From the NCBI GenBank assembly GCA_902514275.1, contig CABXQD010000005.1:1-45136 (forward strand): a stretch of DNA of 45,136 bases. The letters are read 5' to 3'. This stretch comes from an uncultured marine group I thaumarchaeote. GTDB taxonomy: Archaea; Thermoproteota; Nitrososphaeria; Nitrososphaerales; Nitrosopumilaceae. The notes below the pieces were generated by a model. That model did not search any database, was not told where the DNA came from, and saw only the letters and a program-made list of their open reading frames with translations. A program made the translations under genes and the position numbers. Position 1 is the stretch's first letter. Each line of letters starts with the position of its first letter. Shown in pieces: positions 1 to 45,136 of the stretch.

Positions 1-1
1 A

Positions 2-1240
2 TTTTCAAAGTCATCAAAACTTCACATAAATGGTGTTTCACATAACATAAGATTTTTTGATCCATATCCATTTGTAGTAAAATCATCATTAGGAAAAAAT
101 TTGGTTGATGTAGACAATAACAAATACACAGATTATTGGATGGGTCATTGGTCTTTAATTTTAGGACACGGACAAAAAAATGTCAAAGATTCAATTCAAA
201 AACAAATTGAAAAAAGTTGGATGTATGGAACAGTTAATGAACAGACAATAAAACTATCAGAATTAATTTCAAAAGCAGTTCCAGTTGCAGAAAAAATTCG
301 TTATGTTACATCTGGAACAGAAGCTACAATGTATGCAGTTAGATTAGCACGTTCTGTAACAGGGAAAAAAATTATTGCAAAAATAGATGGAGGATGGCAT
401 GGATATACATCAGATTTACTAAAGAGTGTAAATTGGCCATTTAAAGAATCAGAAAGTAGTGGAGTTGTTAATGATGAAAAAATTGTTTCTATTCCTTACA
501 ACGATTTAGAAAATTCATTAAAAATATTAAAAAAATATTCTAAAAATCTTGCAGGAGTAATTATAGAACCAGTTTTAGGTGGAGGTGGTTGTATACCTGC
601 AACAAAAGAATATCTAAAAGGAATTGAAGAATTTGTTCACAAAAATAAATCATTATTTATTTTAGATGAAATTGTTACAGGATTTAGATTCAGATTTGGG
701 TGTTTGTATCCAACAATGAAATTAGATCCAGACATTGTTACATTAGGAAAAATTGCAGGAGGAGGAATGTCCATAGGAATTATGTGTGGTAAAAAAGAAA
801 TAATGAATTATGCAGACACAACAGGAAAGAAAAAATCAGAACGCTCATACATTGGAGGAGGTACATTCTCAGCAAATCCAGTATCAATGACATCAGGATA
901 TACAACACTGAATTATTTAAAAACAAAAAAATCAACTTATGAAAAAATAAATTCATTAGGAGATTATGCTAGAAAAGAGTTAGAAAAAGTATTTGATGGT
1001 AAAGTCATAGTTTCAGGAAAAGGATCCTTATTCATGACTCATTTCCTCAAAAATGGAGTTAAAGAGATAGAAAATTCTGCAGATGTTGCAAAATGTGATT
1101 CAGAAATGTTGCAGAAATATCATTTTAAAATGATTTCAGAGGATGGAATATTTTTCTTACCAGGAAAATTAGGAGCAATATCAAACAGTCACTCAAAAGA
1201 AGATATTAAAAATATCATCAAAGCATCAGAAAATTTCTAA
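2..1240 (+). CDS. Class III aminotransferase, glutamate-1-semialdehyde aminomutase-like (5' partial)
   Basis: PLP-dependent fold-type I enzyme of the GSA-aminomutase/class III aminotransferase family. The reading frame is open to the window edge (FFDPYPFVV and [11 protein letters not shown] precede the first TTG at 101), so that TTG is internal and the true start lies outside. Visible motifs are [15 protein letters not shown] (cofactor phosphate region), [10 protein letters not shown], the PLP-ring aspartate in [12 protein letters not shown] and the Schiff-base lysine in [11 protein letters not shown]. About 412 residues are present, close to the usual 420-430. Family members interconvert GSA and 5-aminolevulinate for tetrapyrroles, but paralogues with other substrates exist, so haem synthesis is not assigned. 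Confidence 0.85.
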
Positions 1241-1249
1241 AATTAAACA

Positions 1250-1603
1250 TCAATTAGAAAAATTATTTTTCCAAGACATCAATTGATTAAAAATGTTCAA
1301 AAAATTATCAGATTTTGTAGTTATATGAATATGAGCAAAAATATTTTCAAATTGACCTTCAAAAATTATCCTACATTCATTTTTAAAAAAAGGTACTGAA
1401 ACTCCTATTTTTTTAAGATTTGTTATAACAAATTCTTCAATTAAAACAGTTTCAGAATTAACGACAATTTTTTTTAATTTAGAATTTTTGTTGATATTAT
1501 CATCCAATTTTTTTTGTAAAGATTCATTCCATTTAGGAGAATCCTTAGGCCAATGGTGAATAAACACTTTTTCAGCAAAATATGAAATTTGAGTTTCAGA
1601 CAT
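1250..1603 (-). CDS. Conserved hypothetical protein, 117 aa
   Basis: Soluble protein of 117 residues beginning MSETQISYFAEKVFIHHWPKDSP, convergent with the aminotransferase and 9 bp from its stop. It has no signal peptide, membrane segment or recognised motif. Alternating hydrophobic stretches (KIVVNSETVLIEEFVI, CRIIFEGQFENIFAHIHI) suggest a small alpha/beta domain. Codon use matches the neighbours. Function unknown. Confidence 0.6.
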   Translation of the reverse strand: MSETQISYFAEKVFIHHWPKDSPKWNESLQKKLDDNINKNSKLKKIVVNSETVLIEEFVITNLKKIGVSVPFFKNECRIIFEGQFENIFAHIHITTKSDNFLNIFNQLMSWKNNFSN

Positions 1604-1708
1604 GATTAAAAGAATTTTTAAATCAAATTAAGAGTTTGGTATTAATTTTGTCAAACATTCTTTGATATGCATACTGTCTAAAACTAATTCACAAAAATCA
1701 AAAAATAT

Positions 1709-1729
1709 TTCTTATTTTTAAAATAAGAA
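1709..1729. repeat. 21-bp AT palindrome
   Basis: Ten-base perfect inverted arms (TTCTTATTTT and AAAATAAGAA) around one central T. It lies 13 bp past the stop of the 23-aa micro-ORF on the minus strand. With no loop it is better read as a DNA-level palindrome than as an RNA hairpin. In such AT-rich DNA it may be a binding site or chance. Confidence 0.35.
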
Positions 1730-1741
1730 GTAGAGTTTTGA

Positions 1742-1813
1742 TTATGTAAATTCAAAAATTTCTGCATCGTCACTCTTTTGTTGTAGTTCCTCTTTGTGTT
1801 TTTCTTTATCCAT
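1742..1813 (-). CDS. Possible 23-aa acidic micro-ORF
   Basis: ATG-started frame of 23 codons beginning MDKEKHKEELQQKSDD and ending in EFT. It is very charged and resembles the neighbouring 36-aa frame in composition (MDKKKEAY start), on the opposite strand. Only the frame and composition support it. The 1604-2090 stretch otherwise holds this frame, the palindrome and the 36-aa frame. Confidence 0.25.
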   Translation of the reverse strand: MDKEKHKEELQQKSDDAEIFEFT

Positions 1814-1942
1814 AGATCGACATAGTGATTCTTTGATTTATTTTTATTAAAAAAATCTTAAAAAATATCAAAAAATAGTATAAAAATCAAACATATTTTC
1901 AAAATTGTTCAAGTTTTTATAAAATAACAATTACAGTGAATT

Positions 1943-2053
1943 ATGGATAAGAAAAAAGAAGCATATGCTACAGATGATCCAACAGATACATCAGCAGATA
2001 AACAAGAAGAAATGGCCAAAGAGGCAATTAAAAAATTCAAATCATTGAATTAA
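1943..2053 (+). CDS. Small charged protein, 36 aa
   Basis: ATG frame of 36 codons, MDKKKEAYATDDPTDTSADK followed by a Lys/Glu-rich helix ending FKSLN. It is hydrophilic, without Cys or membrane segment, and probably disordered then helical. It stands 37 bp before the TPR gene on the same strand and could be co-transcribed. Function unknown. Confidence 0.4.
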   Translation: MDKKKEAYATDDPTDTSADKQEEMAKEAIKKFKSLN

Positions 2054-2090
2054 GGTAAACTTTCATTAGCAATAGTTTTTTCAATAAAAT

Positions 2091-2912
2091 ATGGGATTAT
2101 TTGGATCAAAAGAAAATCCAGAAGATATCAGACATAATGCAATGTCTATGATGGAAAGAAATCAACCAAAAGCAGCAGTTTCATTATTTAATAAAATTCT
2201 AAAACAAGATGTAACTGATGCATCTGCATTATTTAACAAAGGATTAGCATTAAACCAAATGAGAAAATATAGTGATGCAATTACTTGTTTTGATAAATTA
2301 TTAGAGATTAATCCAAATGACGCACAAGCACTAAACAACAAAGGGATTGCAATGGCAGAAAATGGAAATATTCAAGCAGCCTCTGAATGTTATGATGAAG
2401 CAATTGTAGCGGATCCAAAATATGCAGCATCATATTTCAACAAAGGAGTGTTATTAGATAAACTTCAAGAACATGAATTAGCACTAACAGTATTGGAAAA
2501 AGCAATTTCGGTGGATTCAAGAAAACCAAATGCAATGGTCTACAGAGGAATTGTTTTAGGAAAAATGAAAAGACATGAAGAGGCACTCAATTGTTTTCAA
2601 AATGTTTGTAAAAAATATCCCAATAATCAAGATGCATTTTTTCAAAAAGGAGTACAACTTGCAGAGTTAGGAAGACATGAAAAGGCACTAGATGTATTTG
2701 ACGAAATTTTAAAAAAATACAAAGATAATGTGAATGTAATTTATGCAAAATCAAGAAGTAAAGCTGCATTAAAAAATTATCCAGAAGCATTAGATTTACT
2801 AAAGCAAGCAATTTCAAGAAGTCCAAAAATTATTAGAAACTGGGCAAAAGAGGAACCAATTTTTACGGTGTTACACAACGATAATAAATTTAGAGCGCTA
2901 GTGAAATTATAG
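2091..2912 (+). CDS. TPR-repeat protein, 273 aa
   Basis: Scaffold-type protein of about seven 34-residue tetratricopeptide repeats from residue ~17 to ~245, with the canonical spacing in units such as ALFNKGLALNQMRKYSDAI and ALNNKGIAMAENGNIQAA. The N-terminus MGLFGSKENPED is short and amphipathic. The C-terminus ends in the D-x2-F-x2-L-x2-D-x2-F-x2-L type tail often found after TPR arrays (PIFTVLHNDNKFRALVKL). It overlaps the convergent next gene by 6 bp. TPRs bind partner proteins; the partner is not evident. It resembles the second TPR protein at 36244-37290. Confidence 0.85.
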   Translation: MGLFGSKENPEDIRHNAMSMMERNQPKAAVSLFNKILKQDVTDASALFNKGLALNQMRKYSDAITCFDKLLEINPNDAQALNNKGIAMAENGNIQAASECYDEAIVADPKYAASYFNKGVLLDKLQEHELALTVLEKAISVDSRKPNAMVYRGIVLGKMKRHEEALNCFQNVCKKYPNNQDAFFQKGVQLAELGRHEKALDVFDEILKKYKDNVNVIYAKSRSKAALKNYPEALDLLKQAISRSPKIIRNWAKEEPIFTVLHNDNKFRALVKL

Positions 2913-3635
2913 AATTTTGTTACGTACAGCATCTATTCTAATAATACCAACTTTCTTTTTTGGTCCAATCAAGCGTGCTTCGTAAATGGGAACATATACT
3001 TCACTAATTTCACGTAACACAAATTCTTCTTCAAGATTTCTTACCTCATCTTCCAAAGGTTTTTTTAAAAAAGATTGTAATTTTTTAATTGCATCATTAT
3101 GGGAGAGTTCAGAAGTTTTTACATGTGATGAATTCTTTTCCAATAATCGATTAGGATAATTTTCAGTTGTTTTAGAATTTAATTTAAAAGGAAATTTAAT
3201 TTCCCTACCATGATGATCAAATGTTAATTCATCTTCATTTTCAACAAAAACATGCTCCTCTAATTTCAGATCAACTTTATTTTTACCCCGTTTTCCTACA
3301 ATAGCCTTTTTAAAATTAGATTTTGTTCTCACTGGAAAAACACCATCACCTAAAATCACTTCAGAAACATTGGAGTGAACAGAAATAGAATGAGTTGCTT
3401 TTCTAAAATAATTTGCCATATACTTACCAGAGATTATTAAAATGCATTCATAGTAGAGTTTAATTGAATGAATGTGAATATCATTCTTTTTTGGACGAGA
3501 AAACAGAGATTTGAATAACGCAGTTTTTTTATCATCAATTATTTCTAAAACTTCAGGTTCATCAATTTTTTTTTGTAAAACAACTGTTTTTTTATTATGA
3601 CTGTTTTTCAAAACTATACAAAATATACAAGTCAT
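2907..3635 (-). CDS. Conserved hypothetical protein with N-terminal CxxC, ~242 aa
   Basis: The frame extends upstream to a TTG at 3695, but ATG at 3635 (MTCIFCIVLKNSHNKK) is the more natural start. C3 and C6 form a lone CxxC pair. The middle is basic and beta-rich; residues ~155-215 look helical; the C-terminus carries EVYVPIYEARLIGPKKKVGI followed by IRIDAVRNKIL, which looks like the conserved core. No membrane segment. I do not recognise the family. It is convergent with the TPR gene and divergent from the cupin gene. Confidence 0.6.
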   Translation of the reverse strand: MTCIFCIVLKNSHNKKTVVLQKKIDEPEVLEIIDDKKTALFKSLFSRPKKNDIHIHSIKLYYECILIISGKYMANYFRKATHSISVHSNVSEVILGDGVFPVRTKSNFKKAIVGKRGKNKVDLKLEEHVFVENEDELTFDHHGREIKFPFKLNSKTTENYPNRLLEKNSSHVKTSELSHNDAIKKLQSFLKKPLEDEVRNLEEEFVLREISEVYVPIYEARLIGPKKKVGIIRIDAVRNKIL

Positions 3636-3724
3636 CGTATTAAACCAATTCTGACAAATAGGGAATTGAAGATTATTAAGTAAAATTACAAACAAAGAAA
3701 AAGAAGACCATTTTAATTGAAATT

Positions 3725-4183
3725 ATGATAAAGAAATCAAACATTAATGGTTCAACAGATAAGAGAGAAGTCAACCCAGAATGGTTCACAGGAAAAACAT
3801 GGATGAAAGTACTCTCAGATAAAATTAAATCAAAAGATCAAGACATCTATCACGTACATTTTGAAAAAGGTTCTAAAACAAAACTACATTTTCATAATGG
3901 GAATCAAGTACTGATGGCAATCAAAGGTAAAGGTAGTTTAGAAATTTTTAAAAAATATGGCACAAATAAAACGGAATTTAAAATTAAAAAAATTGAAAAA
4001 ATCAGCCTAAATGAAGGAGACATTGTTCACATTCCAGCAAAAACACTGCATACACATGGTTCCATTGATAAAAAGAAAGAATTTTCCCACATTGCAATCA
4101 ACATATTGCCTAAAAAAAATTCAATGTACAAAACAACATGGTATGAATCAGATTTTAAAAGTAAAGTAAAAAATATTATTTAA
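3725..4183 (+). CDS. Cupin-domain protein, 152 aa
   Basis: Single-domain beta-barrel cupin. Motif 1 is seen at residues ~47-66 (KGSKTKLHFHNGNQVLMAIK), with an HxH pair and Q where many cupins have Glu; motif 2 is at ~96-112 (EGDIVHIPAKTLHTHG). Three or four His ligands are therefore present and metal binding is likely. The second cupin begins 5 bp after the stop, so the two are probably one operon. Substrate unknown; it may be an isomerase, a dioxygenase or a small-molecule sensor. Confidence 0.75.
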   Translation: MIKKSNINGSTDKREVNPEWFTGKTWMKVLSDKIKSKDQDIYHVHFEKGSKTKLHFHNGNQVLMAIKGKGSLEIFKKYGTNKTEFKIKKIEKISLNEGDIVHIPAKTLHTHGSIDKKKEFSHIAINILPKKNSMYKTTWYESDFKSKVKNII

Positions 4184-4188
4184 AATTA

Positions 4189-4551
4189 ATGTCCATTAAA
4201 GAAAATTCAGAAATTAAACAAATCAAAGGTGAAGAAGGTGCGGAAATTAAACAATATTTTAGTCCACAGAACACATCAAATAAAATCAGCTATAGTTTAG
4301 CACAATTTCTACTAGAATCAGGCAAAAAAACAAAACTACACAAAATTAAATCATCTGAAATTTACTATATTTTAGAAGGTAAAGCAGAATTAAAAATAGA
4401 TGAAGAATTATTTGAATTAAAAAAAGATGATTCAGCACATGTTCCACCAAACTCAAAACAATTTATCAAAAATATTGGAACTGGAAATTTACGTTTTTTA
4501 TGCATCGTAGAACCTGCATGGAAACAAGAAGATGACGAAATTTTAGAATAA
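4189..4551 (+). CDS. Cupin-domain protein, 120 aa
   Basis: Second single cupin, directly after the first. Motif 1 (ESGKKTKLHKIKSSEIYYIL) keeps one His and the Glu, and motif 2 (KKDDSAHVPPNSKQFIKN) lacks the usual second-motif His. Metal ligation is thus incomplete compared with its neighbour, which suggests a structural or partner role, for example a heterodimer. The last residues are acidic. Function unknown. Confidence 0.75.
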   Translation: MSIKENSEIKQIKGEEGAEIKQYFSPQNTSNKISYSLAQFLLESGKKTKLHKIKSSEIYYILEGKAELKIDEELFELKKDDSAHVPPNSKQFIKNIGTGNLRFLCIVEPAWKQEDDEILE

Positions 4552-4602
4552 AATAATAAAATATCAACAATGATTTTTAACATATGAGGAATTACAACTA
4601 AC

Positions 4603-5271
4603 ATGAATAGAAGAGAAGCATTACTAACATTGAATGTAAATCAGAATTCATCACAAGAAGAAGTTAAGTCAGCATATAGAAAAATGGCATTAGAGTTACA
4701 CCCAGATAAAAATAAAGGAAAAAACGAGGATGAGCAATTTAAAAAAATTACTGAAGCTTATAATTTTCTAAAAAAGAATGAAAAAGAGGATACAATTTAT
4801 CAGCAAACAAAACAAAGTTCAGGAAATCAAAGAGTAAGACCAAAACCCCAATGGGGTGCACCTGATGATGGGGGAATTCCCGAACAAGATTGGGGGAAAT
4901 ATACACGGGAGTTTGAAGAAGGAGACCCAACTTTTTGGAAAGAATATGAAAAGAAATTTTGGGAAGATTATAACGCAAGAATTCGATCAGATGGCAAAAA
5001 TGGAGAATATGAGAAAGCCAGAGAACCAGATGAACAACCAGATCTTCAAGTTAGTGTAGACAAATCATTGTGTATTGGTTGCTGTAGTTGTGAGATAATT
5101 GCACCAACAGTATTTGAGATAGATAAACAAAGTCAAACAAATCCCAAATCAAAAGTAATTAATCAAAAAGGAGCAGGAGTAAATAAAATTATGAATGCAG
5201 CTGAAACATGTCCGACAAAAGCAATTAGAGTAGAAAATATTAAAACAAAAGAAAAATTATTCCCGTATTAA
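4603..5271 (+). CDS. DnaJ-ferredoxin fusion protein, 222 aa
   Basis: N-terminal J domain at residues ~4-60 with the DnaK-stimulating HPD at 33-35 ([10 protein letters not shown]), an acidic/aromatic linker, then a ferredoxin domain at ~150-212 whose [4Fe-4S] ligands are C157, C160, C163 (CIGCCSC) and C203 (CPTKAI). The G/F and zinc-finger regions of full DnaJ are absent. DnaJ-Fer proteins were described in Thaumarchaeota and plant chloroplasts, and transfer between the lineages was proposed (Petitjean et al. 2012, recalled from memory). The role may be redox-linked chaperone recruitment to Fe-S proteins; this is inference. Its stop overlaps the convergent HIT gene by 4 bp. Confidence 0.9.
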
Positions 5272-5681
5272 ATTTTTAACAAATTATAATATTTTTCAAT
5301 GTCAGAATCAGATAATTGTAAAGAAGAATCAAACATACTGTGAATAGGTCCTGCAGAATCAGATTTGCTTCTTGGAACTAAGTGTACATGGATGTGAGGT
5401 ATTTCTTGACCAGCATCCTCTCCGTTATGGATAGCAACCAAAGTAGAGCCACTGATAGAATCAACTTTAGACATCATAGTATGCACTAGAGAAAATAAAT
5501 CAGAATTTTCATCAGAGCTCATTTCTTGAATTTTTTGATGATGATTTTTTGGAATAACCAACACATGACCTTTTACTAATGGAAATGCATCCATGAATGA
5601 AATAGAATGAGACGTTTCATGAAGAATTTTAGCAGAAATTTGTTTTGATATTATTTTACAGAAAATACAATCCATAATCAT
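5268..5681 (-). CDS. HIT family nucleotide-binding hydrolase
   Basis: Histidine-triad protein of 135-137 residues. It starts [15 protein letters not shown] at 5675 (MDCIFCK) is the alternative start. It has the family N-terminus with CxxC, the [13 protein letters not shown] strand, [18 protein letters not shown] and the catalytic HxHxH triad in HIHVH. HIT enzymes hydrolyse nucleoside phosphoramidates or dinucleotides such as AMP-NH2 and Ap4A; the exact substrate cannot be read from sequence. Confidence 0.9.
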
Positions 5682-5712
5682 TAAAATAATTTTTAAAATA
5701 TCAAAGTATCTA

Positions 5713-6009
5713 TCAAGGAGTTACAACAGTAGCCCAAGCTAAATCCTTGCCAAACTTTATTGTGACCTCATCTCCAACACTCATTTCACAATTTTCAATA
5801 ATTTTAGGAATGGAATCAATAGTTTCTACATAACATGTACCGTCATCATTACTCAAAATAACAACATCTTCAAAAACATCCTCACGAATCAAATGCCAAA
5901 ATGGAAAAACCATTGTAGATAAGACAATACCAGCTGTCAAAAAAGCACCTCCAAAAACTAATCCTTGTTGTTGACTAGAACTTAATTTCATTTTACCAGG
6001 TGCCGCCAT
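5713..6009 (-). CDS. Small membrane-anchored protein, ~98 aa
   Basis: One hydrophobic segment near the N-terminus (GLVFGGAFLTAGIVLSTMVF) followed by an extracytoplasmic-like beta domain (VVILSNDDGTCYVETIDS and GDEVTIKFGKDLAWATVV). Possible starts are ATG 6009 (MAAPGKMKLSS), which overlaps the zinc-finger gene, or ATG 5991 (MKLSSSQQQ), just after that gene's stop. Probable operon with the upstream C2H2 protein. Function unknown. Confidence 0.6.
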   Translation of the reverse strand: MAAPGKMKLSSSQQQGLVFGGAFLTAGIVLSTMVFPFWHLIREDVFEDVVILSNDDGTCYVETIDSIPKIIENCEMSVGDEVTIKFGKDLAWATVVTP

Positions 6010-6160
6010 CCCCACCATTAGGATCTAATTTTTTGGCAGGTACGTTACCATGTGCTTTTTTCATGTGTTTTTTTAATCTCTCAGGATCATGTAGTTCAGT
6101 TCCACAAACATCACATTTTGTTTTATTCTCGTTAGATTTGTTACGATTAAACAAGCCCAT
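5993..6160 (-). CDS. Small single C2H2 zinc-finger protein, 55 aa
   Basis: ATG at 6160 (MGLFNRNKSNENKTKCDVCG) is chosen over the longer frame to 6211, which would put a hydrophobic run in front. One classic C2H2 finger, CDVCGTELHDPERLKKHMKK with the second His in KKAHG (C-x2-C-x12-H-x4-H), then a Gly/Asp-rich tail ending GGTW. Single-finger micro-proteins of this kind are common in Thaumarchaeota. The target, DNA, RNA or protein, is unknown. Confidence 0.75.
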   Translation of the reverse strand: MGLFNRNKSNENKTKCDVCGTELHDPERLKKHMKKAHGNVPAKKLDPNGGDGGTW

Positions 6161-6214
6161 AATTACACAAAGATGAAGAAATACATTATAAAGGATACTG
6201 AATTTTTTCATTTT

Positions 6215-7354
6215 ATGACAGTAAAAAATATCACAGTTTTAGGTTCAGGAGTTATGGGACATGGTATCGCTCAAGTGTCAGCAACAGCAGGATATAATGT
6301 AGTATTACGAGACATCAAACAAGAATTTTTAGATAAAGCAATGGAGAAAATAAAATGGAGTTTAGATAAACTTGTTTCAAAAGAAAAAATTTCCAAAGAA
6401 GAAGGAGATTCAATTTTTTCAAGAATTACACCAATTGTAGATTTGAATGAAGCAGTAAAAAATGCAGAATTAGTTATCGAAGTGGTTCCAGAAATCATGG
6501 ATTTAAAAAAATCAGTTTATGCAGAATTAGATAAAGCAGCAGGTCCAGAAGTAGTGTTTGCATCAAATACAAGCACATTACCAATTACAGAAATAGCAAA
6601 TACAACATCCCGTCCTGAAAAATTTATAGGAATTCATTTTTTCAATCCTCCACAGCTAATGAAATTAGTTGAAGTAATTCCAGGAGAAAAAACAGCACAA
6701 GAGATTACAGATTTGACTCAAGAATATGTGAAATCAGTTAACAAACAAGCAGTATTATGCAGAAAAGATGTTCCAGGATTCATCATCAACAGATTATTCA
6801 TTCCAATGGTTCACGAAGCATGTTATGCACAAGATAGAACAAACTCAACACTTGAAGAAATTGATTCAGCAGTGAAATTTAAGCTAGGTTTCCCAATGGG
6901 AATTTTTGAATTAGCAGATTTCACAGGAATGGATGTAATTCACAAAGCAACAGTAGAAATGCATTTGCGAGATAAAAAAGTAATCAATCCACATCCGACA
7001 ATAGAAAAAATGTTTGATGAAAAGAAGCTTGGTCAAAAATCAGGAGAAGGTTATTACAAATATTCTGATGACAAATATGAAAGAGTTGCATTATCAGAAG
7101 AACTTGCGGAAAAATTTAATCCAATTCAATTAGTTGCCAATATTCTAAACAATGCAGCTTGGTTAATTACAAACGGAGCAAGCGATATTGGAGAAATAGA
7201 AAAAGCAGCTCAGTTGGGATTAGGATTAAAAAAACCATTGTTTGAAACAGCCAAAGAAATTGGAATCAAAAATATTGTAGATGAATTAAACAAACTTGCG
7301 GAAAAACATGGAGAATTTTATAAACCGGATCCATTACTAATTTCTATGCAGTAA
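6215..7354 (+). CDS. 3-hydroxyacyl-CoA dehydrogenase (probable 3-hydroxybutyryl-CoA dehydrogenase)
   Basis: NAD-dependent oxidation of 3-hydroxyacyl-CoA. ATG 6215 (MTVKNITVLGSGVMG) gives the family N-terminus; the frame runs 14 codons further upstream without homology. The Rossmann GxGxxG is VLGSGVMGHGIAQVSA, and the catalytic region has SNTSTLPITEIA, the histidine in IHFFNPPQLMKLVEVI and KDVPGFIINRLFIP. The C-terminal helical dimerisation domain ends near GQKSGEGYYKY, and about 80 further residues look like a partial second 3HCDH C-domain. In Nitrosopumilus this family provides the (S)-3-hydroxybutyryl-CoA step of the hydroxypropionate/hydroxybutyrate CO2-fixation cycle. No enoyl-CoA hydratase domain is fused. 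Confidence 0.9.
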   Translation: MTVKNITVLGSGVMGHGIAQVSATAGYNVVLRDIKQEFLDKAMEKIKWSLDKLVSKEKISKEEGDSIFSRITPIVDLNEAVKNAELVIEVVPEIMDLKKSVYAELDKAAGPEVVFASNTSTLPITEIANTTSRPEKFIGIHFFNPPQLMKLVEVIPGEKTAQEITDLTQEYVKSVNKQAVLCRKDVPGFIINRLFIPMVHEACYAQDRTNSTLEEIDSAVKFKLGFPMGIFELADFTGMDVIHKATVEMHLRDKKVINPHPTIEKMFDEKKLGQKSGEGYYKYSDDKYERVALSEELAEKFNPIQLVANILNNAAWLITNGASDIGEIEKAAQLGLGLKKPLFETAKEIGIKNIVDELNKLAEKHGEFYKPDPLLISMQ

Positions 7355-7853
7355 TTAATTCTAAAATTTTCTCAACAGCTTCTTTAGGAGTATCAGCACC
7401 AATTATTTTTACATTCTTCCTATGATCCACATAACCATCAATGTATGGGACAATAGCACTCTCAAATCCACGAATTGCAACCATTGGTTTTTTACTCATA
7501 TATGCAGCACATACTTCAGACAAAGTTCCAGAACCACCACCAACAATAATCACACCATCTGCAGATAATGCATTAAGAAAATCACGAGTAAATCCCATTC
7601 CAGAAGGTATTACAATGTCACAATATTCATTAGCAAATTTTGGATCATCTTGAGGAATTATTCCCATAGTTAAACCACCACCATCTTTTGCACCATGAGA
7701 GCATGCATTCATCACACCACCTAGACCACCAGTAATCAACAGAGAATCAGATTTTGCAATCTCTAGTCCAATTTCATAAGCAATTTTTTCATGTTTTGGA
7801 GTACATCCAGTAGTATTATTTCCAATTACTAAGATCTGTTTTTTCTTTACCAT
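7344..7853 (-). CDS. TIGR00725/LOG-like Rossmann protein (nucleotide phosphoribohydrolase family)
   Basis: Lysine-decarboxylase-like/LOG superfamily fold. ATG 7853 (MVKKKQILVIGNNTTG) fits better than the frame start at 7874. The phosphate-binding regions are LLITGGLGGVMNACSHGAKD and VIIVGGGSGTLSEVCAAY (a variant of the PGGxGT-x2-E motif with the conserved Glu). Relatives release ribose-5-phosphate from nucleoside monophosphates; archaeal members are uncharacterised. It overlaps the convergent dehydrogenase gene by 11 bp. Confidence 0.8.
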   Translation of the reverse strand: MVKKKQILVIGNNTTGCTPKHEKIAYEIGLEIAKSDSLLITGGLGGVMNACSHGAKDGGGLTMGIIPQDDPKFANEYCDIVIPSGMGFTRDFLNALSADGVIIVGGGSGTLSEVCAAYMSKKPMVAIRGFESAIVPYIDGYVDHRKNVKIIGADTPKEAVEKILELITA

Positions 7854-7927
7854 AATAGATCTTAAAAAAAGCATTTGAAATATGTTGTCAGAGAAAAAGA
7901 TATTAGTGAATTATTCAAAAATACAAT

Positions 7928-8050
7928 ATGAAAACACGATCAATGCCAGTATGTTTTAGTGAAAAACAATACAAAATGATTGAAGAATTTGCCAAGAAAA
8001 ATGGTATGCTTAACGCAAGCCAAGCTCTTGAAAAAATTCTCACCCAATAG
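7928..8050 (+). CDS. Putative ribbon-helix-helix micro-protein, 40 aa
   Basis: ATG frame of 40 codons with an RHH-like layout: a short basic strand (MKTRSMPVCFSEKQYKMIEE) then two helices (EEFAKKNG and NASQALEKIL). CopG/Arc-type regulators have this pattern and a length near 45. No toxin gene adjoins it. It is the only frame in the interval between the LOG-like gene and the zinc-ribbon gene. Confidence 0.55.
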   Translation: MKTRSMPVCFSEKQYKMIEEFAKKNGMLNASQALEKILTQ

Positions 8051-8168
8051 ATAGTTTTTATAATTTTTAATTATTTTATTTTTTAATACAAAAATAGATC
8101 TATTTGGCAACAGGTTAAAGATTTTGTTTACATTTAATAATTAAATATTTTTCAATTAATTGATAGAT

Positions 8169-8579
8169 ATGGGATTATTTGGTAAAAAAGCAACAAATTG
8201 TACAATTTGCAATAAAGAATTAACACATAGGCACAAACCAAAAAAAGAATGGGATATCAAGGGTTCACTTTGTGGAGACTGCCATTTTGATAAATCAAAG
8301 GAATACTATGAAGGACAAGTAAGACAACCATGTGTTAAATGTGGAGTAACACAAAAAATTACGGATTTATGGGAACCGCGATGGCAGTGGGATATGGAAG
8401 GACTATTGTGCAAAAAATGTTTTGATGAAAAAGAAAAAGATCATGATCAAAAGAAAAATTTTTGTGCATTATGTGAAACAAAAATGGGATTAATTAGACA
8501 TAATCCAAAAGGACATTGGAAAATTGAAGGTCAATTATGTAGAAAATGCTGGGATAAAAAGAAAGCAGAGTTTGGATAA
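8169..8579 (+). CDS. Triple zinc-ribbon-repeat protein, 136 aa
   Basis: Three tandem ~42-residue units, each C-x2-C, a basic/aromatic stretch, W-x2-[KE]-G-x-LC-x2-C: CTICNKEL...WDIKGSLCGDC, CVKCGVTQ...WDMEGLLCKKC, CALCETKM...WKIEGQLCRKC. Twelve cysteines make three zinc sites. ATG 8169 (MGLFGKKATN) is preferred over the TTG at 8160. There is no catalytic motif. Probably nucleic-acid or protein binding. The C2H2 gene follows after 2 bp. Confidence 0.75.
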   Translation: MGLFGKKATNCTICNKELTHRHKPKKEWDIKGSLCGDCHFDKSKEYYEGQVRQPCVKCGVTQKITDLWEPRWQWDMEGLLCKKCFDEKEKDHDQKKNFCALCETKMGLIRHNPKGHWKIEGQLCRKCWDKKKAEFG

Positions 8580-8581
8580 AA

Positions 8582-8779
8582 GTGAATTTTTTAAAAAAAC
8601 ATTCATGTAATAATTGTAATAAAAAATTTTCAAAAGAAGAAGAATTGATGAATCATCAACAAATAATTCATGGAAAAAATTTAGAATATGATTGCAAAGA
8701 ATGTAACAAAAATTTTTCAAATATGGAAGATATGAGAACCCATTTGCAAAGAGAACACAGTTACAAAAAAGACAGATAA
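8582..8779 (+). CDS. Two-finger C2H2 zinc-finger protein, 65 aa
   Basis: GTG start two bases after the preceding stop, so translational coupling is likely. Two classic C2H2 fingers: CNNCNKKFSKEEELMNHQQ completed by IIHG, and CKECNKNFSNMEDMRTHLQ completed by REH, joined by a short linker as in eukaryotic tandem fingers. It overlaps nothing and ends at the rpoP stop. Likely a DNA- or RNA-binding regulator; target unknown. Confidence 0.8.
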   Translation: MNFLKKHSCNNCNKKFSKEEELMNHQQIIHGKNLEYDCKECNKNFSNMEDMRTHLQREHSYKKDR

Positions 8780-8974
8780 CTAAATGGCTTTTACAGTTTT
8801 GACCACTGGAGGTCGAACTTTAGTAAATACTCTGAATCCACAAATACATTTGATTTCAGGTAAACGAGATAGTTCAGTGTTTGAAACAATTGTGCCACAT
8901 CTTAAGCAAGCATAATTTACATCAAATGTCTCCACAGGAGTTTCTTCTATTTCTTCAGTAATTTCTTCAGCCAT
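8780..8974 (-). CDS. rpoP: DNA-directed RNA polymerase subunit P (Rpb12-like)
   Basis: Small zinc-ribbon subunit of archaeal RNA polymerase. The core is YACLRCGTIVSNTELSRLP followed by IKCICGFRVFTKVRPP, with C-x2-C then C-x-CG as zinc ligands and the FxKxRPP tail diagnostic of the family. An acidic thaumarchaeal-type N-terminal extension precedes it (EEITEEIEETP). ATG 8974 (MAEEITEE) is the likely start; the frame reaches 8986. It is third in the tuf-rpsJ-rpoP run. Confidence 0.85.
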   Translation of the reverse strand: MAEEITEEIEETPVETFDVNYACLRCGTIVSNTELSRLPEIKCICGFRVFTKVRPPVVKTVKAI

Positions 8975-9013
8975 GTTTATCATCAATTATTTCTATAATT
9001 TAAGGATACCAAA

Positions 9014-9322
9014 TCAAGTTAAAGATAATTCGATGTACACATCATCAGGAATTTTTAACCGCATCAATTGTCTAATTGCTTTATCATCAGCATTAATGTT
9101 GATAATTCTTCGATGCATGCGCATTTCCCATTTTTCATAAGTTTCAGTACCACTGCCACAAGGAGATTTTCTTGTAGCGACATGTAATCTTTTTACTGGA
9201 AGTGGAGTAGGACCTTTTACTTTAACACCAGTTTTTTTACCAATACCCATAATCTCACCACAAACAACATCTAGTTTAGGTAAACTCGTAGAAGTGAGTT
9301 TTACACGGGCGGTTTGTGTCAT
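9014..9322 (-). CDS. rpsJ: 30S ribosomal protein S10 (uS10)
   Basis: Complete 102-residue archaeal uS10, MTQTARVKLTSTSLPKLD at the start with the GPTPLPVKRLHVATRKSPCG loop and the H-R-R-I-I-x-I motif. It is a small-subunit head protein. It lies 9 bp after the EF-1alpha stop, the classical archaeal tuf-rpsJ order. Confidence 0.97.
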   Translation of the reverse strand: MTQTARVKLTSTSLPKLDVVCGEIMGIGKKTGVKVKGPTPLPVKRLHVATRKSPCGSGTETYEKWEMRMHRRIININADDKAIRQLMRLKIPDDVYIELSLT

Positions 9323-9331
9323 AAAAAACGC

Positions 9332-10630
9332 CTATGGTTTGTACTCTTCAGTAATTTCCTTTACAATACCTGCTGCGATTGTAGCACCCATATCTCTGAG
9401 AGCAAATCTACCCATTTCTGGGAAATCATTGAATGTCTCGATACAAGTTGGTCTTACTGGTCTAATCTTAACAATTGCTGCATCTCCAACTTTAAGGAAT
9501 TTTGGATTTTCTTCCTCAACTGCACCAGTTGCTGGGTTGATTTTTTGAAGGAACTCAGTAACAGTTGCTGCAACTTGTGTTGTGTGTGCGTGCATTACTG
9601 GTGTGTAACCAGGAGCAATTGCTGTTGGATGGTGTATAACAATAATTTGGGCTTTGAATTCTTTTGCTACATTTGGTGGGGCATCAGGAGTACCAAGAAC
9701 ATCTCCTCTCTTGATATCTTTCTTTTCAATACCTCTTAGGTTGAAACCAATGTTATCACCTGCTTCAGCAGTTGGCATTTCAGTGTGGTGAGTTTCAATA
9801 GATTTGATTTCACCAAGTGCGCCAGAAGGCATTACAATAATTTTTTGGCCTGCTTTCATGATACCAGTCTCGACTCTACCTACAGGTACAGTTCCTACAC
9901 CAGTAATTGTATAAACGTCTTGAATTGGAGTTCTCAATGGTTTTCCAGTTGGTTTTTCTTCTACTTTGAAGTCATCAAATGCTTCAAGTAGTGTTTTTCC
10001 AGAATACCATGGCATATTCTCAGTTTTCTTAACCAAGTTATCACCTTTCCATCCAGAAACTGGAATGAATGGTACTTCTTCAATTTTATAACCTACAGAG
10101 CGAACTAATTTTTCACCTTTCTCTTTTGCTGCTTTAAAGGCATCTTCTTTGTATTCAACTGCATCCATCTTATTGATTGCAACAATAATTTGTTTTACAC
10201 CTAAGGTCTTAAGCAAAAATGCGTGTTCTCTTGCTTGTCCACCAGCTGCAGTTGCAGTATCAGTTTCACCTTCTTTTGCTGAAAGTACTAAGATAGCGGC
10301 ATCTGCTTCAGAAGCGCCAGTAATCATATTTTTAATGAAGTCCCTGTGACCAGGTGCATCAATTAAAGTAAAGAAGAATTTGTTAGACTCAAATTTTTGG
10401 AATGCTAAATCAATTGTAATTCCTCTTTCTCTTTCATCTTTAATATTATCCATAACCCATGCATACTTGAAAGTATCACCTTTTCCGGTCTTCTCGGATT
10501 CGGCTCCGTGTGCTGCAATGGTTCTCTCATCTACAACTCCTAGATCCATTAAGAAATGACCCATTGTTGTGGATTTACCGTTATCAATATGACCTGTTAC
10601 AATCATGTTTAAGTGTGGTTTATCTGCCAT
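9332..10630 (-). CDS. tuf: Translation elongation factor EF-1alpha (aEF1A)
   Basis: GTPase delivering aminoacyl-tRNA to the ribosome, 432 residues, full length. GTP-binding motifs: G1 GHIDNGKST, G3 DAPGHRDF, G4 NKMD, G5 in VSGWKG. Domains 2 and 3 follow (PVGRVETGIMKAGQKIIV, HAHTTQVAATVTEFLQKI, MGRFALRDMGATIAAGIVKE). It is the first gene of the operon with rpsJ and rpoP, and is transcribed from a TATA element 25 bp upstream. Confidence 0.98.
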   Translation of the reverse strand: MADKPHLNMIVTGHIDNGKSTTMGHFLMDLGVVDERTIAAHGAESEKTGKGDTFKYAWVMDNIKDERERGITIDLAFQKFESNKFFFTLIDAPGHRDFIKNMITGASEADAAILVLSAKEGETDTATAAGGQAREHAFLLKTLGVKQIIVAINKMDAVEYKEDAFKAAKEKGEKLVRSVGYKIEEVPFIPVSGWKGDNLVKKTENMPWYSGKTLLEAFDDFKVEEKPTGKPLRTPIQDVYTITGVGTVPVGRVETGIMKAGQKIIVMPSGALGEIKSIETHHTEMPTAEAGDNIGFNLRGIEKKDIKRGDVLGTPDAPPNVAKEFKAQIIVIHHPTAIAPGYTPVMHAHTTQVAATVTEFLQKINPATGAVEEENPKFLKVGDAAIVKIRPVRPTCIETFNDFPEMGRFALRDMGATIAAGIVKEITEEYKP

Positions 10631-10648
10631 ATCGGATTCGATGTCGAG

Positions 10649-10662
10649 GGCATATATTACTG
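10649..10662 (-). promoter_or_regulatory. TATA box of the tuf operon
   Basis: Read on the minus strand, AGTAATATATGC is centred about 25 bp before the tuf ATG at 10630. In archaea this spacing puts transcription initiation at or next to the start codon, so the tuf mRNA is predicted to be leaderless or nearly so. Confidence 0.55.
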
Positions 10663-10726
10663 TAATGAATTTTTTTGCAAAAAATATTTTTTTAAAATAA
10701 TTTTTGATCTTAAGACTTGACTAAAA

Positions 10727-10737
10727 GCACATAAATC
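10727..10737 (+). promoter_or_regulatory. TATA-like element of FBP aldolase/phosphatase gene
   Basis: GCACATAAATC is centred ~26 bp upstream of ATG 10759. The spacing supports a leaderless mRNA and favours 10759 rather than 10750 as the start codon. Confidence 0.5.
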
Positions 10738-10758
10738 AAAGAAGAAAAAATGAGATAT

Positions 10759-11895
10759 ATGAAAATTACAGTTTCAGTTATCAAAGCAGATGTCGGCGGA
10801 ATAGGCGGACATACAAAACCAAGTGACGGCCTAATTAAAGCAATTAGAGATACCGTTGAAAATTCAGGAGATTTACTAATTGATCATTACATCGGTTATT
10901 GTGGAGATGATACACATATTGTCATGTCACATACACACGGTGTAGATAATGAAAAAATTCACAAGTTAGCATGGGATGCATTTATGGCAGGAACTGAAGT
11001 CGCTAAGAAAGAGGGACTTTATGGAGCAGGTCAAGACTTACTCAAAGATTCTTTTTCAGGTAATGTCAAAGGAATGGGTCCAGGGGTTGCAGAAATGGAA
11101 TTCGAAGAAAGACCAAATGAAGCATTTACAGTTTTTGCAGCAGATAAAACTGAACCAGGTGCATTCAATTATCCAATATACAGAATGTTCGTAGACACAT
11201 TAAGTAACACAGCGTTGATTGTAAACAAAAGTCTTGCAAGCGGAGTAAAGTTCAACATCATGGATGTAGAAAAAGCACAAATTGCAGAATTACAATTATG
11301 GGAAGACAAGCCAACAATTGAAGCAGCATTAATGTATCCAGGAAGATATGTTGTTGATTCAGTTTACACCAGAGACGGTGAACCAATCTTAGATGCATCA
11401 ACAGATAGATTGCATAACATTGCAGGAACATATGTTGGAAAAGATGATCCAATTTGTTTAGTTAGAACACAAAAGAATTTCCCAGCAACAGAAGAAGTTG
11501 GAAGTATGTTTAACAACCCACATTACGTTGCAGGCAACACAAGAGGAAGTCACAATATGCCATTGATGCCAGTAAAATTAAATTCAGCAGCATCAATTAA
11601 TTTCTGCATTCCAATTGTAGAAGCATTAGTCTTTAGTATGCACAATGGTAAATTCACAGGACCATTTGATGGATTCTCTACACCAGACTGGGATTACATC
11701 AGAGAGATTGCAACAAAGAAAGCAATTGCCATTAGAAGTCAAGGATTCATTCATCCAGCAACACTCGTTCCATCAGAATTAGAATATGCTGAAGGATACA
11801 GAGCAAGAATGGATGTTCTAGAAACAAAAATGAAACCAATGGAAGATGAGCCGTCAAATACAGATAGAAAAGAAAATTACGAAGATCCAGATTAA
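10759..11895 (+). CDS. Fructose 1,6-bisphosphate aldolase/phosphatase
   Basis: Bifunctional archaeal type V FBPase that condenses the triose phosphates and dephosphorylates FBP, the committed gluconeogenic step after autotrophic CO2 fixation. The N-terminus MKITVSVIKADVGGIGGHTK is the family signature with metal-binding residues, followed by HYIGYCGDDTHIVMSHTHG and FAADKTEPGAFNYPIYRMF with the Schiff-base region, and NTRGSHNMPLMPV. Length 378 from the chosen ATG is typical. The tail is acidic (MEDEPSNTDRKENYEDPD). Confidence 0.95.
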   Translation: MKITVSVIKADVGGIGGHTKPSDGLIKAIRDTVENSGDLLIDHYIGYCGDDTHIVMSHTHGVDNEKIHKLAWDAFMAGTEVAKKEGLYGAGQDLLKDSFSGNVKGMGPGVAEMEFEERPNEAFTVFAADKTEPGAFNYPIYRMFVDTLSNTALIVNKSLASGVKFNIMDVEKAQIAELQLWEDKPTIEAALMYPGRYVVDSVYTRDGEPILDASTDRLHNIAGTYVGKDDPICLVRTQKNFPATEEVGSMFNNPHYVAGNTRGSHNMPLMPVKLNSAASINFCIPIVEALVFSMHNGKFTGPFDGFSTPDWDYIREIATKKAIAIRSQGFIHPATLVPSELEYAEGYRARMDVLETKMKPMEDEPSNTDRKENYEDPD

Positions 11896-11959
11896 AGATC
11901 TTAGTAATTTCTGCCTTACGAAATAGTTAAATCAAAAAAAAGCGTAAGATTTGCGAAGT

Positions 11960-12370
11960 ATGCACATCATACAAAAAATATTTGATTGGAAAACGTATAT
12001 TTTTACAGTAATAGCAGTAGTTTCATTTTCTAGTTTTATTGCAGTATTATTTGGACAAACTATTCCAGGAGTTATCTTAACATTTTTCAAAGTAGCTGGA
12101 GAATACGTAGTTTTAGGCACAGTATTGATTTTTGCATTTTCATGGTTTCTTAGAGCTAGGCCACATAATCGTCCAAAAAATTACAGAATTGTCCCATTAG
12201 ATGTATTTGGCAAAAAAAGTGAAATTGAAGAAATTAGAACAAAATTCAAAACACATGATGTAGCATGGAGTTTTATGAAACAATATAAAAAAACATACCC
12301 CCTACATAATTTTGCATTAGTATCAGATCTAAAAGATTCAGACAAACCAACAATCTTCAGATACATCTAG
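11960..12370 (+). CDS. Two-TM membrane protein, 136 aa
   Basis: ATG 11960 (MHIIQKIFDWKTYIF); the frame continues to a TTG at 11951. Two hydrophobic segments (~residues 13-34 and 47-65, the second ending FSWFLRARPHNRPKNY) are followed by a cytosolic-looking alpha/beta tail of 65 residues. Unrecognised family. It lies 37 bp upstream of the DNA ligase gene on the same strand. Confidence 0.6.
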   Translation: MHIIQKIFDWKTYIFTVIAVVSFSSFIAVLFGQTIPGVILTFFKVAGEYVVLGTVLIFAFSWFLRARPHNRPKNYRIVPLDVFGKKSEIEEIRTKFKTHDVAWSFMKQYKKTYPLHNFALVSDLKDSDKPTIFRYI

Positions 12371-12407
12371 ATTCAAACTTTTATTCAGGAATAGTAAGTT
12401 ACAATTT

Positions 12408-14177
12408 ATGGAGTATTCTATATTAGCAGAATCTTTTGAAAAAATGGAATCAACTAGAAAGAGGTTAGAATTAACACAGTTCTTAGTAGAATTATTTGAA
12501 AAAACACCTCAAGAAGTAATTTCAAAAATTGTATATCTAATTCAAGGTAAATTAAGACCAGATTTTGAAGGGATAGAATTAGGTGTTGCAGAAAAATTAG
12601 CGATAAGAGCAATTTCAAAATCTTCTGGAATTGCAATTAAAAAAATTGAAGAAGAGTATACAAAAAACGGAGATTTAGGACATGCAGCAGCAATCATTTT
12701 AGAACAAAAAACCCAAACAACATTCCTAATGGAAAACATTACAGTAGAAAGAGTATATGATACATTGTTTAAGATTGCAAAACTAGAAGGAGCAAGATCA
12801 CAAGATATGAAAATTAAATACATATCCAGTTTGCTAAATGATGCAAATCCATTAGAAGCAAGTTTCATTTTAAAAATTCTACTTGGCACATTAAGGCTAG
12901 GAATTGCAGAAAATACAGTAATGGATGCATTAGCAATTGCATATTCAGGAGATAAAGGGAATAGAAAATTATTGCAAAATGCATATAATGTTTCAAGTGA
13001 TTTAGGCAAAGTTGCAGAAACAATTGTAGTTGATGGAATTCAGGGAATTGAAAAATTTAAAGTAAATTTGTTCAATCCAATTAGGCCAATGCTTGCAGAC
13101 AGAGTGAAAAGTGAAAAAGAAGTAATTGAAAAAATGGGTAATGAATTTGCAATAGAGTACAAGTTAGATGGAGAAAGAGTTCAACTTCACATCGAAGGGG
13201 AGAAAATAGAATTATTTTCTAGAAGTCTAGAAAAAATTTCAAGTTACTACCCAGACATTATTGAAAAAATTCCAAAAATTATTCAAGCAGAAGATGCAAT
13301 ATTGGAAGCAGAGATAGTGGCAATTAATGAAAATACAGGAGAGTTCTTACCATTTCAAGAATTAATGCATCGAAGAAGAAAATACAAAATTGAAAAAGCA
13401 GTTACAGAATATCCCATAACAGTAAATTTTTTTGATGTGTTATACAGTAATGGAAAAGATTGTACAAGTCAAAATTACAGAGAAAGAAGAAAAAAATTAG
13501 AAACAATTGTTAAAGAAAATGAATTTGCAAAATTCATTCCAATGATCATAGCAAAAAATGAAAATGACATTGAAGAATTTTTTGAAAATAGTATTAATGC
13601 AGGAAGTGAAGGTCTAATGTTGAAAATGTTGGATAAACCCTACCAAGCAGGGTCAAGAGGAAGTCATTGGTTGAAATTAAAAAGAGAGTACAGAAATGAA
13701 TTAGGAGATAGTTTAGATCTTGTAGTAGTAGGAGGATTTTTTGGAAAAGGAAGAAGAACAGGGAATTATGGAACATTATTACTTTCCACATATGATGAGA
13801 ATACAGATACATTTCCCAGTATTTGTAAAGTTGGAACAGGTTTTACAGATGAAAGTTTGGATCAATTATATCAAATTTTAAATCCAAAAACTACAATTAA
13901 AAAAAATCCACGTATCAATAGTGAAATGGAAGCAGAAGTTTGGTTTGAACCAGAATTAGTAATAGAAATTGTAGCATCTGAAATTACCTTAAGCCCAATC
14001 CACAAAGTAGCACAAGATGAAATTAGAAAGGATGCAGGGTTAGCATTACGATTTCCAAAATTTACAGGAAAGATAAGAGTAGAAAAAATGGCAGAAGATG
14101 CATCAACAGATGAAGAAGTAATTTCATTATACAAAGGACAAAATAAAGCGGCACAGGGTAAAAATTGGATAGAATAG
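12408..14177 (+). CDS. lig: ATP-dependent DNA ligase
   Basis: Replicative/repair ligase of archaeal LigI type, 589 residues. The N-terminal DNA-binding domain spans ~1-210; motif I YKLDGERVQLH carries the adenylated lysine K252; further nucleotidyltransferase motifs are ILEAEIVAINENTG, EGLMLKMLD (motif IV) and WLKLKREY (motif V); the OB-fold domain occupies the C-terminal third (VVVGGFFGKGRRTGNYG). All catalytic motifs are intact. Confidence 0.97.
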   Translation: MEYSILAESFEKMESTRKRLELTQFLVELFEKTPQEVISKIVYLIQGKLRPDFEGIELGVAEKLAIRAISKSSGIAIKKIEEEYTKNGDLGHAAAIILEQKTQTTFLMENITVERVYDTLFKIAKLEGARSQDMKIKYISSLLNDANPLEASFILKILLGTLRLGIAENTVMDALAIAYSGDKGNRKLLQNAYNVSSDLGKVAETIVVDGIQGIEKFKVNLFNPIRPMLADRVKSEKEVIEKMGNEFAIEYKLDGERVQLHIEGEKIELFSRSLEKISSYYPDIIEKIPKIIQAEDAILEAEIVAINENTGEFLPFQELMHRRRKYKIEKAVTEYPITVNFFDVLYSNGKDCTSQNYRERRKKLETIVKENEFAKFIPMIIAKNENDIEEFFENSINAGSEGLMLKMLDKPYQAGSRGSHWLKLKREYRNELGDSLDLVVVGGFFGKGRRTGNYGTLLLSTYDENTDTFPSICKVGTGFTDESLDQLYQILNPKTTIKKNPRINSEMEAEVWFEPELVIEIVASEITLSPIHKVAQDEIRKDAGLALRFPKFTGKIRVEKMAEDASTDEEVISLYKGQNKAAQGKNWIE

Positions 14178-14240
14178 CGCTCAGAATATATCAAAAATCA
14201 TAGAGGATTTAAATTACCAGCAGGCATCTTACTTTTTGTT

Positions 14241-14894
14241 ATGTATAGTGGAGAACTTGAAGTACAAGCAAAAAGAAAGGCTATAGCAGTTTTACAAGAC
14301 GAGATCAATAGAATTCTAAATGCATCTAGAGAACTTGGAACACTAACTGATTCTTTAATGAAAAAAGATAAGAAAGCAATCAAAAACACGTTAGAACAAA
14401 TCTCAACAATAGAAGAAGAAGTAGAGAACCTTAGAAGAAAAATTACACGTGAAGTTGCAGATGTTGGAGGACTAATCATGAATAGAGAAAACCTTCTAAA
14501 CACAGCTTATACAATGGATGAAATTGCAGGTTACATCACAGGTATTGCATTCAAACTTTCAAATGTAAAAATAACTACGTTGAAAAGTTCTAAACTTGAC
14601 AAAGACATTAGTGAATTAATATCATTAGTAGTAGATGAAGTCTACAAACTAAATGAAATTATCAGAAGTCTCAATACAAATACTGCCAATGCAATTGAAT
14701 TGGCTCAAGAAACACAAACAATTGAAAGAGAGATAGACATCAAATATAGAGATGCAACGATAAAACTTCTCAACGAAGTAAAAGATCCAAAAGAATTATT
14801 GTTGATCAAAGATGTGATAGAAGGAATTGAAGAAATGTCAGACAAATGTCAAAGAGTTTCAGATTCATTCATACTGCTAGCATTAAGCCTTTAG
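14241..14894 (+). CDS. DUF47/PhoU-like helical protein
   Basis: All-helical coiled-coil protein of 217 residues with the DUF47/TIGR00153 layout: paired long helices containing E-x3-D metal-cluster-type motifs (SMMM-less version: TIEEEVENLRRKITREVADVG and IEGIEEMSDKCQRVSDSF). Relatives often sit beside Pit phosphate transporters and modulate them, but no transporter is near here. Assignment is by overall pattern. Confidence 0.65.
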   Translation: MYSGELEVQAKRKAIAVLQDEINRILNASRELGTLTDSLMKKDKKAIKNTLEQISTIEEEVENLRRKITREVADVGGLIMNRENLLNTAYTMDEIAGYITGIAFKLSNVKITTLKSSKLDKDISELISLVVDEVYKLNEIIRSLNTNTANAIELAQETQTIEREIDIKYRDATIKLLNEVKDPKELLLIKDVIEGIEEMSDKCQRVSDSFILLALSL

Positions 14895-14986
14895 AAAAAA
14901 CAATTTTAATTTCTACTTTATTTTTAACAATGCTAACCTCAGTTATGCACTATAGAATTCATATACAATACATTTTTGATTAAAGT

Positions 14987-15523
14987 GTGAAGAGTGAATT
15001 AGTAGAAAATAGAATAATCGTTTGGGATATTGAAAACTCTAAAAAACTTTTCACTGAAGGGTATTATGGGAAACCAATTGGTATGCCTAAACCAAAAATT
15101 GAAGAAATTGATGTACCATTAATTTTGGATTTAATTGAAGGATTGTATTTGTTAGAAAATAAAAAAATAAGCATCACCAAATTAAAACAAAAAATAACAG
15201 TCGAACAAATGATAGAGATTTGTAAAAAAGAAGTTCATGAATTTGAAAAAAAATACATTGTTTACAAAAATTTTAGAGATAAAGGATACATAATTAATCC
15301 TGGGATAAAATTTGGATGTGACTTTGCAGTATATGAAAAAGGACCAGGAATTGATCATGCACCATTTTTAATTCAGGTGTACAATAGAAACGAATCAATA
15401 ACATCAACAGGAATTGTTCTTGCAGGAAGACTTGCTACAACAGTAAGAAAACAATTCATTTTAGCAATTCCCAAAGGAAAAGATAAAGTAGATTTTCTTG
15501 CGTTAGATTGGTGGAAAGCTTAA
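14987..15523 (+). CDS. endA: tRNA-splicing endonuclease
   Basis: Cleaves bulge-helix-bulge introns of archaeal pre-tRNA. GTG start (MKSELVENRIIVWD). The N-terminal mixed domain is ~1-90 and the C-terminal nuclease fold ~91-178. The catalytic triad is visible: Tyr in KFGCDFAVYEKGPG, His in IDHAPFLIQVY and Lys in TTVRKQFILAIPKG. The single-domain length of 178 is that of the homotetrameric class, but thaumarchaeal family members vary and a partner subunit elsewhere is possible. Confidence 0.93.
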   Translation: MKSELVENRIIVWDIENSKKLFTEGYYGKPIGMPKPKIEEIDVPLILDLIEGLYLLENKKISITKLKQKITVEQMIEICKKEVHEFEKKYIVYKNFRDKGYIINPGIKFGCDFAVYEKGPGIDHAPFLIQVYNRNESITSTGIVLAGRLATTVRKQFILAIPKGKDKVDFLALDWWKA

Positions 15524-15897
15524 ACAGATTTTATGTGACCAGCAATTCGATCATAAATTTCAAAAAGTTCCTTAGTAATACCAAAAGCAATATGATTATC
15601 CCATTTGCTGCGGATTCTAATTGCAGTATCAGTTGGTTCAACATAGATAGTTGCATCCTTAATAGATTGTTTTGCAATCATATCATTGAGTTCAGTGTCA
15701 GAATTTAGTTTAGTAGCTAAATCACCATGTCCATTCCAATTGACTTTAGTAACTATTTTTGAACCAAAATGTCCCTGAGTGGTTAACATAGTTTTTGCAG
15801 TGTAATGTATAGCAGAAGAACCAACATTTTTTCGAACAATAAAGTGTGCTTGAAATCTATCTAATGCACCCCATGGAAGTGGATTTGGATCTTGCAT
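15520..15897 (-). CDS. Conserved hypothetical protein, 125 aa
   Basis: Soluble 125-residue protein beginning MQDPNPLPWGALDRFQAHF. The central part is beta-rich (KIVTKVNWNGHGDLATKL), then DATIYVEPTDTAIRIRSKWD and a terminal helix. No catalytic motif recognised. It overlaps the convergent endA stop by 4 bp and is 2 bp from the 78-aa gene upstream, so those two form an operon. Confidence 0.6.
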   Translation of the reverse strand: MQDPNPLPWGALDRFQAHFIVRKNVGSSAIHYTAKTMLTTQGHFGSKIVTKVNWNGHGDLATKLNSDTELNDMIAKQSIKDATIYVEPTDTAIRIRSKWDNHIAFGITKELFEIYDRIAGHIKSV

Positions 15898-15899
15898 GA

Positions 15900-16136
15900 T
15901 TATCCCTTTTGAATTATTTGTATGACGTCAATGTTAGAATTTTTAATTTCAAGAGAACCTTTGTTAGTAACCATTCTAGGAGTTTGAGCAAAATATCGAC
16001 TATAGTAATCATCATTTTCAACAGCATCAGTTCCAAGTTCTTTAGATTCAGAATCTATACCGATCTCTTTTAACATTACACTATATTTTTCAGGCCATGT
16101 TTGATAAATGAAAGTATCAGATTCAGTATCATGCAT
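15900..16136 (-). CDS. Conserved hypothetical protein, 78 aa
   Basis: Small acidic protein starting MHDTESDTFIYQTWPEKY, with no Cys or membrane segment. First gene of a two-gene minus-strand unit; its stop lies 2 bp before the ATG of the 125-aa protein. It is divergent from the SDR gene. Function unknown. Confidence 0.55.
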   Translation of the reverse strand: MHDTESDTFIYQTWPEKYSVMLKEIGIDSESKELGTDAVENDDYYSRYFAQTPRMVTNKGSLEIKNSNIDVIQIIQKG

Positions 16137-16215
16137 AAATCATCTCAGAACATCCCACAAATAAAGATATCAAGAAAATAACCCAGAGATCAATCCAAAT
16201 AAATATGCAAAAGGT

Positions 16216-17997
16216 TTGTATTTTTTTAACTTGAAATTCCAAGGTAAAACTGCATTAATTACAGGTAGTGGAACAGGAATTGGTAAAGCCATAGCAACCA
16301 AATTTGTTGAAAATGGTGCAAGTGTAATAATTCTTGGCAGAAGAAGAGAGCCATTAGATGAAGCATCAAAAGATCTTAAACAAATAATTTCAGAAAAAAA
16401 CAGCGGTGCATCAGTTAAGATTTTTGCAGGAGTAGATGTTGCAGATGAAGCAGCAATGAATGCAATGTTTGATACACTAAAAAATGATAATGTCAACGTA
16501 GATTACATAATAAACAACGCAGGAGTTTCAGGTCCTGTAACATGTTTCCCAAATTCACCACTAAAAGATTTCAAAAGTACAATAGGAATTCACCTTACAG
16601 GTACATTTTGGGGCTCAGTTCAAGCACTAAAAGTAATGAAGGAGGGAGGAAAGATTATCACAATTTCAACATTCTTTACCGAAGAAAGACCACTTGAACA
16701 GAGACCGTATAGATTTAGAAGTCCATATACTGCAGCACAAGGTGCAAAGAACCGACTTGCAGAAGCAATGTCATGGGAATTAACTGATAAGGGCATCATA
16801 TCTATTGCAACAAACCCAGGACCAGTACATTCAGATAGAATTTACAAAACAGTTTATCCAAAAGCGGCAGCAGAATTCATGAGAGTTAGTGGATTTGAAG
16901 ACTTAACTCCAGTAGAAGTTGAAGAAGCAAAAGATGACTTACTAGAATGTATTCTTGCAGATGGAATTAATAAAGAAGGAATTGCAAAAATTGCAGAGAA
17001 AAGGGCAAATGGAAAAGATGTTGCAAAACTAACAAAGACATTTACAAATTTACTTACAAAAATTCAAACAATAGCTGAAAAAGTTCAAAATAATACATCA
17101 CATATGATTGCAAACAGAGAATTTTTAGCTCAAACACAAGTATCTGAATCAGTTCTAAACTTGTGTGATGATGAAATTGCAAAAATCCTTAACGGTAAAG
17201 TAATCCCAGGAGACAGAGTATTTTATCCAGTAAAACCACATATTGGAACAACAACTCCAGGAGTTCATCAACCAGACTTTTCAGGTAAATCAGTAGTTTT
17301 CACAGTTGACGGTACGGATAAAACAGATGCTGAAAGAGTAGAATTTTTAGCACAACATGTTGAGAAGAATGGAGGAAAAGTTGCATGTTTCATTTCACAA
17401 TCAACCCCAAAAGAAGTTCAAGAATCCATCAGCAGTAAATTCCACTCACATATTGTAGATATTACAAATCCTGAAGAAGTTCAAAGATGGCTAAATACAG
17501 CCAAAACAAATCTAGGAGATATTTTAGGAGTCATTCATGTTACTGGAAAACTTCCAGAAATAGGAAAATTGACAGAATTAAACAGACCAGGATGGGAGGA
17601 ATTAGTTGCAAAATTCATTTCAACACCAGCAACTGTTGCCCAAAGGGCATTAGAACACTTTGTTCCAGGAGGAGATAAAGATCCAAGATTATACAAAGAT
17701 ACCAAGGGGGCAATCATGATTATAGGACCAGACTTACCAGTAGGACGTAAAGTTACAGGAACCCAAAGAGCACAAGTTGAAGTTTTCAGAGGAGCACTAA
17801 GACCATTTACTACAACAGTAAATCAAGAATTAAGCGATGTTTTAAAATCAAAAATTAGAATGTTTACAGTTTTTCCAGGTTCAGTTACAGGTTCAGAACC
17901 AGATAACCAAAAAATTGCAGATGCATTTAATTTCTTAGTTACAGAAAATGCACTTTCATCTGCAGAAGTAACATTTTGTGTTGACGAAACAAGATAA
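16216..17997 (+). CDS. Tandem short-chain dehydrogenase/reductase (two SDR domains)
   Basis: Two Rossmann SDR units in one 593-residue chain. Domain 1 (~8-250): ALITGSGTGIGKAIA (NADP-loop), IINNAGVSG, ISTFF with Ser151, and SPYTAAQGAKNRLAE with Tyr171, where the YxxxK lysine is Gln175. Domain 2 (~355-593) lacks the glycine motif and catalytic residues but keeps the SDR order (GVIHVTGKLPEIG, RGALRPFTTTVNQELSDVL, TVFPGSVTG). The closest architecture known to me is one half of Chloroflexus-type malonyl-CoA reductase, where an active and an inactive SDR alternate. TTG starts at 16216 (after AAAAGG) or 16231. The hotdog gene follows after 2 bp. Confidence 0.8.
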   Translation: MYFFNLKFQGKTALITGSGTGIGKAIATKFVENGASVIILGRRREPLDEASKDLKQIISEKNSGASVKIFAGVDVADEAAMNAMFDTLKNDNVNVDYIINNAGVSGPVTCFPNSPLKDFKSTIGIHLTGTFWGSVQALKVMKEGGKIITISTFFTEERPLEQRPYRFRSPYTAAQGAKNRLAEAMSWELTDKGIISIATNPGPVHSDRIYKTVYPKAAAEFMRVSGFEDLTPVEVEEAKDDLLECILADGINKEGIAKIAEKRANGKDVAKLTKTFTNLLTKIQTIAEKVQNNTSHMIANREFLAQTQVSESVLNLCDDEIAKILNGKVIPGDRVFYPVKPHIGTTTPGVHQPDFSGKSVVFTVDGTDKTDAERVEFLAQHVEKNGGKVACFISQSTPKEVQESISSKFHSHIVDITNPEEVQRWLNTAKTNLGDILGVIHVTGKLPEIGKLTELNRPGWEELVAKFISTPATVAQRALEHFVPGGDKDPRLYKDTKGAIMIIGPDLPVGRKVTGTQRAQVEVFRGALRPFTTTVNQELSDVLKSKIRMFTVFPGSVTGSEPDNQKIADAFNFLVTENALSSAEVTFCVDETR

Positions 17998-17999
17998 GG

Positions 18000-18455
18000 A
18001 TGAAAAAATTTTTAGAATTAGTTGTTGGCGAATCATTTTATTCAACATGCATTATTTCAGATGAGGAATTAGAAGAATATCTAAAATTTTCAAAAATAAA
18101 AAATATAATTTTAGAAAATAAAACAGATAAAGATCATCAATTAGTTTCAGGAAGAGCAATTTTATCAAGAATGGAAGGAGAATTTACAAGATTAAATCAA
18201 ATCTATGGGAATCAAATCATATTTTTGGGAACAGATGGAGATTTAGAATGGGGAAATAGAAATACAAGATTTCTAAAACCATTGTATACAAATCAAGTTT
18301 TAAAATTAAAATTTACAATTATAGAAAAAATAGATATTGATGAAAACTTTGGAAAAATTATAATTGATTTTGAAGGTAGTTCACAAGATAACAAAATAGT
18401 AATAATTTCAAAAAAAAATATTTACAGAATTAAAAAAAATCCAGAAAATAATTAA
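18000..18455 (+). CDS. MaoC-like hotdog-fold protein, 151 aa
   Basis: Single hotdog-domain protein resembling (R)-specific enoyl-CoA hydratase/MaoC proteins: a HQLVSGRAILSRMEGEF central helix, a LEWGNRNTRFLKPLYTNQVL strand and KIIIDFEGSS. The usual D-x4-H catalytic pair is only partly visible (KDHQLVSG), so activity is uncertain. It starts 2 bp after the tandem-SDR stop, so the two are one transcriptional unit and probably act on the same acyl-CoA or acyl substrate. Confidence 0.6.
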   Translation: MKKFLELVVGESFYSTCIISDEELEEYLKFSKIKNIILENKTDKDHQLVSGRAILSRMEGEFTRLNQIYGNQIIFLGTDGDLEWGNRNTRFLKPLYTNQVLKLKFTIIEKIDIDENFGKIIIDFEGSSQDNKIVIISKKNIYRIKKNPENN

Positions 18456-18461
18456 AAAGAT

Positions 18462-18484
18462 ACTAAGGAGCAGACATGTCTCCT
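18462..18484. repeat. Short inverted repeat after the SDR-hotdog unit
   Basis: A perfect 10-base palindrome (AGACATGTCT) sits inside a GGAG...CTCC inverted repeat just past the hotdog stop codon. It may be a small hairpin at the transcript end or a protein-binding site. Confidence 0.3.
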
Positions 18485-18560
18485 CAGCCATTAAATCAAA
18501 AGATCTAATGAACACATTATATCAAAAAATTAGTATAAAAACATCATTTATCATTTGAGG

Positions 18561-19337
18561 CTAAAATAAAGAACCACCAGATAAAGAATCAAAAAATAAT
18601 TTAACAGCTGTAATTACAAGTACAATAGAAATTAAAATTTTCAAATTTCTTTCCTTGACACTTAAAGATAATTTTGCTCCAACTAGTCCTCCAAAAAAAG
18701 CACCAATTGCCAAAAATCCAGATTGAAGAAAATCAGGATGTCCCAAAATACTATGAACAATTACTCCAGATAATGATGCAAATAATAAAATAAATTGAGA
18801 AGTAGGAGCTGCCTTTTTCATAGACATTCCCATTCCAACCACCATTAAAGGAACGAATACTATTCCTCCACCAATTCCAAAAAAGGACGAAATAATACCT
18901 GCAAAAAAACTGGCACCAATTGTAAAAATAATTAATTGTTTAGAAATTATTTTTTCTCTTGATTCAACTTGTTTTCTTAAAAAAATATAGACAGATGAAG
19001 CAATTAAAACAAATCCAAATAAAATTTTGAAAATATCAGGAGCAACATCAGTGGAAATGATTGCACCAAGAATAGTTCCAGGAATTGCAAGTAAGCCAAG
19101 TTTTAATCCCAAAGAATATTCGATTCTTTTTTGTTTTGAATAAGAAATAGTAGATGCAATAGAATTACTTAGTGCAGCAAAAAGACTGTTGCTTGCAGCC
19201 ACAGTGGGAGGAAATCCCAAAAATGTTAAAACTGGAACAACAATTATTCCTCCACCTAAACCAATCATAGAACCTAATATTCCAGCTGCAAATCCCAAAG
19301 GAATTAACCATAATTGATCAAACATTGTAATCGTCAA
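18561..19337 (-). CDS. TauE/SafE family anion exporter (8 TM)
   Basis: Integral membrane protein of 258 residues with eight predicted helices in two homologous halves, each containing the family Gly-rich signature (LGSMIGLGGGIIVVPVLTFL and FFGIGGGIVFVPLMVVG). The family exports or moves sulfite, sulfoacetate and other organosulfur anions. Substrate here unknown. It starts 29 bp downstream of the next minus-strand gene, possibly in one unit. Confidence 0.85.
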   Translation of the reverse strand: MTITMFDQLWLIPLGFAAGILGSMIGLGGGIIVVPVLTFLGFPPTVAASNSLFAALSNSIASTISYSKQKRIEYSLGLKLGLLAIPGTILGAIISTDVAPDIFKILFGFVLIASSVYIFLRKQVESREKIISKQLIIFTIGASFFAGIISSFFGIGGGIVFVPLMVVGMGMSMKKAAPTSQFILLFASLSGVIVHSILGHPDFLQSGFLAIGAFFGGLVGAKLSLSVKERNLKILISIVLVITAVKLFFDSLSGGSLF

Positions 19338-19365
19338 TCAAATAATTTCATCATATATAATCAGA

Positions 19366-19995
19366 CTACTTTAGAATAATTAAAGTCCACAAATATGAGT
19401 CATTTTTGTAGGTAATTTCAAGAATTAATGTTTCATTTCCCAGTCCAGTCACAGTAGATTTTAGTGGAATAGTTTGAGAGGATTCAGCGTATTTTGTTTC
19501 AGCAGTATGTATCCACGTAGAAATAGATTCAAAGCCTCCAGGTTGCTTTTCATCCCAACAATCACATACTAAAGATTCAACCATAGATTCAAAGACAATT
19601 TCAATTTCATTTGATTTCGAATCGAGGAATGGAGATGATTCAACTAGTGCAATAGCCATTATAGGATTATCAGGAGTTCCACCCATACTGATATTTCCAA
19701 GAGATCGACCATCAGAATCCTGAATAGCAGTAGTTGTACAATAATTAATTGTTGATAAGATATCATCACGAATTGCACAGTAATTTCCAATAGTATGATC
19801 TGTTACAGGAGTAGGGGTAGACATGAAAATATTTTGTTCAGATAAAGATGCATTTATCTTTTCAACATCGTAAAAAGTGAAACCATATTGATACAGATTT
19901 TCTGAAGAAGGCATAGAAGTATCTTCAGGAATCAAAAAAATAGCAATAGCAGATATCATTACAACAATAATGGGAAGAATGATTTTGTTATTCAT
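19366..19995 (-). CDS. Secreted or membrane-anchored hypothetical protein, 209 aa
   Basis: An N-terminal hydrophobic segment (IILPIIVVMISAIAIFLIP) acts as signal or anchor. The mature part has five Cys, CAIRDDILSTINYC and LVCDCWDE, which may form disulfides outside the cell, and an Asn/Ser-rich beta-type sequence. No family recognised. Followed by TauE/SafE and preceded by the DUF192 gene on the same strand. Confidence 0.6.
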   Translation of the reverse strand: MNNKIILPIIVVMISAIAIFLIPEDTSMPSSENLYQYGFTFYDVEKINASLSEQNIFMSTPTPVTDHTIGNYCAIRDDILSTINYCTTTAIQDSDGRSLGNISMGGTPDNPIMAIALVESSPFLDSKSNEIEIVFESMVESLVCDCWDEKQPGGFESISTWIHTAETKYAESSQTIPLKSTVTGLGNETLILEITYKNDSYLWTLIILK

Positions 19996-20036
19996 GATTC
20001 ATTTAAAAAAAGATTACAAGATAAGGTTTTGCAATT

Positions 20037-20531
20037 TTAAATAGAAATAATTTCTAAAATAGAATCATCAGTAATATTATTTTGTTCAATGAAACCAGAT
20101 GTAACTTCAAGAATATAGGTCGCTTCACCATCAGGTACAAAACTAGGACAGCCAGCAGCAATTTCAACAGGAATTACACAAGGAGGAACATTTGTTTTGA
20201 TATGTACAACTTTTCCATTTTCATCAAACCATATCATGTCTAATTCAAATTGCATGTTAAGCATCCATAAGGAGTACAACCCTTGTTCTGGAAATACAAA
20301 AAGCATCCCTTGATCTAATGGTAGTTGATCTTGAAACATTAATCCACGAACACGACTAGAATCAGTATCAGCAATCTGAACTTCAAGTGGCACACTATCA
20401 ACTTTTATCATTCCTCGAGGAAATTTTACCTGTTCTAATTTTATTTCACTAGGCAAAGTAAGTAATCCAATTGAACCAATAATTACAGCAGCAATAAAAA
20501 TAGGAATTATTGCTTGAGCCCTAGTAGTCAT
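20037..20531 (-). CDS. DUF192 family protein, membrane anchored
   Basis: N-terminal membrane anchor (residues ~8-25) then a DUF192/COG1430 domain: VPLEVQIADTDSSRVRGLMF, LPLDQGMLFVFPEQGLYSLW, MLNMQFELDMIWFDENGKVV and a PDGEATYILEV tail. The RG-L-M-F and W-M-x-N-x-x-x-x-L-D motifs are diagnostic. Extracytoplasmic; biochemical role unknown. Confidence 0.85.
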   Translation of the reverse strand: MTTRAQAIIPIFIAAVIIGSIGLLTLPSEIKLEQVKFPRGMIKVDSVPLEVQIADTDSSRVRGLMFQDQLPLDQGMLFVFPEQGLYSLWMLNMQFELDMIWFDENGKVVHIKTNVPPCVIPVEIAAGCPSFVPDGEATYILEVTSGFIEQNNITDDSILEIISI

Positions 20532-20569
20532 AAATTAGTTTAACAAAGTCCTTTTAAAAACTGAATGTG

Positions 20570-20920
20570 TTACGTAACTGAGTTTTTAAAATCATTAATT
20601 GTAGAAAATGTGTTTTTTGTATGATGGCCAATATCATGTATTGTACTACCATTGTATTTTTTATCTAAATATCTGCCAGCAACTATCATAGGACCTCCTA
20701 TAGCACAAGTAACTCCTGTGGGTTCAGGAATCCACAACATCAAAAATCCAATTTTCTGCAACTTTTTGCCTGGAGCAGGTGCCTTTTGAAGTGCACCTAA
20801 AGATCTTGCAGTATGAGAATCATCCATTTTGGCAATATCTGTGTACAAGTTAGCCCTACGCTTAGCAGAATCAGAGAATTTTTGTAATTTTGCTAGTCGT
20901 GCCTTTAGAGGATCATTCAT
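20570..20920 (-). CDS. Conserved hypothetical protein, 116 aa
   Basis: Basic N-terminal helix (MNDPLKARLAKLQKFSDSAK), then one weakly hydrophobic Gly/Pro-rich segment (IGFLMLWIPEPTGVTCAIGG followed by PMIVAGRYLDKKY) that may dip into the membrane, and a polar tail. No recognised family. First gene of the minus-strand series 20920 to 18561. Confidence 0.6.
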   Translation of the reverse strand: MNDPLKARLAKLQKFSDSAKRRANLYTDIAKMDDSHTARSLGALQKAPAPGKKLQKIGFLMLWIPEPTGVTCAIGGPMIVAGRYLDKKYNGSTIHDIGHHTKNTFSTINDFKNSVT

Positions 20921-21017
20921 TTCAACATAATTTTAGAAAAAAATAGTTAAGATTCAAAGATCAACAATGGTCACACTCAAGTCAACAAAGAATAACTAAA
21001 TTGAACTCGACAGACAC

Positions 21018-21029
21018 TCAATTATAGTA
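21018..21029 (+). promoter_or_regulatory. TATA-like element of the MntR-type regulator gene
   Basis: CAATTATAGTAG is centred ~29 bp before ATG 21054. The spacing supports the longer start, and therefore the 26-residue N-terminal extension, and a near-leaderless transcript. Confidence 0.4.
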
Positions 21030-21053
21030 GATTCAATTAGTAACAAAGATCAG

Positions 21054-21518
21054 ATGAAGTCAGAAAATTCAAAAAGACTAGAATCAATTAAGGCTGCACA
21101 TGAATTAGAAAAAACACGATCTAGTTCTAGAATGGAAGATTACTTAGAAATCATATCAGAATTAGTGGAGTTGAAAGGATATGCCACAACATTAGATATT
21201 TCAAGATACATGAATGTTAGTGCTCCAAGCGTTACCAAAATGTTACAAAGATTAGACGAAGGGGGATTTTTAGAATATGAAAAATATCATGGAATTAATC
21301 TAACAAAAAAAGGAACTCAAGTTGCAGAAGGAATTCGTCAGAATCATGGAATTTTATTAGAGTTTTTTGAAATTTTAGGAGTTGGGTATGATACTGCAAA
21401 TCAAGATACAGAAGGAATAGAACATCACCTTAATCCAAAAACAATTAAACAATTAAGAAAATTCATAACGTTTCTAAAAGCAAATCCAAAAATTATTGAT
21501 AATTTTAAAAATCTTTAA
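21054..21518 (+). CDS. MntR/DtxR-family metal-dependent transcriptional regulator
   Basis: Winged-helix regulator: MEDYLEIISELVELKGYATT and DISRYMNVSAPSVTKMLQRL (helix-turn-helix), then GGFLEYEKYHGINLTKKG (wing). The dimerisation/metal domain shows E/H ligands in HGILLEFFEILGV and GIEHHLNPKT. It is short, 154 residues, without an SH3-like domain, so MntR-like. An unusual charged 26-residue extension precedes MEDYLE. Family members repress Mn, Fe or Zn uptake genes; the His-rich binding protein at 37.5-38.9 kb is a plausible target (inference). It overlaps the convergent PIN-ATPase gene by 14 bp. Confidence 0.85.
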   Translation: MKSENSKRLESIKAAHELEKTRSSSRMEDYLEIISELVELKGYATTLDISRYMNVSAPSVTKMLQRLDEGGFLEYEKYHGINLTKKGTQVAEGIRQNHGILLEFFEILGVGYDTANQDTEGIEHHLNPKTIKQLRKFITFLKANPKIIDNFKNL

Positions 21519-23325
21519 GAAACAATTGAATATCATTTTGAGAATTAGTAGAATTTAATAAATTTCTCCCAATGTCAGAACGTTTAGGTATTTTTATTTG
21601 CCCTTTTTTACCAATTCTTACAGATGCAAAAAATTTGTCATTTGTGTAAATATCAGCATGCATAGAAGTATATTCTCTATTTACGGTTAGCAATAGTGCA
21701 GTTTTAGATTCTGAAAAACTAAAAGGGATGTCATTAGAATTTAAAGATAATAAATCAGAATCCTTAGCAACAACATCAATGTGAACCTTGAGAAATTTTT
21801 CAATTTCATCAATATTAGATCCACCTCTACCAATAATAGATGCAATACAATCTTCATGAACACTAACTTTAACACGGTTTTCAGATAAAATTTCAACTTG
21901 AGCACCAGAATCATATCTATGAAAATAATCCTTGATTTTATCTTCAGCTAGTTTTTCAATGCCAACTTTTTCTCCACGTTTTTGAACAGGTACAATGACA
22001 TTCTCCTCACCAAACGTATAGATTTCATGTTCTAAAACATTATTTTCAAAATTTCTTATTTCAATTACAGGTCTAGCTAAGTCAGATTCAGTCATACCAG
22101 TAGGGACTTTCACTTTTAACTCCAAATCATAAACTTTCTCAATATCACCATTACTAACAAATACAACAGTATCCAAAACATTTGGAATGATACCCAATTC
22201 AATTTTACCAATAAAACGTTGAATTGCATCTAATGGAGAATTAGCATGTATGACTCCAACCATCCCAACACCAGTTAATCGTAAATCAGAAAAAGTTGTG
22301 AAATCTTCTCTTCGCCTTACTTCATCAAAAATTGTATAATCAGGGCGAACTAATAACAAAATATCAGCAGTGTTATCAAAACTACCATCTAATTTACTAT
22401 ATTGAGTAATACCAGAATCAACTTGTAAGTCACGTGGAGATTCAAAGGTTTTAACAATTTTTCCCTGATCATGGTAAAAATTTGCCAATCCAGAAGCTAA
22501 AGTACTTTTTCCAGAACCAGGAGCACCAGAAATAACAATTCCCTCAGCCCTGTCAGTAAGACGCTCCATTAATGATTCAGAAATAGTGTAATCCTTAAGA
22601 GATAATTTTACAGTAGGATGTACAATTGTAATTTCATATGATTCAGAAAATGGTGGATATGTAATTGCAATACGATAATTATTGTGTTGAATGACAGATG
22701 CACCATTTTTAGAAATTTCAATAGTACTGGAATCAGAAATATTTGTAGCAGATAATATTTGGGAAGAAATCATTTTCAAATAATCTTTAGTAAGAAGATC
22801 TTCTCCAATTTTTGTAAGTAAAAATTCTCCAGGTTTCCCTCGTTTTCCAAGAGGATATTGATTTTCTTTAAGGTGAATACTCATGGTAGTGTTGTCAAAA
22901 AATTTTAGAAATTCAAGTTCTTCTTTAATGACTTTAGTTTTTAAAAATACAGTCTCCACATCTTCAGCTTGTGCAACTAGATGTTGTACTTTATCAGAAG
23001 TATAAAGAATGGCATGATTTTGTTTTGCAACATCAATGATTAAAGCATCAATCCTCCCACTTGCTGCAAATTTAATATCATCAATAGCAGGATGAGAACC
23101 TTTTAGAAGAATTTTTAATCCAAAATTTTCAGATAGTTTGTTAAGTTTTTGAATTTGCTCTAATCCAATAAATCCCTGTTGCTTATGATTTGAAGCTTGA
23201 GATTGAAGTTCGTCAAATACAGCTTGAGGAATAATGATTTCAGAATTTCGAATAGAACCAGATTCGATTTGTTCAGAAAGATTTCCATTAATTATAACAC
23301 TAGTATCAGCAACAATAGTAGTCAT
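21505..23325 (-). CDS. PIN-domain/KH-domain AAA-type ATPase
   Basis: Archaeal multidomain protein of 606 residues. PIN ribonuclease fold at ~1-130 with acidic residues (VADTSVIING, RIDALIIDVA, LYTSD). A VirB11/PilT-like secretion-type ATPase is at ~230-400: Walker A GAPGSGKST at 267-275, IFDEVRRREDF as Walker B region, and GVIHANSP. The KH domain is at ~485-525 (CIASIIGRGGSNIDEIEKFL). Conserved across archaea; an RNA-directed motor/nuclease role is inferred from the domains. The C-terminal residues overlap mntR antiparallel. Confidence 0.92.
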   Translation of the reverse strand: MTTIVADTSVIINGNLSEQIESGSIRNSEIIIPQAVFDELQSQASNHKQQGFIGLEQIQKLNKLSENFGLKILLKGSHPAIDDIKFAASGRIDALIIDVAKQNHAILYTSDKVQHLVAQAEDVETVFLKTKVIKEELEFLKFFDNTTMSIHLKENQYPLGKRGKPGEFLLTKIGEDLLTKDYLKMISSQILSATNISDSSTIEISKNGASVIQHNNYRIAITYPPFSESYEITIVHPTVKLSLKDYTISESLMERLTDRAEGIVISGAPGSGKSTLASGLANFYHDQGKIVKTFESPRDLQVDSGITQYSKLDGSFDNTADILLLVRPDYTIFDEVRRREDFTTFSDLRLTGVGMVGVIHANSPLDAIQRFIGKIELGIIPNVLDTVVFVSNGDIEKVYDLELKVKVPTGMTESDLARPVIEIRNFENNVLEHEIYTFGEENVIVPVQKRGEKVGIEKLAEDKIKDYFHRYDSGAQVEILSENRVKVSVHEDCIASIIGRGGSNIDEIEKFLKVHIDVVAKDSDLLSLNSNDIPFSFSESKTALLLTVNREYTSMHADIYTNDKFFASVRIGKKGQIKIPKRSDIGRNLLNSTNSQNDIQLFLKDF

Positions 23326-23444
23326 GAAATGTAATCAATCTTTGAATATAAAAAATGTCCAATAGCATCTAGTTAAAGAAAACAAACATCGAGGATTAAA
23401 ATGACTCACTCTCACTAAAAAATTGTAAAAATTACAGTAAAAGC

Positions 23445-23588
23445 ATGTATCAAGAAATAACAAAAAACAAGCAATTTTACGAAAATTGTACACAATATTT
23501 TGAATTTTTGAGAAAAAAGAACATAGTAGACTATGAATTTGAAGACGAATATTATTTTACCATGCCTGCAATTTCTAGTCATCAATAG
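23445..23588 (+). CDS. Hypothetical micro-protein, 47 aa
   Basis: ATG frame of 47 codons: MYQEITKNKQFYENCTQYFE, then FLRKKNIVDYEFEDEYYF and a short Ser/Ala tail. It is rich in Tyr/Phe/Glu and soluble, with one Cys. It lies 34 bp upstream of tldD on the same strand. Function unknown. Confidence 0.4.
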   Translation: MYQEITKNKQFYENCTQYFEFLRKKNIVDYEFEDEYYFTMPAISSHQ

Positions 23589-23622
23589 AACAAGATTTAG
23601 AACTGATCAAAATTTGTGAAAT

Positions 23623-25038
23623 ATGGAAGAAAGATTACAGGATCTTACAGATAAAATAATAAGATATGCAGATAAATCAGGAGTTCAATATTGTGATGCC
23701 AGAGCAGAACAACAATTAAAAAAATCAATATTAATTGAAAATGGGGAAATTGAACATGTTAGAAATTCTGAAGATAAAGGAATAGGAGTCAGATTAATTA
23801 AAAATGGATCATGGAGTTTTTGTTCTATAACAAACCCAAAGTCATTTGACGAAATTAAAGAAATTTTAGATAATACAATTAAAAATTCAGAACACATACA
23901 TTCATATCAAAAAAATAAAATTAACTTATACAAGAATTCAATCAATAAAAAACAAATTAATTTTCCTGTTTTAAAAAAGCCAGGAATTAATGAATTAATA
24001 GAAATAGGTTTAGAATGTGATAAGATAATTAAAAATACAGCAAAAATAACAAAATCAATTATAAATCCATATTATACAATTAATTCAAAATATTTTACAA
24101 ATACTGAAGGTTCAGAAATTTTACAAAATTTTACAGACGTAATAATAGAAATGGTTGCTACAGCACATGAATCAGGTCAAACACAATCAGTAAATATTAC
24201 AGAAGGAGGAAGAGGAGGATTAGAAAGAATTTCAAATAAAGCTCAACAAAGTGCAACACATATTTCCAAAAAAGCTTCACAGTTAATTTCAGCAAAACCA
24301 GTGAAAGAAGAAACAACAACAGTAGTAATGAATCCAGATTTTGTTTCACTACTCACACATGAAATACTAGGACATCCATCTGAAGCAGATAGAGTGTTAG
24401 GAAAAGAGATGGCATGGGCAGGAGGAGCTTGGTGGAAAGGAAAGATAGGAGAAAAAATAGGTTCAGAAAATCTGAATGTATTCGACGATCCTACAATTAA
24501 AGAAAGTTTAGGATGGTATTATTTTGACGATGAAGGTGTAAAAACCAAAAAAACGAGTTTGATAGAAAAAGGGATTTTGAAAAATCACATGCAAAATAGA
24601 GAGACTTCAGAAGTATTCAACACAGCACCCACAGGCAATATGAGAGCAACAAATTATCGATATATGCCATTAATTCGTATGGCATGCACATGTATTGCTA
24701 ATGGAGATCAAAAAGTAGATGAAATAATCAAAGACGTAAAAAATGGATACTATATTTCAAATATGAAAATACCATCAATTGACATGAAGAGACATAATTG
24801 GAGTATATCTTGTCAATATGCACAAAAAATTGAAAACGGAGAATTAACAGATTTACAAAGAGATGTAATTGTAATGGGTACAGCACCAGAATTTTTTAAT
24901 TCAATTAATGCGTGTGGAAATGATTTCACAGTAAGACCAATAACTAATTGTGGTAAAGGAGATCCTATGCAATCAATGATTATGGGAAATGGAGGTCCCA
25001 CAATTCGAGGAACTGCAACAGTAAAAAGTGTAAATTAG
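23623..25038 (+). CDS. tldD: TldD/PmbA-family metalloprotease
   Basis: Zinc protease subunit of the TldD type, 471 residues. The metal motif HEILGH is at residues 246-251 (LLTHEILGHPSEADRV), with the downstream GNMRATNYRYMPLIRM and DMKRHNWSISCQYAQKIENG family regions. N-terminal GEIEHVRNSEDKGIGVRLI is typical. TldD usually works with a TldE/PmbA partner on unstructured peptides; no partner is in this window. It is the first gene of a unit with two DNA glycosylases. Confidence 0.93.
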   Translation: MEERLQDLTDKIIRYADKSGVQYCDARAEQQLKKSILIENGEIEHVRNSEDKGIGVRLIKNGSWSFCSITNPKSFDEIKEILDNTIKNSEHIHSYQKNKINLYKNSINKKQINFPVLKKPGINELIEIGLECDKIIKNTAKITKSIINPYYTINSKYFTNTEGSEILQNFTDVIIEMVATAHESGQTQSVNITEGGRGGLERISNKAQQSATHISKKASQLISAKPVKEETTTVVMNPDFVSLLTHEILGHPSEADRVLGKEMAWAGGAWWKGKIGEKIGSENLNVFDDPTIKESLGWYYFDDEGVKTKKTSLIEKGILKNHMQNRETSEVFNTAPTGNMRATNYRYMPLIRMACTCIANGDQKVDEIIKDVKNGYYISNMKIPSIDMKRHNWSISCQYAQKIENGELTDLQRDVIVMGTAPEFFNSINACGNDFTVRPITNCGKGDPMQSMIMGNGGPTIRGTATVKSVN

Positions 25039-25039
25039 T

Positions 25040-25633
25040 ATGAACAAAAAATTAGAGAAGATAAAGGAAGAAGTAACAGAATGTACAAATTGTGAGCTTA
25101 GTCAAACAAGAAACAATTCAGTTCCAGGTAAAGGAAATTTCAAATCAGATGTAATTTTTGTTGGAGAAGCACCTGGGAAAAATGAAGATATGCATGGAGA
25201 ACCATTCATAGGAATTGCAGGAAAAAAATTAACAATTGCACTTGAAAATGCAGGAATTACTCGAGACGAGGTATACATAACAAATATTGTAAAATGTAGA
25301 CCACCTAAAAATAGAATTCCAACAGTAACGGAAAGAAACACATGTAAAAATTATCTCAGAAAAGAAATAGAAATCATTAAACCAAAAATAATTTGTATTT
25401 TAGGAAATACAGCATTTAATTCATTATTAGATGGAAAAGAAATCATAAAATTTAGAGGAAAAATTGTTAGAAAAAATAACCAATTATATTTTTTGACAAT
25501 TCATCCAGCTGCTACAATCTATAATCAAAAATTAATTAGTGTATTGAAAAAAGATATGAAAAAGTTGTTTAAATTAATAGAAGAGATAAAAGATGGAAAA
25601 GAAATTAAAATAAACATTGAATATACTTCCTAA
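25040..25633 (+). CDS. udg: Uracil-DNA glycosylase, family 4 (4Fe-4S)
   Basis: Removes uracil from deaminated DNA. Motif 1 GEAPGKNEDMHGEPF and motif 2 HPAAT are intact. The iron-sulfur cysteines are C15 and C18 (CTNCELSQTR) plus the Cys in KCRPPKNR and in NTCKNYLRKEI. 197 residues, normal for the family. It starts 1 bp after tldD and overlaps the alkyladenine glycosylase by 17 bp. Confidence 0.93.
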   Translation: MNKKLEKIKEEVTECTNCELSQTRNNSVPGKGNFKSDVIFVGEAPGKNEDMHGEPFIGIAGKKLTIALENAGITRDEVYITNIVKCRPPKNRIPTVTERNTCKNYLRKEIEIIKPKIICILGNTAFNSLLDGKEIIKFRGKIVRKNNQLYFLTIHPAATIYNQKLISVLKKDMKKLFKLIEEIKDGKEIKINIEYTS

Positions 25634-26168
25634 AAAATTCTATCAAAGAGATACAGTGATTGTAGCAAAAGAACTACTAGGGAAAAAATTAACTAGAAAA
25701 ATAGGAAATTACGAAATATCAGGGATCATCAGTGAAACAGAAGCATATAGGCACAAAGACGATCCTGCTAGTCATGCATTTAGAAGTATTACAGATAGAA
25801 ACAAGGTAATGTTTGGAGAAGTAGGAATTGCATATGTCTATTTTACATACGGTATGCACTATTGTTTCAATGTTGTAGCCAAAAAAATGAAAACACCTGC
25901 AGGAGCAGTATTAATTCGAGGGATTATTCCAAAAAAAGGAATTAGGAAAATGCAAGAAAATAGAAATATTGAGAATTTGAAAAATTTAACAAATGGTCCC
26001 GCAAAACTAACACAAGCATTAGAAATAACAAAGGAGCATTACGGAATAGATTTAACAAAAAAATCAAAATTATACATTGAAGAAGGGTTAGAAATTAAAA
26101 AAATGAAAAAATCAACTAGAATAGGAATAAAAAATGGAAAAGAAATGCTGTGGAATTTTAAAATATAG
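25617..26168 (+). CDS. 3-methyladenine DNA glycosylase (AAG/MPG family)
   Basis: Excises alkylated and deaminated purines. AAG fold signatures: ILPKKFYQRDTVIVAKELLG, the catalytic Glu in ISETEAYRHKDDPASHAF, and VYFTYGMHYCFNVV. 183 residues. The only plausible start is TTG 25617, 17 bp inside the uracil glycosylase gene, implying coupled translation. With udg it forms a base-excision-repair cassette. Confidence 0.92.
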   Translation: MNILPKKFYQRDTVIVAKELLGKKLTRKIGNYEISGIISETEAYRHKDDPASHAFRSITDRNKVMFGEVGIAYVYFTYGMHYCFNVVAKKMKTPAGAVLIRGIIPKKGIRKMQENRNIENLKNLTNGPAKLTQALEITKEHYGIDLTKKSKLYIEEGLEIKKMKKSTRIGIKNGKEMLWNFKI

Positions 26169-26170
26169 AA

Positions 26171-26836
26171 TTATTTTTCATTGTGTTTAGCAGTATCATC
26201 ATTAACATCATCAGATGTTTCATCCAATGTCCAAGGAGCAAATTTGACCATTATTCTCTGCCAATCTAATTTTAAAACCAAAATAATTACACCAGTCATT
26301 GCTGCAGCAAAAATTAGAAACCCAACATAAACAGGTGTAGCATCATCAACATTTTCTAAAAAGGGTTCAATAAACGATAATCCAACATAATGGGAAATAA
26401 ATACAATAATGTAACTTAAGACAAGTTTCCCAGCAAGAGTTGCAGCAAAAAATCGTTTTGGATTATATTTTGCAAGTCCCAAAGGTATGAAAATAATATC
26501 ATCAGGCATCGGGGTTGCAGCAGCAAAAAATGCAGCAGCTGCACCATATCTTTTAACCAATCTTTCAAAAGGACGCATTCTCTTTCTAGTTTTATTATTC
26601 ATAATTTTGCGGCCACCAAAACTTACAAAAAATATGATTTGTTTTGCAACTGTAGCACTAACAGCAGATAGTATAGCCAATAAATGTAAATCATATCCAG
26701 AACCTACAGACATTGTTGCCAATAATAGAAATCCAGGTAGAGGTACAAAGGGAATAAGAGAACCGATAAAATTGACTAAAATTAGAATCAGATAACCATC
26801 ATCAGGAGCAAACGGAAAAATGTCAGTTAACTCCAT
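26171..26836 (-). CDS. VTT/DedA-like membrane protein, 221 aa
   Basis: Polytopic protein with about five hydrophobic segments and the VTT-domain re-entrant features: GSLIPFVPLPGFLLLATMSV and AAAAFFAAATPMPDDIIFIP. The C-terminus is cytosolic and acidic. DedA/VTT proteins include lipid scramblases and flippases. Its convergent neighbour is the AAG gene; it is divergent from another VTT protein at 26923. Confidence 0.8.
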   Translation of the reverse strand: MELTDIFPFAPDDGYLILILVNFIGSLIPFVPLPGFLLLATMSVGSGYDLHLLAILSAVSATVAKQIIFFVSFGGRKIMNNKTRKRMRPFERLVKRYGAAAAFFAAATPMPDDIIFIPLGLAKYNPKRFFAATLAGKLVLSYIIVFISHYVGLSFIEPFLENVDDATPVYVGFLIFAAAMTGVIILVLKLDWQRIMVKFAPWTLDETSDDVNDDTAKHNEK

Positions 26837-26922
26837 TAATCAAATGAATTTTAGGCGATATTTAATCAAAACGAACAATTTCTAATCAAAGTGAATAATA
26901 AACATAGTAAAGCAGAATAGTC

Positions 26923-27423
26923 ATGAGTGTAGAATTAATCATAGAATATTATCAGCAAATCCAAGAAATATTAGCTAATAATACATTTCAAGAATATGGA
27001 GTAATTGGATTATTTCTAAATTCATTATTATCAGCTACAGCAATACCATTACCAACAGAAATTTTAACATCAGCACTATTGATAGGTGGAGAAAATATTG
27101 GCCTGGTAGCAATTGCATTGATTATAGGATCAACCATTGGGGGAATTTTAAATTATTTCATAGGTTTTGGAGGAAATAAATTAATTAAAAAAATAAGAAA
27201 AAAGTCAGACATAGAGAAACAAAATAAAAAACACAATAAAATATTAGATAAATTTGGATGGAGTGCAATATTTTTTGCAGCATGGATTCCAATCATAGGA
27301 GATTTAATTTTGATTTCAGCAGGAATAAAAAAAATGAAAATTGTAAAATTTTTAATCTTTATGATATCAGGTAAAATAATTAAAACAATTATTGTGGTAT
27401 TAGGATTAGGATCAATATTTTAA
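26923..27423 (+). CDS. YqaA/DedA-family membrane protein, 166 aa
   Basis: Second VTT-type protein: LFLNSLLSATAIPLPTEILT and GWSAIFFAAWIPIIGDLILI are the paired re-entrant segments with the conserved Pro and acidic residues. Four or five hydrophobic stretches, with a basic loop (KKIRKKSDIEKQNKKHNK) between halves. Divergent from the 221-aa paralogue 86 bp away. Confidence 0.8.
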   Translation: MSVELIIEYYQQIQEILANNTFQEYGVIGLFLNSLLSATAIPLPTEILTSALLIGGENIGLVAIALIIGSTIGGILNYFIGFGGNKLIKKIRKKSDIEKQNKKHNKILDKFGWSAIFFAAWIPIIGDLILISAGIKKMKIVKFLIFMISGKIIKTIIVVLGLGSIF

Positions 27424-27503
27424 AAATACTACCAGAAAATGAAATTAAAAACGAATCAGAATCAACGACAGGATTAAAATACAATAAAAATCGAGTAAGT
27501 TAC

Positions 27504-27878
27504 ATGACAACTAAGAAATTTAAATTAATTTGTGATAATATCAGTTCTATTAGCCCATTTATCAGATTTGTAGGAGTCATAGGAGAGAGAGGGGAATTAC
27601 TTGCATATTCCCGAAGACAGGAATTAACTCCATTATTAGATGATAAAAATACCAAGTATCAATTTTCACACATTGCCATGAATTCGGATCTAGAAGCATT
27701 CTTTGACAAAAATTTAGGTGAAGTTGAATTTGTGTGGGAAGAACGTAAGAAAGTACAAACAATATCATTTGCAATCAAGAAAGCCATAGTATGGGTATCA
27801 ATAGATAAAAAAGTGATCAGGTCAGAAATGTTAAGGATTATAGATTCATGCCTACCAATTGTAAAAAAGCATTCATAG
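27504..27878 (+). CDS. Conserved hypothetical protein, 124 aa
   Basis: Soluble alpha/beta protein with IRFVGVIGERGELLAYSRR, reminiscent of the first strands of roadblock/profilin-like folds, and TISFAIKKAIVWVSIDKKV. I believe it is a thaumarchaeal lineage family but cannot name it reliably. A 31-codon zinc-finger frame follows after 13 bp. Confidence 0.6.
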   Translation: MTTKKFKLICDNISSISPFIRFVGVIGERGELLAYSRRQELTPLLDDKNTKYQFSHIAMNSDLEAFFDKNLGEVEFVWEERKKVQTISFAIKKAIVWVSIDKKVIRSEMLRIIDSCLPIVKKHS

Positions 27879-27891
27879 AATTAGAAACATC

Positions 27892-27987
27892 GTGAAATGT
27901 CCATATTGTGAAATTGATTTAGATTCCCTTAGTATGACAGAGGGATTAAAACATATTTTAGAACATAAAAAAGAAAATCAAAATTAA
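27892..27987 (+). CDS. Micro C2H2 zinc-finger protein, 31 aa
   Basis: GTG frame of 31 codons that is almost exactly one finger: MKCPYCEIDLDSLSMTEGLK followed by HILEHKKE, giving C-x2-C and H-x3-H ligands with a helix between. It lies between two small genes on the same strand and probably shares their transcript. Confidence 0.55.
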   Translation: MKCPYCEIDLDSLSMTEGLKHILEHKKENQN

Positions 27988-28012
27988 AGTATCAAAAGAG
28001 AAATTGCAAAAC

Positions 28013-28291
28013 ATGGAGAATCTTAAAAAATTAATTGAGGAAATTAGTTCAAGAAAACCTAAAAATTATGAACAGATGAAAATAGAGGACATTAGTAAAG
28101 AGCTCCACAACACTATGGAATTTGAACAAAATGTGTTAAAAAAAATAAATTTATTTGAAAATAATCATCAAGATGAAGACTTGATAAAATATGCAAAAAT
28201 GATTTGTAGAAACATAATAGAAAGAGAAACTATCTTAATTCAAGAAACATATTTAAAAAAAATAGATGAACAATATCTTAATTCAAAATAA
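28013..28291 (+). CDS. Hypothetical helical protein, 92 aa
   Basis: ATG 28013 (MENLKKLIEEISSRKPKNYE) is chosen; the frame extends to a TTG at 28004. Predicted all-helical and charged, with one Cys and no membrane segment. Its stop abuts the convergent ABC ATPase gene. Function unknown. Confidence 0.55.
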   Translation: MENLKKLIEEISSRKPKNYEQMKIEDISKELHNTMEFEQNVLKKINLFENNHQDEDLIKYAKMICRNIIERETILIQETYLKKIDEQYLNSK

Positions 28292-29230
28292 TTATTTCTC
28301 ATCATCATAAAGCCAACATCGAACATAACCAGTATCAGTTTTAAATTTAGGTGGAAGTTGTTTACATTTTTCAATTGCTAATGGACATCTATCAATAAAC
28401 CTACATTCAGATGGAGCATCAAGCAAACTTGGTGGAGTTCCAGGGATATATTTCGGAGCATTACCTTTGAGAGTTGGAATAGATTCTAAAAGTCCTTGAG
28501 TGTAGGGATGTTTTGGATTTTTATAAATTTCGTGAGAAGAGCCAAATTCAACCATTTGCCCACCATACATTATTCCAATTTTATCTGCAATTTCAGATAA
28601 AACAGCTAAATCATGAGTAATCATCATAAAAGACATGCCATCTTTTTTTAATTTTTTCAGTAAATTCATAATTTGTGCTTGAATTAAAACATCCAAGGCA
28701 GTAGTAGGCTCATCGGCAATTACAAACTTGGGTTTTAAAATTAAAGCCATTGCAATAATCACTCTTTGTTTCATTCCGCCACTTAATTCATGAGGATATT
28801 TTTTCAAAACATCATCATCCAAATTAACTGAATTAATTGAATCTAAAATTAATTCATTTGAATTTCCAACAAACTTGTGTTGTTTTATAATTTCGTCAAA
28901 TTGCTGTTGGATTGTAAATACAGGATCCAAAGAATTCATTGCACCTTGAAAAATCATAGAAATTTTTTTCCAACGAAGCGTATCATTGAATTCAGATTCA
29001 GACAGATCTAAAATAGAATCACCATCAAAAATAATTTTTCCAAAACTACTTCCACCAGAAAGCATTCTTATCAAAGATAAACCCAAAGTACTTTTTCCAC
29101 ATGCACTTTCACCTGCGACCCCCAAAGACTCTCCAGAATCTAATTCAAAATCAACATCATCAACAGCATATACAGGGCCTGCAGAAGAGGAATATCTAGA
29201 AGATAATCCAGTAATTGACAGTAAAGTCAT
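28292..29230 (-). CDS. Oligopeptide/dipeptide ABC transporter ATP-binding protein (OppD/DppD type)
   Basis: Full ATPase: Walker A GESACGKST at 40-48, Q-loop in SMIFQGAMNSLDPVFTI, signature LSGGMKQR, Walker B FVIADEPTTALD, His switch in MMITHDLAV. The C-terminal oligopeptide extension has the Cys cluster SECRFIDRCPLAIEKCKQLP typical of OppD/DppD. No permease or binding-protein gene adjoins it, so it is an orphan subunit here and must work with components encoded elsewhere. Confidence 0.92.
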   Translation of the reverse strand: MTLLSITGLSSRYSSSAGPVYAVDDVDFELDSGESLGVAGESACGKSTLGLSLIRMLSGGSSFGKIIFDGDSILDLSESEFNDTLRWKKISMIFQGAMNSLDPVFTIQQQFDEIIKQHKFVGNSNELILDSINSVNLDDDVLKKYPHELSGGMKQRVIIAMALILKPKFVIADEPTTALDVLIQAQIMNLLKKLKKDGMSFMMITHDLAVLSEIADKIGIMYGGQMVEFGSSHEIYKNPKHPYTQGLLESIPTLKGNAPKYIPGTPPSLLDAPSECRFIDRCPLAIEKCKQLPPKFKTDTGYVRCWLYDDEK

Positions 29231-29312
29231 ATCTTTTTTAGATCCAAACTAGGATTTTTGTTTTTCACTAAGGGATATAAACAACATTATTAGAAATAAA
29301 AAATCGATTTAA

Positions 29313-29819
29313 ATGATTTTTCCAATATGTGGCTTTGATGCAAAAAATGCAGTACTTTGTCCTCAATGTGAGGCAAAAGTAGACAAAGGAGAACTAACTA
29401 AAGCAGATGTAGAAGCATCAATAACATTAGCAAAAATTGCCAAATCAAATAAAGAAATAGAAAATTTTTCACTATTTTCTTGTAAGGAATTTCAAGGCAA
29501 TTTCATTTTATCATTAGCAAAAAACGACATAATGGCAATTCGGCAAAGTAGAACATTATACCGATTAATTCAAGATCAATTCAAAGAGAAAATTTGGTTG
29601 GTAGAATCAGATGAGACAGATAAAAAATTCATTGAAGATCTATTTTTTCCAACTAAAATTTTAGCAATTAATGCAGTTTGGGCAAAAGGAGTTCAAAAAA
29701 CTAAAGCAATTGTTTCAGGTAAATGGACGCCAAAATTCCCAATTGATACCAAAAAAGTCATAGAAATTGTCAAAAATGCCCGAAACCTTGACATTGAGAT
29801 AGAATTTGAGGATAAATGA
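29313..29819 (+). CDS. Zinc-ribbon/KH protein, NusA-like
   Basis: N-terminal zinc site (C6, C16, C19 in CGFDAKNAVLCPQCEAK), a helical section, then a KH-like domain: DIMAIRQSRTLYRLIQDQFK with the strand LFFPTKILAINAVWAKGVQK. The pattern matches archaeal NusA-like RNA-binding proteins found next to aspS. Its TGA overlaps the aspS ATG (ATGA), so the two are translationally coupled. A transcription or translation RNA-binding role is inferred. Confidence 0.65.
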   Translation: MIFPICGFDAKNAVLCPQCEAKVDKGELTKADVEASITLAKIAKSNKEIENFSLFSCKEFQGNFILSLAKNDIMAIRQSRTLYRLIQDQFKEKIWLVESDETDKKFIEDLFFPTKILAINAVWAKGVQKTKAIVSGKWTPKFPIDTKKVIEIVKNARNLDIEIEFEDK

Positions 29820-31111
29820 AAGATATGGTTTTTGTAAAAACACACGATATTTCAGAATTAAGTGAAGAGTTAATTGGAAAACAAGTAGTCTTAGGTGGAT
29901 GGATAGAAGACCTTAGAAAATTAGGAAAGATGTCATTCATAACACTACGAGATATTTCAGGAATTTCTCAAGTAATTGTCAAGGGGGAATTAAATGACAA
30001 CCTGGGAGAAATAAATCGTCAAAGTGCTGTAAGAATTAAAGGAATTGTTCAAGAAACTAAAGCAAGAGATTTTGCATTTGAAATAAAAGCTGAAGAAATA
30101 GAAGTTCTAGCAAAAGCAATTCATCCATTACCAGTAGATCCAATTGGAAGATTAGAAAGTAATATCGATACAAGATTAAATCATCGCGCATTAGATATGA
30201 GAAATCAAAAAACAGCTTCAATTTTTAAATTAAGACATTATGTATTACAAGCATTACGTAAAACACTGGTAGAAAAAAAATTCATCGAAATCACAACACC
30301 AAAAATTATTGGAAGTGCAAGTGAAGGAGGAGCAGATTTATTTTCATTAGACTATTTTGGAAAGACAGCATATCTTGCACAGAGCCCTCAACTATACAAA
30401 GAACAAATGACAATTGGGTTAGAAAGAGTATTTGAAATTTCAAACTTTTACAGAGCAGAAAATTCACATACAGGAAGACACCTAACAGAATTTACCAGTA
30501 TCGATATAGAAGCAGCATTTATGGATTATGAAGATGTCATGGATGTCTTAGAAGCATTAGTAATCGCAGTTTACACATTTACTGCAGAAAATTGTAAAAA
30601 AGAACAAGAATCAATTGAACATACAATAGAAATCCCATCTGCACCATTTGAGAGAATCACCTATAGTCAATGCGTAGAAGAACTCAAGCAAGCAGGTGAA
30701 AAAATTGAATTTGGGGACGATTTATTAGATTCACACCTAAGAATAATTGGAAATAATCATCCAGGCTTTTACTTTTTAACAGATTGGCCAATGAAACTAA
30801 AACCATTTTACATTAGAGAAAAAGATGAAGATGCAACACTTTCACGTTCCTTTGATTTACAATATGGATATCTAGAATTATCATCAGGTGGAACAAGACT
30901 TCACGATTCAGAACTACTAAAGGCAAGATTATCAGAGCAAGGATTAGATCCGGCACAATTCGAAGATCATCTTAAAACATTTGACTGGGGGATGCCACCA
31001 CATTCAGGTTGGGGAATGGGATTAGATAGACTCATGACGACATTAATTGGAATTGATAATGTTCGTGAAGTAGTATTGTATCCAAGAGATCCAGACAGAT
31101 TATCACCATAA
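29816..31111 (+). CDS. aspS: Aspartyl-tRNA synthetase
   Basis: Class IIb synthetase charging tRNA-Asp, archaeal type, 431 residues without the bacterial insertion domain. OB-fold anticodon domain ~1-110 (VVLGGWIEDLRKLGKMSFIT), motif 2 FEISNFYRAENSHTGRHL, motif 3 GWGMGLDRLMTTLIG. Whether it also charges tRNA-Asn (non-discriminating) cannot be settled by eye. It starts at ATG 29816, overlapping the KH gene; ATG 29825 is possible. Confidence 0.96.
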   Translation: MKDMVFVKTHDISELSEELIGKQVVLGGWIEDLRKLGKMSFITLRDISGISQVIVKGELNDNLGEINRQSAVRIKGIVQETKARDFAFEIKAEEIEVLAKAIHPLPVDPIGRLESNIDTRLNHRALDMRNQKTASIFKLRHYVLQALRKTLVEKKFIEITTPKIIGSASEGGADLFSLDYFGKTAYLAQSPQLYKEQMTIGLERVFEISNFYRAENSHTGRHLTEFTSIDIEAAFMDYEDVMDVLEALVIAVYTFTAENCKKEQESIEHTIEIPSAPFERITYSQCVEELKQAGEKIEFGDDLLDSHLRIIGNNHPGFYFLTDWPMKLKPFYIREKDEDATLSRSFDLQYGYLELSSGGTRLHDSELLKARLSEQGLDPAQFEDHLKTFDWGMPPHSGWGMGLDRLMTTLIGIDNVREVVLYPRDPDRLSP

Positions 31112-31137
31112 GCAAATCCATACGTGATAGATTACAT

Positions 31138-31200
31138 AAAAAAGAGCTCAAAAGACACTTCACCCTAGAGTCTGTTACGGAATAAGAAAAGCTCTTTTTT
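31138..31200. ncRNA. Stem-loop element downstream of aspS
   Basis: Perfect 11-base inverted repeat, AAAAAAGAGCT at 31138-31148 and AGCTCTTTTTT at 31190-31200, enclosing 41 bases with a smaller AGAC/GTCT stem. It lies between the aspS stop and the next gene and ends in a T6 run on the plus strand. It may be the 3' end/terminator of the KH-aspS unit or a small RNA; there is no coding frame across it. Confidence 0.45.
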
Positions 31201-31228
31201 AAGATCAAGAAATATTTCAAGATTAGGT

Positions 31229-31462
31229 ATGAAAGAGGATAAAATGAAAATAATGTGTAAGTGGTGTAACGTATCCATGAATTGCCACATTGTTAGTGAA
31301 GAGGTATCAGAACACAATGGAGCATACGGAATTGATAGTATTAAGATGGCTAAAATTAAAATTCATAAGCATTTCAAAGGAAAAAATTATTGCAAAGGCT
31401 CAGATAGAACCATCACTACACCCAAAGACAAGATCAATGATAACAAAGTGCATTACCAATAA
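31229..31462 (+). CDS. Small Cys/His-rich hypothetical protein, ~77 aa
   Basis: Possible zinc protein: MKIMCKWCNVSMNCHIVSEE carries C-x2-C-x5-CH, with H-x-H and a Cys further on (IHKHFKGKNYCKGSD). ATG 31229 or ATG 31244 (MKIMCKWC). The tail is polar. No recognised family. Confidence 0.5.
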   Translation: MKEDKMKIMCKWCNVSMNCHIVSEEVSEHNGAYGIDSIKMAKIKIHKHFKGKNYCKGSDRTITTPKDKINDNKVHYQ

Positions 31463-31591
31463 TATTTTTAAAAATTAGAAATAATTTTTGAAAATTTAGA
31501 TTTAATCTTATTCCATTTGAAGAATATCACCATCAGGATAGGTGGTTTCAACAACACTAACAAGATAAGATAGTCAATAGATTCCAATACA

Positions 31592-31780
31592 CTATTCAAT
31601 GTGTTCATCTATAAAACAAAACTTGCATAACTTGCTGCCAACTCTGGATTTAAGAAATGTGCTTTGTTCTGGAGTTAGTCTGCCATGTTGAATCAAATTA
31701 AGTAATTCTTCACCATTTATTGCCTCAAATTCTCTACTACAATCACATTTTTCACATTTACAATTAATGATGGAATTCAT
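31592..31780 (-). CDS. Small Cys-rich zinc-binding protein, 62 aa
   Basis: Two cysteine clusters: CKCEKCDCSREFEA near the N-terminus and KLCKFCFIDEHIE at the end, with a helical linker (LLNLIQHGRLTPEQSTFLK). This layout fits a zinc ribbon or treble clef. No recognised family; in an area of many small genes. Confidence 0.6.
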   Translation of the reverse strand: MNSIINCKCEKCDCSREFEAINGEELLNLIQHGRLTPEQSTFLKSRVGSKLCKFCFIDEHIE

Positions 31781-31848
31781 GTTATTCTAAAAAAATCACT
31801 CTACCCTAAAAACACATCATAGCCAATTTCAAAAAAATGAAAGCGATT

Positions 31849-32406
31849 TTATCTAAAAATGCATATTTTTTCTAAATCTATTTTCTGTTGTTCTCCAACA
31901 TAGATTTTTAGCAATGTTCTCCAAGCTTTTTGAAAATCAGAGGAAAATTTCTTAAATCCAGAAACAGTGGAAAGAGGAATTTTTATTTTTGGGTTATACA
32001 CCACATCGTTAATTGAAATACAATGTACAGTATCATTTCTAACTTCAAAAAGCCTAGACATATCACGCGTAAATTCAGGGGAAAACACTTTCCAATCCAA
32101 AAAGGTCCTAATCTTTCTATTAATTGGGACCAAATTTAACAGATATAGTAATTCGTCACTATCAGATCCATTAGATGATTGAACAATTCTTAATCGAATG
32201 ATTTCATCAAATAAAAATGCCATTTTAGAGTAGGCAGAAAGTACACTATCACGATTTTTAACAATAATTAATTTAGAATCAAATCCATTTTTTAAAATGC
32301 CATTATTAAAAAAATAGTGGTTATCCTTGTCAATTAGATATATTCGAATTTCTGAAGATAGTTTTTTATTTTTTTTCAGATTAGAAATAATTTTTGAAAC
32401 ACTCAT
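31849..32406 (-). CDS. Hypothetical protein with HEPN-like R-x4-H motif, 185 aa
   Basis: ATG 32406 (MSVSKIISNLKKNKKLSSE) is chosen over the 201-codon frame. The middle is helical, and residues 123-128 read RNDTVH within LFEVRNDTVHCISIND, matching the R-x4-6-H signature of HEPN ribonucleases, preceded by long helices (VLSAYSKMAFLFDEIIRLRI). No antitoxin-like MNT gene adjoins it. The HEPN idea is a pattern-level suggestion. Confidence 0.5.
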   Translation of the reverse strand: MSVSKIISNLKKNKKLSSEIRIYLIDKDNHYFFNNGILKNGFDSKLIIVKNRDSVLSAYSKMAFLFDEIIRLRIVQSSNGSDSDELLYLLNLVPINRKIRTFLDWKVFSPEFTRDMSRLFEVRNDTVHCISINDVVYNPKIKIPLSTVSGFKKFSSDFQKAWRTLLKIYVGEQQKIDLEKICIFR

Positions 32407-32573
32407 GTGGCAAAAACAATCTATGATGCAATTAAAGATTATGTAGATTTTCAAGGTTGTTTAAAAATAAGAGTTTTCAAAAAAAGAATCCGTAAAACAT
32501 GTCAAAATAAGTAGGATTTAAAAAAATACAGTGCAATCCTACTGATTATAACATATTTTTACACATCATAGTC

Positions 32574-32702
32574 ATGAATACGATTCCGTTAATCATGGAC
32601 ATGGTAAGCATACTTTCTGTTGTGTCAGCAGGGTTGATGGTAGTATTTTTTCTAAGATCAGTGATATCAGATAAAAGAAAAACATTTGAAAATAATTTTT
32701 GA
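32574..32702 (+). CDS. Single-TM micro-protein, 42 aa
   Basis: ATG frame of 42 codons with one clear membrane segment (VSILSVVSAGLMVVFFLR) and a basic, presumably cytosolic tail (SDKRKTFEN). It lies between the HEPN-like and Usp genes, which are on the opposite strand. Function unknown. Confidence 0.45.
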   Translation: MNTIPLIMDMVSILSVVSAGLMVVFFLRSVISDKRKTFENNF

Positions 32703-32730
32703 ACTAAAAAACATATCAATCACGCAGGAT

Positions 32731-33162
32731 TTATTTTACAACAAGTACAGGTTTCTTTGATTTATGAAGCACATAATTAGATACACTGCCTAAGAAAATT
32801 TCTTTTGCAGCACCAATTCCTCTTGCACCAATTACCACCAAATCAATAGAATTTTTTGAATTATTTGAAAATCGTGCAATATCATAACCAGGATCCCCAG
32901 CAATTATTTTCCCTTTTAACTGAATTCCTTTTTTTGCTGCTCGGAGTTTTGCATCATCTAAAACTTTTTTTATTTTAGTTGTTGCTTCAAAATTTAAAAA
33001 TCCCATAGGATGTAAAGCAAAGATTCCAGGCACAGGTTTTATTGATAAAGCAGTAATTGTCCCATGAGATTGTCTTGCAAGATGTATTGCCATATCTAAA
33101 CCGCGAACTGAATTTTTTGATCCATCAAGTGGAACCAATATTTTGTTAGTTTTTACAACCAC
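32731..33162 (-). CDS. Universal stress protein (UspA family)
   Basis: Usp alpha/beta domain of 143 residues from a GTG start. NKILVPLDGSKNSVRGLDMA at the N-terminus and the ATP-binding-type loop LVVIGARGIGAAKEIFLGSV (G-x2-G-x9-GS) near the end; the family tail SKKPVLVVK closes it. Likely an ATP-binding Usp. It stands 82 bp downstream of the CBS gene on the same strand; Usp and CBS proteins often respond jointly to energy status. Confidence 0.92.
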   Translation of the reverse strand: MVVKTNKILVPLDGSKNSVRGLDMAIHLARQSHGTITALSIKPVPGIFALHPMGFLNFEATTKIKKVLDDAKLRAAKKGIQLKGKIIAGDPGYDIARFSNNSKNSIDLVVIGARGIGAAKEIFLGSVSNYVLHKSKKPVLVVK

Positions 33163-33244
33163 GTAGTAATTAGGGTAAATTGGGATTTAAAATGACAGAT
33201 AATTATCGTCATTGATTTTCAACAAAGGTTTTGAAAATAATATT

Positions 33245-33706
33245 TTAATTATAAGGACTGTATTTTTCATAGATTCTAACTACGGAGTGAAAATACATAT
33301 CACGCATATCATCAGCAGTACAAGTTGCAAATAAATTTACAATATCAGATTTCGTAATGATTCCAATTACATTATTATCATCAATTACAGGTATTTTTCC
33401 AATTTTTTTATCATACATCAAATCTGAAGCAAATCTAATTGGCTGATCAGAATTAGTTGAAAATAACGGCGAGGACATAATTGTCTTGACAGAAGAAGTA
33501 ATTGGGTATGCATGAGCAACTACTTTTGCAGTAAAATCTCTATCAGTAACAATTCCAACAGGAGAATTATTTTCCATTACAATAAGTGCACTAACTTTTG
33601 CATCTTCCATCATTTTTGCAGATTCATTTATGTTCATTGATGAATCGATACAAATTACAGATTTTGTCATTATGTCAGAAACAGTAATGGTTTTAGGGTT
33701 ATGCAT
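33245..33706 (-). CDS. Tandem CBS-domain protein
   Basis: A CBS pair (Bateman module) fills the 153 residues: CBS1 ~5-65 (VSDIMTKSVICIDSSMNINE, GIVTDRDFT) and CBS2 ~70-130 (VKTIMSSPLFSTNSDQPI, GIITKSDIVNLF). Such modules bind adenosine nucleotides and sense energy charge. No effector domain is fused. A 22-bp palindrome at TATA distance lies upstream. Confidence 0.92.
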   Translation of the reverse strand: MHNPKTITVSDIMTKSVICIDSSMNINESAKMMEDAKVSALIVMENNSPVGIVTDRDFTAKVVAHAYPITSSVKTIMSSPLFSTNSDQPIRFASDLMYDKKIGKIPVIDDNNVIGIITKSDIVNLFATCTADDMRDMYFHSVVRIYEKYSPYN

Positions 33707-33722
33707 GGTGCATATAATTACG

Positions 33723-33744
33723 TGAATTTAATATATTAAATTCA
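33723..33744. promoter_or_regulatory. 22-bp perfect palindrome at the TATA position of the CBS gene
   Basis: A perfect 22-bp palindrome with arms TGAATTTAATA and TATTAAATTCA is centred 27-28 bp before the CBS start codon. The core TTAATATATTAA doubles as a symmetric TATA box, so it may be a leaderless, possibly bidirectional, promoter or an operator that hides the TATA box. Confidence 0.5.
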
Positions 33745-33876
33745 TTAAAAATATCACATTCAAGAATGAGACTATTATACTGAATGCATTCAAAGTAATT
33801 CAAAAATAAATCAATCATATCCAAATGTACCAATTACACAAAAAACAAGTACCCCCCACATTCTTAATGAATTATC

Positions 33877-33954
33877 TTGAAACTAGGAGTAAAAATTGGA
33901 ATTATCATAGTCATCGCCATTCTTGCGCAAGTATTTGGACCGATGTTATTTTAA
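33877..33954 (+). CDS. Possible 25-aa membrane micro-peptide
   Basis: TTG frame of 25 codons, MKLGVKIGIIIVIAILAQVF then GPMLF: a basic start and one hydrophobic helix. An in-frame stop (33868) lies just upstream, fixing the start region. Single-helix micro-peptides of this type could be membrane modulators; evidence is composition only. The overlapping 33825-34031 frame looks less protein-like. Confidence 0.3.
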   Translation: MKLGVKIGIIIVIAILAQVFGPMLF

Positions 33955-34025
33955 GAACAAGTATTTCAGGCAACCAGAAAATCACACAATTAATGAAATA
34001 CCAACCTTTTTGTGAACCTATGAGT

Positions 34026-34142
34026 TCATAAAATTACAATTTGCACGCCATGAGAATTGGTATGTTTAGTAGCCCATGATAACTCTCCAAAGGAGCAATG
34101 GCAATTAAACAAAAATTCTCCTGTGGTAACTTCGGTTACCAC
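34026..34142 (-). CDS. Micro-ORF, 38 aa, Cys/His pattern
   Basis: GTG frame of 38 codons after an in-frame stop: MVTEVTTGEFLFNCHCSFGE, then LSWATKHTNSHG and a hydrophobic end. The C-x-C and H-x3-H pairs suggest a zinc micro-finger; TTGEFLFNC also recalls the last strand of cupredoxins, so it may be a decayed copper-protein remnant. The start codon sits in the hairpin at 34121-34144. Confidence 0.35.
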   Translation of the reverse strand: MVTEVTTGEFLFNCHCSFGELSWATKHTNSHGVQIVIL

Positions 34143-34144
34143 AG
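34121..34144. repeat. Perfect hairpin with cUUCGg tetraloop
   Basis: CTGTGGTAAC, TTCG, GTTACCACAG: a 10-bp perfect stem closed by C-G on the extra-stable UUCG loop when transcribed from the plus strand. A small CTCC-AAA-GGAG stem lies just before it. It overlaps the start of the 38-aa minus-strand frame. It may be part of a structured RNA, a transcript end or a translational control element. Confidence 0.5.
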
Positions 34145-34202
34145 TACATTATTTTGATAACATCATAACATTCCAAAGACAAGTAATTCATCCATATGTG
34201 AA

Positions 34203-34370
34203 TTAACAACAATCTGAAAGTGCATCATCTTTTGACTTTACTTTTGTTCTTATATGATATGCAAGTTCTAAACCCTGTTTAATTTCATCTTCTGTATAAC
34301 CCTCATCTTTCATAGCATTGGCGATTTCAGATACAAGATCTTTTTCTTGTTGCGATAATTCATCACTCAT
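34203..34370 (-). CDS. Small acidic helical protein, 55 aa
   Basis: ATG frame of 55 codons: MSDELSQQEKDLVSEIANAM, then KDEGYTEDEIKQGLELAYHI and a tail ending DCC. It is amphipathic and helical throughout, with a UBA/CUE-like short-helix look (EGYTEDEIKQGL). No membrane segment. It lies 16 bp downstream of the tandem zinc micro-gene pair and may share their transcript. Confidence 0.55.
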   Translation of the reverse strand: MSDELSQQEKDLVSEIANAMKDEGYTEDEIKQGLELAYHIRTKVKSKDDALSDCC

Positions 34371-34385
34371 CAATCTACCTTGAAT

Positions 34386-34499
34386 CTAATTTAGCAATAA
34401 ATCTACCTTGATGGCACATTTCTTGTGATACCAATGACTATTTCGTATCTGAGGTTTCAATCTAATCTCCTTAGTACATAAGGTACAATGAATTTTCAA
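34386..34499 (-). CDS. Micro zinc-finger protein, 37 aa (second of a tandem pair)
   Basis: TTG frame overlapping the TGA of the preceding gene as TTGA. The sequence KIHCTLCTKEIRLKPQIRNS then HWYHKKC gives C-x2-C...H-x2-H-x2-C ligands. It shares CTLC-x-K, IRN-x-H and YH-x2-C with its upstream neighbour, so the two are paralogues or a broken two-finger gene. Confidence 0.55.
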   Translation of the reverse strand: MKIHCTLCTKEIRLKPQIRNSHWYHKKCAIKVDLLLN

Positions 34500-34627
34500 A
34501 AGAAAGTCTCCAAAGGAATCAAGTGAGCAACATGCCACACACATGACCTATGATAGGAATGTTGATTCCTAATTCTTCGTTCATCAAAAGGCATGATTTT
34601 TTTGCAAAGAGTACATGGAATAAACAT
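34496..34627 (-). CDS. Micro zinc-finger protein, 43 aa (first of a tandem pair)
   Basis: ATG frame of 43 codons: MFIPCTLCKKIMPFDERRIR, then NQHSYHRSCVWHVAH. Ligand pattern C5, C8, H23, H26, C29. It is homologous by eye to the following 37-aa frame, which it overlaps by 4 bases (TTGA). It is probably a treble-clef-like or C2HC finger. Function unknown. Confidence 0.6.
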   Translation of the reverse strand: MFIPCTLCKKIMPFDERRIRNQHSYHRSCVWHVAHLIPLETFF

Positions 34628-34774
34628 AGGCTACTACAAACCTATCTAAAATTAGCTTAAGATACGTGGGTTATTATAAAAAATACTATGTGTTAATGAA
34701 ATATATCTTACAGGGGAAAAGACAAATTCAAAAAAACAACGAAGTTTGATTAAGTGGTGTTTTAATTTAAAATT

Positions 34775-34945
34775 ATGACCAATTTAGCAATAGGAGGAAT
34801 ATCTAGTTTTTTCATTATGGGAATTGTTGTATTGATCATCTATTTTGCATATCCGTCATTTGAATATTCTTTAGCTATTGCCAGTATCTTGATAATAATT
34901 GGTTTGGTTACTATCGCTCAACTAAAGATAGTTAATAAATTATAA
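34775..34945 (+). CDS. Two-TM micro-protein, 56 aa
   Basis: ATG frame of 56 codons made of two hydrophobic helices (ISSFFIMGIVVLIIYFAY and LAIASILIIIGLVTIA) joined by a short polar loop, ending KIVNKL. It lies 16 bp upstream of the basic 44-aa gene. Function unknown. Confidence 0.5.
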   Translation: MTNLAIGGISSFFIMGIVVLIIYFAYPSFEYSLAIASILIIIGLVTIAQLKIVNKL

Positions 34946-34961
34946 AAAAATAGGAATCAAT

Positions 34962-35096
34962 ATGGGCGGTTCAAAAAGAAAAACAGATACAAGAAAGCGT
35001 AAAGGGCAAAAAGAAGCAGAACAAAAACAACGAGTTAAAAATTATAAAAAGAAACAACAAAACGACACAAAGAAAAAAAAGCCAAAAAAATACTAA
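34962..35096 (+). CDS. Lysine-rich micro-protein, 44 aa
   Basis: ATG frame of 44 codons, more than 40% Lys/Arg, starting MGGSKRKTDTRKRKGQKEAE and ending KKKKPKKY. Such composition suits nucleic-acid or ribosome binding and intrinsic disorder. It could also be low-complexity noise in A-rich DNA, but the ATG and the 16-bp spacing from the gene before support coding. Confidence 0.45.
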   Translation: MGGSKRKTDTRKRKGQKEAEQKQRVKNYKKKQQNDTKKKKPKKY

Positions 35097-35170
35097 ATCC
35101 AATTCCAGTATGTTCCTAATGACACGATATAGATCCTCATCTTAGCACGTGTCACTAGAAACAATTCATT
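35093..35170 (-). pseudogene. Possible remnant of a UvrD/Rep-type helicase C-terminus
   Basis: A 25-codon open stretch bounded by stops reads NELFLVTRAKMRIYIVSLG before its end. This resembles helicase motif VI of the UvrD/Rep family (V-A-x-TRAK-x-x-L-Y). It has no start codon that would make a domain and no upstream homology in frame. Very short; it may be coincidence. Confidence 0.25.
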
Positions 35171-35278
35171 TCAAAATTAACTCTATTATAATCTAAAAAA
35201 AGTCATAAATTCAAAATTTCATGCCTAATTAAAAAATAAAGTAAAGTGGGAAAATAGAAAAACGCTTATCATCAAAAA

Positions 35279-35599
35279 ATGTCACAAATATCAGATATGA
35301 ATGAAGCTTCACTTTCAAAATTAGACGACAAAGGAGTTTTTACAATTGTGAAAGTAGAAAATATTGAACGAAAAGTAGGAAAAGAAACTATAACTGAAAT
35401 AAATATTGAAACTGAAGAAGAATTTAACGGGATTAAAAGATTCTATACATCACGAAAAATGATAGTAGCAAAATTCTTTGATAATGGAAATCCAACTACA
35501 TTATCTCAAGATATTCAAAGAGGGAAAAAATATAGAGTAAAAATTATCACGCAAAAATTTGGGAATGGAAAAGAAGACTATGATATTGCAAAATCATAG
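35279..35599 (+). CDS. Conserved hypothetical protein, 106 aa (OB-like)
   Basis: Soluble beta-rich protein: DDKGVFTIVKVENIERKVG, ITEINIETEEEFNGIKRFYT and KKYRVKIITQKFGNG. The strand order suggests an OB-fold-like small barrel, but this is by eye. No Cys. Probable single-gene transcript; the adjacent 35097-35278 stretch shows only the helicase-like remnant. Confidence 0.6.
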   Translation: MSQISDMNEASLSKLDDKGVFTIVKVENIERKVGKETITEINIETEEEFNGIKRFYTSRKMIVAKFFDNGNPTTLSQDIQRGKKYRVKIITQKFGNGKEDYDIAKS

Positions 35600-35787
35600 T
35601 GGTAAAAAATCATTAAAAATCATGATCATTCTTAAATAACATTTTAACATAGTATATGTAACAAGAAACCATCATTTCTGCGTCGTAGAGTGATGAGTAA
35701 GGAGAACAATTCATGTTAGGATACATTTACGTTCAATGTTTTCCACCTTCTTTTCTTGTTGTTTTAAAATAAAAAAATAGAAAAATC

Positions 35788-35889
35788 CTAACTGAAACTT
35801 AAATCAGGATTTTTGCAGAAAGTACATTTTTCCATTAATCCAAATTCATTCATGAACTTTCCTTTTCCATCACATTGAAGACAATCCAA
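35788..35889 (-). CDS. Micro zinc-knuckle protein, 33 aa
   Basis: TTG frame of 33 codons right after an in-frame stop: MDCLQCDGKGKFMNEFGLME then KCTFCKNPD. The C-x2-C-x-G-x-G and C-x2-C pattern is a DnaJ/rubredoxin-like zinc knuckle. The rest of the 35600-35996 interval holds nothing I can support. Confidence 0.45.
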   Translation of the reverse strand: MDCLQCDGKGKFMNEFGLMEKCTFCKNPDLSFS

Positions 35890-35996
35890 GTTGATCTAAA
35901 TTGACGAAGATACAATTAAGTTTTTTGTAGAAATTTACAGATTAAGTGTTAGGCACAAATATTCAGATTTTTATTGTAACAAGTTAAAGGCAAAAT

Positions 35997-36251
35997 ATGA
36001 TTGAAAAAGAAGATGCAAAAAAAGTCATAGAAGTGATTGGAAATAATCTGATAGGAGTCTCACATGATTCTAACAGTTTTCAAAAATTACCAGACTCATT
36101 TTGGGGATATTTTGCAAGAGGTCATGATAAAAAGGGTACATTTGGAGTAATTGTCACATACTCTGAAGATGGAAAGGATGTGGATGAATTGATGAAAATG
36201 TATGAAGAATGGGCAAAACAAAACAAACCTCAAACAGAAAAATCTACCTGA
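35997..36251 (+). CDS. Conserved hypothetical protein, 84 aa
   Basis: Soluble alpha/beta protein: EDAKKVIEVIGNNLIGVSHD, SFWGYFARGHDKKGTFGVIV and a helical end. Its terminal codons overlap the convergent TPR gene by 8 bp. Family not recognised. Confidence 0.55.
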   Translation: MIEKEDAKKVIEVIGNNLIGVSHDSNSFQKLPDSFWGYFARGHDKKGTFGVIVTYSEDGKDVDELMKMYEEWAKQNKPQTEKST

Positions 36252-37290
36252 TCAATCTTTTAAAATCAATATCATTTTGCAATTCAATAAAATCAGGATC
36301 TTTTTTGATTTTATTCAAAAAATGTTCATGTCCATCATGTTCATGTCCATCATGTTCACCGTGTTCATTTTTTCTCTCTAATTCTAATAATTTTGAAATT
36401 AACATACATGTTTGTTGATTTTTGCTTTGTTTTGCTGTTGATTTGGCCTTAAAATATAATGAATTCATTTCTTTGGGATCATCTTTTAAAATTTTATTAA
36501 AACACAAAATTGCCTGATCATATTTCCCCATTAGATGTAAAGAATAACCTTTGTTGATAATAACATCTGTGTTGTTTTTCTCACTGCGCAATATTTGATT
36601 AAAATATGCTAATGCATCTTCAGGTTTTTTTAAATTATTGCAAGCAATACCTAAACGAAATATTGCATCAAAATCTTTTGGATCAATTTTTACAGCCTGT
36701 TTGAAGCATTCATAGGATAATCGAAATTTTTTAATTTCCAAAAGAGAGTTACCGAGATTGCATAACGAATCAACATCAGTTTTTTTCTCATTTAATGCAG
36801 ATTCAAAATATTCAATGGCTTTGTAATGTTGCTTGTCTCCAGCATAAACAATTCCAATATTATTTAAAATTTCAATATCTCCAGGATTAAGATTCAATGC
36901 ATTTTTGTAAGTAGAAAGTGCATCTTCATGTCTACCCAAAGTTACAAAAACATTTGCTTTGTTACAAAGAGCATTTGTATCTACAGAATTTATTTTTAGA
37001 GCCTTGTTAAATTCACCTAATGCATCTTCATATTGTCCCATATCATATAATGTAGTTGCTTTATTATACAACCCATCAAAATCATCAGGATTACGAGTTA
37101 GAACTTTTTCCAATTCTTCAAGAGATTCTTCATATTTTCCTAGTTCTGCAAGACAAACAGATTTGTTTATCATCATCTCAGAATCATGTGGATTTTCTTC
37201 TATAATCATTTCAAAAAGTGTTAATGATTTTTGAAATTTTTTTTTATTAAAATTTTGAATTGCTTGTTTTAATAACGATTCAAGTATCAT
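36244..37290 (-). CDS. TPR-repeat protein with His-rich stretch, 348 aa
   Basis: About eight TPR units from residue ~5 to ~300 (e.g. MMINKSVCLAELGKYEESLE, ALCNKANVFVTLGRHEDALS). A histidine-rich run then follows at ~309-323 (NEHGEHDGHEHDGHEHFL), and the TPR-tail motif DPDFIELQNDIDFKRLIR ends the protein. The His run can bind Zn, Ni or Cu. Its ATG overlaps the stop of the 80-aa gene (ATGA), so it is the third gene of the operon with the metal-binding lipoprotein-like protein, and a metal link is likely. Confidence 0.85.
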   Translation of the reverse strand: MILESLLKQAIQNFNKKKFQKSLTLFEMIIEENPHDSEMMINKSVCLAELGKYEESLEELEKVLTRNPDDFDGLYNKATTLYDMGQYEDALGEFNKALKINSVDTNALCNKANVFVTLGRHEDALSTYKNALNLNPGDIEILNNIGIVYAGDKQHYKAIEYFESALNEKKTDVDSLCNLGNSLLEIKKFRLSYECFKQAVKIDPKDFDAIFRLGIACNNLKKPEDALAYFNQILRSEKNNTDVIINKGYSLHLMGKYDQAILCFNKILKDDPKEMNSLYFKAKSTAKQSKNQQTCMLISKLLELERKNEHGEHDGHEHDGHEHFLNKIKKDPDFIELQNDIDFKRLIR

Positions 37291-37529
37291 GCAATTGCTA
37301 CTCTTTTTATCAATGCATTTTCTGGAACTATGTGTATTTTTTCTTTATTGTTAACACAGTTAAAAAAAATTCTAGTACATTTTTCAAAATAATATGTTTC
37401 AGAATGTTCTTGATTTCTGAAGAGTAATATTTGAGCTTCAGGTTTTATTGCAAGCCAAGTTAAATTACCATTAATAATACCCAGACTTTCCCAATCATCG
37501 AATTTTGGAATATATGTTGTCAAGAGCAC
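37287..37529 (-). CDS. Hypothetical protein in metal operon, ~80 aa
   Basis: Starts at GTG 37529 or at TTG 37523, which overlaps the TGA of the binding-protein gene as TTGA. Soluble beta-rich sequence (GNLTWLAIKPEAQILLFRNQ) with two Cys (FEKCTRIFFNCVNN). It overlaps the TPR gene by 4 bp. Function unknown; operon position suggests a metal-related role. Confidence 0.6.
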   Translation of the reverse strand: MLLTTYIPKFDDWESLGIINGNLTWLAIKPEAQILLFRNQEHSETYYFEKCTRIFFNCVNNKEKIHIVPENALIKRVAIA

Positions 37530-38908
37530 TCTAATGCGACTTGCAAGTTATTCATATTTTGTCTCATTTTATCAAAGTATGTGGTATTTGGATCATCATC
37601 TTCTGTAAGTGATTCTAATGGACTAAACAACAAAATATCACCGCCTAATTCAGATGCTAATCTTTCAGCCAGTTTTGTATTTCTATTTTCTTCAGTAAAG
37701 AAATACTTGATGTCATTGTCTTCTGCAAAATGAATTAGATCCTCAATATCCTTGGCAGTCACAGGAGTTTCAGGGCTAAATTCCTTTATTACTCCCAAAG
37801 TTTCAAGGTCATATCTTTCTGCAAAATACGAAAATGCATTATGGAATGGTACAAACGTGTCTTTTGCGCAAGAAGATACTTCATTTCGGATTTCTTGATC
37901 CAATTGATCTAATTGATTGGCATATGAAATAGCATTGTCATGGTAGATTTCTGCATGTTCAGGATCTGATTCTTTCAAGTGATCTGCAATAGTCATTACC
38001 TGAGATTTTGCCAATATAGGATCAAGCCAAATGTGTGGGTCATAGGAAGTATTCATGTGTCCTTCTTCTGCATGGTCATCGTGTCCATCTTCTTTTGTAT
38101 GGTCATCGTGTCCATCTTCTTTTGTATGGTCATCGTGTACATCTTCACCAGAAACTAAATGATGAATCTCTTCTAGTCCTTCTGCACCTTCCATATGTCC
38201 ATCTTCAATTTCATGGATTAAATTTTCAATATCTTCAATTGCACCTTCATGTCCATGTCCATCTCCTTCATGTTCAAGTAGTATCTCTTCAATTTCTTCA
38301 ATAGATTGTGATTGTGTTATTTCGCCTGCTTCAAATTCTTCTATAACATGTGCAATCTCTTCGTAAAATTCTTCTGCATGGTCATCGTGTCCATCTTCTT
38401 TTGTATGGTCATCGTGTACATCTTCACCATGACTTCCATGTGAACTATGATCATGTGCGTCTCCTTCCATTAAGGTAATTCCTTCAGATGAATCTACAAA
38501 TATGATATGTGCAAAATCAGGAGAAGATTTTATTTCATCAATGTATGGTTCAAAACCAGCACCATTGTAAACCAGCATATCTGCTTTAGTCAAATCAACA
38601 ATAGTTTTTGGTCCTAACTCAAATGAATGAGGATCTCCATTAGATGGAATCAAAATTTGTACATCAGCAGCATCTCCTGCAACGCCTTGAGTAAATTGGT
38701 ATAAGGGGTAAAATGTAGTATAAACAAGTAATTTATTTTCAGATTGAACAGCAACTTCATTTTCAGATTCCATAGTTGGGATAACAACATCAATGTCAAC
38801 GATTAATGGAGTATCATCATTTTGAGTTCCCATAGATACAAACAATACGGCAACAATCACAGCTGCTGCAATTCCTCCACCGATAATTCCAATTTGAGAA
38901 CCTTTCAT
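37520..38908 (-). CDS. Zn/Mn-type ABC transporter substrate-binding protein with large His-rich insert
   Basis: Cluster A-I (ZnuA/TroA) binding protein, membrane-anchored by residues 6-27 and lacking a lipobox Cys. Metal ligands are H93 (NGDPHSFELG), H292 (DPHIWLDP), H356 (FVPFHNAFSYF) and E406/E407 (FTEENRN). A ~140-residue insert (148-288) is packed with HDDH/HGH/HEH and contains two copies of GEDVHDDHTKEDGHDDH; it makes the protein 462 residues against ~300 usual. The insert should buffer or scavenge Zn or a similar metal outside the cell. No permease or ATPase gene adjoins it. First gene of a three-gene coupled operon. Confidence 0.9.
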   Translation of the reverse strand: MKGSQIGIIGGGIAAAVIVAVLFVSMGTQNDDTPLIVDIDVVIPTMESENEVAVQSENKLLVYTTFYPLYQFTQGVAGDAADVQILIPSNGDPHSFELGPKTIVDLTKADMLVYNGAGFEPYIDEIKSSPDFAHIIFVDSSEGITLMEGDAHDHSSHGSHGEDVHDDHTKEDGHDDHAEEFYEEIAHVIEEFEAGEITQSQSIEEIEEILLEHEGDGHGHEGAIEDIENLIHEIEDGHMEGAEGLEEIHHLVSGEDVHDDHTKEDGHDDHTKEDGHDDHAEEGHMNTSYDPHIWLDPILAKSQVMTIADHLKESDPEHAEIYHDNAISYANQLDQLDQEIRNEVSSCAKDTFVPFHNAFSYFAERYDLETLGVIKEFSPETPVTAKDIEDLIHFAEDNDIKYFFTEENRNTKLAERLASELGGDILLFSPLESLTEDDDPNTTYFDKMRQNMNNLQVALECS

Positions 38909-38920
38909 GCCTGAATTCTC

Positions 38921-38966
38921 AAAATCTTATTAATAAACGTGTAAAATCTTAATAAGAATATATATA
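38921..38966 (-). promoter_or_regulatory. Promoter with repeated operator-like sites upstream of the metal-binding protein
   Basis: Plus-strand 9-mers AAAATCTTA recur at 38921 and 38943 (22-bp period), each leading into a palindrome (TTATTAATAA; TCTTAATAAGA). A TATA-like AATATATATAG lies at 38957-38966, placing the transcription start near 38933-38940, so the repeats cover it. Two helical-turn spacing suggests a dimeric regulator, possibly MntR-like. Confidence 0.45.
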
Positions 38967-39073
38967 GAAAAATAAAAAAAATATTAAAAATTATTAATCA
39001 ATTTAATAATAAAAAGTATCAGATTATTAATTGGTGTAAATACATTAAATATCAAAAATTTCAACATTAATAC

Positions 39074-39166
39074 ATGTCAAAAATCATAAAATGTCCTAGT
39101 TGTGATTGTCACATTGTTGTAGATAAAGAAGGCAAAAAAGAATTTTGTATCAAAAACGAATCCTAG
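39074..39166 (+). CDS. Micro zinc-ribbon-like protein, 30 aa
   Basis: ATG frame of 30 codons: MSKIIKCPSCDCHIVVDKEG then KKEFCIKNES. C7, C10, C12 and C26 can form one zinc site. It is divergent from the metal operon and convergent with the repeat protein. Confidence 0.5.
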   Translation: MSKIIKCPSCDCHIVVDKEGKKEFCIKNES

Positions 39167-39184
39167 TTAATCATAAAATTTGTT

Positions 39185-39940
39185 TTAATCAGTTTGTACT
39201 TCATTTTTATTTTTATTGAATTTGTTGTATCCATCTTGGTTGTATCCATCTTTGTCATAACATAAATGATCATATCCTTGTTTGTCAAAGCCATTCTCAT
39301 CATATCCATTCTCATCATATCCATTCTCATCATATCCTTGTTTGTTGTAACCTTCTACATTGTAACCATTTTTGTTGTATCCATTCTCATCATATCCTTG
39401 TTTGTTGTAACCTTCTACATTGTAACCATTTTTGTTGTACCCATTCTCATCATATCCTTGTTTGTTGTAACCTTTTTTGTTAACTCCATCTATGTTGTAA
39501 CCTTTTTTATTAAAACCATCTTTGTTGAACCCATCTTTGTTGTAACCTTTTTTGTTATAACCAGCAGTATCAAAAGGAATTTTTGTCTCAATGTGAATTC
39601 CATCTATTGAAAAACCCCGATTATCATACCCAACTTTGTTGTAACCTTTGTTATTGAATCCTTTTTTGTTGTATCCATCTTTGTTGTAACCTTTAAAATC
39701 AAATCCATCTTCATCATATCCTTCTTTGTATCCTTTTTTGTCATATCCCTTTTTGTCAAATCCTTTTCGATCATATCCTCTTTTGTCATATCCTTTTTTA
39801 TCATATCCATTTCTATCAAAGCCATTTTTGTCATATCCTTTTTTGTTGTATCCATTTTTGGCAAACCCATCTTTATCATATCCATCTAAATCATACCCTT
39901 GTTTGTCAAATGTATGACTAAATCTATCCAAGAAACCCAT
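39185..39940 (-). CDS. G-[YF]-[DN]-x-x pentapeptide-repeat protein, 251 aa
   Basis: After MGFLDRFSHTFDKQ almost the entire chain is about 45 tandem five-residue units of G-Y/F-D/N-x-x (GYDKDGFAKNGYNKKGYDKN and so on), interrupted once near residues 110-125 (IETKIPFDTA). It is rich in Gly, Tyr, Asn, Asp, Lys and Glu, with one Cys (LCYDKD). Early repeats are Lys-rich (KK), late ones Glu/Asn-rich. Not the Pfam pentapeptide-repeat (A[DN]LXX) family. No signal peptide. Likely an extended, repetitive structure; function unknown. Confidence 0.8.
   Translation of the reverse strand: MGFLDRFSHTFDKQGYDLDGYDKDGFAKNGYNKKGYDKNGFDRNGYDKKGYDKRGYDRKGFDKKGYDKKGYKEGYDEDGFDFKGYNKDGYNKKGFNNKGYNKVGYDNRGFSIDGIHIETKIPFDTAGYNKKGYNKDGFNKDGFNKKGYNIDGVNKKGYNKQGYDENGYNKNGYNVEGYNKQGYDENGYNKNGYNVEGYNKQGYDENGYDENGYDENGFDKQGYDHLCYDKDGYNQDGYNKFNKNKNEVQTD
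39321..39470 (-). repeat. 60-bp tandem DNA repeat inside the pentapeptide-repeat gene
   Basis: A 60-bp unit (four pentapeptides, GYNKQGYDENGYNKNGYNVE) runs twice nearly perfectly and half a third time, differing at a single base in the best-aligned part. This shows recent unit duplication in an otherwise diverged repeat array. Confidence 0.8.
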
Positions 39941-40005
39941 TATAGAATATCACGAATCCATTTAGATAAGCATTTTTGTGCCTAATAAAATCCAAAAAAA
40001 TAAGA

Positions 40006-40137
40006 TTACTTAGTTTCTTTCAAAAGTTTTCTATAACCTTCACATTCTTTACAAACAGGTTTTCCTTTGTATTTTGGATTACCATCTTTGATCTTCAATG
40101 TACCAGGAGCAATTTTACAGATGCAACAAACTACCAT
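40006..40137 (-). CDS. Small zinc-ribbon protein, 43 aa
   Basis: ATG frame of 43 codons: MVVCCICKIAPGTLKIKDGN then PKYKGKPVCKECEGYRK. C5/C7 (or C4) and C30/C33 give a two-knuckle zinc ribbon like treble-clef C-x2-C proteins. It lies between the repeat protein and leuB on the same strand. Confidence 0.6.
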   Translation of the reverse strand: MVVCCICKIAPGTLKIKDGNPKYKGKPVCKECEGYRKLLKETK

Positions 40138-40178
40138 ATAAAATAACTAAAAATTGCAACTAATAAAAATTGGGAATT

Positions 40179-41193
40179 TTACAGATTGTCAGTAATTTGT
40201 TTTGTAAATTCTGTAGTAGTCTTATCACCACCAATGTCTTTAGTTTTAATTCCAGATTTTACTAAATCAAAAATAGTGGATTCTAATTTTGTTGCCATTT
40301 CAAAACATTTTTGATCATTATGTTTTGCACCAAGCCAATCAAGCATCATTTTAATTGAAAGTAAAAAACGATGAAGGATTTGCAATATTTTGTCCAGCAA
40401 TATCAAATGCTGCACCATGAACAGGTTCAAACAATGCAAAGTCATCACCGAGATTTGCTGCAGGGGCCATACCCAATCCTCCAACTACTTGAGAGGATTC
40501 ATCAGATAAAATATCACCAAAAAGATTAGTAGTAACTACAACATCAAATTTTTCAGGTTGACGAATTAAATTCATTGCACATGCATCAACATACATTTCC
40601 TCAAATTTAATGTCAGGATAATCTTTAGAAACATCAATACAGGCTTTTGCAAATAATCCATCAGTAACACGCATCACATTTGATTTATGAACACAAGTAA
40701 CTTGTTTCATAGAATTGCGTTGTCTTGCAGTTTCAAAAGCATATTTTGCAATTCTTTTTGATGCAGATTCAGAAATAATTCTCAAGGCAACTGCAGAATC
40801 ACCCAAACTAAACTCTTTTCCAGTGTAAAGATCCTCGGTGTTTTCTCGAACTATTACCATGTCGATATCATCACGTAATGCAGGCATGTGAGGATAGGAT
40901 TTTGAAGGTCGAATATTTGCATAAAGATCAAGCATACGCCTTAAAACAACAATTACATCAGCAGCACTTTCACCAACAGGAGCTTTAAGACAAACATCAG
41001 AATTTTTGATAGTTTCAACTACATCGTCAGGAAGTGCTTTACCAGTTTGTTCAAGAGCTTTATCGCCTGCAATTAATTTAGAAATTTCAAACTCAATACC
41101 ATATTTTTCCTGAATTGTATTTAGTACAGAAATTGCAGAGTCAGACAATTCAGGTCCAATCCCATCACCCATAATTAATGAAATTTTATACAT
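40179..41193 (-). CDS. leuB: 3-isopropylmalate dehydrogenase family enzyme, with one-base frameshift
   Basis: NAD-dependent beta-hydroxyacid oxidative decarboxylase of the IPMDH/homoisocitrate family: LIMGDGIGPELSDSAI, LRRMLDLYANIRPSKSYP, MVIVRENTEDLYTG, VTTNLFGDILSDESSQVVGG and FEPVHGAAFDIAGQNIANPS. After this the frame breaks at a run of six A (plus strand 40363-40368); the other frame resumes with LLSIKMMLDWLGAKHN and ends EFTKQITDNL. Removing one base gives ~337 residues, normal for the family. Either a sequencing error, a real mutation or recoding. Last gene of the ilvB-ilvN-leuA-leuB operon. Confidence 0.85.
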
Positions 41194-41212
41194 AATATCA
41201 CAACAATGAAAT

Positions 41213-42727
41213 TCAGTTTATCTGTTTTTCTTTAAGCATTTTTTTAAGCATTATTCTATTAATTCCATCAATAACAGCTTGTACACTAGTAGTAACAATA
41301 TCCTCACCAATAGATTTTGCAGATACAGAATTTCCATGAGGATCTTCAACAGTTATAGTTACTTCACATAATGCAGTTGCACCACCAGAAATAGATGCCA
41401 ATCCATAATCAGTTATTTTTAATTCTGAAACCTTGCCAGTAATTTTTTGAATTGCATTTAATGCAGCATCAACAGGTCCAACACCATAGTCAGTTCCAAT
41501 GAAATCCTCACCATCAATGTTTAATTTTACAAATGCGTAGGGCATAATTCCAATTCCAGTTGAAACTGAAAATCCAGCTAACTGTACAATGCGTTTAATT
41601 CCTTTTTCACCTAAAACATCACTTGCAATAGAAAGTAATTCAACATCAGTAATCTGCTTACCTTGATCTCCTAACACTTTAATTTTTTCAAGAATTTGTT
41701 GAGATTGTTCATCATTTGTTTTAACTCCAAATTCTTCAAGCATCGCATTCATTCCATGAATTCCAGCATGTTTACCAATTCGAAGTTGTCTTTTTCTACC
41801 AACTAATTCAGGACTAATGGGTTCGTAAGTAAGAGGATTATTCAAAACACCATGAGTGTGAATTCCAGATTCATGTCCAAATGCATTATCTCCAACAATA
41901 GCCTTGTTTGGTTGAACTTTGATGCCTACAATTTTTGAAATGTACCGTGAAGTATCATAAATTAGTTCAGATTTGATATTAGTTTCATATTTTTGATCTT
42001 GTGGTAAGCATTGTAATGCCATAGAAAGTTCTTCCAATGAAGCATTTCCAGCACGTTCACCTATTCCATTTATTGTAACATGAGCACATGCGGCACCAGC
42101 ATGAATTCCAGATAAAGCATTTGCAACAGCTAATCCAAAATCATTATGACAATGAACACTTACAGGAAGTTTTGTTGCAGCAATTGCATCTTTAGTAATA
42201 TCTGCAACATATTCAGGAGTAGCATATCCAACAGTGTCAGGAATATCAATTCTATCAGCCCCTGCTTTTGCAACTTCACCAAATACCTTATTCAAAAAAT
42301 CCCTATCAGTTCTAGTAGCATCTTCAGCTGAAAATTCAACCTGAAGTCCACGTGATTTTCCATATTCGACTGCTTCAATTGCTTTTTCAAGGGCTTGGTC
42401 TCTAGTCATTTGAAGTTTGTATTGTAAGTGAATATCAGAAGTTGCAATAAATGTATGAATGTAATTTAATCCAGCATCAACGGCAGCATCAATATCACCT
42501 TTGATGGTTCTAGTCAATCCTGCAATTTCGCAAGATAAGCCTTCACTAGTAATCATCTTAACTGCTTTAGATTCACCATCAGAAATTACTGGAAAACCAG
42601 CTTCAATAGCATCTACTCCAAGTGCATCAAGTTTTTTTGCAATGGATAATTTTTGATCTGGTGATAAAGAAACACCGATTGTTTGTTCTCCATCTCTTAA
42701 AGTCGTATCAAATATTCTAACTTTCAA
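41213..42727 (-). CDS. leuA: 2-isopropylmalate synthase (LeuA/citramalate synthase family)
   Basis: Condenses acetyl-CoA with 2-oxoisovalerate in leucine synthesis. TIM barrel with FDTTLRDGEQTIGVSLSPDQ, the metal motif SVHCHNDFGLAVANAL and GIGERAGNASLEE; the helical linker carries KHAGIHGMNAMLEEFG, and the C-terminal allosteric domain (~375-500) is present. 504 residues. Citramalate synthase cannot be excluded by eye. The TTG start overlaps the ilvN TGA (TTGA), so it is coupled. Confidence 0.9.
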   Translation of the reverse strand: MKVRIFDTTLRDGEQTIGVSLSPDQKLSIAKKLDALGVDAIEAGFPVISDGESKAVKMITSEGLSCEIAGLTRTIKGDIDAAVDAGLNYIHTFIATSDIHLQYKLQMTRDQALEKAIEAVEYGKSRGLQVEFSAEDATRTDRDFLNKVFGEVAKAGADRIDIPDTVGYATPEYVADITKDAIAATKLPVSVHCHNDFGLAVANALSGIHAGAACAHVTINGIGERAGNASLEELSMALQCLPQDQKYETNIKSELIYDTSRYISKIVGIKVQPNKAIVGDNAFGHESGIHTHGVLNNPLTYEPISPELVGRKRQLRIGKHAGIHGMNAMLEEFGVKTNDEQSQQILEKIKVLGDQGKQITDVELLSIASDVLGEKGIKRIVQLAGFSVSTGIGIMPYAFVKLNIDGEDFIGTDYGVGPVDAALNAIQKITGKVSELKITDYGLASISGGATALCEVTITVEDPHGNSVSAKSIGEDIVTTSVQAVIDGINRIMLKKMLKEKQIN

Positions 42728-43206
42728 GCTCCGCTCCTTTGCAAAGCAGTAACACCAGTTCTGGCAACATCTATGATTCCAAATGGTTTTGCCAATTCCT
42801 CAAATGCCTTAATTTGGTCTGGGGTAGATGTCAATTCAACCATAATTGAGTCTTTTTTTACATCATGTACTTTTCCGCCATATGCAGTTGCCAATTTGTT
42901 CACTTCCATGCTATCATTAGCATTAGTAATCTTTAACTTAAAAATACATAGTTCACGAAAAACTGTTTTATGTTCATCCAAATGTTTTACCTCTACAGTA
43001 TCAATCATTTTATCAAGTTGTTTCACAATTTGTTCCACTTGTTTTTTATCACCATAAGTAGTAATGGTCATTTTAGAATAATTTGGATTATCAGTAACAC
43101 CTACAGAAATACTATCAATATTGAAATTTCTAGATCTAAAAAGATGAGTTACTTTAAACAAGATACCAGGTTTATTTTCAACTAAAACAGAAAGTATAGA
43201 CCACAT
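42724..43206 (-). CDS. ilvN: Acetolactate synthase regulatory (small) subunit
   Basis: ACT-domain subunit that confers valine feedback on IlvB. MWSILSVLVENKPGILFKVT and LFRSRNFNIDSISVGVTD give the ACT signature; the second domain follows (ELCIFKLKITNANDSMEVNK). ATG 43206 is preferred; the frame reaches a GTG at 43215 touching the ilvB stop. 160 residues, normal length. It overlaps leuA by 4 bp. Confidence 0.93.
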   Translation of the reverse strand: MWSILSVLVENKPGILFKVTHLFRSRNFNIDSISVGVTDNPNYSKMTITTYGDKKQVEQIVKQLDKMIDTVEVKHLDEHKTVFRELCIFKLKITNANDSMEVNKLATAYGGKVHDVKKDSIMVELTSTPDQIKAFEELAKPFGIIDVARTGVTALQRSGA

Positions 43207-43214
43207 AATTATCA

Positions 43215-44927
43215 CTAAGAAGGTAAAATCATATCCGAAAGCGAAGTTCCAGGAGCAACAAATGGCAATACATCCTCTTCAGGATCAATCGGTATATCAA
43301 TTACCGTTGCAACATCACTGCTGATTGCAGTTTTGATTGCTTTGTCAAGTTCATCCATAGACTGTGCTCTAATTCCTTGAGCGCCATATGATTCAGCTAA
43401 TTTAACATAATCAGGACAACCACCTTGGTCCACACCAACCATTCTTCGATCATAAAAGGTTCTTTGCCATTGAGCAACCATACCCAATGTAGAATTATTT
43501 AAAACAAATACAATTACAGGGATGTCTTCTAACACGGCAGTTGCAAGAGAGTTTTCAGTCATACTAAAACTTCCATCTCCAGCTATATCAACAACAGGAA
43601 CATCAGGTCTTGCAACTTTTGCGCCAATAGAAGCAGGAAAGCCCCAACCCATAGTACCAAGTCCAGTAGAACTGAAAAAAGTTCCAGGTTGAATAACATC
43701 ATAAAATAATGACGCCCACATTTGATGTTGACCAACCTCAGTAGTGATTACAGATTCTTTAGGTAAAACTTCTCGAAGTTTTCTTAAAATCTTTGCAGCA
43801 CTCATTTCACCAGGATGAAGTTTTAAATTTTCTCGCCAATACTCTTTAGTTTCTTTAACATGTTTTAACCAAATGGAATCTTCTGTTTTTTTAATTGCTC
43901 TTTGTAAAAGTAATTTTACCATTACTCTAAGTGAAGTACGAACATCACCAACAACTGCCAAACTAGCAGTTTGATTTTTACCAATTTCAGCAGGATCAAC
44001 ATCCATATGAATAATTTTCAATTGTTTTTCAAAAGCTTCAAAAGTTCCAACGGATCTATCAGAAAATCTAGTTCCAATTGCCAAAACACAATCAGCTTCT
44101 GCCATCATTTTATTTGCTTCAGCATGACCATGCATTCCAATTGGACCTAATGACAAAGGGTGATTTTCAGGAAATGCACCTTTACCTTTGAAAGTAGTAA
44201 CCACAGGAATCATTAGAGTTTCAGCAATAGATTGTAATTCAGCAAATGCAGATGAAATAATTGTTCCACCACCAGCTAAAATTATTGGTTTTTCAGAATT
44301 AAGTAACATATCAATTGCTTTTTCACAAGCAACCATATCAGGATCATACCAAGGATGATAACCTTGAATTTTAAATTCCTCAGGAAATTCCATTGAAGAT
44401 TCATTTTGTTGAACATCTTTTGGAATATCAATAAGTACAGGTCCAGGTCGTCCAGTTTCAGCAATGTAAAATCCTTTTTTCACTACTTCAGGAACTTCTC
44501 CAGGAGTCCTAGGTTGAAAAGCATATTTTACAACAGGATTTGCCATTCCAATAATATCACTTTCCTGAAATGCATCTTTTCCAATCATTGCAACAGGAAC
44601 TTGTCCAGTTACTGCAATCATTGGAGAAGAATCAGCTTGAGCAGTTGCAATACCAGTTAAGATATTTGTAGCACCAGGACCCGAAGTTGCAAAACATACT
44701 CCAGGTTTTCTACTTACACGACCAAATCCATCAGCCATATGTGCTGCAGATTGTTCGTGACGTGTTAAAATATGTCTAATATTACATCGTGAAAATTCAT
44801 CATACATTGGAAGATTTGCCCCTCCAGGTAATCCAAATACCTCTTTGACACCTTCTTTTTCCATCGCAGTCATCAAGGCTTTTGCACCAGTCATGGTTTC
44901 CATAATATGGATAGAATTTTTCTCCAT
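43215..44927 (-). CDS. ilvB: Acetolactate synthase catalytic (large) subunit
   Basis: ThDP-dependent enzyme for the first common step of Val/Leu/Ile synthesis. GVKEVFGLPGGANLPMYDEF, the activating Glu in HILTRHEQSAAHMADGFGRV, the FAD-domain region (AIGTRFSDRSVGTFEAF) and the ThDP-Mg motif GDGSFSMTENSLATAVLEDI with PVIVFVLNN are all intact. 570 residues. First gene of the minus-strand operon. Confidence 0.95.
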   Translation of the reverse strand: MEKNSIHIMETMTGAKALMTAMEKEGVKEVFGLPGGANLPMYDEFSRCNIRHILTRHEQSAAHMADGFGRVSRKPGVCFATSGPGATNILTGIATAQADSSPMIAVTGQVPVAMIGKDAFQESDIIGMANPVVKYAFQPRTPGEVPEVVKKGFYIAETGRPGPVLIDIPKDVQQNESSMEFPEEFKIQGYHPWYDPDMVACEKAIDMLLNSEKPIILAGGGTIISSAFAELQSIAETLMIPVVTTFKGKGAFPENHPLSLGPIGMHGHAEANKMMAEADCVLAIGTRFSDRSVGTFEAFEKQLKIIHMDVDPAEIGKNQTASLAVVGDVRTSLRVMVKLLLQRAIKKTEDSIWLKHVKETKEYWRENLKLHPGEMSAAKILRKLREVLPKESVITTEVGQHQMWASLFYDVIQPGTFFSSTGLGTMGWGFPASIGAKVARPDVPVVDIAGDGSFSMTENSLATAVLEDIPVIVFVLNNSTLGMVAQWQRTFYDRRMVGVDQGGCPDYVKLAESYGAQGIRAQSMDELDKAIKTAISSDVATVIDIPIDPEEDVLPFVAPGTSLSDMILPS

Positions 44928-45056
44928 AATTTAAAATGTATCAAAATTTTAGGCACAAATTAGATAAATTCAAGAAATAATCAAAAAAGCAAATTTTTGA
45001 ATATCAACATCAATCGTTAGTGAGATAGACTTAAACAGATTATTTTTAGATTTGAA

Positions 45057-45136
45057 GTGAACATTTTGACAGACAATGAAGAAATCATCAAAACAATTGA
45101 AACATTGTTTCAATCAGGAATTACCAAAGATCTTAG
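45057..45136 (+). CDS. Start of an unidentified gene (3' partial)
   Basis: Open frame from GTG 45057 (MNILTDNEEIIKTIETLFQS) or TTG 45066, running off the window edge. The 26 visible residues are helical and acidic; the family cannot be determined. It is divergent from ilvB with about 130 bp between. Confidence 0.4.
   Translation, partial: MNILTDNEEIIKTIETLFQSGITKDL

Follow-up and report, generated by a model that had tools for sequence, protein, structure and literature searches.

Two genes or one broken gene

Two short and related open reading frames that overlap by four bases raise an immediate question: are they the remains of a single gene, or two genes tied together, and if the latter, what drives them and what might their products do? 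Such a pair occurs on the minus strand of the window, which is the whole stretch of DNA analyzed (45,136 nucleotides, contig 5 of G000, the genome of a marine ammonia-oxidizing archaeon of the genus Nitrosopumilus, 63% complete). Gene A (34627-34496, minus strand) begins with ATG, ends with TGA and encodes 43 amino acids (MFIPCTLCKKIMPFDERRIRNQHSYHRSCVWHVAHLIPLETFF*); gene B (34499-34386, minus strand) begins with TTG, ends with TAG and encodes 37 ((M)KIHCTLCTKEIRLKPQIRNSHWYHKKCAIKVDLLLN*). Both products are predicted to be one-site half-LIM zinc micro-proteins. A preliminary description of the locus had reported adjacent minus-strand frames of 43 and 37 codons that share the blocks CTLC-x-K, IRN-x-H and YH-x2-C, the second frame starting inside the stop of the first. 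The frames are indeed at these places, the three blocks are present in A and B alike, and the stop of A overlaps the start of B in TTGA (34496..34499, minus strand), where the TTG of B and the TGA of A have two bases in common within TTTTGA.

The same description left open whether the pair is a duplicated domain translated as two coupled polypeptides or a protein of two domains broken by a frameshift, and proposed a comparison with orthologues. Protein searches covered 61 relatives, 95 genomes within the genus and 250 within the family (the relatives named here are Nitrosopumilus genomes, mostly metagenome-assembled or single-cell). They found homologues of both proteins in dozens of Nitrosopumilaceae genomes, with best E-values of 1e-24 for A and 3e-20 for B. 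In most relatives the A-type and B-type genes are single short ORFs at separate loci: in G006, a complete genome, they lie at 951 kb and 846 kb, 105 kb apart; in G098 the distance is 49 kb, in G011 they are on different contigs, and in G024 they are also unlinked. The protein search of the 250 family genomes revealed no fused A–B frame. The overlapping arrangement itself is found in four species, G000 together with G113, G115 and G116, which retain the A–B order and the TTTTGA overlap; the flanking DNA has diverged. The position at which B begins is also informative. Solo B genes, which start with ATG, GTG or TTG, do so at the codon aligned with the TTG of paired B, and for this reason we favor TTG at 34499 over an in-frame ATG at 34544.

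Orthologue comparison thus supports two genes, and of the two readings first offered it is the coupled pair that fits. That a frameshift or a sequencing error cut a two-domain zinc protein in two, a notion encouraged by adjacent, related frames overlapping by 4 nt, is scarcely credible, given single-domain homologues at separate loci, an identical two-frame arrangement in four genomes and a start codon common to solo and paired B. Recent tandem duplication was likewise rejected: A and B are only 45% identical to one another, and both resemble their own orthologues more closely (74–98% identity between A and its closer orthologues), so the pair is not a fresh tandem duplicate. A viral origin was considered and set aside: searches of viral contigs confirmed no relative, PADLOC gave no hit and PHROG none of use.

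Selection on the pair and its history

Among the four pair-bearing genomes, A shows dS of 0.04–0.79 against dN of 0.01–0.03; for B the corresponding values among G113, G115 and G116 are 0.24–0.67 against 0.02–0.07, single values being rough because the counts come from very short genes. The excess of dS over dN, along with homologues in dozens of genomes, means that the frames are not products of chance. Two observations had been named in advance as telling against the locus, orthologues without the Cys/His pattern and neutral drift. What we see is invariance of C, C, H and C, and dS far above dN. On this comparative evidence A and B are two separate polypeptides under purifying selection.

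The two genes of the G000 pair differ in their affinities. Its A is little diverged from those of G113 and G115 (dS 0.23–0.30); its B is saturated relative to B of these same genomes, with dN of 0.20, and is nearer in protein to the solo B of G024 and G006 (dN 0.05–0.08). The chromosomal place also differs between G000 and the other three pair-bearing genomes. In G000 the pair occupies a variable stretch of small genes flanked by genes for an aspartyl-type tRNA synthetase and a TPR protein; in G113, G115 and G116 it adjoins a second synthetase-like gene, near which G098 has a solo B, and the G000 contig carrying that second gene holds an apparent decayed copy with its upstream element (described below) still present. 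The history of the pair is likely to have been one of partner replacement or independent assembly.

The pairs of G113, G115 and G116 have a 161-aa gene and an aminoacyl-tRNA synthetase as common neighbors. Across clades, synteny of the A and B loci revealed no recurring neighbor that names a target, and synteny was rejected as a functional guide because neighbors vary between clades. Several features of the surroundings are nonetheless worth recording. At four loci in four genomes (L064, L070, L109, L111) a solo B follows a glmS-like gene at a distance of 80 bp and is itself followed, after a few bases, by a gene for a 56-aa membrane protein, a homologue of which is found in the window at 34775-34945 (plus strand), divergent from the A–B pair. 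A 77-aa protein with CKWC (MKEDKMKIMCKWCNVSMNC...), encoded at 31229-31462 (plus strand), recurs near A, B or paired genes at six loci in different genomes. On the minus strand, a gene 3 kb from the pair (37520-38908), with no element upstream, encodes a zinc-binding protein of ZnuA type that has His-rich repeats, and 39185-39940 encodes a 251-aa protein of GYDKKGYDKNGF-like repeats without a Pfam match.

A predicted zinc domain resembling half a LIM domain

In an alignment of 20 members of the A/B family four positions are invariant, C5, C8, H26 and C29, giving the pattern C-x2-C-x16/17-H-x2-C. The ligand set first suggested, C-x2-C-x13/14-H-x2-H-x2-C, therefore stands for both leading cysteines, the second histidine and the final cysteine; its first histidine (H23) is not conserved, being replaced in homologues by K, M, S, R or N. 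From this pattern we infer that A and B bind zinc, at one site each.

The domain had been called unrecognized. Against Pfam and NCBIfam no family exceeds threshold, the only matches being sub-threshold ones to RING, LIM and PHD; the best LIM match (E 0.019, below the curated cut-off) occurs in 3 of the 20 members. In a profile search of PDB sequences a LIM domain ranked first, with E 0.15. Structure prediction, which the preliminary description had recommended, gave models with mean pLDDT of 75.5 for A and 84.7 for B, good models numbering one of five and two of five, respectively; the chain forms a hairpin, then a helix starting around HxxC. Foldseek lists for these treble-clef models are dominated by the first halves of LIM domains, aligned over 25–30 residues at ~1 Å, with E-values all >0.1 – weak, as is to be expected for such short chains. 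The domain is thus recognizable as LIM-like, and the models, of moderate confidence, make a one-zinc half-LIM treble clef its likely fold. In such a fold CxxC would lie on the knuckle and HxxC at the start of the helix, with one zinc per protein.

Within the genus the same zinc domain also occurs in longer proteins, where it precedes a GT2 glycosyltransferase or a KaiC-like ATPase as a fusion (hhalign of micro-protein domain against long-protein domain: probability 97%, E 7e-11). At three loci (L040, L045 and L046, in G033, G035 and G007) it stands behind a common N-terminal helical block with GDxGR and SDxxY, and ahead of a membrane segment plus GT2 or KaiC-like ATPase.

A promoter-like element precedes A and solo B genes

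Lining up the DNA before solo genes of unlinked loci brought to light a conserved element, ACAATAACC-N6-TCTTAA, some 40–54 nt before the start codon of A and solo B genes. The A–B unit of the window has an exact match to AATAACC-N6-TCTTAA (AATAACCCACGTATCTTAA; 34657..34675, minus strand), the sole match in the window at up to two mismatches; the corresponding profile match spans 34646-34677 (E 8e-6). Conservation is limited to TnnYACAATAACC-N6-TCTTAA and is at background level on both sides. The AATAAC core was used for alignment; the flanking positions and TCTTAA were not.

To define the frequency of the element we took A and solo B genes extracted from fetched loci. AATAACC is present 52–64 nt before the first Cys codon in all 32 A genes, another genus included, and at the same distance in 10 of 11 solo B genes, the eleventh having the one-base variant AATAAACC. 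Control ORFs of at least 100 aa at the same loci have it at that distance in 4 of 807 cases. The contrast (42/43 against 4/807) has a Fisher p of ~1e-65, a value inflated by the relatedness of the A and B genes to one another. Exact matches to the long pattern number 13 in six genomes: 10 stand before A or B genes, and the remaining three before a decayed copy, a CxxC-containing 110-aa ORF and a 35-aa ORF. One-mismatch matches examined elsewhere fall almost all inside other genes, and some copies of the element precede decayed or unclear ORFs. One further match, ACAATAACCGAGAACCCTTAA at L155 (G098:C1:15882-15900), lies upstream of a proteasome alpha-subunit-like gene and the pattern is seen again in G024; this gene may be a further member of the regulon or a chance occurrence.

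None of the four paired B genes has the element, and paired B thus probably depends on the promoter of A. Eight nucleotides before the TTG of B, in the last codons of A, is GGAG (34508..34511, minus strand), a possible Shine-Dalgarno sequence. The codons that contain it are also kept in solo A genes; GGAG is therefore weak evidence for coupling, and as proof of it was rejected. Overlap, GGAG and the lack of a promoter element for B are together consistent with translational coupling of B to A, which we consider probable.

Searching 95 genomes with a profile of the element pointed to further small genes that begin behind it. Among these is a family, D, of single C2H2 fingers of ~34–42 aa (MSYRCLICNxxLxTPxKLEVHLQIEHKW) that is not homologous to A/B (hhalign probability 3%); a 46-aa protein with CxxC plus CxxC stands behind the element in two genomes. 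A protein search for D returned 26 copies, six of which had built the profile, and so carry the element by selection, leaving 20 to be counted independently. AATAACC is exact in 12 of these, at about -44, and small variants such as ATTATAACC are found in six; the two in which no element was found are both decayed. D genes of three more genera mostly have ACAATAACC, ATTATAACC or ACTATAACC at the same place. At L250 (G085:C83) a D gene with the element continues as a 301-aa frame, possibly a fusion.

Possession of a zinc domain does not by itself bring the element. It is absent from the genes for the long zinc-domain proteins and from the C-type paralogues (MNCTLCKQEIEL..IRNDHVYHECCA), which carry another conserved leader, GGCATAAGTAGTATTGAGAGGTAYTRTNGTCATG, immediately before the start (L073, L074, L075, L106) and occur in tandem at G014:C43, G011:C76, G011:C87 and G114:C6. 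The element is thus found at a fixed distance before non-homologous genes, well above background, which suggests that it is the promoter element of a zinc micro-protein regulon. Its occurrence before at least one unrelated zinc-finger family points to a hitherto unrecognized group of co-regulated zinc micro-proteins.

A possible mode of action

Taken as a whole, we favor with moderate confidence a reading in which A and B are separate half-LIM micro-proteins, B is driven by A, the promoter is specific to the family and the products act as regulators or adaptors. Archaeal TATA boxes of nearly leaderless transcripts lie ~30 nt before the start codon, and archaeal activators commonly bind just upstream of the core promoter. 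TCTTAA, at ~30 nt before the start codon, would be a TATA-like box giving rise to a nearly leaderless mRNA, and AATAACC, just upstream, would be bound by a dedicated activator or by the micro-proteins themselves; that it also precedes the non-homologous C2H2 family makes such a role probable. Promoter activity of the element is predicted from its position and conservation. (For comparison, the TATA box of the haloarchaeal gene brz lies 25 bp before its transcription start site [PMC2253796].) B would be translated from the transcript of A by termination–reinitiation. The proteins would be small co-regulated regulators or adaptors whose zinc domain binds nucleic acid or a protein partner. Such a role is the likeliest function by analogy with what is described for haloarchaeal zinc micro-proteins, namely the part played by Brz and the phenotypes of deletions. 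A bolder version, which we put forward only tentatively, is that, in ammonia-oxidizing archaea, ACAATAACC-N6-TATA is a dedicated operator-promoter read by the micro-proteins themselves, so that unrelated one-finger proteins make up a self-regulating network which gains, pairs, swaps and loses members between genomes.

Other explanations deserve consideration. The micro-proteins could serve to buffer or store zinc, with the element being bound by a regulator that responds to zinc or other metals. The occurrence of the element before at least two unrelated small zinc-finger families and the presence of a ZnuA-type zinc-uptake gene 3 kb from the pair lend this some appeal; however, the element is missing upstream of the ZnuA gene, the loci examined included no metal transporter downstream of an element, and one zinc site per protein makes for a poor store. 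We consider it unlikely. Scarcely different in standing, and if anything a little lower, is the idea that A and B are competing or bridging half-LIM adaptors acting in trans on the GT2 glycosyltransferase and the KaiC-like ATPase. What commends it is the presence of the homologous domain in front of the two kinds of enzyme within one genus, but the genomes with the most A and B genes (G000, G006 and G011) yielded no confident long-protein match in the A/B searches, and the long genes lack the element.

The last and least probable of the three holds that gene and element together are a mobile cassette and that AATAACC marks no promoter but the end of an inserted or recombined segment. Loci that vary between clades, copies that decay and partners that vary between pair-bearing genomes would all be explained; yet the element keeps an almost constant distance from the TATA-like box and the start codon, no conserved sequence follows the genes downstream, the element is common to unrelated genes and, in close species, place is kept. 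We therefore retain a promoter for small regulators or adaptors as the preferred reading.

Comparison with known systems

Zinc micro-proteins have been studied mainly in salt-loving archaea, and most are without a defined target. The families described here, absent from Pfam and NCBIfam, belong to some of the most abundant marine archaea, and because a sharp and searchable DNA element accompanies them, their regulation is directly testable. Annotation easily overlooks genes of 34–48 codons that start with TTG or GTG; the element offers an independent means of finding them. Searches of the open-access literature found nothing direct on thaumarchaeal zinc micro-proteins or on an AATAACC promoter element, and no report of a promoter element common to different zinc micro-protein families. 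Small archaeal zinc proteins are already known; the A/B families match no curated family.

Among the closest known counterparts are the haloarchaeal CPxCG proteins (Brz, HVO_2753, HVO_0758; PMC2253796, PMC6562870, PMC11241148 and PMC10716476), which resemble A and B in being shorter than 70 aa with a predicted zinc site, and in having many paralogues per genome, mostly without an assigned target. Transcription of bop is regulated by Brz (PMC2253796), and haloarchaea from which zinc micro-proteins are deleted show phenotypes (PMC6562870); some predicted archaeal zinc micro-proteins are reported to bind no zinc (PMC11241148). In the definition given, the CPxCG type has at least one CPxCG, CPxCx or CxxCG pattern (PMC2253796). 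A has CTLCK and B has CTLCT, with no P or G at those positions in the alignment of 20 members; these motifs, together with HxxC, place A/B outside the published definition. A second pair 7–40 residues away in a protein of <100 aa is present, HxxC following CxxC by 16–17 residues in proteins of 33–67 aa. The A/B families also have a promoter element in common, for which the sections consulted offered no counterpart among CPxCG-type proteins.

Family D, with C-x2-C-x12-H-x4-H, resembles the single C2H2 proteins of archaea and their viruses (for example that of PMC3541406), its match to Pfam zf-C2H2 (E 0.0011) being below the cut-off; A and B are not homologous to it (hhalign probability 3%). In predicted structure, A and B resemble the LIM domain (PF00412), whose sequence score against A/B is below threshold. 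Its first site has the same C-x2-C-x16/17-H-x2-C spacing, and the moderate-confidence models of A and B align to LIM first halves at ~1 Å over 25–29 residues, with E-values >0.1. A LIM domain comprises two adjacent zinc sites with eight ligands, whereas A and B have four invariant ligands and a chain that ends after the first site.
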